A stretch of DNA of 64,000 nt from Oscillospiraceae bacterium (GTDB lineage: Bacteria > Bacillota > Clostridia > Oscillospirales > Ruminococcaceae), in the NCBI GenBank assembly GCA_009784825.1, contig WQXO01000007.1, positions 1 through 64,000 of the forward strand, read 5' to 3'. Below are positions 1 through 64,000 of the stretch, piece by piece. Position 1 is the stretch's first letter; every line of letters starts with the position of its first letter. A program made the position numbers and the translations under genes. Below the pieces are notes generated by a model. It worked only from the letters and a program-made list of their open reading frames with translations. It ran no database searches and was not told where the DNA came from.

Positions 1-129
1 AAATCCAAGACCGATGAAGAACGTCGGGAAGCTATTACAAATATAATCGTAAATCTCGAAAACAAAGACAGTCAAAGGAATATCATATATTCCTCAGACT
101 ACAAAACGATTGAAGAACCCGCTGTATAA
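1..129 (+). CDS. C-terminal end of an unidentified element-A gene (partial)
   Basis: An open frame enters the window at base 1 and ends at TAA 127-129, giving 42 residues that finish in ...KTIEEPAV. It is charged and helical-looking, and I do not recognise the family. It lies directly upstream of a serine integrase with a terminator-like hairpin in between, so it is probably the last cargo or recombination gene of the integrative element that runs off the left edge. Confidence 0.5.
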   Translation, partial: KSKTDEERREAITNIIVNLENKDSQRNIIYSSDYKTIEEPAV

Positions 130-146
130 ACGGCGGGATTTCTTTT
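118..146 (+). terminator. Intrinsic terminator overlapping the end of the partial gene
   Basis: CCCGC at 118-122 pairs with GCGGG at 133-137, followed by a T-rich run (ATTTCTTTTT). The hairpin contains the stop codon of the upstream partial gene. The stem is short (5 bp), so it is probably a modest terminator separating that gene from the integrase promoter. Confidence 0.55.
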
Positions 147-156
147 TGAAAACCTA

Positions 157-186
157 TTGACAATCGCTGTCCTATTATGATATAAT
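157..186 (+). promoter_or_regulatory. Sigma-A promoter of integrase A
   Basis: TTGACA at 157-162 and TATAAT at 181-186 with an 18-bp spacer match the vegetative consensus at both boxes. The predicted transcript starts near 193, leaving a leader of about 27 nt with a GAAAGG ribosome binding site before the ATG at 220. A consensus promoter suggests the integrase is not tightly silenced at the level of RNA polymerase recognition. Confidence 0.7.
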
Positions 187-219
187 AACAAATATAAGAA
201 ATAGAAAGGCAATGAATGT

Positions 220-1860
220 ATGGAAACAGCAATCTACGTCAGACTATCCGAAGAAGACCGTAACAAAGCCGATAAATCCCAAGACAGCGAAAGTATCGTC
301 AATCAGCGTAATATGCTGACTGAATACGCTCGTGAGCGGAATTGGAACATCTTCGACACCTACATTGACGAGGACTACTCCGGCTCTGATGCCACCCGCC
401 CGGCTTTTAATAAAATGATTGCCGATGCTCGTGATGGAAAATTCAAAATCGTGCTTTGCAAGTCTTTATCAAGATTTGCAAGAGATGTCGCTATGGTTGA
501 AACATACATAAACAGTTTATTTCTCGACTGGGGAATACGCTTTATCAGCCTTTCGGATTATGCCGACAGCTCGCAAAAAGGCACACGCAAGAACATTCAA
601 ATCAACTCGCTTGTCAACCAATGGTATCTCGAAGATTTGAGCGAAAACATAAAATCCGTTATGACCCACAAGAAAAAGGCGGGGCAGTTTGTCGGCTCGT
701 TCGCGCCATACGGTTATATTAAAGACCCGAACGACAAGCACAAACTAATCGTTGACCCCGAAGCGGCTCAAATCGTGAAGCGGATTTTTTCAATGTACCT
801 CGAAGGCTACGGACTCAACATGATAGCAAAGCAGTTTAACGCTGAGGGAATACCTTGTCCGAGCAAATACAAAGTCTTGAAAGGCATTAAATCCAACCGC
901 TCTGACACAAACGCCGAAACTCTCAAATGGAGCGACCACACTATATGGCACATCACCCGAAATCCCAATTATACAGGCGATTTGGTTCAATGCAGATACG
1001 GTAAACCCTCGTATAAATCCAAGTCGCACAAAACCAAACCACAGGAAGAATGGGTTGTCGTGGAAAACGTCCACGAGCCGATTATAAGCAAAGAGGACTA
1101 CAACCAAGTTCAAGAGATGAAGAAGTCGAGGGGGGCGTACAGTCGAAGCAGAAAAGGCTCTGCAATCACCCCGATTAAACCTAATGCGTTCGCACAGTTA
1201 ATCAAATGCAAGCTGTGCGGGCGGTCTATGGTCATGTCAACAGGCGGTGAATCTAACAAATTCACACGTCATTTCAGATGTACAGGGCAGAAGTCAAGGG
1301 TCGTGGATTGCAAATGTGCAATGGTTAAGTATGACTTAATCGAAGAAATCATTATAATCAAAATCAAGGATTTAATCAACCAATACTGCGACTTCACCAC
1401 CGCCGAAAAACGTGTCAAGAAGTCGGAACAGCGGTACAGCACCGAAATAAAGAACATCGAGAAATCTTTGGAAAAGAACCGCCTTGAAATTCAAAAATTA
1501 GATACAGCACTAACGGATTCTTATATAGAAAAATCAACAGGAGCGATTTCCGCCGAAGCGTTCAATGCTATATCCCGGAACCTCGATGCCCGAAAAACCG
1601 AACTCGTCACATTCCGAGATTCCATGCAGGCGAGAATTGATGAACTCCGTGCAAAGCAGAACAAAGCCTCGCAACAGAGCCATATTGCAGGTAAATATGC
1701 AGACTTTTCGGAACTTACCCGTGAAATTACAGGTGCGTTTATAGACACAATCTATATTGGTGAGCGTGACAGGGAGAAATACTACGTAGAGCCGGAGGGT
1801 GATTATAACAAAAAGACAGCTAAAATGGACTTCTACATGGAAATCGTGTGGAATATTTAA
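220..1860 (+). CDS. Large serine integrase of element A
   Basis: 546 aa, the usual length for large serine recombinases, which cut and rejoin attP and attB through a serine-DNA intermediate. The N-terminal resolvase domain (about 1-150) starts with YVRLSEEDR, placing the nucleophile at Ser10, and has SLSRFARD further in. A recombinase domain follows (about 160-290). A zinc ribbon begins with CKLCGRSM near 330 and continues to a second Cys pair about 35 residues later. A long coiled coil (about 385-470) precedes the C-terminal region. GAAAGG lies 8 nt before the ATG. The stop codon is within about 20 bp of a truncated tepA-like gene, so the gene sits at the right end of its element, as is usual for this class. 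A second integrase at 36115 shares the architecture but is clearly diverged. Confidence 0.93.
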   Translation: METAIYVRLSEEDRNKADKSQDSESIVNQRNMLTEYARERNWNIFDTYIDEDYSGSDATRPAFNKMIADARDGKFKIVLCKSLSRFARDVAMVETYINSLFLDWGIRFISLSDYADSSQKGTRKNIQINSLVNQWYLEDLSENIKSVMTHKKKAGQFVGSFAPYGYIKDPNDKHKLIVDPEAAQIVKRIFSMYLEGYGLNMIAKQFNAEGIPCPSKYKVLKGIKSNRSDTNAETLKWSDHTIWHITRNPNYTGDLVQCRYGKPSYKSKSHKTKPQEEWVVVENVHEPIISKEDYNQVQEMKKSRGAYSRSRKGSAITPIKPNAFAQLIKCKLCGRSMVMSTGGESNKFTRHFRCTGQKSRVVDCKCAMVKYDLIEEIIIIKIKDLINQYCDFTTAEKRVKKSEQRYSTEIKNIEKSLEKNRLEIQKLDTALTDSYIEKSTGAISAEAFNAISRNLDARKTELVTFRDSMQARIDELRAKQNKASQQSHIAGKYADFSELTREITGAFIDTIYIGERDREKYYVEPEGDYNKKTAKMDFYMEIVWNI

Positions 1861-1876
1861 CCCTGTCTATAATTAC

Positions 1877-2020
1877 CACTTGCCCTATCACTGTCAGACA
1901 ATGTATATTATACGGTGCATTTGCCACTGCGACTATCCCGATGTCATTTTCCTGACACGAGGTTTCCCCCGGCTGATTTTCTTCATTTTCGCAGTCGTTG
2001 TTTAAAAAATCGTTATTCAT
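1877..2020 (-). pseudogene. 5' fragment of a tepA/ClpP-like gene, interrupted by element A
   Basis: Reading down from ATG 2020, the first 48 or so residues are an acidic N-terminus followed by IHCLTVIGQV. From memory of the family this matches the IHCLTIIGQIEGH block near the start of TepA, a ClpP-fold serine protease-like protein of spore formers. Homology stops at the GQV codons (about 1877-1882). The frame then runs into integrase-side DNA and ends at 1820 with unrelated residues. The rest of the gene should lie beyond the left end of the window, on the other side of element A. The upstream AAGGCGG is a plausible ribosome binding site. The assignment rests on one short motif plus the integrase context. 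Confidence 0.6.
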
Positions 2021-2102
2021 GCATACTGCCGCCTTTTCCGATAATAGTTTTACTTATTATAAGAAATTATGACAGCATTATACATTTGTATCATCATATA
2101 TC

Positions 2103-2447
2103 CTAACTGTAAAATATCCCCGCTTCACTAAAGACCATGGAATAACCCTCAAGTGTAACAAGAGATACAAGAGCAATTATAAGAATCAACAATATTTGAA
2201 AAGGAAGCGTACGCGGTATTAATTTAAAAATAAGACACACTATTGAAATTACCGCAAGATATACCTCAGACCATCCTATGAATAAGATATAATATCCCCA
2301 TGATGTACCGTATACCGGATTAAATAAAGGTGTACTAAAACCATAATAAAAGAATAATATCGATGCCAAATTAAACACAACTGCCGCTATCCATATTATT
2401 TTTACAGCTTTTCTCATCTTCTCATTAACAACGAAAAACTTTTTCAC
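2103..2447 (-). CDS. Small multi-spanning membrane protein, function unknown
   Basis: 114 aa with GTG as start: GGAGAG lies 8 nt upstream, and no better ATG exists. A basic N-terminus (KKFFVVNEKMRKAVK) is followed by three or four hydrophobic segments at about 16-38, 48-70 and 80-100, separated by short polar loops. I see no catalytic or binding motif and do not recognise the family. It is transcribed alone from its own strong promoter, back to back with the AI-2E-type transporter. Confidence 0.65.
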   Translation of the reverse strand: MKKFFVVNEKMRKAVKIIWIAAVVFNLASILFFYYGFSTPLFNPVYGTSWGYYILFIGWSEVYLAVISIVCLIFKLIPRTLPFQILLILIIALVSLVTLEGYSMVFSEAGIFYS

Positions 2448-2478
2448 AACGTCACTCTCCTTACTGTCTGATTGTCTG

Positions 2479-2507
2479 ATTATATCACATTAGAGCCGTT
2501 TTGTCAA
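2479..2507 (-). promoter_or_regulatory. Sigma-A promoter of the 2447 membrane-protein gene
   Basis: On the minus strand, TTGACA (2507-2502) and TATAAT (2484-2479) are separated by 17 bp, a perfect vegetative consensus about 25 bp upstream of the GTG start. Confidence 0.7.
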
Positions 2508-2534
2508 TTTTAACCACAATATATAAATTAATGA

Positions 2535-2563
2535 TTGACAAAACATAAATTAAATGTTAAAAT
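2535..2563 (+). promoter_or_regulatory. Sigma-A promoter of the AI-2E-type transporter
   Basis: TTGACA at 2535-2540 and TAAAAT at 2558-2563, spacer 17 bp, 30 bp before the ATG at 2594. It diverges from the promoter at 2479-2507, with about 27 bp between the two -35 boxes. Confidence 0.65.
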
Positions 2564-2593
2564 TTAACTAATAACATTTTTATAGGTGGCTTC

Positions 2594-3823
2594 ATGAAAA
2601 CTCTTAAAAAATACAGTTGGATACTGGTTATAGCACTCGGTGTTCTTGTTATATATAAAATCCTGTTCGATTTGGATACGATTATCGGAGTGTTCGGAAT
2701 GGTTCTCGGGATAATCAATCCGTTTATTATCGGGTTTATTATCGCATTTTGTATAAATATCCCTGTTTCATGGTTAGAAGGGAAAATTCTGAAAATTAAA
2801 CGGAAATGGGTTAACAAATTCGCACGCAGTATCAGCATTTTTGCGAACTGTACATTGTTGCTTCTTTTATTAGGATTTGGTTTAAGCAGAATTATCCCGA
2901 TGATTTATGAGAATGTCATGCAGCTTATCGGGTTAATTCCGGAGTGGTTTGAGCAAGGGTTAATCGCATTAAAAAATCTACCATTCGCCGACGAGTTAAA
3001 TCTTAATGAAAGCATCAACGATATTCTTGAAACACAGCCGTGGATGGAATTTCTGTCAATAGAAAACATAGACCTTTGGGGTTCTGTGGGAATGGTTCAA
3101 AGCGTATTCTCAGGAATGATGTCGGTAATTCTTACTGCTGTTTCTGCGATTTACTTTCTTATTGAGTATAACGGGCTTAAGGAATACGTAAAGCGGGTCA
3201 TTAAAGCGGTTTCTAAGGACGATGTAAGACAGTATGCGGCGATTAAATATGTTCGTCTTGTTGAGAAAAGCTTCCGCAAATTCTTAAGCTGCCAGTTTTT
3301 GGATTCGCTCATTCTCGGCACAATTGTGACTATTGAGTTTCTTATTCTCGGCTCACCCTATGCCCTTGTCCTCGGAATTCTGTTGGGTGTTTTGAACATC
3401 ATCCCATACTTTGGTTCGATTTTCGGCTCGCTTATTGCAATTCTGATTACACTGTTTACAAACGGACTAGAAACGGCAATACTAACCGCAGTTATACTAT
3501 TAATTACACAGCAGATTGACGGTAACTTCATTAACCCGAAAATCATGGGAACATCGTTTAAGGTCAGCCCCATTCTCGTAATTATATCAATTTCAATCGG
3601 TGCGGCAATGGGTGGTATATTGGGAATGATTTTTGCGGTTCCCGTTGCTAATGTAATTAAAACCGTCTTTGAAGAGCACATTCATAACAGAGAAAAAGTT
3701 AAAGCGGGAATTCCTATAGAATATGACGAAAACGGTAATGAAATCATCATTGAGCTTGAGCCTGCCCCCGTGCAGGAAAAAGCGAAAAAGAAAACATGGA
3801 AAAACCCATTCAAGAAAAAATGA
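2594..3823 (+). CDS. AI-2E family transporter (PF01594-type permease)
   Basis: 409 aa integral membrane protein. The arrangement is typical of the AI-2E/YdbI/YrrI permease family: two N-terminal helices forming a hairpin (about 8-60), a third helix, a soluble middle region (about 115-165), then a helix cluster from 170 to 350. The conserved family block is visible as LGILLGVLNIIPYFGS (about 262-277), followed by GNFINPKIMG (about 310). The C-terminal tail is cytoplasmic, acidic then lysine-rich. Substrates differ across the family (AI-2, Na+/H+ exchange, unknown), so none is assigned. AGGTGG precedes the ATG by 6 nt. A strong hairpin terminator follows the stop. Confidence 0.88.
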   Translation: MKTLKKYSWILVIALGVLVIYKILFDLDTIIGVFGMVLGIINPFIIGFIIAFCINIPVSWLEGKILKIKRKWVNKFARSISIFANCTLLLLLLGFGLSRIIPMIYENVMQLIGLIPEWFEQGLIALKNLPFADELNLNESINDILETQPWMEFLSIENIDLWGSVGMVQSVFSGMMSVILTAVSAIYFLIEYNGLKEYVKRVIKAVSKDDVRQYAAIKYVRLVEKSFRKFLSCQFLDSLILGTIVTIEFLILGSPYALVLGILLGVLNIIPYFGSIFGSLIAILITLFTNGLETAILTAVILLITQQIDGNFINPKIMGTSFKVSPILVIISISIGAAMGGILGMIFAVPVANVIKTVFEEHIHNREKVKAGIPIEYDENGNEIIIELEPAPVQEKAKKKTWKNPFKKK

Positions 3824-3830
3824 AAAAACG

Positions 3831-3866
3831 CCGCCTCTTATTTTTTGATTAAGAGGCGGTTTTATT
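3831..3866. terminator. Bidirectional intrinsic terminator
   Basis: CCGCCTCTTA (3831-3840) pairs perfectly with TAAGAGGCGG (3850-3859). An A-run lies on the left and a T-run on the right, so it can stop both the transporter and the convergent VanY-like operon. Confidence 0.85.
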
Positions 3867-3876
3867 TAAGCATTAC

Positions 3877-4764
3877 TTACAATGACAGAACATAATTTTT
3901 ATATTCTTCGACAATCTGATAATCACTATTACCGATACTTATATTGAGGGCATCTATATATTCCTCAAGGCACAATCCCGAATTATATATCTGCTCGGCG
4001 TGGTATAACCCCACAAATCTGAAATGCCACGGCTCGTATATAATCCCTGTAGTATTAGTTTTATCAGCGGGATAACGCATAATAAACCCATATTTCCATG
4101 CATTGCCCGCTAACCAGCGAAATTCCGGAGTTTGGTCGAAATGCTCCTCAATTAAATTAAAATCTATTGCTAATCCCGCATTATGCTCACTTGTATAAGG
4201 AACCGCTATCTCTGCAATGGTTTTATAAAAGGCTGTTTCGTCAGAGTATCCCTTGCTTTTCATATACCTGTATACACTGAGGAAATACATTTCTTGGTCT
4301 TCAACACTGCGATAACCCGAAATAACTCTCAGATTTATCCCGTCACGCTGTGCCGCTTCAAATAATAAATCTGCATATCCCTTTACACGAATATCAATTT
4401 TATGCTTAGAACCGCTGATTTCAACCAATTGAGGGACATAATCAAGCGGCAAAGGGTGATTGGCACTAATCAGCCATAACGCCCATTCATTGTCTATTAT
4501 CGGCAAAGGCTCCGGTTCCGGTTCCGGCTCTGTAGCCTCGGTTTCGGGTTCTGTAGTTTCGGGTTCTGTCGTTTCAGGCTCAAGCTCTGTAACCGTTGTT
4601 TGCTCAGTTACTGTAGTTACAGGGCGTGTTGTTTCAGGAATAATTATAGTCTTCTGCACAACCGTTTCATTCGGTGAAAGGTCATCAAAACACGATGACA
4701 ACGAAAAAACTGCGATTATAATAATCGCAAAGGCAAATGTTGTTTTTTTCCTAAGTTCAATCAT
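3877..4764 (-). CDS. VanY-like D-Ala-D-Ala carboxypeptidase lipoprotein (peptidase M15B)
   Basis: 295 aa exported zinc peptidase expected to trim D-Ala from peptidoglycan stem peptides. Residues 1-25 form a lipoprotein signal peptide ending in the lipobox LSSC (Cys25). Residues about 45-88 are a Thr/Glu/Pro-rich spacer that would hold the enzyme off the membrane. The catalytic domain shows SGYRS (149-153), SEHNAGLAID (192-201; zinc ligands His194 and Asp201) and EPWHFRF (244-250; Glu244 catalytic, His247 zinc ligand), all intact for VanY/DacB enzymes. The start ATG overlaps the stop of the upstream gene as ATGA, so the two are translationally coupled. No vanRS or vanHAX partner is present, so housekeeping wall remodelling is more likely than glycopeptide resistance. 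Confidence 0.88.
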   Translation of the reverse strand: MIELRKKTTFAFAIIIIAVFSLSSCFDDLSPNETVVQKTIIIPETTRPVTTVTEQTTVTELEPETTEPETTEPETEATEPEPEPEPLPIIDNEWALWLISANHPLPLDYVPQLVEISGSKHKIDIRVKGYADLLFEAAQRDGINLRVISGYRSVEDQEMYFLSVYRYMKSKGYSDETAFYKTIAEIAVPYTSEHNAGLAIDFNLIEEHFDQTPEFRWLAGNAWKYGFIMRYPADKTNTTGIIYEPWHFRFVGLYHAEQIYNSGLCLEEYIDALNISIGNSDYQIVEEYKNYVLSL

Positions 4765-5707
4765 TGCAGCTCCGTATTATCTGTGTCTGTTTGTTTTCCG
4801 GAAATTTCCATTCCGCACCCTTCTAAAACCTCGGTAATCTTATCCGACAAATCACGCTCCACACCCAGCGACGACAAAACTCTTTGAGCGGCGGATATGT
4901 GTTTCGTCTGTTTTCTGAAAGGAAGCGGACGGACGCTTTTAACATTTATGACCCCGTCGGCATTTTCGATTTCTGTCGGGCAATACAGATATTTCCTCAT
5001 CATCACCGATAAATTTGTTTCATGTTTTTCCTCGGTAATCAATGCAGATGTTAACTCCGCTCTGCATATTCCCTCAAGATAATCATGATGGACTACTATT
5101 CGGTGAATAGCCGCCATCATTACCAAAAACTCCTCTAATGATGCGAACTCTCTGTCGTTACCGAAGCTGAGGGTTATAGAATCGGAATTCGCCTTATATG
5201 CCGATATTGCCGACGACAATGCGGAAAGCGTCGTGTTCTTCGGACATATATCAATCGGCAGAACTATCCGTCTTCTGCATTTTGCGATAATTTCGGGAAT
5301 TTCTTCCGGTATAAAATCACCGACAAGCCTTAGCATACCAAGACTGGAGAAATCCAAATTAACCGATAGAATTTGCACAGCCTCAAGAATATCCGTGCCG
5401 TCTATGTCTATTTCGAGAATGACAGGGCGTGTAATCTTAGAAATAATGTAGGAATATCTGAGCGGAACAACAACGTAAGCAAAGTCAAAGGCGTTAGCAA
5501 CCACGTATTCCTCGGCGGCATTAAGCCTGTATATGTAGTTATCGGAAAATGTGGGCTTCGGCAGTTTAACAAGGGCGTTCAAGCCCAGCTCCACATAATC
5601 TGCCCCCGCTTGATTAAGTGAAGAGCCATACATATACATCATTCTCTTTTGGGCATCACCACAGAGCTTCATGTCAACAAGGCTTCTGTCAATAATCACA
5701 GACTTCA
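4761..5707 (-). CDS. Degenerate HMGL/homocitrate synthase-like TIM-barrel protein
   Basis: 315 aa from ATG 5707; AGAGG lies 5 nt upstream, whereas an alternative GTG at 5714 would overlap that site. The N-terminus IIDRSLVDMKL, followed by a helix and AGADYVELG, lines up with the DTTLRDGEQ...AGVDEIEVG opening of the 2-isopropylmalate/homocitrate synthase family. FGNDREFASLEEFLVM (about 195-210) resembles the family's GERAGNAALEEV block. The family's catalytic Arg (TLRD) is Val here, and the HxHND metal motif is not recognisable, so a classical synthase is unlikely. It shares a 4-bp overlap with the VanY-like gene. The function may be structural or regulatory; the family call is by eye. Confidence 0.55.
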
Positions 5708-5792
5708 TAAACACCTCTATATGCGTTATTCTAACTTATTATATGACACAGTATATCACATTAATTTAAAATTCGCAATAGCTATGTTCAAA

Positions 5793-5821
5793 TTGACAAA
5801 AAAGAAAAAATATGTTATTAT
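5793..5821 (+). promoter_or_regulatory. Sigma-A promoter giving a predicted leaderless transcript
   Basis: TTGACA (5793-5798), 17-bp spacer, TATTAT (5816-5821). The usual start point 7 nt past the -10 box is base 5828, which is the A of the downstream ATG. No Shine-Dalgarno sequence lies before that ATG. Confidence 0.6.
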
Positions 5822-5827
5822 ATACAT

Positions 5828-6568
5828 ATGGAACTTTTTGACACACATGTTCATACTACTTTGTCCGACGGGAGAAGCTCACCGGAGGAGGTTCTCGCCA
5901 AAAGTCGGGAGCTTGGTTTAAGCATCATCGCCTTAACCGACCACCTTGATATGGACGAAAAAAATGACAACTCCGATGAATCATATAACACACTTGCTGC
6001 TTTAAAAACGAGCGACCACGGAATAAAGTTACTTATCGGGGTGGAAATCGGACAAGCACACCGATATATGGCAGAATCCGATAAATGGCTCGCCGAGCAT
6101 AAGTATGACTTTGTTCTCGGCTCATGCCATTCGGTTCGGGGGTATAGGGACTTTTATTATTTAAAGAATACTAAAGAGCCTCAACCGTTATTGAAGCAAT
6201 ACTTCAATGAACTAACAGAGCTGTGTGAATGGGGGAATTTCGATTCGTTGGCACACATTACCTACCCATTCAGATATATCAAAGGCGACTATAACGATTA
6301 TATGAGTGCCATAAATAATATTTTCACTATTATTATTAAAAAAGAAATTGCACTCGAAATCAACACACAAGCAGGGTTGCCGATTGAACTGCTTCAACAA
6401 TATTATAAACTCGGCGGGCGACTTTTAACAATCGGCTCCGACGCTCACAGAATTGAACGACTCGCCGACGGTATCCCCGAAGCAGTCGCAATGGCTGAAC
6501 AAGTAGGTTTCACCGAATGTGCATACTACGAAAACAGGAAAAGGAGAACAATTTCATGGAAAAATTAA
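5828..6568 (+). CDS. PHP-domain phosphoesterase (histidinol-phosphatase HisJ-like)
   Basis: 246 aa metal-dependent phosphoesterase. The N-terminal motif FDTHVHTTLSDG (4-15) supplies the first PHP metal ligands, ALTDHLD (about 36-42) the next, and GSCHSV (about 98-103) and GSDAHRIE (about 202-209) the C-terminal ones. Length and motifs fit the HisK/HisJ group, but no other his gene is nearby, so the substrate is unproven. It is the first gene of a three-gene operon with an Lrp-type regulator and an aminotransferase, and its end overlaps the regulator's start by 13 bp. The ATG lacks a ribosome binding site and lies at the predicted +1 of its promoter. Confidence 0.82.
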   Translation: MELFDTHVHTTLSDGRSSPEEVLAKSRELGLSIIALTDHLDMDEKNDNSDESYNTLAALKTSDHGIKLLIGVEIGQAHRYMAESDKWLAEHKYDFVLGSCHSVRGYRDFYYLKNTKEPQPLLKQYFNELTELCEWGNFDSLAHITYPFRYIKGDYNDYMSAINNIFTIIIKKEIALEINTQAGLPIELLQQYYKLGGRLLTIGSDAHRIERLADGIPEAVAMAEQVGFTECAYYENRKRRTISWKN

Positions 6569-7032
6569 TCAAGCTGCTGAGGCAGAATGCACGGCTTTCC
6601 AACGCCGAATTAGCGGCTATGCTCGGAATTTCCGAGAATGAAGTCGCCGAGCAGATTAAAAAATTAGAGCAGAGCGGCGTCATAGTCGGGTATACCGCAA
6701 TTATCAACGATGAAGCGGCAGGCGAAAATACAGTTTCAGCATTGATTGAGGTCAAGGTCATGCCCAAAGCGAAATACGGGTATAACGACATTGCCGAAAA
6801 AATCGCACAATTCACCGAGGTGGAGTCGGTTCGCCTTATGAGCGGTGCATTCGATTTGGCAGTAACGGTTAAATGTGCCGATGTTGTGAAATTAGGGAAA
6901 TTCGTTCAAGAACGGATTGCACCGCTTGACGGCGTGTTATCTGCGTCAACACATTTCGTAATCGGCAGATATAAGGAATTAGGCTCGGTTATTGATAACA
7001 ACCGAGACGAAAGAGAGTTAGTGACACCATGA
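6556..7032 (+). CDS. Lrp/AsnC family transcriptional regulator
   Basis: 158 aa from ATG 6556, chosen because AAGGAG lies 9 nt upstream; an in-frame ATG at 6517 is inside the PHP gene and has no such site. An N-terminal winged helix (ARLSNAELAAMLGISENEV, about 9-27) is followed by the RAM/AsnC ligand-binding domain (about 65-145). These proteins sense amino acids and usually control nearby amino-acid metabolism genes. Its stop overlaps the aminotransferase start (ATGA). Lrp-aminotransferase pairs are common in Clostridia, so the neighbour is a likely target. Confidence 0.9.
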   Translation: MEKLIKLLRQNARLSNAELAAMLGISENEVAEQIKKLEQSGVIVGYTAIINDEAAGENTVSALIEVKVMPKAKYGYNDIAEKIAQFTEVESVRLMSGAFDLAVTVKCADVVKLGKFVQERIAPLDGVLSASTHFVIGRYKELGSVIDNNRDERELVTP

Positions 7033-8195
7033 ATTATGATAATATATTATCACAAAAGGTTCTCGATTTAAAACCATCAGGGATTAGGAAATTCTTCGAT
7101 ATAGCCGCAACTATCGAGGATGTGATTTCTCTTTCCGTGGGAGAACCCGACTTCAAAACCCCGTGGACTGTCCGCAGAAAAGCGATTGAGGTTCTCGAAC
7201 AAGGTAAAACCACATACACTTCTAACTCAGGGTTAGAGGAGCTTCGCCGTGCCTGTGCAGATTATTTTAAGCGGACTATTCACACCGATTATTCCCCAAT
7301 TGATGAGATAGTTATAACCGTCGGCGGCTCGGAGGCGATTGACCTTGCTATCCGTGCATTGGTTAATCCGGGTGACGAGGTCATTATTCCCGAACCCTGC
7401 TTTGTCTGCTATTCCCCTATAGTTAAACTAACGGGAGGTGTTCCTGTCCCCGCTGTAACTTTAGAGGAGGATTGCTTTAAACTTACCGCAGATGTTTTAA
7501 AAAATCTGATTACACCTAAAACAAAAGCACTAATCCTCCCTTTCCCGAACAACCCCACAGGGGCGGTTATGCGTCGGGAGGAACTCGAAACTATTGCCGA
7601 GGTAATAAAAAATACCGATATTGTGGTAATATCGGACGAGATTTATTCAGAGCTGACCTATGGTGAACCGCACGTTTCATTCGCAGAGTTGGAAAATATG
7701 CGTGAACGTACCATTGTCATTAACGGTTTTTCCAAGGCTTTCGCCATGACAGGGTGGCGGTTGGGATTCGCTGCAGCACCGAAACCAATCATTGAGCAAA
7801 TGCTCAAAATCCATCAGTATGCGATTATGTGCAGCCCTACAGTGAGCCAGTATGCGGCGATAATCGCTTTAACCGATTGTATTGACGAAGTCAGGGCGAT
7901 GGTCGAGGAATATGACATGCGTAGGCGGTTAGTTGTCAAGGGATTCAACGATATGGGGCTTCCCTGCTTCACACCGGAGGGAGCGTTCTATGTATTCCCG
8001 TCAGTGAAATCCACCGGAATGGATTCGCAGGAATTCTGCACCCGTTTAATTCAAGAAAAGAGTGTGGCAGTCGTACCGGGGAACGCTTTCGGTGATTGCG
8101 GTGAGGGGTTCATACGAGTGTGCTACGCCTATTCCACCAAGCACCTCACAACGGCAATGGAAAGAATAGGCGAGTTTTTAAAGGAAATTAAATGA
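7029..8195 (+). CDS. PLP-dependent class I/II aminotransferase
   Basis: 388 aa fold-type I aminotransferase. SVGEPDFKTP (36-45) is the N-terminal substrate-binding segment, PFPNNPTGAV (171-180) the conserved NPTG loop, SDEIYSE (202-208) carries the PLP-ring Asp, and NGFSKAFAMTGWRLGF (232-247) holds the Schiff-base lysine, Lys236. It belongs to the aspartate/aromatic/alanine group; exact substrates cannot be read from sequence. Translation is coupled to the Lrp-type regulator by a 4-bp overlap. It ends 3 bp from the convergent gene at 8199 with no terminator in between. Confidence 0.92.
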   Translation: MNYDNILSQKVLDLKPSGIRKFFDIAATIEDVISLSVGEPDFKTPWTVRRKAIEVLEQGKTTYTSNSGLEELRRACADYFKRTIHTDYSPIDEIVITVGGSEAIDLAIRALVNPGDEVIIPEPCFVCYSPIVKLTGGVPVPAVTLEEDCFKLTADVLKNLITPKTKALILPFPNNPTGAVMRREELETIAEVIKNTDIVVISDEIYSELTYGEPHVSFAELENMRERTIVINGFSKAFAMTGWRLGFAAAPKPIIEQMLKIHQYAIMCSPTVSQYAAIIALTDCIDEVRAMVEEYDMRRRLVVKGFNDMGLPCFTPEGAFYVFPSVKSTGMDSQEFCTRLIQEKSVAVVPGNAFGDCGEGFIRVCYAYSTKHLTTAMERIGEFLKEIK

Positions 8196-8198
8196 TTA

Positions 8199-9296
8199 TC
8201 ACCACAATTCGGGAGTAAACCTGCTTTGTTCGTTATTCTGCTCTGCCCATAACGCAGAAACATTTCCTAAGGCGTGATAAAAATCCTCATATTCCTCGAA
8301 GATTTTCGGTTTCTTTTTACTTATCTGTGTCACATCGGAGTAATGACCTAACGCATATTCTGTAATCCCCGAATTGTCGATAACCTTCAGCACTCTTATA
8401 GTGCCGCTGTCTTTACTGTATGCGGGCGGTGTCATTTTAATCTGCTGTATATCCTTAAAATGAACTATCTTTTCGTCGAACACAACACGGTCAGGATAAA
8501 GCGTGACCTTCTCGGGAGCGGTATTTCTCACCTTTGAAAGCGGTCTCAAGGCTAATATGAAAGGGAGCGACATTAAAATTCCCGCAACAACCGTCAAGAA
8601 TATTAACATACCTCCGGCATTTTGTAAAGCAGCAGAATCACCATTAATTGCAGGTATAATAAATGTTATGAAAAATAACAATGCAGTTATTATCCCCATA
8701 GTGATTATCAGTATTTTAAACAGATTTTTGTACTTGTTTATAAACGCTTCTTTGTTTATAGTGAATACTAACGGCTCAGCTTCCAACGCACTAACCGCTT
8801 GACGGAAACCCTCGCCTTGCTCGTCCTCAACAGGCTTACTCAGGTTCTGCCTGAACCCACGCGAATCTACATATGCCATACATTCCTCGAATGTCTTCTG
8901 TGAGAAGTTGTGACAGGTATAATCCTTATACTTGTCGCTGTCCTTAGGGATAACTCTTAATTTCCGACTTGTTAAAATAGGAATAAAGTACCAACTGTGC
9001 ACATCAACATGTGAAGTAAAATCATTCTCGCTGAACGTGAAACGCTTATACTCCCTACCCCTTCTTTTGAAAGAAACCGCCTCATCGGTTACTGTGACCT
9101 TTATATTATGTAAAGGCAGCACAATTACAGCCGCCACCCCTAACCCGAATAATACCGAAACAATTGCAATAGCGGCAATATTCCCTTCACCGTAAATAGA
9201 TATAGCTAATGCCATGGTTAAAAAAACGGGCAGAACAGCGACTTTAATAATCCCCAATAACACAAGAAGCAAACTTGATTTATATTCTTTTTCCAT
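8199..9296 (-). CDS. Membrane protein with two bacterial PH-like domains, unknown function
   Basis: 365 aa from ATG 9296; AGAGG lies 8 nt upstream, and the longer open frame would run into the divergent SDR gene. The layout is duplicated: two helices (about 7-60), a beta-rich segment (KVTVTDEAVSFKRRGREY onward, about 63-150), two more helices (about 185-250), then a second beta-rich segment (KVTLYPDRVVFDEKIVHF, about 270-335). Each beta-rich part reads like a bPH domain following a membrane hairpin. No enzyme motif is seen. It is convergent with the aminotransferase and divergent from the SDR gene. Confidence 0.65.
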   Translation of the reverse strand: MEKEYKSSLLLVLLGIIKVAVLPVFLTMALAISIYGEGNIAAIAIVSVLFGLGVAAVIVLPLHNIKVTVTDEAVSFKRRGREYKRFTFSENDFTSHVDVHSWYFIPILTSRKLRVIPKDSDKYKDYTCHNFSQKTFEECMAYVDSRGFRQNLSKPVEDEQGEGFRQAVSALEAEPLVFTINKEAFINKYKNLFKILIITMGIITALLFFITFIIPAINGDSAALQNAGGMLIFLTVVAGILMSLPFILALRPLSKVRNTAPEKVTLYPDRVVFDEKIVHFKDIQQIKMTPPAYSKDSGTIRVLKVIDNSGITEYALGHYSDVTQISKKKPKIFEEYEDFYHALGNVSALWAEQNNEQSRFTPELW

Positions 9297-9326
9297 AATG
9301 TACCTCTTTTTTAATTTCTTTCGACA

Positions 9327-9355
9327 ATTATACCAAACTTTTAATAAATAATCAA
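9327..9355 (-). promoter_or_regulatory. Sigma-A promoter of the PH-like membrane gene
   Basis: Minus strand TTGATT (9355-9350), 17-bp spacer, TATAAT (9332-9327), about 30 bp before the ATG at 9296. Confidence 0.6.
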
Positions 9356-9366
9356 GGAGAAAAGCT

Positions 9367-10305
9367 ATGAAAATTTTCATCACAGGCGGAACCGGAAACA
9401 TCGGGCAATATGTTGTGCTCGATGCAATCGCAAAAGGACACCAAGCGGTGGTTCTTTCACGCACCCCCGAAAAACATTCTGCGTTATCCGAAATGAAAGG
9501 CGTAAGTTTAGTTAAAGGAACAATAACCGACTATGACATATTGCGTGACTGTGTAAAAAGCTGTGACGCTGTTATCCACATTGCCTTAGGCTGGGGAGAT
9601 GAACCGGTCACAATGCTTCAAGCAGACACAACTGCCACAGTTCACCTCCTTGAAATGTCGGAAAGAGCGGGTATAAAAAAGTTTATCTACACCAGCTCAA
9701 CTGCGGCTATGGGGCGTATGCGTGATAATATGGACGAAACCGTCATGAACCTGCCGCTTGATTTATACGGAAGCACAAAGTCTGCCTCAGAAGCGTATGT
9801 TCTCGGGTTCAGCAATTATTATGGGGAGACCTTGGTCAGCGGCAATGCAGTCGGCATGAAACGCAATATTATCCGCCCGGGATATACATTTTCAAATCCG
9901 CCATATCCCGGCGGCTCATCGCAATCCGACAGGCGGTTCCGTGATATTACCAACGCAGTTGTAACCAATCAACCAATTCAAGTCATCGCAAGAGACGGGA
10001 CGCAGTTCCTGTCAGCCGAACAAATCGCTAAATTATACACCGCTTTACTCGAAAGCGACTTAAACGAAGAAATATTCTTAGTCTTAGGAAAAGAATATAC
10101 CACATGGGAACGTGTCGCACAGATTGCTTTAGAGGAATACCCCTCCTCCAAATCAATAATCGACTTGTATGACGCAGGCTGGGGTGAACCAATGCTATAC
10201 AATATCGAGAAAATGAACAGGATATTCGGCTTAGAGTTCTCGGGAGAAGATGAAATAAGAAAGCATGTTAAATGGAATTTGGAAATGTCGTTATCAGGAA
10301 AGTAA
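9367..10305 (+). CDS. NAD(P)-dependent epimerase/dehydratase (extended SDR)
   Basis: 312 aa Rossmann-fold enzyme. The N-terminal nucleotide-binding motif is ITGGTGNIGQYV (4-15, TGxxGxxG type). YTSSTAAMG (about 101-109) contains the active-site Ser/Thr, and YGSTKSASE (about 125-133) the YxxxK catalytic pair. The C-terminal half (VLGKEYTTWERVAQIA) is typical of NAD-dependent epimerase/dehydratase domains. The substrate is unknown and no sugar pathway surrounds it. AAGGAG precedes the ATG by 7 nt. It is a single-gene unit closed by a strong hairpin. Confidence 0.85.
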   Translation: MKIFITGGTGNIGQYVVLDAIAKGHQAVVLSRTPEKHSALSEMKGVSLVKGTITDYDILRDCVKSCDAVIHIALGWGDEPVTMLQADTTATVHLLEMSERAGIKKFIYTSSTAAMGRMRDNMDETVMNLPLDLYGSTKSASEAYVLGFSNYYGETLVSGNAVGMKRNIIRPGYTFSNPPYPGGSSQSDRRFRDITNAVVTNQPIQVIARDGTQFLSAEQIAKLYTALLESDLNEEIFLVLGKEYTTWERVAQIALEEYPSSKSIIDLYDAGWGEPMLYNIEKMNRIFGLEFSGEDEIRKHVKWNLEMSLSGK

Positions 10306-10320
10306 CTATGTAAAACAAAA

Positions 10321-10360
10321 TCCCCGTAGGCTGTTCACTCAACGCCTACGGGATTTTTTC
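10321..10360. terminator. Bidirectional terminator shared by convergent genes
   Basis: CCCGTAGGC (10323-10331) pairs with GCCTACGGG (10344-10352), flanked by A-rich and T-rich runs. The right arm encodes the last residues of the convergent gene at 10339, so the terminator is embedded in its 3' coding end. Confidence 0.8.
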
Positions 10361-10713
10361 TTATTAATCTTGTTTTCAATCATTTCCTGCTTTAAATCCT
10401 TACAGCTCTCACAACGGTATTCGGGGCGTTTGTCCTGTCTGCGGTTATACTTGAACCACTCGACAATTCGATAACCCCTCCCGACTTTCCCGCAATTGAA
10501 ACACTCAACATCGTCTTTAATTTCCCAAAGCGGGTTCTTGGTGATTGTCTTGAATATAAACCTGTCCACCCAAAAGAAAATCAACCCGCCGATTAAATTT
10601 GCAATAACGGTAGCCAATATGGTGTTCATATTGCTGAGCAGGATTAAAACCACCGCCAATATAGGCGTGCTTAACTGCCAGCGAATTAAATAAAACAGGT
10701 ATTTTTTAATCAT
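10339..10713 (-). CDS. Membrane-anchored zinc-ribbon protein, unknown function
   Basis: 124 aa from ATG 10713 (GGGAAG 9 nt upstream; a TTG at 10722 has no usable spacing). Two hydrophobic segments (about 5-25 and 30-50) resemble a GtrA-like hairpin. They are followed by a cytoplasmic Cys pair CFNCG and, about 30 residues later, CESCK: a probable four-Cys zinc ribbon. The tail is strongly basic (NKKKSRRR). It follows the RNase Z gene by 21 bp on the same strand and is the last gene of that operon. Confidence 0.65.
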   Translation of the reverse strand: MIKKYLFYLIRWQLSTPILAVVLILLSNMNTILATVIANLIGGLIFFWVDRFIFKTITKNPLWEIKDDVECFNCGKVGRGYRIVEWFKYNRRQDKRPEYRCESCKDLKQEMIENKINKKKSRRR

Positions 10714-10734
10714 TGTTTTCAACTTCCCATATAG

Positions 10735-11643
10735 TTATTCATCAATCGTAATCGCCATACCGTCATACGCCGCATGAGTATTCTCGAAAATCCCTCTGAC
10801 AAGTTTTACCCCGTCCTTAGGGCGTTCCAATGCGGGGCTGTAATGAGTCAGCCATAATTGCTTTGCACCGCATTTCTTAGCCAAATTAGCACTGTCCGAG
10901 AAAAGCATGTGCTGTTTTTCCTCGATTTTCGTCCGCATTTCCTCATCGAAATACATACCCTCACTTATGAGTAAATCCACATCACGGGCGAAATCCACCA
11001 TTTCGGGAACAGGTCGTGTATCGGTCATATAACATATTGAAATGGTTTTCCGCTCCCCATCAAGAACCTGTTGCGGTTGAATAATTCTGCCATCGTCCAA
11101 AGTAACTGTTTCGCCTGCGTGCAGAAGCTTATACATTTGTACGGGAATATCTAAAGCGGCGGCTTTTTCGGGGTTGAACACGGGTTTCCTGAACAGCTGA
11201 GTTTTATAACCCAAGCAAGTCGTTCTGTGCCTTAACGGAAGTGCAGAAACGGTCATACCCGCTTTCTCGAAGGAAGCGGGATTAAGCTTGTCCAATTCGA
11301 CTATATTAAGGAGGTACGGCAGCTTAGGTGCGATTATTGTCAAAGCGGAAACTATTCTGTTTAATCCCACGGGCCCTGCAATTGTGAGCGGCTGTGTCCT
11401 CGCCGAATTTGCAAGGGTGAGGAGCAGTCCCGGTAATCCGGAAACATGGTCAGCGTGGAAATGTGTTATCAGGAGCAGCTCAAGTCTGCTCGGTTTAAGT
11501 CCCGCTTTTTTTAATGCGATTTGCGTCCCCTCACCGCAATCAATTAATATGGCTTGTCCCTGATATTCAATCCAGCAACAAGTCAACCAACGATTAGGTA
11601 AGGGAACCATTCCCCCTGTTCCGGGTAAACATACGTCAATCAT
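10735..11643 (-). CDS. rnz: Ribonuclease Z (tRNA 3' endonuclease)
   Basis: 302 aa metallo-beta-lactamase fold nuclease that removes 3' trailers from tRNA precursors. The motif THFHADHVSGL carries His61, His63, Asp65 and His66, and the N-terminal GTGGMVPLP loop and DCGEGTQ (35-41) are RNase Z signatures. Further ligands are likely in YMTDTR and in WLTHYSP near the C-terminus, with length typical for the family. The start overlaps the stop of the small gene upstream by 4 bp. The nearby tRNA-Leu lacks an encoded CCA, consistent with a need for RNase Z processing. Confidence 0.9.
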   Translation of the reverse strand: MIDVCLPGTGGMVPLPNRWLTCCWIEYQGQAILIDCGEGTQIALKKAGLKPSRLELLLITHFHADHVSGLPGLLLTLANSARTQPLTIAGPVGLNRIVSALTIIAPKLPYLLNIVELDKLNPASFEKAGMTVSALPLRHRTTCLGYKTQLFRKPVFNPEKAAALDIPVQMYKLLHAGETVTLDDGRIIQPQQVLDGERKTISICYMTDTRPVPEMVDFARDVDLLISEGMYFDEEMRTKIEEKQHMLFSDSANLAKKCGAKQLWLTHYSPALERPKDGVKLVRGIFENTHAAYDGMAITIDE

Positions 11644-11837
11644 TTTTCGTCCTTTTTCTCTTGTATACTTGCGAATGTAACAATAACACTTCCGATTGCA
11701 ATAAGCAGATTGCCGAGCATATTAAGGTCATCATTATCCAACCCCTCGGACAACAGCATGGAAGCCGCATCGGTTATTCCGAGAATTTCACATTTATTTA
11801 ATCGGCTTATCCCTTTAAGACAATTACATTTATCCAT
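11640..11837 (-). CDS. Small conserved-looking membrane peptide, unknown function
   Basis: 65 aa: a Cys-containing N-terminus (MDKCNCLKGISRLNKCEI), a polar helix, then one hydrophobic segment (LNMLGNLLIAIGSVIVTFA, about 38-56) and a charged tail. The 4-bp overlap with rnz and the 9-bp gap from the lipid kinase argue that it is a real operon member, although no clear ribosome binding site is visible. Family not recognised. Confidence 0.6.
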   Translation of the reverse strand: MDKCNCLKGISRLNKCEILGITDAASMLLSEGLDNDDLNMLGNLLIAIGSVIVTFASIQEKKDEK

Positions 11838-11846
11838 AATGGATTA

Positions 11847-12731
11847 TTATATGCGGATAATGCCTTTCTTGTGTAAATTCGTGATGACTGCTTTATTGTG
11901 GATTCCGCCGTCCTCCCCGTCTAAGCACCACGCAATGGGTGCTTGTGAATCAAACTCAACCTCAGAAACCCGCTCGAAAATTACATAATTCGGGTCGAAC
12001 TTCTGCATAGACAAATCCATTATTATTTTACTCAAAAGCACGGGGTTTTTCGGGTCTTTCACTAATGTCATCTCGAACATGCCGTCATTTAGTTTTACCT
12101 TTGCTTTATCTAACTTAAACATTCCCGCAACTGATGTAGAATTGGTTACTAATCCTACGATAAAGTCATCAGTAACAGTTTTCCCGTTGTAATTGACGGT
12201 CAAGCGTTCACTCGGAATATCTACAGCCTGTTTAATCCCCTCCATAATATACGCCAAATGCCCGAACGTCCTTTTCATGTCCTGAGGAACGGTGTATGAC
12301 ACCGAGGTAAACATTCCGAACGCCGCAACATATATGAAGTGACGATTATTAAACGTACCAAAGTCAAGCGGGCGATTTCTCCCATGGATAATCGCCTTAG
12401 CCGCCATTATTATATCCGACGGCATCCCCACCGTAAACGCAAAATCATTCGCCGTCCCCGCCGGTATAAACCCGAACGCAGGCGGCTCGGATAACTGTGC
12501 TAACCCGTTCACAGTTTCGGACAACGTCCCGTCCCCGCCGTAGCACACAATAAGGTTATATCCCATACCCGATTTTATGACCTTCTGCATTGCGTCTGAC
12601 TTTTTCGCAGTCGGGAACACAGTGACCTCATATTTACTTGCGGAAAACTCACTGACAAGGTCAAGCAACGCACTCCCCGCACGCATTTTCCCCGCATTCG
12701 GGTTGACAATCAAAAGCAGTTTTTTAGCCAT
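11847..12731 (-). CDS. Diacylglycerol/lipid kinase (YegS/BmrU/DagK type)
   Basis: 294 aa from ATG 12731 (GAGGG 5 nt upstream). The catalytic domain shows IVNPNAGK (8-15), the phosphate-loop motif CYGGDGTLSE (about 60-69) and GTANDFAF (about 86-93), all diagnostic of DAGK_cat. The C-terminal beta-sandwich carries the LDDGxFE-like motif as LNDGMFEM. It would phosphorylate diacylglycerol or a related lipid at the membrane. It overlaps the anti-sigma-like gene by 8 bp and heads the rnz part of the operon. Confidence 0.88.
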   Translation of the reverse strand: MAKKLLLIVNPNAGKMRAGSALLDLVSEFSASKYEVTVFPTAKKSDAMQKVIKSGMGYNLIVCYGGDGTLSETVNGLAQLSEPPAFGFIPAGTANDFAFTVGMPSDIIMAAKAIIHGRNRPLDFGTFNNRHFIYVAAFGMFTSVSYTVPQDMKRTFGHLAYIMEGIKQAVDIPSERLTVNYNGKTVTDDFIVGLVTNSTSVAGMFKLDKAKVKLNDGMFEMTLVKDPKNPVLLSKIIMDLSMQKFDPNYVIFERVSEVEFDSQAPIAWCLDGEDGGIHNKAVITNLHKKGIIRI

Positions 12732-13314
12732 TATAACCCTCAATCAAAGCGAATAATTCATCGAACAGCTCACCCTCATATACATGAATATTATACATAT
12801 CTGTCTGAATTTCTATATAGCTTGCTCCTGCAACATCGCCGGAATAGTTAATTATTCTTTCATACAAATAGTATTGCTCATCACCGGATAATATAACAAA
12901 ATTAGTTATATAATCCTCACCAACATATCTGACAGCTAAAATTTCAGAAGCTCCCGAATTAATAATCGTCACTGATTCATTGCGTTCTTGAAGTCCATAA
13001 TCAGCTTCGTCGTTGTCTTCCATATCATAAAAGCTTGTAACAGTCATCGGCGAAGCTTCCCCGAATGTGGCTTCGGGAGAAGCACCGGCATCGTTTAAAT
13101 AATTATTCATGAATAAAACAGGCAACAGGAACACTGCACCGATTAATAATACCAGCGAGGCAGCAACGGCAAGCGGTGCTTTCATCGAAAAGGGCTTGCG
13201 GATTACCTGCGGACGTGACTTTTCATTGAGCAGCTTTTGAACAAGCTCTCCCGCAAACTCTGCCCTCACCTCGATTAATTCATTATCTTTCTTATACAGT
13301 TCACCGAAAGTCAT
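12724..13314 (-). CDS. Single-pass membrane protein, candidate anti-sigma factor
   Basis: 196 aa from ATG 13314, chosen over GTG 13323 because the AGGGGG site is 8 nt upstream of the ATG. A cytoplasmic segment of about 45 residues precedes one transmembrane helix (LAVAASLVLLIGAVFLLPVL, about 48-67), and the rest is an extracytoplasmic beta-rich domain. The gene overlaps the end of the sigma-factor gene by 14 bp. This topology and position are those of ECF anti-sigma factors, but the usual zinc HxxxCxxC motif is absent, so the role is inferred from context. Confidence 0.65.
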   Translation of the reverse strand: MTFGELYKKDNELIEVRAEFAGELVQKLLNEKSRPQVIRKPFSMKAPLAVAASLVLLIGAVFLLPVLFMNNYLNDAGASPEATFGEASPMTVTSFYDMEDNDEADYGLQERNESVTIINSGASEILAVRYVGEDYITNFVILSGDEQYYLYERIINYSGDVAGASYIEIQTDMYNIHVYEGELFDELFALIEGYNG

Positions 13315-13792
13315 CTGCCACACCCCCTAACTTTTCCTTCATCATAACACGAGCCCTCTTCAGCCGTGATTTTACGGTATTCTCTCCCAATCCCGTAACC
13401 TTGCTGATTCTATTAATCGGCATATCCTCATAATAAAACAGATGTATAACCACTCTATATTTCTCCGGCAACGACTGCACAGCGGGATACACCACCGAAT
13501 GTGCTTCAACCCTTTCGAGGTTCTCGTCAAACGAACCGGTGTTTTCGTCAAATTCGCCGCCTGAACGCCTTTTCCATGCCGACGACGCAAGGTTAATCGA
13601 AACATTGATAGCTGTTCGGATTAACCACGCCTTACGGTGTTCCTCGTCTTTGTAGGTTTTACCGGCTCGTATGTAACTGAGAAACACGTCTTGAACAATG
13701 TCCTCAGCGTCATGCGAATTGCCGGCTCTCGCAAAGGCAAGGCGGTAAAGCATATCGGAATAATTTCGCACGACTTGGTCGATTGAATCCAT
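13301..13792 (-). CDS. ECF-type RNA polymerase sigma factor
   Basis: 163 aa with the two-domain ECF layout. Region 2 runs about 8-70 and includes AEDIVQDVFLSYIR (about 30-43) and KAWLIRTAINV. Region 4 runs about 105-158: LPEKYRVVIHLFYYEDM followed by the helix-turn-helix ISKVTGLGENTVKSRLKRA. GAAAGGGA lies about 9 nt before the ATG. It is the first gene of an operon with the membrane partner, lipid kinase, small peptide, rnz and the zinc-ribbon protein, so it may autoregulate this group. Confidence 0.9.
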   Translation of the reverse strand: MDSIDQVVRNYSDMLYRLAFARAGNSHDAEDIVQDVFLSYIRAGKTYKDEEHRKAWLIRTAINVSINLASSAWKRRSGGEFDENTGSFDENLERVEAHSVVYPAVQSLPEKYRVVIHLFYYEDMPINRISKVTGLGENTVKSRLKRARVMMKEKLGGVADDFR

Positions 13793-13880
13793 AACGAAAA
13801 TTCCCTTTCATATATTAACACAAGATTAGTCTTGATAAAGTTGCACATATTATATCACAATATTAAAAAAAATGCAACAA

Positions 13881-13915
13881 AAAAACACAGCGGATATTTC
13901 CGCCGTGTTTTTTTC
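13881..13915. terminator. Bidirectional terminator downstream of the Cys-rich peptide gene
   Basis: ACACAGCGGA (13885-13894) pairs with TCCGCCGTGT (13899-13908) with one A-C mismatch, and A-runs and T-runs flank both sides. It stops the minus-strand Cys-rich gene before the sigma-factor promoter region. Confidence 0.8.
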
Positions 13916-13926
13916 CATTAGGTAGG

Positions 13927-14046
13927 TTAGCAGCAGCAATCATTGCCCCGTCTGCATTCGCAGCCACAGCCGTCGTTTCCGCCAAAACCGCCGCAGCAAA
14001 TAAGTAACAGGATGATAATCCAGCAGCAATTGTTGTTTCCAAACAT
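13927..14046 (-). CDS. 39-residue Cys-rich membrane peptide, candidate sporulation protein
   Basis: ATG 14046 preceded by a strong GGAGGAG site with 8-nt spacing, stop TAA at 13927-13929. The product opens MFGNNNCCWIIILLLICC, continues with a glycine/aspartate stretch and ends in DCCC: one short hydrophobic helix flanked by ten Cys residues. The pattern recalls the tiny Gly/Cys-rich YjcZ-like peptides made by spore formers, but the match is by impression only. It is monocistronic with its own terminator. A larger reading frame on the same strand covers the locus but has no good start signal. Confidence 0.7.
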   Translation of the reverse strand: MFGNNNCCWIIILLLICCGGFGGNDGCGCECRRGNDCCC

Positions 14047-14075
14047 TTTATGTTCTCCTCCTTATAGAATTTTGA

Positions 14076-14089
14076 ATGAAACGTTTCAT
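14076..14089. promoter_or_regulatory. 14-bp palindrome, candidate LacI-family operator
   Basis: ATGAAACGTTTCAT is a perfect palindrome with a central CG and the AAACGTTT core typical of LacI/GalR-family sites. It lies 30 bp upstream of the Cys-rich gene start and 67 bp from the end of pyc. On the minus strand CATATAGT at about 14102-14095 resembles a mother-cell sigma -10 (CATANNNT); that reading is weak. Confidence 0.45.
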
Positions 14090-14154
14090 AATTCACTATA
14101 TGCCGGAGGCGAAAATGTGTTACTTTTGAATTATCATCTCTGAAAATATTTCTT

Positions 14155-17100
14155 TTATCCGATAGTAGCCAATAACTCCCCTGCTTTAACCAATTGTCCC
14201 TCTTTAACCAAAACCCCGCTGATTACCCCGTCGGATAATGCCACAACACTGGTTTCCATTTTCATAGCTTCAATTATGAACAAGGGTTGATTCTTTACAA
14301 CCTTGTCACCTATTTTAACATGAACCTTTGACACCGCACCGGGTATGCTCGAACCGACGTGCTTAGGGTCGTCTAAATTAGCATAAGTCACCTGCGAGGA
14401 AGCCGCTTGAACGGTTTTGTCGGCAACCGCTACGTCCCTGCGAACACCGTTAAGTTCAAACTGCATTGTCCGTGTTCCGTCATCGTTCTCCTCGCCGACA
14501 CCGATAAACTTGACCATCAAGGTTTTGCCGTCCTTAATAGAAATCTCGGTCGCTTCATTGCGTGACATTCCCATGAAATAGATATGGGAAGCCATTCGGC
14601 AGATTTCACCGTATTCCTTGCGGCGTGCGAGGAAGCTCTCGAACACCTTAGGATAGAGCCTCCAGCTGATTGCGTCACGTTCGGTCGGATTTTCCATATG
14701 CTCTTTAAGCATTTCAATCGTTCCCTCAAGATTAAACGGCTCAAGCTCCGCACCGGGCCGTCCCGTAATCGGGGTTTCCCCCTTCAGCACAACACGCTGT
14801 AATTCCTTAGGGAACCCGAACGACGGCTGCCCCATCAATCCTTTAAAATAGCTCACAACCGAATCGGGGAAGGTCAGCATTTCGCCTCGCTGAACTATGT
14901 TATCCGCATTAAGCTCATTCTGTGTCATGAAAATCGCTAAGTCCCCCACCATTTTCGACGATGGTGTAACCTTTACTATATCGCCAAGGATTTGATTGAC
15001 CTCAACATATTTGTCCTTAACCTCGTCGAAACGGTCGCCCAAACCAAGCTCAATCACCTGCGACTTCAAGTTGGTATACTGCCCGCCGGGAATTTCCAAA
15101 CGATATATTTCGGTTTCGGGAGTGATAATATCCCCCTCGAACTTGCTGTAAAACGGACGAATGTCTGCCCAATAATCGGTTAATTTCTGTAGCTTAACAT
15201 GGTCAAAGCCGGTATCTCTCTCATTACCCTCCAACGCACAAACAAGGGAATTCATCGAGGGTTGACTTGTCAGTGAACTCATGGAGGATATGGCAGTATC
15301 AACTATATCAACCCCCGCCTCACACGCCATCATATAAGCCGCAACGCCGTTCCCGCTGGTATCGTGCGTGTGGAAATGTATGGGTATATTAATGCTGTCC
15401 TTGAGGGCTTTGACTAACTTTTTAGCGGCATAAGGTTTTAATAAACCTGACATATCCTTAATCGTAAGAATATGTGCCCCCCGCTTTTCAATTTCCTTAG
15501 CATATTCAACGTAATACTTCAGGTCATACTTATCACGGTCGGAATCCAAAATATCACCGGTGTAACACATCGTAACATTAGCAACCTTACCGGTTTTAAT
15601 AATCTCCTCAATCGCATATTCCATATTCGGCAGCCAGTTAAGCGAATCGAAAACACGGAATATATCAATCCCGGACTTCGCCGCCTCTTGAATAAACTCT
15701 TTTATCAGATTATCGGGATAACTGCTGTAGCCGACTGCATTCGCCCCTCTGAACAGCATCTGCATGGGAATATTCGGAATTCTTCTCCTTAATTCGTCGA
15801 GGCGTTCCCAGGGGGACTCGTTCAAGAACCTGTACGTCGTGTCAAAGGTAGCACCTCCCCACATTTCAAGCGAGAACAAATCGCTTAAAATATGTGCCGT
15901 TGCAGTTGCAATAGTCGTCATATCACGGGTACGCATACGAGTTGCAAGCAGTGACTGCTGTGCGTCCCTCATAGTAGTATCGGTTATTAACAGCTTCTTT
16001 TGGTCAAGAATCCACTTGCTGAACTTTTCGGGTCCCTCACGGTCGAGAACCTGCTTCATTCCGTCAGGAATGGAATCCGCACTAAACTGCGGTACTCTCG
16101 GTGCATTAAACGCCGGTTTCTCCTCAATGTCGGGGTTGTCTAAAATAGTTTTCCCGATATAAGTCAAAACCTTTGCGGCACGGTCTTGCGAACTCCTAAG
16201 CTCAAACAATGACGGCGTTTCATCAATGAATTTAGTATGGCACTTTCCCGCAATAAATGTTTCGTTGGTTAAGACATTGCTCAAAAATGAAATATTGGTC
16301 TTGACCCCTCTGATACGGATTTCCTTCAACGCTCTGAGCATTTTCCGTGTTGCACCGTCGAAAGTCCTGTCAACGGTAGTAAGTTTAACAAGCAGACTGT
16401 CGTAATAAGGTGTAATAACCGCCCCGGTGAACGCATTACCTGCGTCTAATCTTACGCCAAATCCTCCCCCCGACTGGTAGGCGGCGATTTTCCCGGTATC
16501 GGGCGCGAAATTATTAGCAGGGTCTTCGGTGGTAACACGGCTTTGAATGGAATACCCGAACAACCTTACATCTTCCTGTGAAGTTATCCCGATTTCCGGG
16601 TCAGACAGCCTGCACCCTTGTGCAATGGCAATCTGCGACTGAACTATATCAATCCCTGTTACCATTTCCGTAACAGTATGCTCTACTTGGATACGAGGGT
16701 TCATCTCGATGAAATAATGGTCGCCATGCTTGTCAACAAGGAACTCGACTGTTCCTGCGTTGACATAACCGACTGCTTTTGCGATTTTAACAGCGTCATT
16801 ATGAATAGCCGTCCGCTTCTCATCAGAAAGAGTGAGTGCGGGTGCAATTTCCACAACCTTTTGATAACGCCTTTGAACCGAGCAATCCCGCTCATATAAA
16901 TGAACTGTATTGCCGTAGCTGTCCGCAAGAATTTGCACTTCTATGTGCTTGGGTTCTTCAAGGTATTTTTCAAGGAACACATCAGGGCTTCCGAATGCTT
17001 TTTCCGCTTCACTTCGCACTAATGTGAACGCTTCGTCTAATTCTTCCGATTTTGTAATGAGCCTCATGCCTCGTCCGCCGCCGCCTGCCGCCGCTTTAAG

Positions 17101-17580
17101 TATTACAGGGTATCCGAACCGTGCGGCACATTCCTTGGCTTCTGCAAGGGAGGTAAGAGGCTTTTCGGTTCCTTGAATAATCGGCACACCCGCTTCAACC
17201 GCAACTTTTTTGGCGTTCAGCTTGTCGCCCATTTTCGCAAGAACGTCGGAGGGAGGTCCCACGAATATTACTCCCGCATCCTCACAAGCCTTAGCAAATC
17301 CTGCATTCTCTGAAAGAAAGCCATAACCCGGGTGAATAGCGTCTGCTCCTTTAGCGACAGCGACATTCACGATATTATTAATGTCAAGATACGCACCGAG
17401 AGGAGATTTGTTCTCCCCGACTAAATACGCTTCGTCGGCTTTGGTGCGGAACAAGGTATACTTGTCCTCTTTTGAGTGAATTGCGATTGTGCCGAGGTTC
17501 ATGTCGTGGCACGCTCGGAATATACGGATTGCGATTTCGCCTCGGTTAGCGACTAAAACTTTCTTGATTTGCTTTTTCAT
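14155..17580 (-). CDS. pyc: Pyruvate carboxylase, single-chain
   Basis: 1141 aa biotin enzyme converting pyruvate, bicarbonate and ATP to oxaloacetate. The biotin carboxylase domain (about 1-455) has VANRGEIAIRIFRACHD and KAAAGGGGRGMR (ATP-grasp glycine loop). The carboxyltransferase domain (about 530-800) contains TDTTMRDAQQSLLATRMR and the metal-binding HFHTHDTSGN. A PYC/OADA region follows (about 830-1030), and the C-terminal biotinyl domain carries EAMKMET with Lys1107 as the biotin site. All domains are present and the length is normal. AAGGAG lies 7 nt before the ATG. It follows the lactate permease gene by 18 bp, so the operon links lactate/pyruvate uptake to oxaloacetate supply. Confidence 0.96.
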   Translation of the reverse strand: MKKQIKKVLVANRGEIAIRIFRACHDMNLGTIAIHSKEDKYTLFRTKADEAYLVGENKSPLGAYLDINNIVNVAVAKGADAIHPGYGFLSENAGFAKACEDAGVIFVGPPSDVLAKMGDKLNAKKVAVEAGVPIIQGTEKPLTSLAEAKECAARFGYPVILKAAAGGGGRGMRLITKSEELDEAFTLVRSEAEKAFGSPDVFLEKYLEEPKHIEVQILADSYGNTVHLYERDCSVQRRYQKVVEIAPALTLSDEKRTAIHNDAVKIAKAVGYVNAGTVEFLVDKHGDHYFIEMNPRIQVEHTVTEMVTGIDIVQSQIAIAQGCRLSDPEIGITSQEDVRLFGYSIQSRVTTEDPANNFAPDTGKIAAYQSGGGFGVRLDAGNAFTGAVITPYYDSLLVKLTTVDRTFDGATRKMLRALKEIRIRGVKTNISFLSNVLTNETFIAGKCHTKFIDETPSLFELRSSQDRAAKVLTYIGKTILDNPDIEEKPAFNAPRVPQFSADSIPDGMKQVLDREGPEKFSKWILDQKKLLITDTTMRDAQQSLLATRMRTRDMTTIATATAHILSDLFSLEMWGGATFDTTYRFLNESPWERLDELRRRIPNIPMQMLFRGANAVGYSSYPDNLIKEFIQEAAKSGIDIFRVFDSLNWLPNMEYAIEEIIKTGKVANVTMCYTGDILDSDRDKYDLKYYVEYAKEIEKRGAHILTIKDMSGLLKPYAAKKLVKALKDSINIPIHFHTHDTSGNGVAAYMMACEAGVDIVDTAISSMSSLTSQPSMNSLVCALEGNERDTGFDHVKLQKLTDYWADIRPFYSKFEGDIITPETEIYRLEIPGGQYTNLKSQVIELGLGDRFDEVKDKYVEVNQILGDIVKVTPSSKMVGDLAIFMTQNELNADNIVQRGEMLTFPDSVVSYFKGLMGQPSFGFPKELQRVVLKGETPITGRPGAELEPFNLEGTIEMLKEHMENPTERDAISWRLYPKVFESFLARRKEYGEICRMASHIYFMGMSRNEATEISIKDGKTLMVKFIGVGEENDDGTRTMQFELNGVRRDVAVADKTVQAASSQVTYANLDDPKHVGSSIPGAVSKVHVKIGDKVVKNQPLFIIEAMKMETSVVALSDGVISGVLVKEGQLVKAGELLATIG

Positions 17581-17598
17581 AATCGTCTCCTTGAAAAT

Positions 17599-19161
17599 TT
17601 ATTGTAAAATTAAATAATTGATTACTACATAGTTGATTATTCCCATAATAAGTGCGATTACTATAATTACAGGCAAAACCTTTTTATAGATTAATGATTC
17701 ACTGCCCTGTTGTTTTGACGATAACGCCCCCATTAAAACCAATGTAGGACTTATGCTGACCCCTACCGAGCCCGATATAGTCTGTGCCGCACTCATAACA
17801 GCTTGACTGACCTCGAGCCTTTGTGCAATTGTCTGCTGAAACGCTCCGAACATAACATTTGAGTTAGTATTGTTCCCTGTTAAAAAACTGGCAAGCGAGC
17901 CAATAAACGGCGAGAATAACGGGTACAACCCTCCCGTCAAATCAGCGACTGTCTTGGCTAATTGTAACATCATTCCCGAATCCATCATAATCAGCGACAT
18001 ATTTCCGAGAGCCAGCAACGCCAATGTAGCGGGAATTCCTTTTTTGAGTGTTTTTTTCACCGCTCCTTTATAAACTGACTTGTCCCACACCCCTGCCCGC
18101 TTATACGTCACAACCGCAACTACAGCGGCGATTAGCAGCACTACTGCGGGGTGTCCGAACAGCCTTATTCTTGAAAAACCCGCCTCCGCTTGAACCTCAT
18201 AACCTAATGAGGTCACTGTTTCAGGGAACTTAAACGCAACGGATATGTTGTTTCTGACCTCGGCGGGGATAAACTGAAACGACAATAACAACACAAGAAT
18301 GACCGCATAAGGCAAAACCGCTTGCAGCAGGGTTAATTTACCCGCATACAAAACCGGTTTTCCGCTTGTTTTAATTCTAAGCCTGTATAACCCGTACATC
18401 GCCGCTAATCCGGTGAGGGCAGTAACAAGTGTAGCCAATGCATACATCTCGAAATAAATTACAAAAAACTGCACAAATGCCATAACCGCAGAAACAGGCA
18501 ACACATAAGAAATACCTTTTTTAATGCCCTTCAACCCGTCATATATCCAGCAAACACCAATCCCCGTGAGCAGATGTGCAGATGTGTTAAATATCCACGC
18601 AGGGAAGCCTAATTCATTCGGCTCAATTCCGGTAATCATCTGGATTGTGAAGAACGCCGAACCCATTGACCCGAACGTAACCGCCCATGAATGTCCGATT
18701 AACGCCGCTGAAAGTGCCTTTATTTTGTCGAAACCCAGCGAAATCAATATAGGTGTAATAATGACAATCGGAACACCGAACCCCGCTATTCCCTGTAAAA
18801 ATGCCGTGAACAGCCACGAGAGGATTAAAAACTGCACAAACTTGTCCCCGACAAAGACGACTATGTTCTTGTTTATGACCTCGATTGCCTTAAAATCGTC
18901 CACCAAATGATACAGGAATAACGCACACCACACAATCAGCGAAACGAATAAAGCCAATGACAACGCTTTTCCGACAGCAACAGACAATCCGAAAAAGCTG
19001 AACCCATAAAAAACAAGAGCAATCAAAAGAGCAATCCCAAGCGAAATCGCTCCCGATTTTGTCACCGGAAGTTTTATTAAAACCAAGCATATCAGTAAAC
19101 TGACGATAGGCAATAGGGACAGAACAGTCATCATGAGGGATAAAACCCTTTCGTAATTCAT
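17599..19161 (-). CDS. L-lactate permease family transporter (LctP)
   Basis: 520 aa polytopic membrane protein with about 13 hydrophobic segments. The motif regions FLQGIAGFGVPIVI (about 121-134), GHSWAVTFGSMGSAF (about 156-170) and LTGNNTNSNVMFGAFQ (about 424-439) are characteristic of LctP permeases. The start is uncertain: ATG 19161 lies only about 2-4 nt from the predicted transcription start, and ATG 19134 has GAAAGGG 11 nt upstream. Co-transcription with pyc suggests uptake of lactate (or glycolate) feeding pyruvate. Confidence 0.88.
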   Translation of the reverse strand: MNYERVLSLMMTVLSLLPIVSLLICLVLIKLPVTKSGAISLGIALLIALVFYGFSFFGLSVAVGKALSLALFVSLIVWCALFLYHLVDDFKAIEVINKNIVVFVGDKFVQFLILSWLFTAFLQGIAGFGVPIVIITPILISLGFDKIKALSAALIGHSWAVTFGSMGSAFFTIQMITGIEPNELGFPAWIFNTSAHLLTGIGVCWIYDGLKGIKKGISYVLPVSAVMAFVQFFVIYFEMYALATLVTALTGLAAMYGLYRLRIKTSGKPVLYAGKLTLLQAVLPYAVILVLLLSFQFIPAEVRNNISVAFKFPETVTSLGYEVQAEAGFSRIRLFGHPAVVLLIAAVVAVVTYKRAGVWDKSVYKGAVKKTLKKGIPATLALLALGNMSLIMMDSGMMLQLAKTVADLTGGLYPLFSPFIGSLASFLTGNNTNSNVMFGAFQQTIAQRLEVSQAVMSAAQTISGSVGVSISPTLVLMGALSSKQQGSESLIYKKVLPVIIVIALIMGIINYVVINYLILQ

Positions 19162-19171
19162 TCAATTGAAA

Positions 19172-19200
19172 ATTATACCATATATTTCCTGTCCCGTCAA
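19172..19200 (-). promoter_or_regulatory. Sigma-A promoter of the lctP-pyc operon
   Basis: Minus strand TTGACG (19200-19195), 17-bp spacer, TATAAT (19177-19172). The predicted start falls at about 19163-19165, so a transcript using ATG 19161 would be essentially leaderless. Confidence 0.6.
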
Positions 19201-19237
19201 TGATTTTGTTAATTAAAACAATATTACGTGTGTAGGA

Positions 19238-19658
19238 CTACAAAAGTTTTGTAAAAGCTAAGATTATCAAAACCGCCCCTCCCAGCCAAGAGACGTTACA
19301 TTTAAACCTTTGAACCAACTTCCTCCCCGCATAACACCCCAATATAATTGCGAAAACGTCGGTAAACAGCGAGAGAATGATAATCGCCGCTACATTTGCG
19401 TTACCGAGTGCTGCACCAAACCCGACAGCCAACCCGTCCACCGATAATCCCGCCGCAAGAACGACCGCTTCTGCGGGTTTAAGCGTTTTTAGTGCGTCGC
19501 CGTTACTCTCCGAGCGTTTCGACAGACTCTGGAACAGTTTAATTCCGCCAATTACCAAAAGCACTGCAAAACAAATATACACGCCTATTTCTACGGGAAT
19601 ATACCGCCGCACAAACGCTCCCGCGAGTAAAGGGAGGGCGAGGAATACACTGCAGGTG
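19238..19658 (-). pseudogene. 3' half of a ytaF/mntP-like gene, split by element B
   Basis: The last 140 residues of an MntP/YtaF-type membrane protein. A GTG at 19612 could start an artificial shorter product, but the frame stays open upstream and encodes ITCSVFLALPLLAGAFVRRY up to the insertion junction. The second family repeat is present (AAGLSVDGLAVGFGAAL), while the first (with DAFAV) is missing here and lies at 37766-37894. Joining both pieces at the AT core restores 183 codons without a frameshift, the normal length for this family. The joining is computed by hand from the sequence. Confidence 0.85.
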
Positions 19659-19680
19659 ATGTTCTATGTGTGTAACAAAG
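19641..19680. other. attL of element B
   Basis: Chromosomal half TGCAGGTG (19651-19658), shared core AT (19659-19660), then the element half starting GTTCTATGTGTGTAACAAAG (19661-19680). The element half is an imperfect inverted copy of the 20 bp that precede the core at the other end (37744-37763), as expected for the two arms of a serine-integrase attP. Confidence 0.8.
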
Positions 19681-19758
19681 TGCAATTATGGGTATACGAG
19701 GAGGTATGGAGCGGGGGAGAAAGTGTTTGTGTATGAAGTGGAGGCATGGGTGGGGTGA
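19671..19758 (+). repeat. Direct repeat copy 1 at the left end of element B
   Basis: About 88 bp beginning TGTAACAAAGTGCAATTA and ending ATGGGTGGGGTGA. It is roughly 80% identical, in the same orientation, to 22649-22736. Its first bases are part of the attP arm. The two copies bracket only the helicase-nuclease gene. Confidence 0.8.
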
Positions 19759-19816
19759 GCAGAACTCTCATTTCCGATATACTATATCATCTTTTTGCAA
19801 AATCAGAATAATATAC

Positions 19817-19845
19817 TTGACTTTTAAACGAAATAACTGTATATT
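19817..19845 (+). promoter_or_regulatory. Sigma-A promoter of the helicase-nuclease gene
   Basis: TTGACT (19817-19822), 17-bp spacer, TATATT (19840-19845), about 36 bp upstream of the ATG at 19882. Confidence 0.55.
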
Positions 19846-19881
19846 GATTTAGGAATTATTCTGCATATAATGGGGGACTTC

Positions 19882-22629
19882 ATGGATAGAAGTAAAATTT
19901 TAATCCTGTCTAACGGGAAAGATATAACCGGCGATGTAAAGTCATGTATGTATAACAAGTCAACGCAAAAATATGATGTCACTTTTCAAAATGGAAATAC
20001 TTATAACTACAACTATAATTCCATTGAGTGGATAACAGAACCACATTCATTAAATCCTGCACTTGTTCGTATAGTGCATCAAGAACGGGAATTGTTTAAT
20101 ATCCAAACCATATCAGTATTTTATGCAAAAGCAATGGAATACTGGTTCGTTTGCTTTTCGGACGGAAGCGGGCGAACTTACGAACGTCAGAACTTAAAAA
20201 TAACGTATTCTTGCCTTATCGAGAGTGCATCACAAAACTGTATGGACTATCTTCGTCAATTAGCGACCGTTAATGAGCTTAAAAGCGATGACGGAGAGGT
20301 TCTGCTTCAAAAACAATATGAAAAATTAGGTTTTGTTAGCGAAGATTCAGTAATGGCGGTTTATTTAAATTCACAAAAATATAGAATAAAATCTCACTCG
20401 AGTGATTATTTAATATTCCCTTTCGGTGGGAATGCAAGCCAATTCAAAGCGGTTAATAATGCACTGTTAAATCAAGTGAGTGTCGTTCAAGGTCCTCCCG
20501 GAACAGGAAAAACTCAAACTATACTTAATATTATTGCTAATTTACTGATTAGAAACAAGACCATACAGATTGTGTCCAACAACAACTCTGCAACATTAAA
20601 TGTTCTGGAAAAGTTATCTGAATCAAAATATAATATGGATTTTCTTGTAGCGGTGCTGGGTAACTCGGATAATAAAAAAGCGTTTATTGAAAACCAAACA
20701 GGACTTCTTCCCGATATGTTTGATTGGAAAATGGATTCTCGTCAACAATCGGACTTGAAAACAAAAATCCAAAACCATGTTGAAGAAATTTTAAAATCAT
20801 TTTCTGTACAGGAAAGATTAGCTCAAGCACGTGCAGAATTGGATTCGTTGACATTAGAGATAAAATATTTTGAGCAGTATTGCAATGAGTCCGGATTATC
20901 TCATATAACAGTAAAATCTCTCAATCATTTAAACTCTAAAGGGGTTATGCGTTTATGGCAAGAATGTAGTTTAATTTCAGAGAAAGAGCGTGCAATTTCA
21001 CTATGGTTTAAAATAAGGAACTCTTTTACCCACGGCATATTTGATTGGAATTTTTATAAAAACAGTTTATCTACAATAATTACATCACTACAAAATCAAT
21101 TCTATCAATCAAGAAACGCAGAATTAGTTAAAGAAATTACTCAATTGGAGGAATATCTTAAAACAGCTCAAGCTAAAGAAAAATTGAATGAACTAACTGA
21201 TTGGTCAATGATGTTCTTGCGAGCAAAACTATCTGAGCGTTACGGAAATAAAGAAGAACGAACGCAGTTCGCAGAAAAAGATTTGCGGAAAAGTCCGGAC
21301 ACAATTTTACAAGAATACCCTATTGTTTTGAGTACAACATTCTCTTCTTGCAGTAGCTTAAGAGGTGCAATGTATGATTATCTCATCATGGATGAAGCCT
21401 CTCAAGTGGATATAGCCACCGGAGCTCTTGCTCTTTCCTGCTCTCGAAACGCAGTTATTGTCGGGGATTTGAAGCAACTCCCAAACGTGATAACACAAGA
21501 CATGAAAAAACGCTGCGATACAATCTTTGCTTCTTCCCAATTACATCAAGGATACTCATATTCAGAAAATAGTTTTCTAAAGTCTATATGTGAAGTTTTA
21601 ACAGACATCCCACAAACCTTATTGAGGGAACACTATCGCTGCCATCCGAAAATAATTGGTTTTTGCAATCAAAAATTCTATAATAATGAATTAATTATCA
21701 TGACCCAAGACCATGGTGAAGCGGACACACTTTCGGTTCACAAAACAGTTGTGGGCAATCATAATCGCGAACACATAAATCAACGACAGATAGACGTAAT
21801 TGTGAATGAAGCACTCCCATTGTTTAATGATGCAAATCCTAACACTATCGGGATTATAGCACCTTATAACAAACAAGTTGATGCGATTTCACAGCAATTA
21901 GACACAAACTTAATTGAAATTGCAACTGTACATAAATTTCAAGGACGCGAAAAGGAAAATATTCTGTTATCAACAGTTGATGATGTTGTTACTGACTTTT
22001 CGGATGACCCATATCTTTTGAATGTAGCCGTATCACGTGCGAAAAAGCGGCTAAGCCTTGTAGTTTCTGCCAATGAACAGCCAACCGACAGCAATATCGG
22101 TGATTTAATTTCATATATCGAATATAACAACTTTAAGATTATTCAAAGTAAAATACGCTCTGTTTTTGATTTGCTGTACCGTCAGTACACAGATTCCAGA
22201 CTTGCGTTCTTAAAAAAGCATTCACGAATTTCTGTTTATAATTCAGAAAATATAATGTATGCAGAAATTGTTGATATATTAAAAATTCATTCAAAACTGT
22301 CTCTCAATGTTATTTGTCATCAACCGCTGGGAATGCTCATCAATGATACTTCTCTTATTAATGATGAAGAACATCAATATGCTAAAAATCCGGCTACGCA
22401 TTTAGATTTTTTAATATATAATACAATCAGCAAAAAGCCGGTTCTTGTTATTGAAGTAGATGGTTTTGATTATCATAAACCCGGAACACAACAGCATGAA
22501 AGAGATAAGATGAAAGACCGCATTTTGGAACGCTATGGAATCCCGTTGCTTCGTTTTCCTACCAACGGTAGCGGAGAACGAGAAAAAATTGAGCAATTTT
22601 TAATTGACTATGTAAATAATTTGTTATAA
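19882..22629 (+). CDS. COG1112-type SF1 helicase fused to a PD-(D/E)XK-like nuclease
   Basis: 915 aa from ATG 19882, preferred over ATG 19870 because GGGGG sits 5-6 nt before it. The Upf1/Dna2-type helicase core shows Walker A QGPPGTGKTQT (about 203-213), Walker B DYLIMDEASQ, VGDLKQLPNV (motif III), REHYRCHPKI (motif IV), IIAPYNKQ, and FQGREKEN...NVAVSRAKKR (motifs V-VI). The last 76 residues read as a restriction-nuclease-like domain: HLDFLIYN, VIEVDGFDYH, then ERYGIPLLRFP, as in DUF2726/Vsr-like folds. A single-gene helicase-nuclease in a mobile island suggests phage defence, parallel to but distinct from Mokosh-type proteins, which carry PLD nucleases. It has its own promoter and is bounded by direct repeats. 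Confidence 0.82.
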   Translation: MDRSKILILSNGKDITGDVKSCMYNKSTQKYDVTFQNGNTYNYNYNSIEWITEPHSLNPALVRIVHQERELFNIQTISVFYAKAMEYWFVCFSDGSGRTYERQNLKITYSCLIESASQNCMDYLRQLATVNELKSDDGEVLLQKQYEKLGFVSEDSVMAVYLNSQKYRIKSHSSDYLIFPFGGNASQFKAVNNALLNQVSVVQGPPGTGKTQTILNIIANLLIRNKTIQIVSNNNSATLNVLEKLSESKYNMDFLVAVLGNSDNKKAFIENQTGLLPDMFDWKMDSRQQSDLKTKIQNHVEEILKSFSVQERLAQARAELDSLTLEIKYFEQYCNESGLSHITVKSLNHLNSKGVMRLWQECSLISEKERAISLWFKIRNSFTHGIFDWNFYKNSLSTIITSLQNQFYQSRNAELVKEITQLEEYLKTAQAKEKLNELTDWSMMFLRAKLSERYGNKEERTQFAEKDLRKSPDTILQEYPIVLSTTFSSCSSLRGAMYDYLIMDEASQVDIATGALALSCSRNAVIVGDLKQLPNVITQDMKKRCDTIFASSQLHQGYSYSENSFLKSICEVLTDIPQTLLREHYRCHPKIIGFCNQKFYNNELIIMTQDHGEADTLSVHKTVVGNHNREHINQRQIDVIVNEALPLFNDANPNTIGIIAPYNKQVDAISQQLDTNLIEIATVHKFQGREKENILLSTVDDVVTDFSDDPYLLNVAVSRAKKRLSLVVSANEQPTDSNIGDLISYIEYNNFKIIQSKIRSVFDLLYRQYTDSRLAFLKKHSRISVYNSENIMYAEIVDILKIHSKLSLNVICHQPLGMLINDTSLINDEEHQYAKNPATHLDFLIYNTISKKPVLVIEVDGFDYHKPGTQQHERDKMKDRILERYGIPLLRFPTNGSGEREKIEQFLIDYVNNLL

Positions 22630-22648
22630 ACATAAAGACAATAATTAT

Positions 22649-22736
22649 GTAATCAAAGTGCAATTACGAGTATATAAGGAGCTGCGGAGCAGGAGAGAGA
22701 ATGTTTGTGTATAAGGTGGAGTTATGGGTGGGGCGA
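22649..22736 (+). repeat. Direct repeat copy 2, right of the helicase-nuclease gene
   Basis: Begins TGTAATCAAAGTGCAATTA and ends ATGGGTGGGGCGA, matching 19671-19758 over its full length. It may mark a former element end or be a recombination site that lets the helicase cassette be lost. The remaining intergenic bases (22630-22768) show no other feature. Confidence 0.8.
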
Positions 22737-22768
22737 TAACCAAGTTTCATCACTATGTTTATTTTCCA

Positions 22769-23158
22769 TCATCTCCTCTCCAAAATTATCCCCTCTACAT
22801 ACGCCAATACCGCATTAGCGACTTCACGGCGGTAGGGCTGTTCCCTCGAAACCTCACCTTCGTATATAATGGGTATGCTGTACTTTGCCGCTATACGGTT
22901 CAGGATATTAACCGAATCCAATACAGAATTATGGCAGGTCGTTCTGCGATTGTCTAATTCTTTCATTTTATCTTGATAATCCTCACGTGACATATTATCG
23001 TAATTATACAATTTTAACCACGTTTCCATTTCGAAAATTGCCTTGTGATACTGCCCGAATGAGTCCATGCACTTTGTAATCATGCCAAGTGCCATTGGCT
23101 CATTTTTTACTGCTTTGAATAATTCTGCGAGATTGTCTTTTGATAATGTGTGTGTCAT
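22769..23158 (-). CDS. DUF3232-like helical protein, unknown function
   Basis: 129 aa, almost entirely alpha-helical by composition. The segment DNRRTTCHNSVLDSVNILNRIAAKYSIP, followed by GEVSREQPYRREVANAVLAYVE, resembles from memory the conserved C-terminal half of DUF3232 proteins of Clostridia. No catalytic motif is evident. AAGGAT precedes the ATG by about 8 nt. It lies 22 bp downstream of the formylglutamate amidohydrolase-like gene on the same strand and is the last gene of that run. Confidence 0.55.
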   Translation of the reverse strand: MTHTLSKDNLAELFKAVKNEPMALGMITKCMDSFGQYHKAIFEMETWLKLYNYDNMSREDYQDKMKELDNRRTTCHNSVLDSVNILNRIAAKYSIPIIYEGEVSREQPYRREVANAVLAYVEGIILERR

Positions 23159-23180
23159 AGTTTTTTATCCTTTCCATAAA

Positions 23181-23927
23181 TCAGTTTAAGCTGTCAACAA
23201 AGTCTTTTATGTGGCTTTTTATAGAATTAAATCCATCTGAGATAACCCCGGTTTCCTCGTCCATATATAGCTTCCTGTTTATTTCTATCATAACAGATTC
23301 AATTTTTCCCTCAAGTCCGGTCGGTATAATCGCGCCTGAAAAGGGATAATTAAACTTTACGGTTAGTCCCTTTTCTTCAAAGAAACGCTTTGCTCCGTTG
23401 GCGAGGGGAGAAGACTCACCGTTAAACCCAATACATATATCGGGTAACGTGTCGCTGTAATCGTAGCAGAATATAGGTTTTGACGAAAATGAGTGTAAAT
23501 CAATGATTAAACATTCGCCGTGTCGGTTCAATATATCATTACACATTAATTTCAATTCATCGTGATACAGCTTGTAGTATTTCTGAATAAGTTCGGCTCT
23601 GTATTCGTCCGTTACTGTCCTCAACGGTTTTTCGTCATGGGTCGAGGTATAGACAACTCCCATGCCGTGCTTCGCCATAGGCTCTTGCGAGTCGTCATCA
23701 TACCGCTCCATGTCAACGACAAGCCTGCTTATTTCGGAAATCAGCATATTAACAGGAATATCCTTGCACAATTCGTCCAGATGCCGGTCGGTCATTATCA
23801 GTTTTTCTTTTTCCAACGCCGAATCATCTAAGAGGATATGCTTTCTGTCATTCTGTGGGATATTCAACGATGAATGGGGGATATGTAGCAGAATATAACT
23901 GTCTTCTAATTCTTTTCTAAATATCAT
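23181..23927 (-). CDS. N-formylglutamate amidohydrolase family protein
   Basis: 248 aa from ATG 23927 (AAGGAG 7 nt upstream; the longer frame from 23945 begins inside the previous gene). Family features are LLHIPHSSLNIP (about 12-23), the TDRHLDEL segment (about 46-53), SRLVVDMERYDDD (about 67-79) and DLHSF (about 142-146). These supply the His/Asp/Glu metal site of HutG-type hydrolases, which release formate from N-formylglutamate in histidine degradation. No other hut gene is present and the gene is mobile-element cargo, so the substrate may differ. Its start overlaps the LRR gene by 11 bp. Confidence 0.75.
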   Translation of the reverse strand: MIFRKELEDSYILLHIPHSSLNIPQNDRKHILLDDSALEKEKLIMTDRHLDELCKDIPVNMLISEISRLVVDMERYDDDSQEPMAKHGMGVVYTSTHDEKPLRTVTDEYRAELIQKYYKLYHDELKLMCNDILNRHGECLIIDLHSFSSKPIFCYDYSDTLPDICIGFNGESSPLANGAKRFFEEKGLTVKFNYPFSGAIIPTGLEGKIESVMIEINRKLYMDEETGVISDGFNSIKSHIKDFVDSLN

Positions 23928-25383
23928 TTTTCTTCTCCTTTCCATTTACAGCATCATAAAACTCTTGCGGCATATCGTATGAATCTCTGTTATGCCGTTT
24001 CTCACTTTTATACGTAATTCCTTTATATATTACACTTATATCAGGTAATTCACCATAGAATAATCTCTTTCCTACAGATGTAACGCTATTCGGAATCACA
24101 ACATTTCTCATTTTTTTACAACCGTGGAATAAATGCACTTCATGCCCGCAGAAAGGCGTTTCAATTCTCTTAATACTATTAGGAAAAACAACATCTGTTA
24201 AGTTTTCACACCCGTTAAACAACTGCATTCTGATACGAGTCATGTTATCGGATAAAATAACGCTTTCGAGGTTTTTGCACCCGCTAAATGCGTGTTCACC
24301 AATATCCACCACACTATTGGGTATTATTAGATTTGTTATTGCCGTGCAATCGTAAAATGCTAAATCATCAATGCTTATTAAACCATAAGGCAGTTCAATA
24401 CTCGATAAATTTGAACAATAACTAAACGCACTGCGGCATATATGCTTCACGCTTTTCGGTACTGTATACGATTTTTGCGTTTTTCCCGGCGGATAAGAAA
24501 TTAAAGCCGTTTTATCCTTATTGAAAAGAACACCATCTTCGCTCGAAAATCCATAGTTATGTTCATCGACAATAATTTTATTAATTATGCTGTCCTTGTG
24601 ATTGAATATACCTTCTCGGATTTCAACTATGCTTTTAGAAATATAAACACATTCAGAGTTGCTTTCCAAAACACTCTCAAAACTATTCAAAGTCAAATTG
24701 TCAATAATATTATGAAACTCCTGCGACAAATTTTCACAAGCACAGAATGCCTCTTTGCCAATGTATTTAACCGTATCAGGGATTGTTATGTCCGTCAAAT
24801 TAAGACAGCATTTGAAAGCCCTGTCATCTATATGCTTTAAACCATGTGGCAGTTTAACAAAACTTAAATATATGCAGTTGAAAAATGCCATGTATCCAAT
24901 AAATTCAACATCATTTGGTATTTCATAAGAGGTCTGCCTATTCCCCGAGGGATAAGCAAGTAATGTGTTCTTTTCTTTGTTAAACAGAATTCCGTCAACA
25001 CTTGAGTATTCTTCATTGTTCTTATCTACGCTTATTTCGGTTATTCTCCCATTCGGATTATTAAAAATCATATCGTCAATGAAAATAATGCTTTTCGGTA
25101 TATAAACAAATTCTACATCGCTCCCATTAAAACAATTACAGTAAATAGCGGTTACCGGATTACCGTTAATCCTTTCGGGAATGTATACCCTCATAGAAGC
25201 CCCTGTGTATTTATATATTTCTATGACACCTAATTCCTCGTCATATTTATATTTAAAATCACTTGCGGGCGTCTCTTCTGTGTTTTTAAAAAAAGAAGAG
25301 GGGGTTAATTCCCACTTTTTAGACAAGCAAAACGCTTTGCCTCGGTATTCATTGCATTTAATATCATAATCCAATGAACTCAT
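23917..25383 (-). CDS. BspA-type leucine-rich repeat protein (LRR_5)
   Basis: 488 aa with about 12 repeats of 22-23 residues of the form IPxxVxxIGxxAFxxCxxLxxV, e.g. NLTDITIPDTVKYIGKEAF and GLISIDDLAFYDCTAITNL. Repeats run from about residue 65 to the C-terminus. Two insert blocks begin YSSVDGILFNKEKNTLLAYP and FSSEDGVLFNKDKTALISYP. There is no signal peptide or transmembrane helix, unlike secreted BspA adhesins, so it may be cytoplasmic. GAAAGGAGG precedes the ATG. The role is unknown; such repeats usually mediate protein binding. Confidence 0.8.
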   Translation of the reverse strand: MSSLDYDIKCNEYRGKAFCLSKKWELTPSSFFKNTEETPASDFKYKYDEELGVIEIYKYTGASMRVYIPERINGNPVTAIYCNCFNGSDVEFVYIPKSIIFIDDMIFNNPNGRITEISVDKNNEEYSSVDGILFNKEKNTLLAYPSGNRQTSYEIPNDVEFIGYMAFFNCIYLSFVKLPHGLKHIDDRAFKCCLNLTDITIPDTVKYIGKEAFCACENLSQEFHNIIDNLTLNSFESVLESNSECVYISKSIVEIREGIFNHKDSIINKIIVDEHNYGFSSEDGVLFNKDKTALISYPPGKTQKSYTVPKSVKHICRSAFSYCSNLSSIELPYGLISIDDLAFYDCTAITNLIIPNSVVDIGEHAFSGCKNLESVILSDNMTRIRMQLFNGCENLTDVVFPNSIKRIETPFCGHEVHLFHGCKKMRNVVIPNSVTSVGKRLFYGELPDISVIYKGITYKSEKRHNRDSYDMPQEFYDAVNGKEKKNDI

Positions 25384-25431
25384 AAAACTATTACCTCCTT
25401 TCTTTTATTTTTAACAAAGCATGCGGGATTA

Positions 25432-25471
25432 CCACTATAAGTCAATAGCGGTAATCTCGCACAAATTAAAA
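25432..25471. terminator. Imperfect hairpin between surface-protein and LRR genes
   Basis: A 17-bp stem (25432-25448 with 25455-25471; one G-U pair and one mismatch) lies 5 bp past the stop of the 25476 gene. The downstream T-run is weak on the minus strand, so it may be an attenuator or processing site rather than a full terminator. Confidence 0.5.
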
Positions 25472-25475
25472 CCCT

Positions 25476-26663
25476 TTATTTTTTTCTCTTGAAAACAACC
25501 GCAACCGTTCCTGAGATTAACAGTGCCGCAAGCGGTATAGCAGCACCCGTCGGCGGATTGTTATCTCCCGAATCGTTTTCGTAGACTATCTGTAGCAGCT
25601 CTTGGGAATTAAAACTATCGAAATACTCTTTCGGGAGGTCTACTTTGCCGTTCTTCGTCGGTAACTCTATTAAGAAGATAAACGCTCCTACGCTTTCGTC
25701 TTGGTCGATGATAGTTGCGAAGCTGTTGCCGTCAGACAGCTTGAAGTCATTAGGGGAATTATCAAAGAAATATACACGCACCCTTAAATTAGTTGTGTCC
25801 TTGCCTGCCTCTCCTCCTCCGGCTACAGAAGCATGAGTGATAACCGCATTATATTGCCCGCCACTTTGATACTGTCCACCGCTTAATATAAACGGATACC
25901 CGTCTATATCGGTGGAAAAGTTTGTGCTTCCGTCAACACCTTCAAGCTGAAACGCTGTGGAAACTTTGGAATTTGCGAACTCGAAGTTATCGTTCCAAGC
26001 CGTTCCTCCTGAAAGCATGATAAATTTATAACCCTCTGAACCTTGAATATTCGACAGAGTCACCGTTCGCACATTTCCGTCACCGATTATTGACACATCC
26101 GCAGTAAAGCCGACAGTCGATATATCCCCTGCGTTTAGGTCGATTTTTCTGATATTGTCGTTATAGATTAGTGAAAAGGTTACATCTTCCCCAACACGGA
26201 CTTGGGATTTGCTCGGCTCGGATATGATTATGCTGAGAGTATGGCTGACACTTTCATCATCTGTAATCGAAAACGGGATTGTAGCCGCAACAGCGTTTGC
26301 GAATTCACCATCGCTTGTTGCCGCTGTGCCGCCGCCAAAGCGAATATACTTGTCGCCACCGACCTCGCCTTGTATGTTTGCAAGCGTTATTGTCCTTACA
26401 TTTCCGTCGCCGGTTACAGAAATATCGGCACTAAACCCGACGGTTGCTATGTCACCGCTTTGTAAGTAAACACCACCTACATCCCCGCTGTACACTACTA
26501 CATAAGTAACTGTTACGCCTGCGTTTACGCTATTGCTGCTCGGCTCGGACACTGTAACGGTAATCGTGCCGGGTCCTGCCGCCGTTGCCATAACCGGAAT
26601 TGCCATAATTGTAATCGCAGCAGCGATTATGTAAGAGGTAAGGTTTCTTTTTAAGTTTTTCAT
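25476..26663 (-). CDS. Secreted Ig-like repeat surface protein with NPPTG sorting signal
   Basis: 395 aa. An N-terminal signal peptide (basic KNLKRN, hydrophobic core to about residue 28, cleavage near ATAAG) is followed by two related Ig-like domains (about 32-138 and 142-250). These are recognisable by the paired blocks SGDIATVGFSADISVTGDGN and AGDISTVGFTADVSIIGDGN. A third region (about 255-365) follows. The C-terminus is a sortase-type signal: NPPTGA, a hydrophobic stretch and KRKK. No sortase gene is in the window, so anchoring would rely on a chromosomal sortase. AAGGAG precedes the ATG. It is probably a cell-surface adhesin or decoy carried as element cargo. Confidence 0.8.
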   Translation of the reverse strand: MKNLKRNLTSYIIAAAITIMAIPVMATAAGPGTITVTVSEPSSNSVNAGVTVTYVVVYSGDVGGVYLQSGDIATVGFSADISVTGDGNVRTITLANIQGEVGGDKYIRFGGGTAATSDGEFANAVAATIPFSITDDESVSHTLSIIISEPSKSQVRVGEDVTFSLIYNDNIRKIDLNAGDISTVGFTADVSIIGDGNVRTVTLSNIQGSEGYKFIMLSGGTAWNDNFEFANSKVSTAFQLEGVDGSTNFSTDIDGYPFILSGGQYQSGGQYNAVITHASVAGGGEAGKDTTNLRVRVYFFDNSPNDFKLSDGNSFATIIDQDESVGAFIFLIELPTKNGKVDLPKEYFDSFNSQELLQIVYENDSGDNNPPTGAAIPLAALLISGTVAVVFKRKK

Positions 26664-26853
26664 AGTGTTTCTCCTTAATTTTTGTTATTTTGGGCTTACA
26701 TATACTATATCACCAAGAAAAACAATGAAGTAAAAGTTTTTTGAAAATTATTTCAAAAGAATTAAAATTAAATTCATTAAAGCGGTTGAATTGTAATCCA
26801 ATACTACAAATCATTTGCTATAATGAATTTAATCCTCCTGTCGCAGTTAATTT

Positions 26854-27738
26854 TTAAGTTCTGCATTCAGCAGGCTTTTTTTCTTTTATTAACCTTTCTG
26901 TACCAATTTTTACTGCACAAGCATCTAAAAATTCTTCATACCGCTCTTTGCGGTCAGTAACAGTGGGCAAGGATACGCCATAACACTCACTTATTGTTAT
27001 ACGCCATCTTTTCAAATCATCGGGGTTCCTAAGTTCATTATCTACAACATCTCTCATATGAGAGAAACGCCCTTTCATTAAATGCATAAGCAAGGGTTTA
27101 TCCATCGGCTTAAACAGTTTACCACTTTCATAAATTGCTATTTTTGCACATTCGGAATCTTCTTTAACCAATTTAGTCATGTCAAATGTATAAAACCATT
27201 CAACATTCATCCGCTTTGTAATAGGTTTGTTTTTATCCGCACTTTTTTTCAAGTAGACAAGTTCCGCCACCTTTAGAGCGATTTCTAACTCTTCATAATT
27301 TTCAGAAATTTCTTTCCCACTTTTATTAATATCAGGGACTTTCTCCCAAACTCTTTCATCATCGTCCTTTTTATTAATTTCATAGATTACTTTTTCTTTC
27401 ATTTTTTTAAAATGGGTTTTTACACGAAAATTAATTAAAATGTGCAGCGTCGTTGAAAAATCTGCACCTTCGCTTTTGGGTATATATTTTTTTCGTAGAA
27501 TTAATCTTGCATATTCACTAAAAATAATATCCCAAAAGTAATAAGCCTCAATAGGTTTATGATTTCTATAATATACTCTCCCGGTTTCAGACACTCTATT
27601 AAACCAACCGATTATTACTGTCGCTATTTCAAGCTCTATTGTTGTAATTCTTGAGGCGTTTTCTTCCGAGTTGTCATTTGTCAGGTTAATTAACTCATTT
27701 GCAAGTTTATTAATACTATCTTTCTCTTCTTTAGTCAT
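26854..27738 (-). CDS. Unrecognised helical protein with sigma-like and helix-turn-helix segments
   Basis: 294 aa, charged and mostly helical. The segment FWDIIFSEYARLILRKKYI (about 69-87), followed by TTLHILINFRVKTHFKKMK, resembles sigma-70 region 2. Near the C-terminus ISECYGVSLPTVTDRKERYE (about 248-267) reads as a helix-turn-helix like region 4 or a simple DNA-binding domain. The similarity is by impression. It is the last gene of the three-gene STAND operon and overlaps the CARF-like gene by 8 bp, so a regulatory or effector role in that system is the best guess. Confidence 0.45.
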   Translation of the reverse strand: MTKEEKDSINKLANELINLTNDNSEENASRITTIELEIATVIIGWFNRVSETGRVYYRNHKPIEAYYFWDIIFSEYARLILRKKYIPKSEGADFSTTLHILINFRVKTHFKKMKEKVIYEINKKDDDERVWEKVPDINKSGKEISENYEELEIALKVAELVYLKKSADKNKPITKRMNVEWFYTFDMTKLVKEDSECAKIAIYESGKLFKPMDKPLLMHLMKGRFSHMRDVVDNELRNPDDLKRWRITISECYGVSLPTVTDRKERYEEFLDACAVKIGTERLIKEKKPAECRT

Positions 27739-28381
27739 TATCTTCTTCGCCCCCTATTCCCAGCATAATCTTAATCGCCGTCTCCGGGTTCGGAACTTTC
27801 ATTTCCGCGAGTTTATTAACTATCTCATTCATATAAAACAACGCAGTAGTGTCATAAACTCCGTTTTTGTTACTTATTGTTTCTTTGGGGTCATATCTCC
27901 CATAAACAACACATCCAATCGACACATTCACTTTTAATCTATACGCATAATTTAAAGCCATAGAAAGAATTATCGGGGTGGGTTTCGTGCCGAAAGTTAT
28001 ACAAGCAGAAACCTCTTCATTTCCTTTGATAGCATCGACAATATCGCTGAACAGCTTTAGCTGCGTATCAATATCTTCGCTGTCAATCACATCTACAAAC
28101 TCTGTTTTAACTGAGGCAAATCCCTTTTTTTCTTTGAGTTTGTTAATATCCTCAAGAAAGCACTCCCTATAATTGCGTTCAAAAATAGGGGTATCTTTCT
28201 TAATGATAATAATCCGAACATCGTCCCCCTTTTCCGTGTAGCCGTTTATCGCCGGAATAATAGGGAAATGTGCCTCGTCATAATCAAGTCTGCTGTTTCC
28301 GTAACCCTTATACGGTTTTTTAATGGGAGGGTTAGGTGCTTGGAAGGGTATGGCGGTGATGAATGTTTTTGTTTTTTTCAT
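27731..28381 (-). CDS. CARF-like (Csx1/TM1812-type Rossmann) small protein
   Basis: 216 aa. The core carries ACITFGTKPTPIILSMALNY (126-145), then VNVSIGCVVYG (151-161). This matches the strand-GTKP/S-helix and second strand of CARF ligand-binding domains (the DxTHG/GGTKP signature of TM1812 and related families). The N-terminal FITAIPFQAPN and VRIIIIKKD strands fit a Rossmann-type sheet. No HEPN or nuclease domain is fused, so it would sense a nucleotide signal or act as a partner. There is no CRISPR array or cas gene in the window. It sits 43 bp after the STAND gene on the same strand. Confidence 0.55.
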   Translation of the reverse strand: MKKTKTFITAIPFQAPNPPIKKPYKGYGNSRLDYDEAHFPIIPAINGYTEKGDDVRIIIIKKDTPIFERNYRECFLEDINKLKEKKGFASVKTEFVDVIDSEDIDTQLKLFSDIVDAIKGNEEVSACITFGTKPTPIILSMALNYAYRLKVNVSIGCVVYGRYDPKETISNKNGVYDTTALFYMNEIVNKLAEMKVPNPETAIKIMLGIGGEEDND

Positions 28382-28424
28382 AAAAAGGGCTCCTTATCAA
28401 TTATAGAAATGAATTGAATATTAA

Positions 28425-31400
28425 TCAATTACCTCTTCTTATTATTACTCTATTAAGAACATAAGTCATGAATTTTTTTTCGGGGAATTTGTTATTAACA
28501 CCTATTTCTTGAACTGATACCTCTACAAAACTTTTTTTTGAAACTACTAACTTACTATTCGTAACATTACCCTTTCTAATACGCCCTTCATGACCAATTC
28601 CAATATCAACAAATACATCTCCAAAACCAGTAATGCTTGTTATTAAACCATATTTTATATCACCGACATTAAGATTTGAAATATTGGTGTTCGGAATTAA
28701 AATACCACCAAAACTTTGTGTGTTTTTTCCATCGCTTCCGATAAAAACCTTTACTTCATCTCCAATATTACATATATTTTCGAAAGTTTCATTTCCATTT
28801 AACGGTATATAATCTTTTCCAATTGAAACTTCATGCATTCCATCAATTAACGCAACAACTTTGTCGTTTTCTTTCCGTGTTATTACAGCGTCATGTAATT
28901 GTCCATATTTAATTTTGTTTTTTGCTGCTATTATTGCTTTTCTCTCATCTTCTAATAACACTTTGAAATCTCGGGTATAGTAATTGTTATTAAATTTTTC
29001 AATAACGCCCTCAGCAATTTCACGAGACCTGTCAAAACAATTCAGTTTTTCATTTACTAATGCGGCTTTATATAATGCATCTTTAATATTATTTTTCACA
29101 CTATAATCAAGTTGTGAAATGTCATCATGTTTTATAATAAAATCATATAACCAATTCCCGTAAACATTTAATATTTCTTCGATTTGTTTAACATTTTTGT
29201 CGAAATTAACAGTATCATATACGTATGATAGCCTGCACATCGCACAAAAGGCAGAAAAACCAGGTTCTTTGCTTTTTCTAAATCCTTTATTTCCAGCAAA
29301 GAAATGCTCTATGTATTTACAGGTGTACGTTTTATCAATAGCCCAAAGCATATATATAACTTTCTCACGATTTGCTATAGTTAAATCTATTTTTTCTATA
29401 AACTCTTCCCATGTTTTAATAAATTGTTCACGGTCTTCCTTTAAAATATCCAATAATTTAATAAAAACATTTTGTTGAGTATCAATAATTTCTACAGTTT
29501 TATAATTGCAATTCAAGATGTCGTGGCAATACTTAATCGCGTCTTCAGTATTTCCTATTCTACGTGATAAACTTATATGCGGAAGTTTATCTTCCACACC
29601 TTTTTTTATTCTATGGTATTCATTTATTCCCTTTTTTAAATCTTCATTGCTATATTCATCGAAACACTTATTCATTAAATCCATTAGTGGTTTTTCTTTT
29701 ACTCGATATAAACCTTGTTGCCCTACTTCAATTATATCTCGTTCACTCAACTCCTCCAAAGCATTTTTAAGATTTGATTCATCAATTTTTTCTCTCAATA
29801 ATTCATTTAAAGTCTTTTTATAAAAAAAATAATAATCCCCTTCTTTAACAAAATCACATATTTTTGAAATGCATATAAATACTTTTTTAGTATCTTCCGA
29901 TAATCCGTTATACGTTTTCCCGTAAATAAAGTCAAATACACTATCATTTTCCATTAATCTTTTATCCGGTAATTGTTCAGAATATTCATGCACAAGAGAA
30001 TATGCATATCCCTTAATAAGCATAGGATTTCCAATAGTTGAAGCAAAAACAATCGCTTTTGCACTTTCGTAATCGTTTTCTATTTTTTTTATAGCCCAGT
30101 CTACTCTTATATCTAATTTTTTAATGGTTTCCGTTAAATAACTTAATGTATCTTCTTCTTCCAACTTATTACAGTCTATGTTGGCGCCATATATATTTTC
30201 TTTATAGCGGGTAGTTATTATTACTCTTGCAATGAGTATATCTAAATGTTCGTTTATAAATTCGATAATTCTTTTTTTATTTTCATCATCAAAAGTCTCG
30301 AAATCATCAATTACAAGCAACAATTTATTTTGGTTTTCAATGTTTTCATAAGCGTGACTTTTTTCGTATAATAAATCCTTGATTTTCTTCTCAATGGTTT
30401 CCCCCCCCTCGGGAGTAATTCCTAATATGTCACGGATTTCTTCCATAACTGCATCATAACTATTTACATTGTTTATTATATTTTCCGCATTTTGATTTAT
30501 TGCATTAAACACCCTGTTCTTCGCAGTAATAAAAACTATATGTTGAAATTTTCTTTTATCATCTGTGCATTTGAATAAATCGGAACATAATTTTTGAACA
30601 CAAGCTGTTTTGCCGGTGCCGCCTTGACCCACTATTGTAATACAGGTGTTACTAGGTTTTCCTATAAAATCTCTTAGTCTTCTATCAATGTTTTTTGTTG
30701 TTGCAGTTTCTATGAATTTATCTGTATCACCATAGTTACATTCGAATATATTCATCTCACATTTATTAGATGTGTTTCTTTTAATTTTTTTGTCATCGTC
30801 TCTGAACACACCTAAATCTCTAAATTCTTCTATAAAAAACGTTTCATCATCTGTAGAAAATACCTGATTAAATCTGAATTGAGCCGTATTTAAATCAACT
30901 GCTTTGCTATAAAAGTAAACTTCTTCAGACTCTGTCATCTTAATAAAAGGCGATAACCTTATATACTCGTTATTTATCCGCCAATACAATTGAGGAAAGA
31001 ATTCTTCTTGTTTGGCAATGAAACCACAAGGTATTTCTGAGAAAGCACCATGTGGGGTCATGCTTGAATAGTTTATTGCTTGGTAATTATTCCCAGCTTT
31101 ACCTGTGATTATAACGGTTACTATGTCTTGATTTAATTCTATAGGGAAGTTTCTCACATAACTTTCATATAAATTGTTTAAATCATTTGATATGACTGGT
31201 GCACCATCATCAAATACATAACCATGTGCTAAATTATCGTTACGAATTGTCGAATATTTCTCACAACCATTATTTGTCAAAAGTTTGTTAAATACTTTTG
31301 ATATAGAAGTATTATCATCTAATAATACTTCTGCCAAGAGTCTTTCAAGGCTACCGAATTGTAATAATTTAATAACCTTTATTGCATAGCTCTTATCCTC

Positions 31401-31559
31401 TTGAGATAGGTTTTCAAAATTTTTGTTCCAATAATATCCAAGCAAAACTAATAATAAATACTCCATACGAACCCTCTGGTATATGAGTTCCTCGCTATGA
31501 TTTCCTTTTAAATTGGCATTTCTAATTTTATTGTTTAAACGCGAACTAATATAATCCAT
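28425..31559 (-). CDS. Putative HEPN-STAND NTPase with C-terminal S1-like RNA-binding domains
   Basis: 1044 aa multidomain protein. The N-terminal helical domain contains RNDNLAHG with Arg106 and His112, the Rx4-6H signature of HEPN ribonucleases. The NTPase domain has Walker A VGQGGTGKTA (310-319), Walker B LLLVIDDFETFDD (about 413-425) and a RVIITTRY sensor (about 448-455), as in STAND/NB-ARC proteins. A winged-helix and helical-repeat region follows (about 520-870). The last 165 residues look like two OB folds; the second, VGDIKYGLITSITGFGDVFV (965-984), is a good S1 match. The architecture fits an NLR-like antiviral protein in which S1 domains sense RNA and HEPN cleaves it. GGAGGGG precedes the ATG. 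Domain calls are by eye. Confidence 0.75.
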   Translation of the reverse strand: MDYISSRLNNKIRNANLKGNHSEELIYQRVRMEYLLLVLLGYYWNKNFENLSQEDKSYAIKVIKLLQFGSLERLLAEVLLDDNTSISKVFNKLLTNNGCEKYSTIRNDNLAHGYVFDDGAPVISNDLNNLYESYVRNFPIELNQDIVTVIITGKAGNNYQAINYSSMTPHGAFSEIPCGFIAKQEEFFPQLYWRINNEYIRLSPFIKMTESEEVYFYSKAVDLNTAQFRFNQVFSTDDETFFIEEFRDLGVFRDDDKKIKRNTSNKCEMNIFECNYGDTDKFIETATTKNIDRRLRDFIGKPSNTCITIVGQGGTGKTACVQKLCSDLFKCTDDKRKFQHIVFITAKNRVFNAINQNAENIINNVNSYDAVMEEIRDILGITPEGGETIEKKIKDLLYEKSHAYENIENQNKLLLVIDDFETFDDENKKRIIEFINEHLDILIARVIITTRYKENIYGANIDCNKLEEEDTLSYLTETIKKLDIRVDWAIKKIENDYESAKAIVFASTIGNPMLIKGYAYSLVHEYSEQLPDKRLMENDSVFDFIYGKTYNGLSEDTKKVFICISKICDFVKEGDYYFFYKKTLNELLREKIDESNLKNALEELSERDIIEVGQQGLYRVKEKPLMDLMNKCFDEYSNEDLKKGINEYHRIKKGVEDKLPHISLSRRIGNTEDAIKYCHDILNCNYKTVEIIDTQQNVFIKLLDILKEDREQFIKTWEEFIEKIDLTIANREKVIYMLWAIDKTYTCKYIEHFFAGNKGFRKSKEPGFSAFCAMCRLSYVYDTVNFDKNVKQIEEILNVYGNWLYDFIIKHDDISQLDYSVKNNIKDALYKAALVNEKLNCFDRSREIAEGVIEKFNNNYYTRDFKVLLEDERKAIIAAKNKIKYGQLHDAVITRKENDKVVALIDGMHEVSIGKDYIPLNGNETFENICNIGDEVKVFIGSDGKNTQSFGGILIPNTNISNLNVGDIKYGLITSITGFGDVFVDIGIGHEGRIRKGNVTNSKLVVSKKSFVEVSVQEIGVNNKFPEKKFMTYVLNRVIIRRGN

Positions 31560-31595
31560 TGCTTCCCCTCCAAATAATTATTAAGATATTTACTC

Positions 31596-31639
31596 ATTCT
31601 ACCATAATCCCCCATAATATGTCAACGCCCCCATAATAT
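31596..31639 (-). promoter_or_regulatory. Promoter and direct-repeat operator of the STAND operon
   Basis: Minus strand TTGACA (31625-31620), 18-bp spacer, TAGAAT (31601-31596). Two identical 12-bp repeats (CCCCCATAATAT on the plus strand, 31609-31620 and 31628-31639) lie 19 bp apart and overlap the -35 box and spacer. This is a layout expected for a repressor binding site on one face of the helix. Confidence 0.6.
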
Positions 31640-31685
31640 TTTGTCGAAAATGCACAATTTTTGCAACTGCATTTTTACACCCCCC

Positions 31686-32270
31686 TTATAACTGCGTTTT
31701 ATCATCAAGCACCCTATCCACCAACCCATACGCTACTGCCTCTTCCGCACTCAAATAATAATCCCTATCCGTGTCAACAGTAACCTCTTGAACGTCTTTA
31801 CCCGTTGCTTCCGCTATAATTTGATTAAGAATTTTCTTGGTTTTCAAAATATTCGCAGCAGCACGCTCAATATCGGAAGCCTGACCCCTTGCTCCGCCTA
31901 ACGGCTGATGAATCATCATCTCGGCATAAGGCGTAATATATCGTTTACCTTTTGCCCCGCAAGCCGTTAAAAACGCACCCATGCTTGCCGCCATTCCGGT
32001 GCAAACGGTCGCTATGTCGCTTTTACTGCGATTCATAGCATCCATAATCGCCAACCCCGCTGACACACTCCCACCGGGGCTGTTAATGTAAAGGAAGATG
32101 TCCTTGTTGTTTTGTCGGTCTAAATACTCGATTTGCGATATTATCTCCATAGAAAGCCCATTGGTTATCTCGCCAACTAAAATAATCTTTCTGCTCTCAA
32201 AGAATTCAAGAGATAATAAATCGCAAACGCTTCTTCCTTGCTTGTCAATTGTAGTAATTGTCGGTATCAT
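31686..32270 (-). CDS. ClpP-family serine protease, element-borne copy
   Basis: 194 aa with a complete ClpP triad: Ser96 in GMAASMGAF, His121 in MMIHQPLGG and Asp170 in TDRDYYLSAEEA. The oxyanion strand motif YINSPGGSVSAG (61-72) is intact and the length equals that of housekeeping ClpP. No Clp ATPase is adjacent; the gene lies 21 bp downstream of the VirD4/TraG-like ATPase on the same strand. AAGGAGGG precedes the ATG. It may work with host ClpX/ClpC, substitute a subunit of the host protease, or serve the element's own system. Confidence 0.92.
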   Translation of the reverse strand: MIPTITTIDKQGRSVCDLLSLEFFESRKIILVGEITNGLSMEIISQIEYLDRQNNKDIFLYINSPGGSVSAGLAIMDAMNRSKSDIATVCTGMAASMGAFLTACGAKGKRYITPYAEMMIHQPLGGARGQASDIERAAANILKTKKILNQIIAEATGKDVQEVTVDTDRDYYLSAEEAVAYGLVDRVLDDKTQL

Positions 32271-32291
32271 AAAACCCTCCTTTTAAATAGC

Positions 32292-34271
32292 TTATTCTGC
32301 TTCATTGCTCCATTCAAAAACCAATCCCAGTGATAACAATTTCTCCCGTATTTCATTGAACGAACGCTTGCCGAGGTTACGGATGCTTTTCATTTCTTCC
32401 GAAGATTTCTTGATTAAATCATCAATTGTGTTAACCTCTGCACGTTTGAGGCAGTTAAAAGCACGCACCGTTAAATCTAAACTCTCAATTGTCATATGCA
32501 AAACTTCGTTTTCCTCCTCCTCATCATCGAAGAAATCGGCTTCATTAACATCAATTTTAATATAATCACCATTCATATCTTCATCGCTGATATATTCAAA
32601 GTCTTCCGGTTTAACAGTATAATCATCGTTTGGTTTTATTTTTTCTTGTGCTGAACCGAAGAGTTCGTTAAACTCCCGTGCCAATTCTTCTTGAATATTA
32701 TAGCTTTCGTCAGTTTTATTTCTTTTACCGATTTCATCGGGAACACAGTCAGTAAAAGGTATAGATATTACTTTATTCATAATATCAGAATACATCATTT
32801 CGGGTGTATATACCGACAATTTCTTGTCTTTCAGCTTATGCACGAACTTAGCGACGTTTTCGACTTTATGTTTATCCAAAAACGTGTATTGGTCAATATC
32901 ATTTAATCTTGCACAGTATTTAATATTATCTCTGATAAACAATGCTTCCTTGTACTCCGAATTCTTTCTCATATTACTCAGTTCTTCCGGTGTAATGAGA
33001 AGTTCGGGGTGTTCGCTTTGTGTAATATTGCTCATTCCACACTGCCTACTGATATAAGAGAGCATTTCATAGTCAGAACTTTGAAGAAAGATACAGTTTT
33101 TACAGTTCCCGATAATTGTTGTAGCTTCCTTTTCATAACTTGCTTCTAACTGGCTTTTGGATTGACACACTAAATACCATTTCATGTTCCTGCTGCGGCT
33201 GGCACTAATCTTAGCCGACATATCGTTAATTCTCACGTTACAGAACTCATCACAGATAAAATTAATTAGGCATTTAGGTGATTTTCCGGTGTTTTGATAC
33301 TTTTCACCGTATACCTCAACAAGATGACTGTATAGATTATCTATGATGATTCCCGATAAATGGTCATAGGCACTGGTTTCATCTGGAATAACTAAGAATA
33401 CGCACAATGGTTTTTCATAGGCTTCATTTATATTAAATGTAGTTACTGACAGCATTTTTAACAGAGACTCTTGGCACAGAAAATCCGCAAACAGGGAATT
33501 AGTAACCGCAACAATAGAAACCTTTGTTTTGTCGGCAGTGCCGAAAACTGTTTTCAATTGATGAGTATAATTGTTTGTCACTCTTTCGGATACTTTGTTA
33601 ACAATCTTCTCAAATACATCGGTATTATGCGAAAAAAATGTTGATAACGACAAAAGATTAATAAACTCAAAATAATCTTTCTTATTCTTGCAGCATTCAA
33701 ATAAAAGTCTAACAGTCGGAATAATGAGTGTTTGTGCCATATCATTCCAAAACGGGTCTGCTTTTGTATCGTTGTATTTCGCAGTCATCGCCGAAACTAA
33801 CCGTAAAATACTCCCCATCGCTTTATCTTCTTCACCTTTCATAAAAAGCTCATAGGGATATTGCAATATATTATATCCATCACATTTAAAATTTTTGAAA
33901 TCCAATATAACGCTTTGAATATTGTTATACTTTAACCAACCGATAATTTTAGGGTCTGTTGATAGCTCGCCTTTAACATCAGTTACTATCATAGACTGTC
34001 GAGCTCCCGCAACAGTAGTTATAAGCGGTCTGATACAGCTACGAGTCTTTTTCGACCCCGTTTCACCATATATAATCGTATGAGAATCATCATCGACAAC
34101 CGCTGCTTTGCCGTTTCTTATAATTAGAGGAATACCGCTTGTATCATACGTTTTTGCATTTAAATTAACCTTATTAAATGTATTGAATATGTAGTCGTCA
34201 GTAGCGAACTCGCTATGGTTGTTCGGAAACGTATATTGCCCCCAATCGGACTCAAAATTATAATCTTTCAT
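32292..34271 (-). CDS. VirD4/TraG-like ATPase fused to an RNA polymerase alpha-CTD-like domain
   Basis: 659 aa. The ATPase part has a modified P-loop YGETGSKKTRS (about 68-78; Lys replaces the usual Gly before GKT), IVTDVKGEL (about 94-102, typical TraG), NFICDEFCNV (Walker B, about 333-342) and a CQSKSQLEASY segment (motif III of coupling proteins). There is no N-terminal membrane anchor. After an acidic linker (about 560-590) the last 65 residues read IESLDLTVRAFNCLKRAEVN followed by RNLGKRSFNEIREKL, a clear match to the alpha-subunit C-terminal domain, which binds DNA and regulators. I see no relaxase partner. It overlaps the upstream gene by 14 bp. Confidence 0.82.
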   Translation of the reverse strand: MKDYNFESDWGQYTFPNNHSEFATDDYIFNTFNKVNLNAKTYDTSGIPLIIRNGKAAVVDDDSHTIIYGETGSKKTRSCIRPLITTVAGARQSMIVTDVKGELSTDPKIIGWLKYNNIQSVILDFKNFKCDGYNILQYPYELFMKGEEDKAMGSILRLVSAMTAKYNDTKADPFWNDMAQTLIIPTVRLLFECCKNKKDYFEFINLLSLSTFFSHNTDVFEKIVNKVSERVTNNYTHQLKTVFGTADKTKVSIVAVTNSLFADFLCQESLLKMLSVTTFNINEAYEKPLCVFLVIPDETSAYDHLSGIIIDNLYSHLVEVYGEKYQNTGKSPKCLINFICDEFCNVRINDMSAKISASRSRNMKWYLVCQSKSQLEASYEKEATTIIGNCKNCIFLQSSDYEMLSYISRQCGMSNITQSEHPELLITPEELSNMRKNSEYKEALFIRDNIKYCARLNDIDQYTFLDKHKVENVAKFVHKLKDKKLSVYTPEMMYSDIMNKVISIPFTDCVPDEIGKRNKTDESYNIQEELAREFNELFGSAQEKIKPNDDYTVKPEDFEYISDEDMNGDYIKIDVNEADFFDDEEEENEVLHMTIESLDLTVRAFNCLKRAEVNTIDDLIKKSSEEMKSIRNLGKRSFNEIREKLLSLGLVFEWSNEAE

Positions 34272-34938
34272 ATTCTTCTCCTTTCACTATATCCATTGCT
34301 TCCTTGAATGTTTCTCCGCAGAACAATCCAACAAAGGAATCTTCCATTGACACGCACCTCGACAGTTCCGACATGGTTATTCCATTACCGTTACACTGTT
34401 CCAGAAGCTCGCTCATCATCATATTGAGCATTGCATACCCATGTAGCCTGTTGCTCTTAACAAATAAATCTGCAAGAAAGGTTGCAGATTGCTTGTCTAT
34501 ACGGTAGTTCGAATGAATATGTTTACCTAATTCATCGCTCCGGATGAGAGTTCTGTCCTCTGTAATGCTTCCACGCATATACATACTTGCCTTTATGTAC
34601 AGTTCTTGAATGGCTTCCCTTGAATTACTTCCCACGGTAAAGATATACTTAACGTCACTATGGTCGTGGAAGAACTTCATTGCGGTTTCAAAATACTCCT
34701 CTTCCTCGTGTCCGACCCACTCTGAAACATCAACGGCGACATATTCATATCTCGGCTTGAATGGTCTATACTTGGTTTTAAGCTGAAAACTTTTTAATTC
34801 TTTGAACTTGTCATAGGGTGGTGTATATCTCATCTTAAAGCTAACGACTTGAGCGTTACCACCTAAAAAACACTTTACAGCTTCATCGTTGTTAGTGACT
34901 CCGGTTACCAAAAGAACAAAATCATTCTTGTTTAACAC
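34258..34938 (-). CDS. Unrecognised protein with P-loop-like fold features, TraG-ATPase partner
   Basis: 226 aa. The N-terminal strand-loop FVLLVTGVTNNDEAVKCFLG has the shape of a degenerate Walker A without GK[ST]. A later strand YEYVAVDVSEW ends in acidic residues like a Walker B, and KYIFTVGSN resembles sensor I. It may therefore be an inactive ATPase relative. The 14-bp overlap with the VirD4/TraG-like gene argues for a joint function. The family is unknown. Confidence 0.5.
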   Translation of the reverse strand: MLNKNDFVLLVTGVTNNDEAVKCFLGGNAQVVSFKMRYTPPYDKFKELKSFQLKTKYRPFKPRYEYVAVDVSEWVGHEEEEYFETAMKFFHDHSDVKYIFTVGSNSREAIQELYIKASMYMRGSITEDRTLIRSDELGKHIHSNYRIDKQSATFLADLFVKSNRLHGYAMLNMMMSELLEQCNGNGITMSELSRCVSMEDSFVGLFCGETFKEAMDIVKGEEYERL

Positions 34939-35106
34939 ACTTCCCCCTCCTCGTCAATGTTTTCCGCAACTTACTGTTTTAACATCCCTTCTAATATATA
35001 AATCGTTGATAAGTATAAGTGATGTTAAAGTTTTTGAAAAAATTAAGAAATTAAATTTAGTCATAGGACAAATTCGAGTTCTATAGAATTGTACAGGGGC
35101 GAAACC

Positions 35107-35241
35107 ATGACAATTCAAGAAACCGCAATGAAGCAACTCGAAACCGAAGTAAAGTTGTGTATTAACAAACAACTTTACGAGGAAGGTCTTATCACCGAGG
35201 ATATGTACATAAAAGCCAAGAATATTATACTATCAAAATGA
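35107..35241 (+). CDS. 44-residue SHOCT-like peptide
   Basis: ATG 35107 with AGGGG 7 nt upstream, stop TGA 35239-35241. The product MTIQETAMKQLETEV... ends with KQLYEEGLITEDMYIKAKNI, the short helical SHOCT motif (LxxLyxeGlITeeEyxxkK). Small SHOCT-like genes are often found beside large serine recombinases in Clostridia. It is closed by a perfect 16-bp hairpin. A role in excision directionality is possible but unproven. Confidence 0.65.
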   Translation: MTIQETAMKQLETEVKLCINKQLYEEGLITEDMYIKAKNIILSK

Positions 35242-35283
35242 ATAATCAACACCCGACATCATTTTAGGTCGGGTGTTGATTAT
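35242..35283. terminator. Perfect 16-bp bidirectional terminator
   Basis: 35242-35257 pairs without mismatch with 35268-35283 (core AACACCCGAC / GTCGGGTGTT), flanked by AT-rich runs. It separates the SHOCT-like gene from the convergent toxin gene. Confidence 0.85.
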
Positions 35284-35286
35284 TTA

Positions 35287-35655
35287 TTATTGAATTTCTA
35301 AATCGTAATCGTTTGGTGTTTTCAAGTGTTGATTAAAATCACGCCTGCTATACATAATTCTTATAATCCAAACAGTTTTTTGTATCGCTACAGGCAGATA
35401 AAAAACTGAATAATTATCAACCACCATAACTCGAAGTCCTATTGCTCGCCACGGTTCATCATCATACAGACGATGCCGTAATGGTTGTTGGTCAAGTTTA
35501 TCAACTGCATCAATAATTCTGTTTATTTGCTTTACAGCTATATCGGGTTCTGTTAGATTTTCGGAAATATAATCATAAATACCGTCCAAGTCAAATTCCG
35601 CTACATCTGTATATTTAACATCCCAAATTTCCGGGAATTTATCAGAACTCTTCAT
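35287..35655 (-). CDS. RelE/ParE-family toxin
   Basis: 122 aa. The fold signature is a beta-alpha-alpha-beta3 arrangement: WDVKYTDVAEFDLDGIYDYI (N-terminal strand and helix), a second helix with AVKQINRIIDAVDKL, then three strands including GLRVMVVDNYSVFYL and VWIIRIMYSRRDF. The terminal IIRIxYSRRD is typical of ParE/RelE toxins (gyrase poison or mRNA interferase; not distinguishable here). Its start overlaps the antitoxin stop by 4 bp. Confidence 0.85.
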   Translation of the reverse strand: MKSSDKFPEIWDVKYTDVAEFDLDGIYDYISENLTEPDIAVKQINRIIDAVDKLDQQPLRHRLYDDEPWRAIGLRVMVVDNYSVFYLPVAIQKTVWIIRIMYSRRDFNQHLKTPNDYDLEIQ

Positions 35656-35957
35656 ATACCATACTTCCTGTGCATTTTCTCCCTAACCTCTTTAGAAGAC
35701 AACCCTCTTCCTGCTCGCATAGAAGCCATGCCTTTTTCCATTTCGGCGTCGAATTCTTCTTTTGAAAGCTCAGAATAAACAAGCGGAGCTTTTCTCGGCA
35801 GCTTCACCTCAAACGGAATGCCATTTTGCAATACGATTTGATTTAAATATAATTGAATAGCGTTTGCCATAGGAATACCAAGCCTTGACAGGATTAATTC
35901 CGCCTGCTCTTTTACCTCCGGCTCAATTCTCGTATATACACTTGAAGATTTTGCCAT
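35652..35957 (-). CDS. RelB/DinJ-family antitoxin
   Basis: 101 aa. The N-terminal ribbon-helix-helix has the RelB/DinJ consensus: SSVYTRIEPEVKEQAELIL, then LGIPMANAIQLYLNQIVLQ and GIPFEVKLP. The C-terminus is a charged helix that would wrap the toxin. It is expected to neutralise the adjacent toxin and repress the shared promoter. In an integrative element the pair would promote retention. Confidence 0.88.
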   Translation of the reverse strand: MAKSSSVYTRIEPEVKEQAELILSRLGIPMANAIQLYLNQIVLQNGIPFEVKLPRKAPLVYSELSKEEFDAEMEKGMASMRAGRGLSSKEVREKMHRKYGI

Positions 35958-35982
35958 TATATATCACACCCTTTCGACAACT

Positions 35983-36011
35983 ATTATAACACATTGTATT
36001 GCTAAAAGCAA
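35983..36011 (-). promoter_or_regulatory. Promoter of the toxin-antitoxin operon
   Basis: Minus strand TTGCTT (36011-36006), 17-bp spacer, TATAAT (35988-35983), about 25 bp upstream of the antitoxin ATG. Confidence 0.6.
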
Positions 36012-36049
36012 GCTATTTGTAAAACTATTTCAAAAGTTCCTAATCCCCC

Positions 36050-36078
36050 TTGACAAACTACCCCTAACATGCTAATAT
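36050..36078 (+). promoter_or_regulatory. Sigma-A promoter of integrase B
   Basis: TTGACA (36050-36055), 17-bp spacer, TAATAT (36073-36078), 36 bp before the ATG. AGAGGAGGG is the ribosome binding site. The promoter diverges from that of the antitoxin. Confidence 0.7.
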
Positions 36079-36114
36079 GTAACATAGTGCATATAACAAG
36101 AGGAGGGACTTGTC

Positions 36115-37764
36115 ATGGACTTATTCGACATTCGCAATCAGCTCAATTCCGGGAAGAGTATCTTTGACATACCTTTACGGGTTACATACTACGCCAGAGT
36201 AAGCTCCGACAAGGACGAACAGCTTCACTCCCTCTCGGCACAGGTGGCATACTATTCCGAATTCATCGAGAATAACCCCAACTGGACTTATATCAACGGC
36301 TACATCGACGAGGGTTTAAGCGGGACGAGCGTGACCAAGCGTGAGGCGTTTCTGCGAATGATGGAGGACGCCAAGCGAAACAAGTTCGACTTCATCATAA
36401 CCAAGGAAATCAGCCGCTTCAGCCGAAACACAATCGACAGCATAAAATACACGCAGGACTTGCTTTCTAACGGTGTTGGCGTGCTATTCCAGTCGGATAA
36501 TATCAACACCCTTTTCGCCGACAGTGAACTGAGATTAACCATTATGTCGAGCATTGCCCAAGATGAGGTGAGGCGTATTTCTGAACGTGTCCGCTTCGGG
36601 TTTAAGCGTTCGATTGAAAACGGCGTGGTACTCGGGAACAGCCGTATTTGGGGTTACAGAAAGGACAAAGGTAAGCTCGTTATTGTGGAGAAAGAGGCGG
36701 AAATCGTCCGCAAGATTTTCGACTTTTATGCTAATGAGAACTTAGGTCTGCGAACTATCTCACGCCGCCTTTATGCACAGGGAATTACTAATAATAACGG
36801 CAACGAATTCTCCTGCTCTGCACTCAAAAACATAATCCTCAACCCGAAATACAAGGGTTATTACTGCGGGAACAAAACCCATAAATACGATTACCGCCGC
36901 TCCGATAAGAAGCAGTTATCATCTTCAGAATGGGTCATGTACAAGGATTACGATACCGTTCCTCCGATTGTCACCGAGGAAATCTGGGACAAGGCAAATG
37001 CAGTTCTCCGTAAGCGAAGCGAAAAGATGATAAGCGGGGACAGAACCAGCTATCAGAACAAATACCCCTACAGCGGGAAAATCCTCTGCACAATTCACGA
37101 AACACCGTACCACCACTGCGAATACCGAAGCAAAAACGGCAATCGTGACGTTTGGAGGTGCAAGCACGCTAAGGACAGCGGCAGGGGCGGCTGCGACAAT
37201 CCCACTATTTACACCTCAGAGATTGACGATATTATGCGGCATATCATGGTTGTGGTCTTTAAAGGGCGAAAGCAGATAGTCAACGATTTGATTGAAGTCT
37301 ATTCGTTCATATGCAAAAACTCGACTAATAAAATCGAAATTGCAAAGTTAAATACAAAAATCGCCGAAATCCATAAGAAAAAGAACAGATTACTTGACTT
37401 GAACATTGACGAGAAAATCTCCGACAGCGAGTTCGAGAGCCGAAACAACGGCTTCAACGCAGAAATTGAAGCATTTCAAAAACAGATAACCGACTATCAG
37501 GACAGCGAGGAATTCAACAAAGACATTCTCGTAAAAATGCAAAACCTGCGTAAGATTATAACTAAAAAGCTGAGCTTTGAGGAAGCTATGGACACCGGGG
37601 TTATCAACAGCCTGCTTGATAGGATTGAGGTTGTTTCCGGGGGTAAGAACTCGATAAATCTCAAAATCATTCTGAAGGTTTCTGACGATGATTTCGATTA
37701 TGAGATTACCCGAAGTAAGGGTGGGGCTTCTGTCATAACTGCCGTTTGTGACACACCTACTTAA
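36115..37764 (+). CDS. Large serine integrase of element B
   Basis: 549 aa. A 20-residue N-terminal extension precedes the resolvase domain, whose catalytic motif YYARVSS puts the nucleophile at Ser30; KEISRFSRN (about 99-107) and SSIAQDEVRRISERVR (about 142-157) continue the domain. A recombinase domain follows (about 170-300). A Cys/His zinc region starts at CTIHETPYHHC and ends at GGCDNP, and a coiled coil (about 400-470) is next. The TAA stop (37762-37764) overlaps the AT core of attR, so the gene abuts the element boundary. It is the likely enzyme for insertion into, and with a directionality factor excision from, the ytaF/mntP-like gene. Confidence 0.95.
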   Translation: MDLFDIRNQLNSGKSIFDIPLRVTYYARVSSDKDEQLHSLSAQVAYYSEFIENNPNWTYINGYIDEGLSGTSVTKREAFLRMMEDAKRNKFDFIITKEISRFSRNTIDSIKYTQDLLSNGVGVLFQSDNINTLFADSELRLTIMSSIAQDEVRRISERVRFGFKRSIENGVVLGNSRIWGYRKDKGKLVIVEKEAEIVRKIFDFYANENLGLRTISRRLYAQGITNNNGNEFSCSALKNIILNPKYKGYYCGNKTHKYDYRRSDKKQLSSSEWVMYKDYDTVPPIVTEEIWDKANAVLRKRSEKMISGDRTSYQNKYPYSGKILCTIHETPYHHCEYRSKNGNRDVWRCKHAKDSGRGGCDNPTIYTSEIDDIMRHIMVVVFKGRKQIVNDLIEVYSFICKNSTNKIEIAKLNTKIAEIHKKKNRLLDLNIDEKISDSEFESRNNGFNAEIEAFQKQITDYQDSEEFNKDILVKMQNLRKIITKKLSFEEAMDTGVINSLLDRIEVVSGGKNSINLKIILKVSDDDFDYEITRSKGGASVITAVCDTPT

Positions 37765-37785
37765 TAATCTGCAAACTCTTAAACG
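37744..37785. other. attR of element B
   Basis: Element arm 37744-37763 (contains GTGACACAC), core AT (37764-37765), then chromosomal arm AATCTGCA (37766-37773). The element arm is the imperfect inverted partner of 19661-19680. The chromosomal arm completes the TGCAG/CTGCA palindrome of the rebuilt attB. Confidence 0.8.
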
Positions 37786-37894
37786 GAATCCTCACTCCTG
37801 CACTGCCGTATGCGAACGCAACAGCGAATGCATCTATCGAAATTGCGGCGTTAATCAAAAACGCCTCTATAAACATGTTATATGTAAAATCCAT
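37766..37894 (-). pseudogene. 5' half of the ytaF/mntP-like gene split by element B
   Basis: From ATG 37894, with AAGGGGG about 6 nt upstream, 43 codons encode MDFTYNMFIEAFLINAAISI, then DAFAVAFAYGSAGVRIPFKS and LQI. This is the N-terminal repeat of the MntP/YtaF family, with the DAFAV motif. Inside the element the frame runs two more codons to TAG at 37757-37759. The continuation (IITCSVFLALP...) is at 19658 downward. Its own start signals are intact, so excision would restore expression at once. Confidence 0.85.
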
Positions 37895-37947
37895 AACTGC
37901 CCCCTTATGAAGACAGTATATTCCCATGAAAAAAATGCGTTACGCTA

Positions 37948-37976
37948 TTGACAAATAACAGAGAATACGGTATACT
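37948..37976 (+). promoter_or_regulatory. Sigma-A promoter of the YjfB-like gene
   Basis: TTGACA (37948-37953), 17-bp spacer, TATACT (37971-37976), 21 bp before the ATG at 37998, with GCGAGG as ribosome binding site. Confidence 0.65.
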
Positions 37977-37997
37977 GTTACCAAGCGAGGTATTTTT

Positions 37998-38186
37998 ATG
38001 AACATTGATGCGATGACTGCGGGAATGCATTTCGACATGAACCCCAAAAACATAGGAAACGCTGTCTCAGCGAGGCTGTTGTCGAAAGCAATTGCCCAGT
38101 CCTACACACATGCCGCTTTTATTGAACAGGCACTCCCCAAAGCAGGGAGGAACGAAATCGGCGGTTTAATGGATTTCCGTGCATAA
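37998..38186 (+). CDS. Small YjfB-like protein, unknown function
   Basis: 62 aa. The N-terminus MNIDAMTAGMHFDMNPKNIG and the following SARLLSKAIAQ helix loosely recall the YjfB family of small (putative motility-associated) Firmicute proteins (MDIAALSMxMxxxxLxxQVGIAVLKKAM). The match is weak. It has a consensus promoter and its own terminator, which supports it being a real single-gene unit. Confidence 0.6.
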   Translation: MNIDAMTAGMHFDMNPKNIGNAVSARLLSKAIAQSYTHAAFIEQALPKAGRNEIGGLMDFRA

Positions 38187-38199
38187 ATAATAAACACTA

Positions 38200-38236
38200 A
38201 TTCGTCGGCGGTTTATTCCGTCGGCGAATATTTTTA
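38200..38236 (+). terminator. Intrinsic terminator after the YjfB-like gene
   Basis: 38200-38211 pairs with 38218-38229 over 12 positions (two G-U pairs), loop TTTATT, then ATATTTTT. This is a strong rho-independent terminator. Confidence 0.8.
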
Positions 38237-38259
38237 ATATAAACGTAAAAAATAGACAC

Positions 38260-39831
38260 ATGATGATGAAATATTTAACCCGTTTCGCAAACGTAATCGC
38301 ATTATTGGTAATCGCACAGGTAACTTTCTTCGGAGCGTTGGTCTGGCAGCTGCATAGGCTTTACCTCCCCGCTTCAATAGCGTTAATAGCACTTAGCGTG
38401 TTGTGCGTGCTTTTTATAGCCACGGGGGAAACTCACCCCATATTCCGCTTAACATGGACAGTCGTAATTATGTTTATGCCCATATTCGGCGGAATAATCT
38501 ACGTTTTTTACAATCGCAGAAACATTGGCAGATTGGTTGAACGCTCATTCGCACAAAGCTATAATCGTGCCCTCACCGAACGAAGCAGGGAACACGAAAA
38601 CATTAATATTCTCCGTGAAACCGACCCAAATTCCTACAGAACGGCGTTATATCTCGAAAACGCCGTAGGTTTCTCCCCCGCACAGGTGAACGACTGTAAA
38701 TACTTCCCCGTGGGTGAGGACAAGTTAGCGTATCTCATAAATGAAATGCGAAACGCCGAAAAGTATATATTTTTGGAATACTTCATCATTGAAGAGGGTA
38801 TAGTCTGGGACACAATTTTCGAGATACTCGAACAAAAAGCGGCAGAGGGTATTGATGTCCGTTTAATCATAGACGGGGCGGGCTGTCTATACCCCTTGCC
38901 TTGGAAGTTCAAAAAACAGATGGAGCAAGCGGGGATTAAAATCCGCATATTTAACCCTGTCCGCCCGCTTGTCTCGGTGAGAATAACTGCACGCAATCAC
39001 AGGAAAATCGCCGTAATCGACGGGAAAAAAGCGTTCTGCGGCGGGCTTAACCTTGCCGACCAATACGTCAACATCAAGGAAATGTTCGGGCATTTCAAGG
39101 ACAGTGCAGTAATGGTTGACTCCGGTACTGCGTGGGACATGACCTTGATGTTCCTTTCGATGTGGGAATTCCTTGATAAAAAAGGCGAAAAAATTAATTA
39201 TAACGACTTCCGCCCCGCTCCTCACCTAAAACGGGGCGATAGCGGACGGGACGTCCGCAACGGCATCGCTCCCTACGCTGTTCCGATGTTAGATATTCCG
39301 CACGATAAAACCACAGTATCCGAACACACTTTCATAAGTTTTATTTCCCGTGCCGAGGAATACGTCTATGTCACCACGCCTTATCTGATGTGCGGAGGGG
39401 AGATTCTGTCAGCTTTGTATACAGCGGCTCGAAGTGGGGTTGACGTGCGTATCATCGTCCCTTATATCGCCGACAAACGCTTAGTAAACGCAGTCACAAA
39501 GTCATACTACCGCTCACTGTTAGAAAACCACGTCCGTTTATTTGAATATGTCCCCGGGTTCATTCACGCAAAGAATCTCATCGCCGACGGTAAAAGGGCA
39601 ATGGTGGGAACAGTAAACCTCGACTATATCTCACTTTACCTGCATTATGAATGTGGAATCTGCTTTTTCAAAAATACCGGCGGAAAAAACAGCATTGTCG
39701 ATGAAATAGACCGAGATTTCACCGAAACATTGGATAAATGTAAAGAAGTCACATTATATGATATAAACCGTTGGAGCTTAACAAAACGAACGCTTCAACG
39801 AACAAGCCGCCTTTTCGCTCCATTTTTATAA
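38260..39831 (+). CDS. cls: Cardiolipin synthase
   Basis: 523 aa phospholipase D superfamily enzyme joining phosphatidylglycerol (or CDP-DAG) molecules into cardiolipin. Two N-terminal transmembrane helices (about 8-30 and 36-60) with a conserved ThrTrp...PIFGGIIYVFYNRR segment precede two catalytic HKD motifs: NHRKIAVIDGKKAFCGG (first) and HAKNLIADGKRAMVGTVN (second). Length is normal. Three ATG codons run together at the start (38260-38268); the first is used here, and no clear ribosome binding site is present. Confidence 0.93.
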   Translation: MMMKYLTRFANVIALLVIAQVTFFGALVWQLHRLYLPASIALIALSVLCVLFIATGETHPIFRLTWTVVIMFMPIFGGIIYVFYNRRNIGRLVERSFAQSYNRALTERSREHENINILRETDPNSYRTALYLENAVGFSPAQVNDCKYFPVGEDKLAYLINEMRNAEKYIFLEYFIIEEGIVWDTIFEILEQKAAEGIDVRLIIDGAGCLYPLPWKFKKQMEQAGIKIRIFNPVRPLVSVRITARNHRKIAVIDGKKAFCGGLNLADQYVNIKEMFGHFKDSAVMVDSGTAWDMTLMFLSMWEFLDKKGEKINYNDFRPAPHLKRGDSGRDVRNGIAPYAVPMLDIPHDKTTVSEHTFISFISRAEEYVYVTTPYLMCGGEILSALYTAARSGVDVRIIVPYIADKRLVNAVTKSYYRSLLENHVRLFEYVPGFIHAKNLIADGKRAMVGTVNLDYISLYLHYECGICFFKNTGGKNSIVDEIDRDFTETLDKCKEVTLYDINRWSLTKRTLQRTSRLFAPFL

Positions 39832-39860
39832 TTGACAATTGGCAATTCTTGGTGTATAAT
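39832..39860 (+). promoter_or_regulatory. Promoter of the trmK-pfk operon, predicted leaderless start
   Basis: TTGACA (39832-39837), 17-bp spacer, TATAAT (39855-39860). The expected +1, 7 nt past the -10, is base 39867, the A of the trmK ATG. The -35 box is provided by a copy of the AATTGACAATT repeat family. Confidence 0.65.
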
Positions 39861-39866
39861 TATCTA

Positions 39867-40358
39867 ATGAATTTTCAGAATTTACGAGAAAAGAAGCTGT
39901 CACCGAGATTAGCGGCAATCGCACAGCTTATCCGCCCCGGTTCAATCGTCTGCGATGTCGGAACAGACCACGCATTTCTGCCGTGTTATCTCGCCCGAAA
40001 CGGGTGGCAGACTATATACGCAACCGACATTAACAAAAACCCGCTTGAAATAGCACGGCAGTTCATTCAAAAACGGGGACTGGCGGACAGAATAACGCTA
40101 ATTCATTCCGACGGATTATTGAACGTCCCACAATGCGACGATATAGTCATAGCGGGAATGGGTGGCGAAACCATTGCAGAAATTATAACCGCCTGCCCTT
40201 TCACGAACAACAATACCCGATTTATTCTGCAACCCATGACAAAACAGGATATTCTGCGTAAAGAACTGCTTTCAAATAACTTTGACATTATCAATGAAAT
40301 ACAAGTCAGTGAAAAAAATAAAACATACACAATACTTTATGTGAGGTATAAACCATGA
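39867..40358 (+). CDS. trmK: tRNA (adenine(22)-N1)-methyltransferase TrmK, short form
   Basis: 163 aa from ATG 39867; an upstream in-frame start at 39771 lies inside cls and before the promoter. The class I SAM-methyltransferase core shows CDVGTDHAFLPCYLA (motif I), ATDINKNPLEIAR, and the TrmK-specific DDIVIAGMGGETIAEI and FILQPM blocks. The enzyme makes m1A22 in Ser and Tyr tRNAs. The usual TrmK is about 230 aa; the C-terminal helical domain is missing here. No Shine-Dalgarno precedes the ATG, consistent with a leaderless message. It overlaps the next gene by ATGA. Confidence 0.85.
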   Translation: MNFQNLREKKLSPRLAAIAQLIRPGSIVCDVGTDHAFLPCYLARNGWQTIYATDINKNPLEIARQFIQKRGLADRITLIHSDGLLNVPQCDDIVIAGMGGETIAEIITACPFTNNNTRFILQPMTKQDILRKELLSNNFDIINEIQVSEKNKTYTILYVRYKP

Positions 40359-41098
40359 CAACAGTACAAAGCATCTACGATTACTTAGACAGTATCGCAC
40401 CTTTTGACACGCAGGTCAAACACGATAACTGCGGACTGCTAATCGGTGACAAGTCTGCCGAGGTCAAAAAAATCATTGTCTGCTTAGATGTGACAAGTGA
40501 TATTGCAAAAGAGGACTGCGATTTAATTATCTCACACCACCCGTTAATGTACATTCCCGTTCAAAAAATAACAAGCGGCGACCCCATTCACACGCTTATT
40601 CAAAATAACACTAACTTCATCGCCGCACATACCAATCTTGATATAGCGGACAACGGCGTCACCGATGAAATGTTAGTGAGGCTCGGTTTCCCGAAAAGTG
40701 ATGAAACCATTACAGATTTCGGGAAAATCACCGAATTAGAAAAGCCGATTTCTGCCACGGAATTAGCCGAAAAGTGCAAGACAGCGTTCGACTGTTCTGT
40801 AATACGTTACGTTGACAACGGCAAGCCGATAACACGAATAGGCGTCTGCTCCGGAGGGGGAGGCGATTTAGTTGAAACGGCTCTTGAAAAAGGCTGTGAC
40901 GCATATATCTGCGGCGACTTAAGATGGAACAGCATGGTATACGCATATAACTTCGGTTTGACTTTAATCGACGCAGGGCACTTTCACACCGAGGATATAA
41001 TCTGCGAAGTATTGGTGAAAAAACTAAAAACGCAATTCCCCGAATTAATAATCGAAAAATCAAAATACAGTAAGGATTTGTGTAGCTATGTCGCTTGA
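40355..41098 (+). CDS. Nif3-like dinuclear metal-center protein (YqfO/GTP cyclohydrolase I type 2 family)
   Basis: 247 aa. The family motifs are DNCGLLIGD (about 24-32), SHHPLMYIPVQKI (about 65-77; metal His residues), AAHTNLDIADNGVTD (about 94-108) and the late AGHFHTEDIICEV (about 207-219). It lacks the middle PII-like insert of long homologues. Biochemical function in the family is unsettled. The trmK-nif3 order is conserved in Firmicutes (yqfN-yqfO). It overlaps rqcH by 11 bp. Confidence 0.88.
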   Translation: MTTVQSIYDYLDSIAPFDTQVKHDNCGLLIGDKSAEVKKIIVCLDVTSDIAKEDCDLIISHHPLMYIPVQKITSGDPIHTLIQNNTNFIAAHTNLDIADNGVTDEMLVRLGFPKSDETITDFGKITELEKPISATELAEKCKTAFDCSVIRYVDNGKPITRIGVCSGGGGDLVETALEKGCDAYICGDLRWNSMVYAYNFGLTLIDAGHFHTEDIICEVLVKKLKTQFPELIIEKSKYSKDLCSYVA

Positions 41099-42773
41099 TG
41101 GTGCGTTTTTACATATCGTAAAAACGGAATTAATCGAAAAGAATATAATCGGTGCAAGGGTGGATAAAATCCACCAACCCTCCCGTGATGAGGTGGTTAT
41201 TTCGTTCAGGGCAAGCGGAAGTAACCTTAGATTATTAATGTCGGCAAATCCCGCAAGCTCGAGAATATGTTTAGTTGGTTCTCCTCAGTCGGCGGGTCTC
41301 TCCACCGGCGAAGCCGGACAGCCAGCGGTGGCTCACCGCCCTCCGATGTTTTGTACTGTTTTGCGAAAGCATTTAGGGAGCGGGAAACTTACCGCCATTA
41401 CGCAAGACGGCTTGGAACGTATACTATTCTTAGACTTCGCCTGCCACAACGAAATAGGCGACCCTGTTAACAACCGCTTAATCGTCGAGATTATGGGGCG
41501 GACAAACAATATTATTCTAATAAACGCAGATACAGGGCGAATTATCGACTGCCTTAAACGAACCCATGATGCAGTTTCTTCATTAAGACGACTGCTGCCT
41601 AATTTCCCATACGAACCACCCCCGAAGGATAACAGGTATTGCCTTTTAGACTGCGACATTGACAATATTGAATGGGCAGAGAATGATAAATCGTTGATGA
41701 AAATGTTGGAGGGTGTTTCACCGATTTTCGCAAGGGAGGCGGTGCATTGCGGAGTTGTCGAATTTTTAAAAAAAGCACAAACTGCACTACTCACAAACAC
41801 CCCCACAATCACCCGTGTCGATAACAGCGATTTTTGTTTTATGAATATAACGCAATACGGAGATACACTGCCGATATTTTATGAAAACAGTGCCAATGAA
41901 TTATTAGACAAGTTCTTTGCAGAAAAGAGCAATGCCGAACGCTTAAAACAACGCTCGGGCAGCCTTATGAAATCGCTCAAAAACACACATGAACGGGTTC
42001 AAAGGAAATTAGCGGTACAAAAACAAGAACTGCTTGATTGTAAAGACCGTGAGCGGTTCAAAATATACGGTGACTTGATTAATGCGAATATCTACCGATT
42101 AAACAAAGGCGACACTTTTGTTGAAGCTGAGAATTATATCACAAACGAAACCGTAAAAATCAAGTTAGACGAACGGCTCTCCCCTGCCCAAAACGCTCAG
42201 AAATACTATTCGTCTTACAGAAAATTATCGAACGCAGAAAAAATGCTTATAAAACTAATCGCCGACGGTGAACGTGAATTGCTGTATTTAGAAAGCGTAA
42301 TCGATTCTGCCGAACGTGCTGAAACCGATTCGGAAATGGACGAAATTCGGGGTGAAATAAACAAGCCGGTTTCTTCAAAAAATCAGAAAAAATCGAAGCC
42401 TTTACAACCGATTAAATACACCTTAGATAACACAGAAATATTAGTAGGCAGGAACAACCGCCAAAACGATGAATTAACTTTTAAGCTTGCAAAACCCGAC
42501 GATATATGGCTTCACACGAAAGACATTGCCGGCTCTCACGTAATTCTGCGTTGTTCGGGAAAAACCCCTGACGACGAAACAATTCACCACGCCGCTCAAA
42601 TTGCCGCATATCATTCTAAAGGTCAAAACTCCAACCAAGTCCCGGTGGATTATACCTTGGTGCGTTATGTCAAAAAACCGAGCGGGAGTAAACCCGGATA
42701 TGTGATTTTTACAAATAATAAGACGTTATATGTTACACCTGAAAGGACATTCAAAAATAATGAAACAACTTGA
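41088..42773 (+). CDS. rqcH: NFACT family protein RqcH (ribosome quality control)
   Basis: 561 aa homologue of Rqc2/NEMF, which binds obstructed 50S-nascent chain complexes and adds C-terminal alanine tails. The NFACT-N domain starts at [15 protein letters not shown]. Coiled-coil helices (about 270-400) follow, and the C-terminal NFACT-R domain has [19 protein letters not shown] (about 480-498) and [19 protein letters not shown]. Between residues about 65 and 86 an unusual GC-rich in-frame insert ([20 protein letters not shown]) interrupts the conserved stretch leading to [12 protein letters not shown]. It overlaps valS by 14 bp. Confidence 0.9.
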
Positions 42774-45198
42774 AAAAAACTATTCCCCTAAAGATTTCGA
42801 GAACAGAATCTACGCCGATTGGGAGGCGAAAGGTTACTTCCATGCAGTGGTTGATAAAAACAAGAAACCCTACTGCATAGTTATCCCCCCGCCGAATATC
42901 ACAGGGCAATTGCACATAGGTCACGCCTTAGACAACACGTTACAGGACATTCTGATACGTTTCAAACGTATGCAGGGATATTCCGCCTTGTGGTTACCGG
43001 GTACCGACCATGCCTCAATCGCCACCGAAGCGAAAATAGTCGCCTCCATGAAAGAGGAGGGATTAACTAAGGACGATGTAGGCAGGGACGGTTTCCTTGA
43101 ACGTGCGTGGGAGTGGAAACGGCTGTACGGTGGCACAATAGTCCAACAGCTTAAAAAATTAGGCAGCTCGTGCGACTGGGAACGTGAACGCTTCACAATG
43201 GACGAAGGCTGTTCCAAGGCAGTGCAGAAAGTCTTCATTGACTTATATAATCAAGGATTAATATACCATGGCGAAAGAATAATTAACTGGTGTCCGAACT
43301 GCCAGACTTCTATCTCGGATATAGAATGTGAATATGAAGAAAAAGACGGTTTCTTCTGGCATATTAAGTATCCCGTTGTAGGGGACGAATCCACAAGCAT
43401 TGTAGTTGCTACTACACGTCCCGAAACTATGTTAGGTGATACTGCGATTGCGGTTAATCCCAACGACAAGCGGTATAAACATCTAATCGGCAAAAACGTA
43501 ATTCTGCCGCTTATGAACCGTGAAATCCCGATTATCGCCGACGAATATGTTGATATGGAATTCGGTACAGGTGCGGTCAAAATCACACCCGCACACGACC
43601 CGAACGATTTTGAGGTTGGCAGCCGCCACGATTTACCGCTTGTGAATGTTATGGACAGTAACGCCGTTATTAACGAAAACGGCGGTGCATATAAAGGCAT
43701 GGAGCGTTACAAAGCCCGTAAAGCAATTGTAAAAGACTTAGAAGCGGCAGGTCTGTTAGTAAAAACCGAACCGCACAAACATAATGTCGGCGGCTGTCAG
43801 CGGTGCAGTACCGTTGTTGAACCCCGTGCAAGTCTGCAATGGTTCGTCAGCATGAAGCCCCTCGCAGAACCCGCAATGGAGGTAGTTCGTAACGGGCGGC
43901 TCAACTGGGTGAGCAAACGCTTCGAGAACGTGTATATGCAGTGGATGGAAAACATTCGTGACTGGTGCATAAGCCGCCAGTTATGGTGGGGTCACAGAAT
44001 CCCCGCATACTATTGCCAAAACCCAGACTGCTCACATGAAATCATTTCAGAATCAGCCCCCGACAAGTGTGATAAATGCGGCGGAACAGTAATACAAGAC
44101 GATGATACACTTGATACGTGGTTTTCCTCGGCATTATGGCCGTTTTCAACCTTGGGTTATCCGGAAAAAACTCCCGAATTGGAATACTTTTATCCCACTT
44201 CGGTAATCGTTCCCGCTTATGATATTATCCCGTTTTGGGTGGCGAGAATGATATTCTCGGGATTGCATTTTATGGACGACGTGCCGTTTCACGATGTATT
44301 CATTCACGGACTTATCCGTGACGAAAAAGGTCGAAAAATGAGCAAGTCCCTCGGTAACGGCGTTGACCCGCTTGATGTTATCGACAAATACGGGGCAGAC
44401 GCACTCCGCTTAGTAATGGTTCACGGTGTATCTCAAGAAAGCGATGTCCGCTGGAGCGAGAGCAAAATCCTCGCCGCCCGCAACTTTGCGAATAAATTAT
44501 GGAACGCCGCACGATTCGTTTTAATGGACTGTGATTATAATTCACAATGCACAATTCACAATTCACAATTGGCAATTGAAGATAAGTGGGTTCTCTCAAA
44601 ATATAACCGCTTGGTTAAGGAAGTCACCGAAAATCTCGAGGCGTACAACTTAGGCGTAGCAGTCGGGAAAGTCCACGACTTCATCTGGAATGTATACTGT
44701 GACTGGTATATCGAGCTTACTAAACAAAGAAAACAAGAAGCAATGCCGGTTTTGCTGTATGTCATGGAGGGGTTCTTGAAGCTACTGCACCCGTTTATGC
44801 CGTTCATTACCGAGGAAATATGGCAGTCTATCCCGCATAGTGAGGGTGAAACCGAAAGCATTATGGTTTCAAAATGGTTTGAATTCAGCCAAGAACTCGA
44901 TTTTTCCGAGGAGGAAGCAGAATTCGACGTAACTGTCGAAAAGATGATAGAGGAGCGTATGGCTCGCCAAAACCTGCTTGACAAGGAAAAAGAAATCACC
45001 CGCCTTGAAAAAGAGTTAAAACAAGCCAAAACCGATATTGAGTTTATCGGTAATAAGTTATCGAATGAAAACTTTGTTACAAAAGCACCACCCCAACAAG
45101 TCGAGAACGAACGGACAAAACTGTCAAAAGCACAGGAAAGATTATCGGAAATAGAAAAATCATTAGAAGCGTTAAGAGGAGATAATGATGAAGGATAA
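42760..45198 (+). CDS. valS: Valyl-tRNA synthetase
   Basis: 812 aa class I aminoacyl-tRNA synthetase, from ATG 42760 (AAAGGA about 12 nt upstream). [15 protein letters not shown] contains the HIGH motif and [16 protein letters not shown] the KMSKS motif. The CP1 editing domain (about 190-340), a zinc-type CxxC region ([18 protein letters not shown]), an anticodon-binding domain and a C-terminal coiled coil ([15 protein letters not shown]...) are all present. A short repeat-encoded insert ([15 protein letters not shown]) sits just before DKWVLSKYN. It is somewhat shorter than typical ValS (about 880). Confidence 0.96.
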
Positions 45199-46216
45199 TA
45201 TTACCCGATTTAAGGATGCAGAAAAGCTGTTCCTTGAGGAGAATTATGGAAAAGCGGGAGCGGTTTTCCTGCAATTGCAAAACGACAAATCGTTAGCACC
45301 GTTCTGTTTTTATTATCTTGCCAAAATTTCAAACGCCTTAGGTGACCCCGAAACAGCGTATACTTTGTTTTACAAAGCGTTTGAAATTCTGCCCGATATT
45401 TGTTCAAAAATATTCCCCGAAACCGACGCAAACAGTAAATACGTTTATGGCGGCAAAAAGGAAGAAATCGAACGTATAACCTGCTTTTTATGCGGCGGCG
45501 AATCTAAAGCCCGACTGTGTTACCCGCTTACGGAGGCGGCTGGTTTTAATAAGGTTTTTAACCCCGTTCGCCTTTGGATGCACTGTGCGGAATGTAACCA
45601 TATGTTCGCACGGCATTTCCCCGAAAAGCTGTTTATCTATAACAACAATCCCAGAAAAGCCAATCCGCAATTCTTCTCTTATTATTCAAGCATATTATCC
45701 AAAATAAGAACTGCGGGATTTGCTGACGGCATGAGCCTTTTTGAAGTTGGAATAGGTGCTTGTGAATGTATGCTTGCGGCACGTGAAATCGGTTATGATG
45801 TTTTCGGAATTGATGTAATCGAAAGGCATGTTGAGGACGCAAAAACCAAGTACAACTTAAACGCACAGACGGCGGATTTCAACGAGTTTGAATCGGACTT
45901 GAAATGGGACGTTATCATCATGGGCGATGTTATTGAACATGTCAGCGACCCGATTGCCGCTTTGAAAAAAGCGGAAGCATTATTAAATGATAATGGTGCG
46001 TTATGGGTGTCCACCCCGAACTTCGAGAGTGCCTTTTCAATAGTAGCAGGGCACGACGACCCAATGAAAAAACAGCAGTATCACTTAAATTATTTCTCAC
46101 GGGATTCGTTTTACATGGTTTTGGAGCAATGCGGTTTTGTTCCTGTGGACTATCAAATTTCGAGCCACTACAACGGTTCAATGGAAATCATCGCAGTAAA
46201 AAAATCACGGTTTTAA
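45188..46216 (+). CDS. Class I SAM methyltransferase with N-terminal TPR-like and zinc-binding segments
   Basis: 342 aa from the second of two tandem ATG codons (45188), which is 6 nt from AAGAGGAG; the first (45185) is only 3 nt away. An N-terminal helical-repeat segment (about 5-70) is followed by a Cys cluster CFLCGG ... [10 protein letters not shown], then a UbiG-like methyltransferase fold: [15 protein letters not shown] (motif I), [11 protein letters not shown], and [19 protein letters not shown]. The substrate is unknown. It is the fifth gene of the trmK operon, overlapping valS by 11 bp. Confidence 0.8.
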
Positions 46217-46230
46217 GTAAGGAGCATATT

Positions 46231-47316
46231 ATGTCAAAACGCAGAATAGGTATATTGACCAGCGGAGGCGACTGCCCCGGCTTAAACGCCACAATTCGCG
46301 GAGTGGTGCGTTCCTGCTATCAGTTAATGGGGGAAGACAATGTAGAAATCGTCGGGATTGCCGACGGGTATTACGGGTTAATCAAGGATATGTGCCGGGT
46401 TATGAACCCGTCGGATTTTTACGGAATTCTCACACAGGGGGGAACAATCCTCGGAACTAAGCGAACCCCGTATAAAATGATGACAGTGGTCGAGGAAGAC
46501 GAGGTCGACAAGGTTAAGGAAATGAAGCAGACCTACAATAAATGGGGGTTGGACTGTCTGCTGACACTCGGCGGAAACGGCACTCACAAAACAGCCAATC
46601 TTCTTTCGACAGAGGGGTTAAACGTAATCGGACTGCCTAAAACCATCGACAACGACATATGGGGAACCGACGTTACATTCGGGTTTCACACTGCGGTTGA
46701 CATAGGCACGGAGGTCATTGACCGAATCCACACCACCGCACATTCGCACAGCCGTGTAATGGTGGTGGAGATTATGGGGAACAAAGCGGGCTGGCTCGCA
46801 CTTTACACGGGAATAGGCGGGGGGAGCGATATTATTCTAATCCCGGAAATCCCGTTCACCCCCGAAAAAGTCATTGAAGCGGTTCGTGTTCGTGCCGAAG
46901 CGGGCAAACCCTGCTCTGTTATCGCTGTTGCAGAGGGTGCTATGGACAGGGAGGAAGCATTGCTGAAACGTAAAGACCGCATAAAAAAACGTGCCGAAGC
47001 TGGTGAAGTCACCTGCACAAGCCGAGTGGCAAGGTTAATTCAAACAGGCACAGGGATTGAAACACGGGCAGTTGTTCCCGGTCATATGTTAAGAGGGGGG
47101 AGTCCCTCTGCATATGACAGAATTCTTGCGACGCAGTTCGGGGCAAGGGCGGCAAAGCTGATTAAATTAGGGAAATACGGTTATACAATTGCAAAAAAAG
47201 GCAGGGACATAACCGAGAATAAATTAATCGACATTGCCGGAAAAGCACGTCTGGTTGACTCGGAGGGTGAGATGGTCGAGACCGCCCGAAGTATAGGAAC
47301 GTCATTCGGTGACTGA
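46231..47316 (+). CDS. pfkA: 6-phosphofructokinase (group III-like)
   Basis: 361 aa from ATG 46231 with AAGGAG 9 nt upstream. Motifs: TSGGDCPGLNATIRG (10-24), LGTKRTPYK (74-82), TLGGNGTHKTA (112-122), GLPKTIDNDIWGTD (134-147) and MGNKAGWLALYTG. The phosphate-donor positions read Gly117 and Lys137. Gly at the first favours ATP as donor, while Lys at the second is shared with PPi enzymes, a combination known in some ATP-using PFKs. GGNG replaces the common GGDG. It is the last gene of the trmK operon, closed by a strong terminator. Confidence 0.9.
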   Translation: MSKRRIGILTSGGDCPGLNATIRGVVRSCYQLMGEDNVEIVGIADGYYGLIKDMCRVMNPSDFYGILTQGGTILGTKRTPYKMMTVVEEDEVDKVKEMKQTYNKWGLDCLLTLGGNGTHKTANLLSTEGLNVIGLPKTIDNDIWGTDVTFGFHTAVDIGTEVIDRIHTTAHSHSRVMVVEIMGNKAGWLALYTGIGGGSDIILIPEIPFTPEKVIEAVRVRAEAGKPCSVIAVAEGAMDREEALLKRKDRIKKRAEAGEVTCTSRVARLIQTGTGIETRAVVPGHMLRGGSPSAYDRILATQFGARAAKLIKLGKYGYTIAKKGRDITENKLIDIAGKARLVDSEGEMVETARSIGTSFGD

Positions 47317-47331
47317 CCGCACAATACACAA

Positions 47332-47366
47332 CACCCCGCATTCTTGATGAATACGGGGTGCTTTTT
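47332..47366. terminator. Intrinsic terminator after pfkA
   Basis: CACCCCGCATTC (47332-47343) pairs with GAATACGGGGTG (47349-47360; one mismatch), followed by CTTTTTGTG. It ends the six-gene operon and lies just before the convergent tRNA gene. Confidence 0.85.
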
Positions 47367-47383
47367 GTGTCGAGGCTCTCGAC

Positions 47384-47466
47384 TACCGCTGACCGGACTT
47401 GAACCGGTACACTCTAACGAGCGAAGGATTTTAAATCCTTTGTGTCTGCCATTCCACCACAGCGGC
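47384..47466 (-). tRNA. tRNA-Leu (anticodon UAA)
   Basis: An 83-nt cloverleaf on the minus strand: acceptor GCCGCTG/CAGCGGT, a D-arm with the AATGGCAGAC loop, anticodon stem-loop GGATTTAAAATCC with anticodon TAA, a long class II variable arm (CGCTCGTTAGAGTG) and T-arm CCGGTTCAAGTCCGG. The discriminator is A. The CCA end is not encoded. The acceptor ends in a G-U pair. Confidence 0.95.
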
Positions 47467-47471
47467 TGACG

Positions 47472-47508
47472 AACAATTGACAATTAACAATGTACAATTG
47501 ACAATAAT
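47472..47508. repeat. AATTGACAATT-type short tandem repeat
   Basis: Four degenerate units of about 9-10 bp (CAATTGACAATTAACAATGTACAATTGACAA pattern, here cited as AATTGACAATTAACAATG). The same family occurs at 39829-39850 (upstream of trmK) and inside valS at 44537-44577. It sits between the tRNA-Leu and its promoter. Confidence 0.75.
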
Positions 47509-47510
47509 CT

Positions 47511-47539
47511 ATTATATACTATCATATCCGGAATGTCAA
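47511..47539 (-). promoter_or_regulatory. Sigma-A promoter of tRNA-Leu
   Basis: Minus strand TTGACA (47539-47534), 17-bp spacer, TATAAT (47516-47511): a perfect consensus, as expected for a stable RNA gene. The start would be near 47504, giving a 5' leader of about 38 nt made mostly of the short repeat. Confidence 0.75.
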
Positions 47540-47586
47540 TACCTTGTACGAAAAATATAAAATTTATTTTTATTATCAATTCCCGC

Positions 47587-47615
47587 TTTACAAACCTGTA
47601 AAAATATGTTAAAAT
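47587..47615 (+). promoter_or_regulatory. Promoter of nifJ
   Basis: TTTACA (47587-47592), 17-bp spacer, TAAAAT (47610-47615), 41 bp before the nifJ ATG. Confidence 0.6.
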
Positions 47616-47656
47616 ATTTCGTGAATGTTAATAAAACTAAGGAGGAACAAAAATCA

Positions 47657-50600
47657 ATGGCAAAAAGAAAAATCACAATGATGAAAGGCAACTCCGCTGC
47701 GGCACACGTATCTTATGCGTTCACCGAAGTAGCGGGAATCTACCCGATTACCCCCTCGTCAGACATGGCGGAGGAAACCGACAGCTGGGCAGCCCAAGGC
47801 AAAACTAACCTGTTCGGCGACCCGGTAAGAGTGGTTGAAATGCAGTCGGAGGCGGGTGCGGCAGCAACCGTTCACGGCTCATTACAAGCAGGTGCGTTAA
47901 CCACTACCTACACAGCTTCACAAGGCTTGTTGCTGATGATTCCGACCATGTACAAAATCGCAGGCGAGCTGTTACCGAGTGTTATCCACGTTTCCGCACG
48001 TGCGGTTGCCGCTCACGCACTCTCAATCTTCGGCGACCACAGCGACATTAACGCTTGCCGTGCCACAGGATACGCTATGCTGTGTTCAACAAACCCGCAG
48101 GAAGTCATGGACTTAGGTGCAGTTGCTCACTTGGCTTCTTTAAAAGGCAGAGTTCCGTTCCTGCATTTCTTTGACGGGTTCAGAACCTCTCACGAAATGC
48201 AGAAAATCGAAGAATGGTCAGATGAAGACTTAACGGATTTAACAGACTTCGGCGATATTGAGGCTTTCCGTAACCGTGCGTTAAACCCCGAAAAGCCGGT
48301 TCTCCGCGGAACAGCACAAAACCCCGACATCTTCTTCCAAGCTAAGGAAGCAAGCAACCCTTACTATGATAAAATGCCGGAAATCGTTCAGGCGACCATG
48401 GACAAGGTTAATGCGAAAATCGGAACCGACTATAAATTATTCAACTACTACGGTGCTCCCGATGCCGAACACGTAATCGTGGCAATGGGTTCATCGGCTG
48501 ATACTATTGAAGAAACCATTGACTACTTAGTTTCTAAGGGCGAAAAAGTCGGCTTAATCAAAGTCAGACTTTACATGCCGTTCGCAATTGACGCTTTTGT
48601 GAACGCTATTCCCGCTTCTTGCAAAAAGCTGTCGGTGCTTGACAGAACGAAAGAACCCGGCTCGGTTGGCGAACCTCTGTATTTGAGCGTTATTGCCGCA
48701 TTAAAACAAACCGGAAAATTCACAGACATTCCCGTGTTCTCCGGAAGATACGGTCTCGGCTCAAAGGACTTCAACCCTGCATGTGTTATCGCTGTTTACC
48801 GCAACACCGCTAAACCCCGCTTCACAGTTGGTATCAACGACGACTTAACCGACTTATCACTTAAGATTGACGAAAACCCCAACACAATCCCCGAGGGTAC
48901 AACGTCATGCAAGTTCTGGGGAATAGGCGGCGACGGTACTGTTTCGGCTAACGAAAACTCCACAAAGATTATCGGTAAACACACCGACAAGAAAATTCAA
49001 GCATACTTTGCGTATGACAGTAAAAAAGCGGGCGGAGTTACTATTTCTCACTTACGTTTCGGCTCTGCTCCGGTTAAATCAACCTACTTCATTACAAAGG
49101 CGAACTTCGTGGCATGTCACAACCCGTCATATATTCATAAATATGACATGGTTAAGGACATTCTCCCGGGCGGTACATTCCTTTTGAACTGGCCGTTCAG
49201 CTTAGATGAGCTTGAAAAGCAGCTCCCGGGCAAGTTCAAGGCACATATTGCCAACAACAACATTAATTTCTACATCATCAACGGTGTTGAATTGGCACGT
49301 CAAGCGGGACTCAGATTTATCAGCACAGTTCTGCAGGCGGCGTTCTTCGCACTTAACGAGGACATCATGCCTGTGGCTGATGCGATTAAGTATATGAAGG
49401 AAGAAATCCACAGTCAATTCATCGCAAAAGGTCAAAACGTCGTAGATATGAACTATGCGGCGGTTGACTTAGGTGCAAAATCCTTTGAAAAGGTAGAAAT
49501 CCCTGCTTCATGGGCGAGTGCGACCGGCGACTTTGTATTACCTAAGGCTGACTCGGCAGGCAAACGCAAGGAAATCGTTGACTTTATTAACGACATCATG
49601 ATTCCCGTTAACGCTTACCGTGGTGCAGACCTTCCTGTTTCCACATTCGCAAAAGATGCAGACGGAACATTGCCTCAAGGTACAGCGGCGTATGAAAAAC
49701 GCGGCGTTGCGGTTGACGTTCCCGAGTGGATTTGTGACAACTGTATTCAATGTAACCAGTGTGCATATGTTTGCCCGCACGCTGTTCTGCGTCCGTATAT
49801 CTTAACCGATGCGGAAGTTTCCTCTGCTCCTGCCGGCTTAACCGTGAAAGATGCTACAGGGCTTCCCGGGTTCAAATACACAATGGGTAACTCGGTATTA
49901 GACTGTTACGGTTGCGGCGTTTGTGTTAATGTTTGTCCCGCAAAAGAAAACGCATTAGTTATGAAGCCTTTGGAAACTCAGTTGCAACATCAAAACATAT
50001 TCGCTTATTTATACGAGCTTCCCGTAAAACCGGAAATCTTTGAGAAATTCAAGGAAACAACCGTTAAGGGTTCACAGTTCAAACAGCCTTTATTAGAGTT
50101 CTCGGGTGCATGTGCGGGCTGTGGCGAAACTCCCTATGCTAAGTTAGTGACACAGTTATTCGGTGACAGAATGTATATCGGTAACGCTACCGGCTGTTCC
50201 TCCATTTGGGGCGGCTCAGCACCTGCAACACCGTACACCGTTAATAAAGAGGGCAGAGGCCCGTCATGGGCAAACTCACTGTTTGAAGACACTGCGGAAT
50301 TCAGCTACGGTATGTTCTTGGGTCAAAAAGCAGTGCGTGACAGATTAGTCAAGAAAACCAATGCGGTTATCGCTTCTGCAAACTGCACAGCCGAAGCTAA
50401 AGCAACAGCTCAAAAATGGTTAGACACCTATGATAACGGTTCGGAAAACGCAGCAGCAACCAAGGCGTATATTGCGGCTTTAGAAGCTTGCGGTTGTGAC
50501 TTGGCTAAGGAAATTCTTAAAGACAAGAGCTTCCTTGCTAAAAAATCCGTATGGGCGTTCGGCGGCGACGGTTGGGCATATGACATCGGTTACGGCGGTC

Positions 50601-51202
50601 TTGACCATGTATTGGCAGAGGGACAGGACGTTAATATGTTAGTATTCGATACCGAGGTTTATTCCAACACAGGCGGTCAGGCATCGAAATCCACCCCTGT
50701 CGGTGCAATTGCAAAATTTGCAGCAAGCGGCATGAATAACAAGAAAAAAGACTTGGCTGCCATTGCAAGGCAATACGATTATGTATACGTTGCACAGGTT
50801 GCTATGGGTGCAGACTACAACCAATGTATTAAAGCATTCGTAGAAGCGGAAGCACATCCGGGCCCGTCGATTGTTATTTGTTACGCACCTTGCCGTGACC
50901 ACGGAATCAAGGGCGGCTTGGCTAACATGATTCAAATCGAGAAGAGTGCGGTTGAATCGGGTTACTGGCACTTGTGGAGATTTAACCCCGGCTTGGTTGC
51001 TGAAGGCAAATCGCCGTTCACTCTCGACAGTAAAGCTCCGAGTGCAAGCTACAAAGACTTTATTATGAACGAAACCAGATACAACCAGCTTACCCGTCAG
51101 TTCCCCGAAAGAGCCAATGAATTATTCGACAGAGCGGAAAAAGACGCTAAGAAGAAATACGATGCATTGGTAGGATTGATTGACTTCTACGCAGTGAAAT
51201 AA
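47657..51202 (+). CDS. nifJ: Pyruvate:ferredoxin (flavodoxin) oxidoreductase
   Basis: 1181 aa single-chain PFOR converting pyruvate and CoA to acetyl-CoA, CO2 and reduced ferredoxin, the central anaerobic step. The start is ATG 47657, with GGAGGAAC 9 nt upstream. Domain order: pyruvate-binding domain I (YPITPSSDMAEE near 30; GAAATVHGSLQAGALTTTYT), gamma domain, two 4Fe-4S ferredoxin motifs (CIQCNQCAYVCPH and CYGCGVCVNVCPA, about 695-765), then the TPP domain with the GACAGCGETPYAKL cluster region and GDGWAYDIGYGGLDH. Length and motifs are complete. Codon use is noticeably cleaner than in neighbours, suggesting high expression. Confidence 0.97.
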   Translation: MAKRKITMMKGNSAAAHVSYAFTEVAGIYPITPSSDMAEETDSWAAQGKTNLFGDPVRVVEMQSEAGAAATVHGSLQAGALTTTYTASQGLLLMIPTMYKIAGELLPSVIHVSARAVAAHALSIFGDHSDINACRATGYAMLCSTNPQEVMDLGAVAHLASLKGRVPFLHFFDGFRTSHEMQKIEEWSDEDLTDLTDFGDIEAFRNRALNPEKPVLRGTAQNPDIFFQAKEASNPYYDKMPEIVQATMDKVNAKIGTDYKLFNYYGAPDAEHVIVAMGSSADTIEETIDYLVSKGEKVGLIKVRLYMPFAIDAFVNAIPASCKKLSVLDRTKEPGSVGEPLYLSVIAALKQTGKFTDIPVFSGRYGLGSKDFNPACVIAVYRNTAKPRFTVGINDDLTDLSLKIDENPNTIPEGTTSCKFWGIGGDGTVSANENSTKIIGKHTDKKIQAYFAYDSKKAGGVTISHLRFGSAPVKSTYFITKANFVACHNPSYIHKYDMVKDILPGGTFLLNWPFSLDELEKQLPGKFKAHIANNNINFYIINGVELARQAGLRFISTVLQAAFFALNEDIMPVADAIKYMKEEIHSQFIAKGQNVVDMNYAAVDLGAKSFEKVEIPASWASATGDFVLPKADSAGKRKEIVDFINDIMIPVNAYRGADLPVSTFAKDADGTLPQGTAAYEKRGVAVDVPEWICDNCIQCNQCAYVCPHAVLRPYILTDAEVSSAPAGLTVKDATGLPGFKYTMGNSVLDCYGCGVCVNVCPAKENALVMKPLETQLQHQNIFAYLYELPVKPEIFEKFKETTVKGSQFKQPLLEFSGACAGCGETPYAKLVTQLFGDRMYIGNATGCSSIWGGSAPATPYTVNKEGRGPSWANSLFEDTAEFSYGMFLGQKAVRDRLVKKTNAVIASANCTAEAKATAQKWLDTYDNGSENAAATKAYIAALEACGCDLAKEILKDKSFLAKKSVWAFGGDGWAYDIGYGGLDHVLAEGQDVNMLVFDTEVYSNTGGQASKSTPVGAIAKFAASGMNNKKKDLAAIARQYDYVYVAQVAMGADYNQCIKAFVEAEAHPGPSIVICYAPCRDHGIKGGLANMIQIEKSAVESGYWHLWRFNPGLVAEGKSPFTLDSKAPSASYKDFIMNETRYNQLTRQFPERANELFDRAEKDAKKKYDALVGLIDFYAVK

Positions 51203-51217
51203 TTAGTTTAATCAATA

Positions 51218-51249
51218 AAAAATCCCTGTTAGAAATAACAGGGATTTTT
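51218..51249. terminator. Intrinsic terminator after nifJ
   Basis: A perfect 13-bp stem, AAAAATCCCTGTT (51218-51230) with AACAGGGATTTTT (51237-51249), and a 6-nt loop. Confidence 0.88.
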
Positions 51250-51308
51250 GTCGCAAAACGGGTACTTAGTGCATATCATAAGGAAATAATATTTTGGAGG
51301 AAATCATT

Positions 51309-52034
51309 ATGCCAGCATCACCCGCAGAAGCGATTATCAAGCTGAAGGGTTCAAAGCTCGCCTTAGGTTGTAATTTACCTGACGGCTATTTTAAATTCAG
51401 CGTTCATGACAAAGACGGAAACTTGGTCACAACAGGGCAGAACATAACAGACGGCGACATCGAATTCGACGAATTCCTGCTTTTTTCCGCCGGGGAATAC
51501 TACTACACAATCACAGAAGATGCATTAGACGACGATGACGACGAGGATTGGTCAACCGACCCTGACGAATTTAACGTAAAAGTAATAGTTACACAAAACC
51601 CGCAAGCCCCCCACGGATTTGACGTGGATATTGAATACATCGACGGCTACCCGATATTCAAGAATTATTACTGCGAACCGGGCAAGGGTTTAGTCGAATT
51701 CCCCTGCATAACATTCACCGAGCCGGGCGAATACAAGTTCACAATCAGAGAAGACCAAACCCCGAAACCGGGCTGGATTTTAGACAACAGCGTATTCCAT
51801 GTCACCATTAAAGTGGTTGACGACGGCAAGGGCAACTTAGTACCGTATGTTATATACGAAAACGGCAAGTATCCGGAATTCGTCAACGAGTATAAGACGA
51901 AATCCATATGTGTTCCGCTCAGTGCAATCAAAATCGCAAAGGGTGCGAAATTGCAAAAAGGTCAGTTCACTTTCCATGTTTTCGAGGGAGATAAAATCGT
52001 GTCAACCGCAACAAACGAAGCTCCGTGTAAATAA
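51309..52034 (+). CDS. FctA/Spy0128-like isopeptide-domain protein, ends mid-domain
   Basis: 241 aa from ATG 51309 (GGAGG 9 nt upstream). It is made of Spy0128/FctA-type (PF12892) beta-sandwich units without signal peptide or anchor. Unit 1 (about 10-115) has KLALGCNLPDGYFKFSVHD and GEYYYTITE. Unit 2 (about 120-195) has CITFTEPGEYKFTIRE and FHVTIKVVDDGKG. Unit 3 starts at about 205 with KIAKGAKLQKGQFTFHVF and then stops after TATNEAPCK at a run of stops in the same frame (TAATGATAG). The missing half of unit 3 is encoded by the next gene. Proteins of this fold usually form Lys-Asn isopeptide bonds in pilins; the absence of secretion signals is odd. Confidence 0.75.
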   Translation: MPASPAEAIIKLKGSKLALGCNLPDGYFKFSVHDKDGNLVTTGQNITDGDIEFDEFLLFSAGEYYYTITEDALDDDDDEDWSTDPDEFNVKVIVTQNPQAPHGFDVDIEYIDGYPIFKNYYCEPGKGLVEFPCITFTEPGEYKFTIREDQTPKPGWILDNSVFHVTIKVVDDGKGNLVPYVIYENGKYPEFVNEYKTKSICVPLSAIKIAKGAKLQKGQFTFHVFEGDKIVSTATNEAPCK

Positions 52035-52050
52035 TGATAGGGTAATTATT

Positions 52051-52305
52051 ATGAAATGTAAGTGTTCCAAAGCACCGATATGCTTCCCCCCGCTTTGCTT
52101 TACCGAGGAGGGAGTGTATTGTTATAAAATAGCGGAACAGAGAAATCCATGCAGTCCGTGGCGAACGGATTGCAAGGTGTTCCGCGTGATTATAACCATA
52201 ACTCGTGATAAAAACGGGGAACTGCAGTATAAAATCCGCTACCCCGACGGGTATCCCACTTTCGTGAACTGCTATTGCCCAAAGCCTTGCTGTAAATGTA
52301 AATAA
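52051..52305 (+). CDS. Cys-rich second half of an FctA-like domain
   Basis: 84 aa from ATG 52051 (AGGG about 9 nt upstream), beginning 16 bp after the previous stop and in the +1 frame relative to it. FPPLCFTEEGVYCYKIAEQR and CKVFRVIITITRDKNGELQY continue exactly where the previous gene's third unit breaks off, and the end YPTFVNCYC matches the close of its earlier units. The termini are unusually Cys-rich (MKCKCSKAPIC, CYCPKPCCKCK). It is either the 3' part of a broken gene that has regained a start, or a genuinely split domain whose halves assemble. Confidence 0.65.
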   Translation: MKCKCSKAPICFPPLCFTEEGVYCYKIAEQRNPCSPWRTDCKVFRVIITITRDKNGELQYKIRYPDGYPTFVNCYCPKPCCKCK

Positions 52306-52328
52306 AACCGGCTTAATTAACGCAGAAT

Positions 52329-52378
52329 AATACCCGCTTCACCATAATATACATTACTATTATGATGAAGTGGGTATT
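52329..52378 (+). promoter_or_regulatory. Hairpin covering the spmA start codon
   Basis: A 21-bp imperfect stem (52329-52349 with 52358-52378; one G-U pair, one C-A mismatch) and an 8-nt loop. The right arm contains the spmA ATG (52362) and its first codons. It may end upstream transcription and/or hide the start codon. No Shine-Dalgarno sequence is seen before this ATG. Confidence 0.6.
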
Positions 52379-52955
52379 CTGTATTTTAATAGTCCTGTCG
52401 TTGCTTTTCGGAATTCTCTCGGGCGATGTCGCAAACGTGTCGGAAGCGGCTCTGCGGGAAGCCGGCAACGCTGTTACCCTTGCGATTACGTTAGCAGGGG
52501 TGATTTGCCTGTGGAGCGGAATTATGCGGGTGGCACAAAAGGCGGGCATTACCGAACTCTTAGCTAAAGCGTTCAAGCCCGTGCTGTGCCTTATTTTCAA
52601 AGGGATTGACCCAAACGGCAAAGCGATACAGTATATCGTTTTGAACCTCACGGCTAATCTACTCGGACTAGGTAACGCCTCCACGCCATTCGGAATTGCG
52701 GCAATGCGGGAACTTCAAAACGAGGAACACACCGACGAAACCGCCTCCGATAATATGGTGCTGTTTGTTGTAATGAACACGGCGAGCTTACAAATTATCC
52801 CCACCACAGTAGCCGCTCTTCGGTTAAAAAACAACTCTGCCGACCCCATGGAAATCCTGCCTGCGGTATGGATTGTTTCCGCCATCACATTAGTCATAAC
52901 CGTCACAGTGACAAAGCTGCTTTCAAAAATTCGGAAACGAGGTAAAAAACCATGA
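52362..52955 (+). CDS. spmA: Spore maturation protein A
   Basis: 197 aa integral membrane protein of the nucleoside-recognition (Gate) family, needed with SpmB for spore core dehydration. Characteristic segments are GVICLWSGIMRVAQKAGITE (about 47-66), NLTANLLGLGNASTPFGIAA (about 94-113) and VVMNTASLQIIPTTVAALR (about 133-151). Five hydrophobic helices are visible. It overlaps spmB by ATGA, the standard spmAB order. It marks the organism as a spore former. Confidence 0.93.
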   Translation: MMKWVFCILIVLSLLFGILSGDVANVSEAALREAGNAVTLAITLAGVICLWSGIMRVAQKAGITELLAKAFKPVLCLIFKGIDPNGKAIQYIVLNLTANLLGLGNASTPFGIAAMRELQNEEHTDETASDNMVLFVVMNTASLQIIPTTVAALRLKNNSADPMEILPAVWIVSAITLVITVTVTKLLSKIRKRGKKP

Positions 52956-53470
52956 ACATTTCCGATTTTGCCATACCGATAATCTTCGTATTCGTATTAG
53001 TATTCGCATTATTCAAAAAAGTGGACGTTTTCGGCGAATTCCTTGAGGGGGTCAAGGACGGCGTAAAAACAATTACAGAGGTGTTCCCTGCCCTGTTCAC
53101 ACTTGTCCTGTCGGTGGGAATGTTCCGTGCCTCGGGAGGAACTGCATTAATAAGCACACTGCTGTCACCCGTAACCGACCTCATCGGCTTCCCTAAAGAA
53201 GCCATACCCTTAGCAATACTTCGCCCGTTTTCGGGGAGCGGTGCAACCGCCGTTTACGAGGGAATTCTCGGTGATGTAGGTCCCGACAGCTTTGCGGGAA
53301 GAGTGGCAAGCGTAATGTTAGGCAGCAGTGAAACGACGTTTTATGTAATCGCTGTATACTTCGCCGCAACAAAGATTAAGAAAACCCGCCACACGCTTCC
53401 GTCGGCGTTGACCGGCGATGTACTAATCTGCGTGTTAAGCGGGTTGGTGGTGGGGTTACTGTTGTACTGA
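52952..53470 (+). CDS. spmB: Spore maturation protein B
   Basis: 172 aa membrane partner of SpmA. FGEFLEGVKDGVKTITEVFP (about 28-47), the following FRASGGTALI, PLAILRPFSGSGATAVYEGI (about 89-108) and MLGSSETTFYVIAVYF (about 125-140) are conserved SpmB features. The last codons (GTTACTGTTGTACTGA) form the beginning of a repeat found twice more downstream, so the 3' end has served as a template or target for cassette duplication. Confidence 0.93.
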   Translation: MNISDFAIPIIFVFVLVFALFKKVDVFGEFLEGVKDGVKTITEVFPALFTLVLSVGMFRASGGTALISTLLSPVTDLIGFPKEAIPLAILRPFSGSGATAVYEGILGDVGPDSFAGRVASVMLGSSETTFYVIAVYFAATKIKKTRHTLPSALTGDVLICVLSGLVVGLLLY

Positions 53471-53567
53471 CGCATGGTATAATTCTGCGAGGCGGCAATG
53501 CTTACCCCTCTTTGCGAAATATGTCGAAACCCGCTTGACAAGCAGGTTTGTTTGTGGTATGATAGAG
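53457..53567 (+). repeat. Promoter-bearing repeat, copy 1
   Basis: Starts in the last codons of spmB (TACTGTTGTACTGACGCATG) and ends TATGATAGAG. It is about 90% identical to 54301-54409. It includes a full promoter: TTGACA 53535-53540, 17-bp spacer, TATGAT 53558-53563, driving the gene at 53583. Confidence 0.85.
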
Positions 53568-53582
53568 AGGTAACTAAATAAC

Positions 53583-54167
53583 ATGAAAGGTTATCAAAAC
53601 ATAATGAAAAAAATTTCAAATCCTCTAACCATAATAGGATTATTCGCAGGTATAGCACAAGTAGCAGGAACGGTAGTGTTACCTCATGTGAATGAAGAAC
53701 TACAAAACATATTTATTTGGTATGTAATTTTATTTCCAACTATATTAGTTATTTCTTTCTTTCTTACGCTTAATTTAAATCGTAGGGTTTTAGATGCTCC
53801 ATGTGATTTCGAAGATGAGCAAAATTTTATGGCTTTACAAAAAATAGGACAAAAAATTAGCAAATTGAGAGAAGACAACCCTAATTTGGAAAAAGAGCTC
53901 ATAACTATTCAGAACGAATTGAAAAAAGTTTATGAAAGAGAAAAAAGACCGTTTTTAATGGGTGATGAGTATGTGAAATATGATGTCTTAAAACACTTAA
54001 AGGATAACAAGGGAAAGGTAATGTCGTTAAGGGAACTTGTTGATGAAACAGGACACTCTTTTGAAGCTGTTGCATCGTCCTTATCAATCTTACTTTTAGA
54101 TATGAAAGTTATGACAACAATTGAAAACGACCAACAAAAATGGCTCTACTGGCAAAAGCATTCTTAG
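53583..54167 (+). CDS. Membrane protein with coiled coil and C-terminal winged-helix-like domain
   Basis: 194 aa, unrecognised. Two transmembrane helices (about 15-34 and 44-64) are followed by a coiled coil (about 80-118, KIGQKISKLREDNPNLEKEL) and a C-terminal segment (about 130-190). In the latter, KYDVLKHLKDNKGKVMSLRE and ETGHSFEAVASSLSILLLDM read as a winged helix. The base composition is more AT-rich than spmAB, suggesting later acquisition. It is driven by the promoter in repeat copy 1. A start at ATG 53604 is also possible. Confidence 0.65.
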   Translation: MKGYQNIMKKISNPLTIIGLFAGIAQVAGTVVLPHVNEELQNIFIWYVILFPTILVISFFLTLNLNRRVLDAPCDFEDEQNFMALQKIGQKISKLREDNPNLEKELITIQNELKKVYEREKRPFLMGDEYVKYDVLKHLKDNKGKVMSLRELVDETGHSFEAVASSLSILLLDMKVMTTIENDQQKWLYWQKHS

Positions 54168-54254
54168 TGTATAACAAATTCCGAAAGTCGTATTACTTTC
54201 TATTTCTTAGAGGGGGATAAGTAGGCGAAAAACCTTACATTATCAGTACAAACC

Positions 54255-54293
54255 CGCCGAAAAAGTTAAACATTTCAATTGACTTTTTCGGCG
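54255..54293 (+). terminator. Hairpin in repeat module 2
   Basis: CGCCGAAAAAGT (54255-54266) pairs perfectly with ACTTTTTCGGCG (54282-54293). It closes the cassette gene upstream and is copied again at 55642-55680. Confidence 0.7.
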
Positions 54294-54300
54294 TATGTTG

Positions 54301-54412
54301 TACTGTTGTATTGACGCATGGTAATTCTGCTTTGCGGCACTGCTTGCCCCTCTTTGCGAAATATGTCGAAACCCGCTTGACAAGCGGGTTTGTTTGTGGT
54401 ATGATAGAGGTA
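54301..54412 (+). repeat. Promoter-bearing repeat, copy 2
   Basis: TACTGTTGTATTGACGCATG at the start and TATGATAGAG near the end; the second copy of 53457-53567. Promoter TTGACA 54377-54382, 17-bp spacer, TATGAT 54400-54405, driving the GNAT gene at 54443. The first 15 bp recur at 55688-55702. Confidence 0.85.
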
Positions 54413-54442
54413 GAGTATTAATATAATGTGCAGGAGTTTATC

Positions 54443-54904
54443 ATGGGAAATTCAGATTATAAATATAAAGAAGCCACAACAACAGACCTTGAACTGAGGT
54501 GGAATAAAAATATCGCCGACAACATAGGCGATAATCGTTGGGTTGATTGGAAAGCACAATCTATTGAGGATAACAAAAACGGAAAATGTAAAACATTTGT
54601 AGTTTTATGTGGTGATGAACCAATCGGCGAGGGAACTTTAATATTTTCGCCTCAATATACCGAAGTAAATGCACTGAGAATAGATAAACAATACGAGGGT
54701 AAGGGGCATATATCTAAACTTGTAAAAGTAATGGAACAGTATGCAAAAGACAACGGGCATACAAGTCTTGTAATTGGCGTGGAAGAAAAGGAAATAAGAA
54801 ACCATAGTATATATTTGCATTGGGGATATGATACACTTATCGAATCTAAAATTTCCGATATTGAGGAAGAAGGATTGTTATTATATTACTCAAAAAAGTT
54901 ATAA
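54443..54904 (+). CDS. GNAT-family N-acetyltransferase
   Basis: 153 aa from ATG 54443 (CAGGAG 7 nt upstream). The GNAT core has EVNALRIDKQYEGKGHISKL (about 79-98), where the acetyl-CoA loop Q/RxxGxG/A appears as QYEGKGHIS, then VIGVEEKEIRNHSIYLHWGY. The substrate is unknown. It is one of two acetyltransferases in a short repeat-bounded segment. Confidence 0.82.
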   Translation: MGNSDYKYKEATTTDLELRWNKNIADNIGDNRWVDWKAQSIEDNKNGKCKTFVVLCGDEPIGEGTLIFSPQYTEVNALRIDKQYEGKGHISKLVKVMEQYAKDNGHTSLVIGVEEKEIRNHSIYLHWGYDTLIESKISDIEEEGLLLYYSKKL

Positions 54905-54987
54905 AGTCAATTTTACAAAATAAGCAAAATCCGCAAGTCAAACTTGCGTTTAACATTGATATTATATTTTGAAAAGGAGTGATTGTG

Positions 54988-55110
54988 ATGATGAATAAAT
55001 TTTACACCACAAAAATAAATAATGAAAAGAGGTATTACTTTGAACACAATCACTGTAATAAAAAAATTGCAATCAAAGGACTGTACTTCCGAAATTTTTT
55101 CCGACTTTAA
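54988..55110 (+). CDS. Short ORF overlapping the start of the second GNAT gene
   Basis: 40 codons from ATG 54988 with a very strong GAAAAGGAGT site 7 nt upstream. The product begins MMNKFYTTKINNEKRYYFEH, is basic and aromatic, and resembles no family I know. It runs out of frame through the first 70 bp of the GNAT gene. It may be a leader peptide coupling translation, or the old GNAT start now separated by a frameshift. Confidence 0.4.
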   Translation: MMNKFYTTKINNEKRYYFEHNHCNKKIAIKGLYFRNFFRL

Positions 55111-55582
55111 TCGCTATCAAGAAGTCAAGCGTTGTTGGAGGAAAGAAAACGGCGAATGGTTGCTCAAAGACATCGCATTTACAAACCAATGGAATGATGA
55201 GCAAAAGGCAGAAAGAGTAGTCGGATTGCTACGTTGTATTCAACAAGGCGGTGTTGTAATCGGTGCATTTGTTGACAACACACTTATTGGTTTTTCAAGT
55301 GTGTTAAACCACTTATTCGGCTCTAATGACGAGTATATCCAATTAGAAATGCTCCATGTGTCTTATGAATTTCGCGGAAACGGAATTGGCAAGGCGTTAT
55401 TTCACGAGATTTGCGGTTACGCAAAGGAGTTAGGTGCGAAAAAACTCTACATTTCCGCACATTCGGCAGAAGAAACACAGGCATTTTATAAGTCCGTTGG
55501 TTGTGTTGAAACAACGGAGCTTAATCAAAAGCTTTTTGAAGAAGAACCCGTTGACTGCCATCTCGAATACTGTTTAATGTAA
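55040..55582 (+). CDS. GNAT-family N-acetyltransferase
   Basis: 180 aa, taken from TTG 55040 because AAAGAGG lies 7 nt upstream; the alternative ATG 55022 has no binding site. The acetyl-CoA motif is LEMLHVSYEFRGNGIGKALF (RGNGIG, about 113-118), followed by AKKLYISAHSAEETQAFYKS and GCVE. It resembles small-molecule acetyltransferases. It ends before a strong hairpin. Confidence 0.82.
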   Translation: MNTITVIKKLQSKDCTSEIFSDFNRYQEVKRCWRKENGEWLLKDIAFTNQWNDEQKAERVVGLLRCIQQGGVVIGAFVDNTLIGFSSVLNHLFGSNDEYIQLEMLHVSYEFRGNGIGKALFHEICGYAKELGAKKLYISAHSAEETQAFYKSVGCVETTELNQKLFEEEPVDCHLEYCLM

Positions 55583-55641
55583 ACGGCAAAATGTAAACCA
55601 TGTAAAACAAGTACAAACCGATACATTATCAATACAAAACA

Positions 55642-55680
55642 CGCCGAAAAAGTCAGTAGAAATGTTTGACTTTTTCGGCG
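55642..55680 (+). terminator. Hairpin terminator, third copy of the cassette module
   Basis: A perfect 14-bp stem (CGCCGAAAAAGTCA, 55642-55655, with its complement 55667-55680). It is preceded by ACATTATCAATACAAA and followed by TACTGTTGTATTGAC, both shared with the module at 54236-54315. Confidence 0.75.
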
Positions 55681-55728
55681 TTTGGTTTACTGTTGTATTG
55701 ACAAAAGTGAGGGGTGGGGTAATTCTCT

Positions 55729-55959
55729 TTAAAGGACTATCTCGAACGGCAATAAATCCTCTCCCTGTTTAAAATGCTCACAAGATTTATTCTCGAAATA
55801 AACCTCATCAGGCTTGCGATTTTCCATAACGTCGGGATAAGCAAGACAGGTCGCCTTGCCAATACCTCCCTTAAGTGCGTTTTTACAGGTTCGGCAGGGG
55901 ACTTTTTCCACGTCACACCGAATTATACCGTATCCGAATCCATCATCTCTTTGAATCAT
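55729..55959 (-). CDS. Small Cys-containing protein, unknown function
   Basis: 76 aa. CDVEKVPCRTCKNALKG (about 15-31), then ATCLAYP and KSCEHFKQGEDLLPFEIVL: five Cys arranged as a likely metal-binding knuckle (CxxC plus two). This small family (Cys motif followed by xCxKYPxxKPxxVxxxxxxCxxF) is common in Clostridia but unnamed as far as I recall. It follows the ADP-ribosyltransferase gene by 19 bp on the same strand and could share its transcript. Confidence 0.65.
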   Translation of the reverse strand: MIQRDDGFGYGIIRCDVEKVPCRTCKNALKGGIGKATCLAYPDVMENRKPDEVYFENKSCEHFKQGEDLLPFEIVL

Positions 55960-55978
55960 TTTATTTTTCCTCCTATAA

Positions 55979-58582
55979 TTAAACTATTGTTTTAAGATAT
56001 ACATTAATTTTCCCGCTTTTTGGGTCATAAACAATATTTTCAAAAAGAAACTTAGTATCTTTTTGCAAAAGCATTTCCACTTCTGTACCTAACTTAATCT
56101 TACCTTCAGTATTAAGCGTGGTGCTCTTTCCGTCCCAGACATCGTTTCTCGATTGCTTATTTTCACTCAACTGGCTGAACGGTTCGCAATAAACACCCTT
56201 TGTACCTTTTTGTGCCGTAATGTGATAATGCACTTGGTAGGGCTGAGCATAACCAGAATCGCTCGTAATCGACGTACTCATAAACCCTGGTTCTATAAAT
56301 ATCTGCCCTACATGCCCTTGACGAAGCTTTCCAATCATTTGGGGAGTAATGTTTTTTTCTTCTATGCCCATTAATTTTGCAAGACTTCTGCTGTCCGAAC
56401 CTCGTAGCAATAAAATATCCTCTTCAATCACAGACTTATTAAGTGCGGCTTCCATCTCCTTAACCCGTTTCTCGATATATTCACGGTTTCTTTCCATATC
56501 ATGCTCAGACATCACTCCGCGTAAAAACATATTGATTGATGTTGCCGATTGTCCCGTGTAATAATGGAACGTATCTCTTTGCTCATGGGTAATCTCGCTC
56601 CACCATTTTTCGGTTTTAGAACGGTAAACATTATCCGCATCAATGGCTTTTTGGTAATCCTTTGTGTTGCTTTTTTTCCGCTCCTCGAGAATCTGATTAA
56701 GCACTTCCTCTTCTATTTTTTCATACGCTTCTTGTTTTGAATCGCTCGACGATTTCTGCACCACTTTCGTTTCAATCTCTTCTATCTCTTCAATTTCTTC
56801 GATTTCTTCGATTTCTTCAATTTCCTCGATTTCTTCGATTTCTTCAATTTCCTCGATTTCTTCGATTTCTTCAATTTCTTCAACTACTTCTTCTTTAATT
56901 TCTTCAACTACTTCCTCTTTGATTTCTTCAACTATTTCTTCTTTTATTTCTTTTATTTCTTCGGTTTCTTTAACTTCTTCCAAACCCTTATTCACCTGTG
57001 CGGGTATTGTTTTTAAGTGTACAACGTACTTCTTTAGTATTCCGCCTTTTGACTGTTTGTGCGGTTCTTCTGTCATCTCAATTTTTTCAACAAGAAAATT
57101 AGTGCCTGCCTGAAGAAGAATCTCCAGTTCCCTGCCGAGTTTATTTTTGCCGGTGTTCCGGTCTTTTGTTATTGTTTTGCCGTCCCACTGATTCTTAGAT
57201 TCATTTTCGCCATATTCACTGAACGGCTCACAATATAACCCTTTTGTCCCTGCAGTAGCATGGATTTGATACTGCACATCACCGACAAGTCCTGTACCCT
57301 GTGCTGCACCGGTGCTGAAAAAAGCAGGGTCTTTAAAAATCTTCCCGGAGCAGAAAGAGTCAAGCTGGTCACCGGTTAATTCGCTGAATTTTTCAACCGG
57401 AATTCCGAGAAGCCCCGCAAGCCCGTGATAACTTGACGCACGGAATAGCTTTACATCTTCTTTCAAAATTGATTTATCAATTGCTTTTTTAAGGTGGTAT
57501 ATGTACCCGTCATTGATTTCGTCAGGAGGAAGATTATCGACCCCCATGTACCTATCCTTACCCCACCCCTTATTAAACCCGCGAAGACGCATATTCAAAG
57601 AACCAGAATCAAGGGTGTAATAATTTGCCGCTACTTTCTCATCGGGTTTGAATTCTTTATTCCACAGTTCTTTAAGCTGAGGGAGATAATAATCATCAGC
57701 ATCATTTCTATCGGTGAACACCTTAGGGAGCTTTGTTTTTTCGCTTTTCTTGGAGATTTCGCTCAAGCCGAGATATTTCCCCTCCTCCTTTGTGAACATT
57801 TCATTCTGCTCAAAATATTTTTTACCTGTCCGCTCAATCGTTTCCATTTCTCGCTTGATTGTTTTTATGACTAAATCCTGCTCTTTTAACTTTTCCTTAT
57901 ATATCTCCATGCCGGCGTTTTCTTTATTAAGCATACCGATTACCGTGTCATTTTCACGGCAGCTTAAAGAGAGGGCTTTACCGCATTGAACCATACGCTT
58001 GAGCATATTCTCAAAAAGCTCTTTTTTAATCGGCTCGGCATCTAATTCAGCACCCCTTGAGACTAAAGAATCTCTGAAGGCTTCAATCTTTTGGCAGGCG
58101 AACAGCTGCTCTTCCATATTTGAGCTGCCCCAGTCAATACCTATCCAGTTATATTGGGAATATTTTTTCTTGAAATTATCGGCATTATCTTCTTTATTCT
58201 CGTCACGCTTTTCTAATATTTTCTGCTCTAATCCGGAGTATAAACGCTCTTTCACCCGCTGGGTGGACAAAAACCAACCATCGTCCTTGATTTTACTTTT
58301 GCTGAGCAGCTCTCGTTCCTGTCGCTTCTGTGCATCGAATGCCTTGGAGTCACGATACCTCTCACGTTTTTCCCGTAATTGACGTGACTTATACCCCTCA
58401 TCAGATTTAGACTCACGCCTAAAATCTTCTGTTTCCTTTTTAATCTGCGTATCAGTTTCCATAATAACCGAGAAAGTCTCCGGCTGCAGCGTTTGTTCAA
58501 ACGTCATTTCCTGCTGTGCTTGAGTTTGTATAAGAGTCTCGGTTTCTTTTATTTTTTGGCTGAAGTCCTTCATTTCATACAT
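55979..58582 (-). CDS. Double ADP-ribosyltransferase exotoxin-like protein
   Basis: 867 aa with two copies of the ADPrib_exo_Tox fold. Copy 1 (about 300-525): Arg381 in KLFRASS, Ser423-Thr424-Gly425 in place of STS, and RELEILL with Glu485/Glu487. Copy 2 (about 650-867): Arg727 in LLLRGS, Ser769-Thr-Ser771, and TEVEMLL with Glu834/Glu836, so copy 2 has a full R-STS-ExE site. A highly charged coiled N-terminus (about 1-290) contains no signal peptide. The copies are joined by a Glu/Ile linker of EEI tandem repeats (about 538-605). AGGAGG lies 9 nt before the ATG. It follows the GNAT gene by 4 bp. A polymorphic toxin or injected effector is plausible; the delivery route is unknown. Confidence 0.85.
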   Translation of the reverse strand: MYEMKDFSQKIKETETLIQTQAQQEMTFEQTLQPETFSVIMETDTQIKKETEDFRRESKSDEGYKSRQLREKRERYRDSKAFDAQKRQERELLSKSKIKDDGWFLSTQRVKERLYSGLEQKILEKRDENKEDNADNFKKKYSQYNWIGIDWGSSNMEEQLFACQKIEAFRDSLVSRGAELDAEPIKKELFENMLKRMVQCGKALSLSCRENDTVIGMLNKENAGMEIYKEKLKEQDLVIKTIKREMETIERTGKKYFEQNEMFTKEEGKYLGLSEISKKSEKTKLPKVFTDRNDADDYYLPQLKELWNKEFKPDEKVAANYYTLDSGSLNMRLRGFNKGWGKDRYMGVDNLPPDEINDGYIYHLKKAIDKSILKEDVKLFRASSYHGLAGLLGIPVEKFSELTGDQLDSFCSGKIFKDPAFFSTGAAQGTGLVGDVQYQIHATAGTKGLYCEPFSEYGENESKNQWDGKTITKDRNTGKNKLGRELEILLQAGTNFLVEKIEMTEEPHKQSKGGILKKYVVHLKTIPAQVNKGLEEVKETEEIKEIKEEIVEEIKEEVVEEIKEEVVEEIEEIEEIEEIEEIEEIEEIEEIEEIEEIEEIEEIETKVVQKSSSDSKQEAYEKIEEEVLNQILEERKKSNTKDYQKAIDADNVYRSKTEKWWSEITHEQRDTFHYYTGQSATSINMFLRGVMSEHDMERNREYIEKRVKEMEAALNKSVIEEDILLLRGSDSRSLAKLMGIEEKNITPQMIGKLRQGHVGQIFIEPGFMSTSITSDSGYAQPYQVHYHITAQKGTKGVYCEPFSQLSENKQSRNDVWDGKSTTLNTEGKIKLGTEVEMLLQKDTKFLFENIVYDPKSGKINVYLKTIV
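56770..56960. repeat. 9-bp tandem repeat tract encoding the EEI linker
   Basis: Many copies of TTCGATTTC/TTCAATTTC (plus strand) between 56770 and about 56875, degenerating to 56960. The unit is 9 bp, so slippage changes linker length by three residues without frameshift. Confidence 0.85.
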
Positions 58583-58586
58583 ACGC

Positions 58587-59519
58587 TCACACCTCCTGAA
58601 CTTGCAGCATTAGGTTTTGTACTTTCGCCTGAACCCGCTGACCGATAATATATTCAACAACATCTGCCTCCGCATCAACCTGTGCGGCATATGGCACATT
58701 GGGGCAAAGCCGCTCGATTAATTTCACCGATGCTTCCGTTACTGTTTTTATCCTTAGAACTGTATCCGGCGAAAACTCTTCCTTTAAAGAATCATACACA
58801 GACCGCAGTATATGCGGGATAACAGCCGCCGCCTTAGCGGGAGTTTTACAAAAAACGCAAGAAAGCTCAAGCACGCCGTTTATATTCTCAACTATCGCCG
58901 TGCCGTCAATTTCGCTGTCACCGATTGCAGCAAAACTGTGATTATTATAAATTGAATCTTCCGAAAACTTAATATAACCCGTCTGTTCTTCTACAGTTGT
59001 CATCAAGCCACTTAACAAATGCTTGGGCGTATCATTAAAGGATTGAAAATGTGACACAGCGTTTGAATTTTCCTGCTTAGTCCACTTACCCAAATAATCG
59101 TTATCACCAAATTCACCGAGAGTGACCGAATAAACACGCTGCACCGCTTCACTAAGGGTAAATCTGCGATTTTTCAAAAACACACAAACCGAATCAAGGT
59201 GTATATCACCGAATTGCGGCGGGTTTAATAAACATCGCACTGTTTTAAAAAGATGAGATTCATAGCAGAAATTCATAACCTCATCAATTAACATACTGCC
59301 TATCCCTAAACGGCGGAACGCAGTTTCAACAAACATATGATGAATATAAAGCTCATCACCCAAACCGCCGACAGCGGCAAAACCCGCCGGCTGCTCGTCA
59401 TAAAACACACCGAAAGCGAACATCATATCACTTTTCAGCTCAGACATAATCGTATCCGGGCACATCTGTGCAAAATGTGTCAACCCCTCTTTCGATAACA
59501 ACCCAATCGTTACAGCCAT
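58587..59519 (-). CDS. GNAT-domain protein next to the ART toxin-like gene
   Basis: 310 aa. The N-terminal half is an acetyltransferase fold: IHHMFVETAFRRLGIGSMLI (about 74-93) with the RRLGIG acetyl-CoA loop. The C-terminal half (about 165-300) looks like a second, degenerate GNAT lobe. GGGGGAGG precedes the ATG. Four bases separate its stop from the ADP-ribosyltransferase start, so they form an operon. It could modify the toxin, act as an immunity partner, or simply be a co-transcribed enzyme; the sequence does not decide. Confidence 0.75.
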   Translation of the reverse strand: MAVTIGLLSKEGLTHFAQMCPDTIMSELKSDMMFAFGVFYDEQPAGFAAVGGLGDELYIHHMFVETAFRRLGIGSMLIDEVMNFCYESHLFKTVRCLLNPPQFGDIHLDSVCVFLKNRRFTLSEAVQRVYSVTLGEFGDNDYLGKWTKQENSNAVSHFQSFNDTPKHLLSGLMTTVEEQTGYIKFSEDSIYNNHSFAAIGDSEIDGTAIVENINGVLELSCVFCKTPAKAAAVIPHILRSVYDSLKEEFSPDTVLRIKTVTEASVKLIERLCPNVPYAAQVDAEADVVEYIIGQRVQAKVQNLMLQVQEV

Positions 59520-59550
59520 GAAATCCTCCCCCTTTTGAAAACTTTATTGT

Positions 59551-59579
59551 ATTATACATTGTTTTCCAACTAAAGTAAA
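59551..59579 (-). promoter_or_regulatory. Promoter of the GNAT-ART operon
   Basis: Minus strand TTTACT (59579-59574), 17-bp spacer, TATAAT (59556-59551), about 30 bp before the ATG. Confidence 0.6.
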
Positions 59580-59634
59580 CAAAAATACTCTAAAGATTTC
59601 CTAAAAGTTATTTTGGCTATAAAAACTACCTAAA

Positions 59635-59663
59635 TTGACATTTATGACGTTTTATGATAATAT
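59635..59663 (+). promoter_or_regulatory. Promoter of the HSP90-like operon
   Basis: TTGACA (59635-59640), 17-bp spacer, TAATAT (59658-59663), 32 bp before the ATG at 59696. It is divergent from the GNAT-ART promoter. Confidence 0.65.
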
Positions 59664-59695
59664 TAAATCAAGTAATATTATAAAGGACAAATTAA

Positions 59696-61450
59696 ATGGA
59701 ATACAACTTCAAAGTCAATTTAGGCGGCATGATAGACATACTTTCAAATCACCTGTACAGCAGTCCTAAGGTGTTTATTAGGGAATTGCTCCAGAACGGT
59801 ACTGACGCGATTAGTGCAAGGCAAAAGGAAAACCCGCAATTCAAAGACGGCAGAATTACAATTCACGTCATTGAAAATAAAACAATACGGTTTTGCGACA
59901 ACGGAACAGGGCTGACAGAGGAAGAAATTCACGGCTTCTTAGCGGTAATCGGGCAGTCGTCAAAACGGGACTTGGACAACGGGCAGATTTACGAGGACTA
60001 TATCGGCAGATTCGGAATCGGATTACTGTCCTGTTTTATGGTGACTGATGAAATTACAATTCGTACCCGCAGTGTAAAAACTCCCGAAACGGCTCACGAA
60101 TGGCGAGGGAAACCCGACGGCACTTATGAAATAAAAAGCGTTAATGCGGATAACATAAACCTCGGTACGGAGGTTATAATCAATGCGAAAGCCGATTCCA
60201 AACTATATTTCCACAATGATGAAATAATAAGCTTAGTCCGTTATTACGGACTGCCGCTGCCATTCCCTGTAATATTATCCGATAATTCAACCGAGATTAT
60301 AATTAACAGATTACATTCAAATTCCAACCTCATGGAACTGGGAAAAACTATATTCGGGGAAGAATTTATCGACTGCATACCATTAGAATCGGGGAGCGGA
60401 TTATTCAGCGGTGTGGCTTATATATTGCCTTATCCCGTAGCCGCAAACGCAGAGCATAAGCACAGAATATACTTGAAAAATATGCTTTTGACCGAAGACG
60501 GCGGGCGAATTCTGCCTAAGTGGGCGTTTTTCATAAAATGCTTTCTGAACAGTTCCATTCTGCGTCCAACCGCCTCCCGTGAGAATTTCTATGAAGACGA
60601 AAACTTAAAGGAAGCCCGCACAAAAATAGCTGAGTGCATATCCGATTATCTTCTTGATATTTCCGAAAACAACAGTGCCCTTTTAGCGAGAATAATTTCA
60701 ATACACAGTCTTGCGATTAAATCAATCGCCGTCGAGGACGAGGAACTGTTCAAGACGTTTATACCGCACTTGGAATTCCAGACCATTTTCGGTATAATGA
60801 ACGGTGACGAATTAACGCAGTATGACGGCAATCTTTTTTACACCGACAATATTAATAAATACCGTCAGCTTGCACCTGTTTTTGCCTCTCAGATGAAACT
60901 GCTTGTAAATGCCGGTTATACTTACGATGCGAAGCTTCTTAAAATCCTCTCGGAACTTAATGATGACGTTTCGATTAAGCATATCGAGAATATTGAACCG
61001 GAGGATTTCCTTGACGATGTGAGCAGGTCAGAACAGGAGCGTGCTGCTTTTCTTTTAGAAATCGCCGATGAAGTGCTTGAAGAATTCGGCTGTGCAGCAG
61101 GACTCAAAAGCTTTGAACCCGAGTCGTTACCCGTGTTTTATTTAGTGAGTGAAAGTGCGGAGCTTTTCCGTGATATTCGCCGTATGAGGACAGAATCCGA
61201 TAATATTTTTTCGAGTATGTTTGACGCTTTTGAGGAAGAGCTTGACAAGGATGATTCCCATTCAACACTCTATTTTAACGCCAACAACACGCTCGTTCAG
61301 AAAATCATAAACACACACGACGAGGACAAAATCGCAACTATGGTGCAAATTCTGTATGTTCAAGCACTATTGACCGGGCATTTTCCTGTGTCGGGGGACG
61401 ATTTAGAGTTGCTCAATGACGGAATAATAAAGCTCATGGAGGATTTTTAA
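59696..61450 (+). CDS. HSP90-family GHKL ATPase (divergent HtpG-like)
   Basis: 584 aa. The ATP site of the GHKL fold is complete: VFIRELLQNGTDAI (27-40; Glu and Asn of the N-box), CDNGTGL (about 68-74) and RFGIGLLSCFMV (about 103-114). A middle domain (about 200-350) has LPYPVAANAEHKHRIYLKNM and LRPTASRENFYED, with the catalytic-loop Arg region. The C-terminal dimer domain is short compared with HtpG (about 620-640). AAAGGA lies 8 nt upstream. It is paired with a helical protein 3 bp downstream. Such non-canonical HSP90 proteins with one partner are found across bacteria; the client is unknown. Confidence 0.85.
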   Translation: MEYNFKVNLGGMIDILSNHLYSSPKVFIRELLQNGTDAISARQKENPQFKDGRITIHVIENKTIRFCDNGTGLTEEEIHGFLAVIGQSSKRDLDNGQIYEDYIGRFGIGLLSCFMVTDEITIRTRSVKTPETAHEWRGKPDGTYEIKSVNADNINLGTEVIINAKADSKLYFHNDEIISLVRYYGLPLPFPVILSDNSTEIIINRLHSNSNLMELGKTIFGEEFIDCIPLESGSGLFSGVAYILPYPVAANAEHKHRIYLKNMLLTEDGGRILPKWAFFIKCFLNSSILRPTASRENFYEDENLKEARTKIAECISDYLLDISENNSALLARIISIHSLAIKSIAVEDEELFKTFIPHLEFQTIFGIMNGDELTQYDGNLFYTDNINKYRQLAPVFASQMKLLVNAGYTYDAKLLKILSELNDDVSIKHIENIEPEDFLDDVSRSEQERAAFLLEIADEVLEEFGCAAGLKSFEPESLPVFYLVSESAELFRDIRRMRTESDNIFSSMFDAFEEELDKDDSHSTLYFNANNTLVQKIINTHDEDKIATMVQILYVQALLTGHFPVSGDDLELLNDGIIKLMEDF

Positions 61451-61453
61451 GCC

Positions 61454-62455
61454 ATGCAAGAATACAATCCGCAGGAGTTGCTCGAAGAATTCGAGAACCT
61501 TGAAGAGGGGAAGCCCCGACTAATGGGGATTAAACGAGCGATTGAAGAAGCTGACAGAGCTAAAGACCAAGACCACTCGTTTTTATTTCGGTACGAATAT
61601 GTGCAGGAGTCTACCTTTGGTGCAGACCACTACGACTCTATTCTGATGTTTCCCGAACTGCTCACAAGGTTCGATGCAATGGAGGAGCGTGGGTATAAAT
61701 TTGCCTACATGATGCTCGGTGCGTATGAATGGGTTTTACAGGATGCAATCTATTTCTATCAAGTCTCAGCGGAGGCTATGGACAATTATTTCAAGGATTA
61801 TCTTAAACGAGCAATGCAGTTCGGCAAAAGCCCGCATATGTATCTGTTAATTTTAATGGAGAGCATGCGGCACGGAAATGCTCATAAAATCCCCGAAATT
61901 ATGCGAATGTTCCGTGAAATTACTTACAACGGCATGACACTTTACCATTTACATGAATCAGTCAAGTTTGAGTTAATCTCCGGTAATATAGAAATCGCAC
62001 GGAAATATGCAGAATTCGTATTCCGTGAGGGGGAGAAAGAGCCGCAGGCGGAAATCCCGGGTAAAACCTACGGCTATTTTGCAGAATATCATTTAAACCG
62101 AGGTGAATACAAGGAAGCAGCTAAATTCGCAGACAAAATGCTGCCGTATATCACAGACGGCAGTTCATTTTTCTTTTATGAATACTTCACGCTCGCTATT
62201 GATATTTTCCGTGTTACGGACAACCCACGAGCGTATGAGCTGTGGAAAAAGTTCAACCCCAACTATGCGGACTGCAAGAACCCTGCGTTGAGGTTTTTCT
62301 GGGGGGCGGTATCGTATCGGTTGTTTAAAGAAACCGACCCGGAGTTAAGCCGGCAGTATTACGAAACAGCGAAAGCAATCGGTAAAAAGTTTGATAAACG
62401 TAACGGTAACAGCTTTTTCTCGGATTATTTGAATAACGATATTATTGATGATTAA
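61454..62455 (+). CDS. Helical-repeat partner of the HSP90-like protein
   Basis: 333 aa, entirely alpha-helical with TPR-like pairs, e.g. GNIEIARKYAEFVFREGEKE, followed by YFAEYHLNRGEYKEAAKFAD (about 205-240) and SRQYYETAKAIGKKF near the end. No membrane segment or catalytic motif. The 3-bp gap to the HSP90-like gene implies translational coupling; TPR-like proteins commonly serve as HSP90 co-chaperones, which is the best inference. Its 3' end overlaps the convergent aldo/keto reductase gene by 14 bp. Confidence 0.7.
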   Translation: MQEYNPQELLEEFENLEEGKPRLMGIKRAIEEADRAKDQDHSFLFRYEYVQESTFGADHYDSILMFPELLTRFDAMEERGYKFAYMMLGAYEWVLQDAIYFYQVSAEAMDNYFKDYLKRAMQFGKSPHMYLLILMESMRHGNAHKIPEIMRMFREITYNGMTLYHLHESVKFELISGNIEIARKYAEFVFREGEKEPQAEIPGKTYGYFAEYHLNRGEYKEAAKFADKMLPYITDGSSFFFYEYFTLAIDIFRVTDNPRAYELWKKFNPNYADCKNPALRFFWGAVSYRLFKETDPELSRQYYETAKAIGKKFDKRNGNSFFSDYLNNDIIDD

Positions 62456-63593
62456 AACTTAATAACTTTTCTGCCTGTTTCATATTATCTATCACAGAAA
62501 CACCGAACGGACACCTATTCTCACAAAACCCGCAAGCTATACATTCGCCGCCCTTATGCTCAAGGCTTTTATAATGCGAAATAACCGAGGGCGGAATATT
62601 TCCCGTATCTAATAAAGCAATATCAAGATACTTGGTTACAGCGGCAATATCAATCCCAATAGGGCAAGGCTGGCAGTGATTACAATACACGCAGACGCCT
62701 TTCATGCCCCTCGCACCGCTGAGTACCTCGCTGTAATCCCGCTCACCGTCGCTCATTTCGAGATACTTCACACAATCATATATTTCCTCAGGGGTTTTAC
62801 TGCCGAGAAGAACACTTGCCACAGCAGGTCTTGAAAGTGCATAATGAATACATTGTGCAACAGTCATGGGTTTACTGAACGGCGTATGCTCGGGTGAGAT
62901 TAACTTTCCCGCACCCAGCGATTTCATAACAGTGATACCAATGCCTTTTTGTTCGCATAATTTGTACAGCTCTGCACGCTTCGGGTCAATTCCGTTGAAG
63001 CTGTCGGTATTAAACCCATTGTCAAGATGAGTAAAAATACTCTCGTCAGCGGGAATAATATCAAACGCAGGGTTAATACTGAACATCATAAGCTCAGGCA
63101 GTCCCGTATTGATTGCTTTAATTGCGGTCAACGGGTTATGCGAGCTGAACCCGATATTCCCTATGTCGCCGTTTTGCTTTAGCTTTAAAGCATAATCGGC
63201 GATTTCAGTTTCAAACACATTTTTATAATCGTCTTCACTATCAATGAAAAACAGCATACCAAAGTCAATGTACCCGCCGCACAAACGCAGGTGTTCCTCG
63301 AAATAGCGTTTTACCGTGGGCAGGTCACGACTAATGTCATACTGTTGGTTAATATCGGACGAGCAGATATGCCCTTGAATAAGAATATCCTTTCGGCGTG
63401 AACCCAAGCCCTTTGCGATATTCTCACGGATTTCCGCCCCCGGCATAAAAATATCAAAAATATTAATCCCGCAATCAAGTGCAGCGTCAATTGTAGACTT
63501 GACCTGTTCGTAGGGTTTCCTGTCTAAGTGTTCTAAGCCGAACCCGATAATACTCGCACTCTTGCCGGTGTTTCCGATTTCACGTTTTATCAT
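62442..63593 (-). CDS. Aldo/keto reductase with C-terminal 4Fe-4S ferredoxin domain
   Basis: 383 aa. The TIM-barrel aldo/keto reductase domain (about 1-290) begins IKREIGNTGKSASIIGFG and includes GNIGFSSHNPL and ITVMKSLGAGKL. The last 90 residues carry CVYCNHCQPCPIGID and CIACGFCENRCPFGV, two 4Fe-4S motifs. This fusion is common in anaerobes and suggests ferredoxin-linked redox chemistry with an unknown substrate. The start overlaps the stop of the upstream glyoxalase-like gene by 4 bp. Confidence 0.9.
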   Translation of the reverse strand: MIKREIGNTGKSASIIGFGLEHLDRKPYEQVKSTIDAALDCGINIFDIFMPGAEIRENIAKGLGSRRKDILIQGHICSSDINQQYDISRDLPTVKRYFEEHLRLCGGYIDFGMLFFIDSEDDYKNVFETEIADYALKLKQNGDIGNIGFSSHNPLTAIKAINTGLPELMMFSINPAFDIIPADESIFTHLDNGFNTDSFNGIDPKRAELYKLCEQKGIGITVMKSLGAGKLISPEHTPFSKPMTVAQCIHYALSRPAVASVLLGSKTPEEIYDCVKYLEMSDGERDYSEVLSGARGMKGVCVYCNHCQPCPIGIDIAAVTKYLDIALLDTGNIPPSVISHYKSLEHKGGECIACGFCENRCPFGVSVIDNMKQAEKLLSFNHQ

Positions 63594-64000
63594 TCTTCAG
63601 GACACCCGATTGAGATATTCCAGATTATTCCGAATTTGTCTGTCAGTGAGCCGAATAATTTACTCCAGAAGGTCTCTTGAAGCTCCATAATGACTGCACC
63701 ACCCTCTTTAAGTGCGTTGAACGCCGATGTTGCCGAGTCAACACTGTCAAACTCAGCCATCAAGGCAATATTCGTACCGACATTAACTGACTCATTCGGC
63801 GGGTAGTCGCAGAGCATAACCGTCACGCCCTCTTGAATATCGAACTGTGCGTGCATTACGAAATTCTCAGTACCTGCCGGAGCTTGATAACCGCCGCTCG
63901 GCGGTGCATCACCATACCGCATAATTTCCGCTTTTGCATTAAACGCTTTCTCGTAAAACATAACTGCTTCAGAACAGTTACCGTTGAATGAAATATACGG
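63590..64000 (-). CDS. PhnB-like glyoxalase/VOC-family protein (5' end beyond window)
   Basis: The frame is open to the window edge: upstream of the internal ATG 63961 it reads PYISFNGNCSEAVMFYEKAF, the typical opening of PhnB-like VOC proteins (a few N-terminal residues are missing). Further motifs are MRYGDAPPSG, FVMHAQFDIQEGVTVMLCD, and the C-terminal WSKLFGSLTDKFGIIWNISI, all characteristic of this family. Substrate not predictable. It is co-transcribed with the aldo/keto reductase (ATGA-type overlap). Confidence 0.85.
   Translation of the reverse strand, partial: PYISFNGNCSEAVMFYEKAFNAKAEIMRYGDAPPSGGYQAPAGTENFVMHAQFDIQEGVTVMLCDYPPNESVNVGTNIALMAEFDSVDSATSAFNALKEGGAVIMELQETFWSKLFGSLTDKFGIIWNISIGCPEE

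Follow-up and report, generated by a model that had tools for sequence, protein, structure and literature searches.

A predicted HEPN-STAND protein and a CARF–sigma-like gene pair encoded in tandem in an Oscillospiraceae bacterium

Three closely spaced genes on the minus strand of an Oscillospiraceae genome raise the question whether they form one defence system or separate units lying side by side. The stretch analysed (64,000 nucleotides; the window) had been given a preliminary description, in which the trio was put forward as a new, co-transcribed defence operon of a HEPN-STAND NTPase-S1 protein with CARF-like and sigma-like partners. The coordinates, the lengths and the close spacing of the three open reading frames were all reproduced.

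Layout of the locus

The features discussed below are the following.

28425..31559, minus strand: gene 1, predicted HEPN-STAND(-S1) protein, 1044 aa (ORF, domain profiles, alignments)
27731..28381, minus strand: gene 2, stand-alone CARF protein, 216 aa (PADLOC CARF2--CARF, 7.4e-67)
26854..27738, minus strand: gene 3, putative divergent sigma-70-like protein, 294 aa, CARF partner (leave-one-out hhalign)
31224..31244, minus strand: codons R106 to H112 (RNDNLAH), HEPN-type motif (R, N, H, G113 identical in 6/6)
31596..31625, minus strand: promoter-like site TTGACA-N18-TAGAAT, upstream of gene 1 (11/12 consensus bases)
28400..28428, minus strand: promoter-like site TTGATT-N17-TATAAT, between genes 1 and 2 (10/12 consensus bases)

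Co-transcription of the trio, as first described, is putative: promoter-like sites stand immediately ahead of both gene 1 and the CARF gene. Among random 150-bp stretches taken from the window, 1.2% score as high as the gene 1 site and ~5.5% as high as the CARF site. The layout itself is compatible with one three-gene defence operon, in which the HEPN-STAND protein would be the sensor-effector and CARF and gene 3 would be dedicated partners tuning or silencing it: the genes share a strand, gene 1 is 43 bp away from gene 2, which shares 8 bp with gene 3, and no terminator-like site was found on the same strand between the three genes. That the CARF gene may have its own promoter speaks against such an operon. 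A coupling protein and a large recombinase are encoded nearby, and the region looks like mobile DNA.

The predicted HEPN-STAND protein and its relatives

The RNDNLAHG stretch of the 1044-aa protein, read earlier as a HEPN-type motif with Arg106 and His112, is conserved at the level of the motif. R106, N107, H112 and G113 are invariant in all six aligned N-termini and in a five-sequence alignment that includes the window protein, and the R-x4-6-H pattern of the HEPN superfamily is thus present in 6/6. None of the HEPN models matched the window N-terminus, and the Csm6 HEPN model was matched by one of the six N-termini (0.02). In a PDB profile search the sole match up to E 10 was Las1, a HEPN RNase, which covers the motif (E 0.93). 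A weak mSLOG match, contrary to HEPN, was obtained for one of the six N-termini, that of the window protein (8.8e-5; 23.1 bits, below the cut-off of 27).

The STAND NTPase region was located at residues ~296-455. In five aligned sequences the P-loop residues G311, G313, G314 and G316-A319 are invariant while Q312 and T315 vary, and I417-D419 and E421-F423 are invariant while F420 varies. Similarity of the window protein to AAA_16 (2.3e-7) and NB-ARC (1.6e-4) falls just below the Pfam cut-offs, and NB-ARC exceeds its cut-off in two of the three relatives scanned. The retained P-loop and Walker B, together with these similarities, agree with the STAND P-loop of the preliminary description and point to a STAND/NLR-like protein. 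Of the two OB/S1 domains proposed at the C-terminus, one was recovered as a weak S1-like stretch (residues ~960-1022; PF00575, E 0.82) and no second stretch was seen. The three top rows for this region in the PDB are the S1-bearing bS1 and Tex (E 0.44-0.63); the relative at locus L044 has an S1 match of 0.0052, below the cut-off, and the L043, L046 and L049 proteins are shorter, ending without an S1-like part.

The effector–STAND–variable layout is shared with AVAST/Avs and with bNACHT, bacterial NLR-like STAND proteins of the same general layout. For Avs, PMC12724215 describes a central STAND NTPase, an N-terminal effector and a C-terminal variable part. Unlike both groups, the window protein has a HEPN-type N-terminus and an S1-like C-terminus; the Avs models of PADLOC matched neither it nor three relatives, and a PADLOC scan of the window protein matched no system (mad8 at 0.0034 and Cmr5 at 0.085 only). 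The protein is predicted to be an NLR-like HEPN-STAND protein that would have RNase activity. As a single-gene, NLR-like predicted defence protein (module A), it would sense a trigger with its C-terminal part, which is variable and in the window protein closes with the S1-like stretch; the STAND NTPase would then oligomerise and turn on the N-terminal HEPN RNase.

That the large protein acts in defence, as first suggested, is supported by the settings of its relatives, one of which lies between genes reading as hsdR and hsdM/hsdS (L044), two in phage-like contigs (L046, L049) and one on a plasmid (L033). The family is sparse. One of 297 family genomes carries it, and one real match was found in 398 phylum genomes; both are the window's own. 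No second member was found in the order of G691 (1/35, itself), and no near copy of the phage-contig gene L046 in E. coli genomes.

Neither CARF nor gene 3 was detected at seven loci of HEPN-STAND relatives (0/7; tblastn, 0.01), some of which have short flanks and two of which, L049 and L050, seem to be a single element. Stand-alone CARFs are present in 12 other genomes among the same 297. Since the three genes were found together only in the window genome, and nowhere else in the 297 family genomes, the 398 phylum genomes or the seven loci, an outcome that the preliminary description had itself named as refuting its proposal, the trio as a conserved system was rejected. What recurs is genes 2+3 rather than genes 1+2+3. 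The preliminary description was largely right in its domain calls (HEPN-type motif, STAND, CARF, sigma-like) and probably not in joining the trio into one operon system. The three-gene operon gains from the pair adjoining other RNA-targeting systems elsewhere (see below) and loses from the trio having been seen once only among everything searched; we regard it as unlikely. We lean, by a narrow preference, to two tandem modules, the NLR-like RNase (A) and a ligand-gated CARF-sigma switch (B).

The CARF protein and its sigma-like partner

The CARF2 profile PDLC01821 spans residues 5-208 of gene 2 (7.4e-67, PADLOC), which places it in the CARF superfamily in agreement with the fold first proposed; by score it belongs to the stand-alone CARF2 proteins (PADLOC PDLC01820-01823). 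The model of the CRISPR protein TM1812 (TIGR02221) gave 34.8 bits (1.6e-8), short of the curated cut-off of 76.25 bits. By its sequence, gene 2 is a genuine stand-alone CARF. No CARF relative was found in viral contigs.

Gene 3 had been described as a protein with HTH, sigma-like features; no direct library match was obtained, and the sigma link stands through relatives only. The window protein matched nothing directly in domain libraries, sigma models or sigma profiles, and none of the core partners alone matched the sigma profile, as might be seen if gene 3 were an unrelated helical CARF-binding adaptor and not a sigma factor. No signal came either from a profile built on nine mixed sigma factors. 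The partner at L090, in turn, matches TIGR02937 sigma70-ECF (3.9e-7, 29.9 bits; cut-off 42.9) and, weakly (58%), a profile built from four of the window genome's own sigma factors. Five GC-rich partners align to this four-sigma profile over apparent regions 2-3 (P 84%, E 7.8e-6), and the core partners align to the five GC-rich ones (P 95%, E 2e-8). Window gene 3, left out, was re-found by the seven other core partners at residues 181-274 (P 87%, E 3.7e-6; hhalign), the leave-one-out controls reaching at most 1.5% (n = 14). This chain of relatives supports gene 3 as a very divergent sigma-70-like protein, which may be an active sigma factor in the window genome. The L090 match, the alignment of the GC-rich partners and a locus-specific ECF-like motif (see below) make the adaptor the most doubtful of the readings weighed here.

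A related gene follows CARF in 15/19 assessable stand-alone CARF loci. The partners at L083 (423 aa) and L038 (642 aa) show no similarity to the gene 3 family, and L079 and L084 have a different gene in the partner position. CARF and partner trees co-vary over 16 loci (r 0.86, Mantel p 2e-4), a set that includes L083, whose partner lacks proven homology; in the 8-locus core r is 0.59 (p 0.004). In module B, the CARF and the divergent sigma-70-like protein would act as a ligand-gated transcription switch: oligonucleotide-bound CARF would free or activate its partner, which would transcribe a small set of nearby genes. Ligand gating of the pair is inferred, as is any functional link that modules A and B may have in the window.

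Settings, motif and possible ligand of the pair

The 15 pairs lie in type III CRISPR settings (6), beside Cas13d (1), a Mokosh-like system (1) or HEPN-STAND (1, the window), next to no recognised defence gene (5), or in an ambiguous setting (1); one pair counted as type III (L076) has its Cas10 locus on a separate contig. At L080 the CARF-sigma pair directly precedes cas13d, and the adjoining repeats read as CRISPR arrays. Type VI-D CRISPR (Cas13d) is RNA-targeting; the window itself holds no Cas13, and among the titles listed by a literature search none concerned Cas13d paired with CARF and sigma. The pair often sits beside RNA-targeting CRISPR systems in other bacteria. An association with HEPN proteins as a rule for the pair was dropped on three grounds: 5/15 pairs adjoin other genes (L085-L089: Sel1/NPCBM, PP2C, Big_2 or amylase genes), L082 yielded no identified HEPN protein, and the 526-aa protein of L081, at first considered as HEPN-like, turned out on reading to be without the arginine of the motif.

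A bipartite, ECF-like motif, AAACTTAAT-N15..18-GTATA, was scanned over the 297 genomes. Eleven copies were found in G077 (8 by the pair), four in G167 (4) and four in G111 (3), so that 15/19 genome-wide copies in these three lie within 9 kb of the pair; the 294 remaining genomes have at most 2 copies each. With the strict form, 6/6 matches are at the pair (six genomes of one genus). The Cas13d and Mokosh-like pair loci hold 8 and 5 copies, and one copy precedes the gene csx20 in L082, whose product is given as a cA4 ring nuclease in PMC12409355. By correlation, the motif appears to be a locus-specific promoter-like element of the pair in three other genomes. The window and its whole genome have 0 copies; the motif profile reached at best 9.5 in the window, against 26.6-45.6 for the training sites, and a blind dyad search there gave nothing above background. 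One stretch tempting by eye (GTATATGTAAG, ~26700, upstream of the 25476-26663 gene) was discarded, the profile scan being unsupportive.

The type III settings (6/15) and the motif copy ahead of csx20, along with the mobile look of the window region, would suit a pair that is an orphaned type III ancillary module, one that formerly responded to cA4 within a Cas10 system, either lost or carried on a plasmid, and that is now idle or responds to the cOA of another element. The Cas10 model PF22335 matched only a GGDEF protein in the window genome, below cut-off (one model, one draft genome); a Cas10/RAMP locus was found neither beside the pair nor in that genome, whose Cas1 match lies in an apparent cas9-cas1-cas2 locus. 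In seven pair-bearing genomes (G000, G077, G167, G284, G275, G031, G221) no Cas10 was found. Cas10 matches in G077, G167 and G002, and one in G254, proved on reading to be GGDEF proteins; the rejected G077 and G254 matches had scored above the model cut-off. These seven genomes weigh against an orphaned module, as do the 8 and 5 motif copies at the Cas13d and Mokosh-like loci, which make the pair look active in the absence of Cas10. We consider this origin rather unlikely, if a little less so than the three-gene operon.

As no Cas10 was found in the window genome, the window CARF is unlikely to respond to Cas10-made cOA; RNA-cleavage products (2',3'-cyclic-phosphate ends) or another nucleotide signal seem the likelier ligand. 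The analogy is with RtcR, a CARF-AAA-HTH activator of RNA repair, in which CARF is likewise coupled to transcription and for which PMC7790460 gives tRNA 5' halves with a 2',3'-cyclic phosphate as the CARF ligand. RtcR is a single fused activator, whereas here CARF and the sigma-70-like protein are separate. A close likeness in a defence setting is CalpL-CalpT-CalpS (type III CRISPR Lon-SAVED protease, anti-sigma, sigma), in which, according to PMC12751052 and PMC11229360, a sensor of oligonucleotides likewise governs a sigma factor. Unlike that system, the present pair joins a stand-alone CARF to a divergent sigma-like protein and occurs also outside type III; no Lon protease or SAVED domain was found in ten window proteins scanned (22769-34938).

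Beyond the two tandem modules, a bolder reading, which we think has a small chance of being right, takes CARF-sigma pairs as a portable alarm plugged into RNA-cutting immunity (HEPN NLR, Cas13d, type III). Cleavage would yield cyclic-phosphate RNA ends or cOA, CARF would read these, the ECF-like sigma would be released, and private promoters (ring nuclease, small membrane proteins) would fire. The motif makes the idea of CARF-sigma transcription directly testable by reporter, and the pairs in genomes in which no Cas10 was found raise the question of which ligand the CARF reads. In the cases known so far, CARF sensing mostly controls, directly, an effector fused to the sensor. A stand-alone CARF with its own sigma-like factor and a promoter-like motif specific to the locus, occurring with Cas13d and other genes where no Cas10 was found, would, if true, add the running of a transcription programme to what RNA-targeting immunity can do. 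Should the portable alarm hold, the window would present an NLR-like receptor wired to a transcription relay.

The three-gene locus and its putative HEPN-STAND protein

The reading of open reading frames in the window confirmed the three minus-strand genes put forward in the preliminary description; the source genome is of 2.18 Mb and 98.7% complete.

Features at and beside the three-gene locus of the window
26854-27738, minus strand: gene 3, ORF of 294 aa
27731-28381, minus strand: gene 2 (CARF), ORF of 216 aa
28425-31559, minus strand: gene 1 (HEPN-STAND), ORF of 1044 aa
31686-32270: ClpP-like protease gene, flanked directly by the HEPN-STAND gene and the coupling protein
32292-34271: coupling protein, VirD4-like, whose C-terminal residues 584-645 match an RNA polymerase alpha-CTD domain (8.6e-25)

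The ClpP-like gene and the coupling protein lie upstream of the locus, and a large serine recombinase is close by; because of the latter two, the region looks mobile. Elsewhere in the window, two 88-nt copies (53480-53567 and 54322-54409) are 93% alike at a spacing of 842 bases.

In Pfam, gene 1 resembles an NTPase of AAA/NACHT/NB-ARC type with scores slightly under the cut-offs, and NB-ARC was over the cut-off in two of three relatives scanned; PADLOC gave weak matches only, to mad8 (0.0034) and Cmr5 (0.085). As to the HEPN assignment made earlier, the motif residues R106, N107, H112 and G113 were invariant in all six N-termini aligned, while support for the fold was suggestive only: the sole match among PDB profiles, covering the motif, was Las1, a HEPN RNase (E 0.93), the Csm6 HEPN model was matched by one of the six at 0.02, and the window protein matched mSLOG under the cut-off (8.8e-5). 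The S1-like C-terminal end was weak in gene 1 and in its relative at locus L044, and missing from those at L043, L046 and L049.

The gene 1 family is sparse. The only match among 297 family genomes was the window's own, to which the 398 phylum genomes added a stop-ridden 43-aa frame (7.5e-4); none was found among 50,697 phage records, and two of 72,556 plasmid records matched, one being a distant NB-ARC protein. Relatives were observed on a Runella plasmid (frame broken after 569 aa), in Leptolyngbya (911 aa), as a fragment in Microscillaceae, and on viral contigs (907 and 868 aa). In a Saprospiraceae bin (locus L044, 7369-15109), the relative (1185 aa) is flanked by genes reading as the hsdR and the hsdM/hsdS of a type I restriction locus.

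The CARF gene and its sigma-like partner

Gene 2 is a member of the PADLOC CARF2 group, a stand-alone CARF; counting fusions, the model was positive in 31 of the 398 phylum genomes and in 19 of the 297 family genomes. Twenty stand-alone CARF loci were examined (the window, L036, L037, L038, L047 and L076-L090), L039 and L040 being left out as partial matches within longer proteins; L078 is truncated by a contig end, which leaves 19 assessable. By BLAST and profile comparison, the next gene belonged to the gene 3 group in 15 of these. Eight partners form the core (window, L036, L037, L076, L077, L080, L081, L082) and five are GC-rich (L085-L089); those of L090 and L047 matched each other by BLAST (2e-11) and, as a pair, the GC-rich group at 79%. 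Leave-one-out comparison over the core gave 49% (L037) up to 99.8%, with 87% for window gene 3 across its C-terminal 92 columns, and at most 1.5% for 14 unrelated window proteins. The next gene falls outside the group in L038 and in three loci as follows.

CARF loci with other neighbours
L079, 4008-4589: CARF beside a sensor histidine kinase (by Pfam) and a secreted-like protein, without sigma-like partner
L084, 9017-9616: the same arrangement, kinase by reading
L083, 4507-12125: CARF near two Sel1-repeat proteins, C-termini with RNEAAH, a HEPN-type motif

One of the two Sel1-repeat proteins also matches sigma-70 region 1.1 (7.4e-7).

Window gene 3 itself matched no sigma models. Its sigma-like character is suggested by a chain of comparisons: core against GC-rich partners gave P 95%, E 2e-8 (83%, E 9e-6 with the window and L077 removed), and the five GC-rich partners against a profile of four of the window genome's sigma factors gave P 84%, E 7.8e-6, the aligned stretch reading as regions 2 and 3. 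The L090 partner, in addition, matches sigma70-ECF at 3.9e-7, under the model cut-off. Controls against the sigma profile reached 2.4% at most, the comparison being inexact as these were 20 single sequences and not profiles; with a broader sigma profile the signal was absent.

Genomic settings and the promoter-like motif

Six of the 15 pairs have a type III CRISPR setting (L036, L037, L076, with its Cas10 locus on a different contig, L077, L082, L090). One each is found with Cas13d and repeat arrays (L080; NF038189, 2.5e-253), a Mokosh-like kinase/helicase (L081; MkoA 1.8e-113, MkoB 1.4e-8) and HEPN-STAND (the window); five have no recognised defence neighbour (L085-L089), and one, on a Treponema plasmid, has an ambiguous setting. 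Using the single model PF22335, Cas10 was counted present in eight of 16 genomes: with type III neighbours seen in G656, G544, G056, G111, G254 and G019 (match under cut-off), and from the match plus a type III locus in G691 and G079, the protein itself not being read. Matches in G000 (the window's genome), G077, G167 and G002 were read as GGDEF proteins, that of G077 despite a score over the cut-off; G284, G275, G031 and G221 gave none. The pair is present in seven of the eight genomes without Cas10 found (G002 excepted), as judged on drafts 86-99% complete with one model.

A repeat search for CRISPR arrays in L080, L081 and L083 showed that the first two contain repeated blocks of the form AAACTTAATCG...GAGTATA. 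Motif copies number eight in L080, five in L081 and three in L082, with an AACTT-GTATA spacing of 24 (4 copies) or 25 (12 copies) where 20-27 bases were allowed. In its relaxed form, the motif was confined to these three loci and overlapping pieces among 107 records, made up of the window and 106 loci. Genome-wide, the strict motif lay at the pair in 4/4 matches of G167 and 2/2 of G077; four other genomes of the genus (weak partial CARF match in G234; CARF status of G714 and G715 not tested) and the reversed control had none. The form AAACTTAAT-N15..18-GTATA had at least one match in 33 of 297 genomes: 11 in G077 (eight by the pair, two together elsewhere, one at a site shared with G234), 4/4 by the pair in G167, 3/4 in G111, and one each in 30 others except G115, with two; the reversed control gave a similarly low background. 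All 15 pair-side copies were within 9 kb of CARF. Since other pair-carrying genomes lack the cluster (for example G056 and G254, one copy each, off CARF; G019, none), the motif belongs only with partners of the kind seen in L080, L081 and L082. In a blind dyad search it was the top dyad in L080, other repeats ranking first in L081 and L082; no window dyad exceeded controls. Copies precede small genes, a putative lipoprotein and, in L082, csx20 (PADLOC 1.8e-36), whose product is described as a confirmed cA4 ring nuclease in the part consulted of PMC12409355. The motif regulon is seen in relatives only, as the window and its whole genome hold no copies. At window 26690-26710, GTATATGTAAG ahead of the 25476-26663 gene resembled the motif tail by eye; the full profile gave no match.

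Proposed action of CARF on its partner

Four of the eight core loci (the window, L080, L081 and L082) carry a promoter-like site, with at least 10 of 12 bases, in the 150 bp ahead of CARF; because of it, the HEPN-STAND gene and the pair may be separate transcription units in the window. In the literature searched (titles and abstract starts), neither pair nor trio was described, which means 'not found' and not 'not known'.

In type III loci, cOA is the CARF ligand. The CARF of RtcR binds tRNA halves bearing 2',3'-cyclic phosphate (excerpt of PMC7790460). CARF and its partner co-vary, which fits direct action of the one on the other; shared inheritance also yields such co-variation. In CalpL/T/S, as excerpts of PMC12751052 and PMC11229360 describe it, cA4 is coupled to a sigma factor via a protease and an anti-sigma factor. 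The CARF of the pair is proposed here to act directly on its sigma-like partner.
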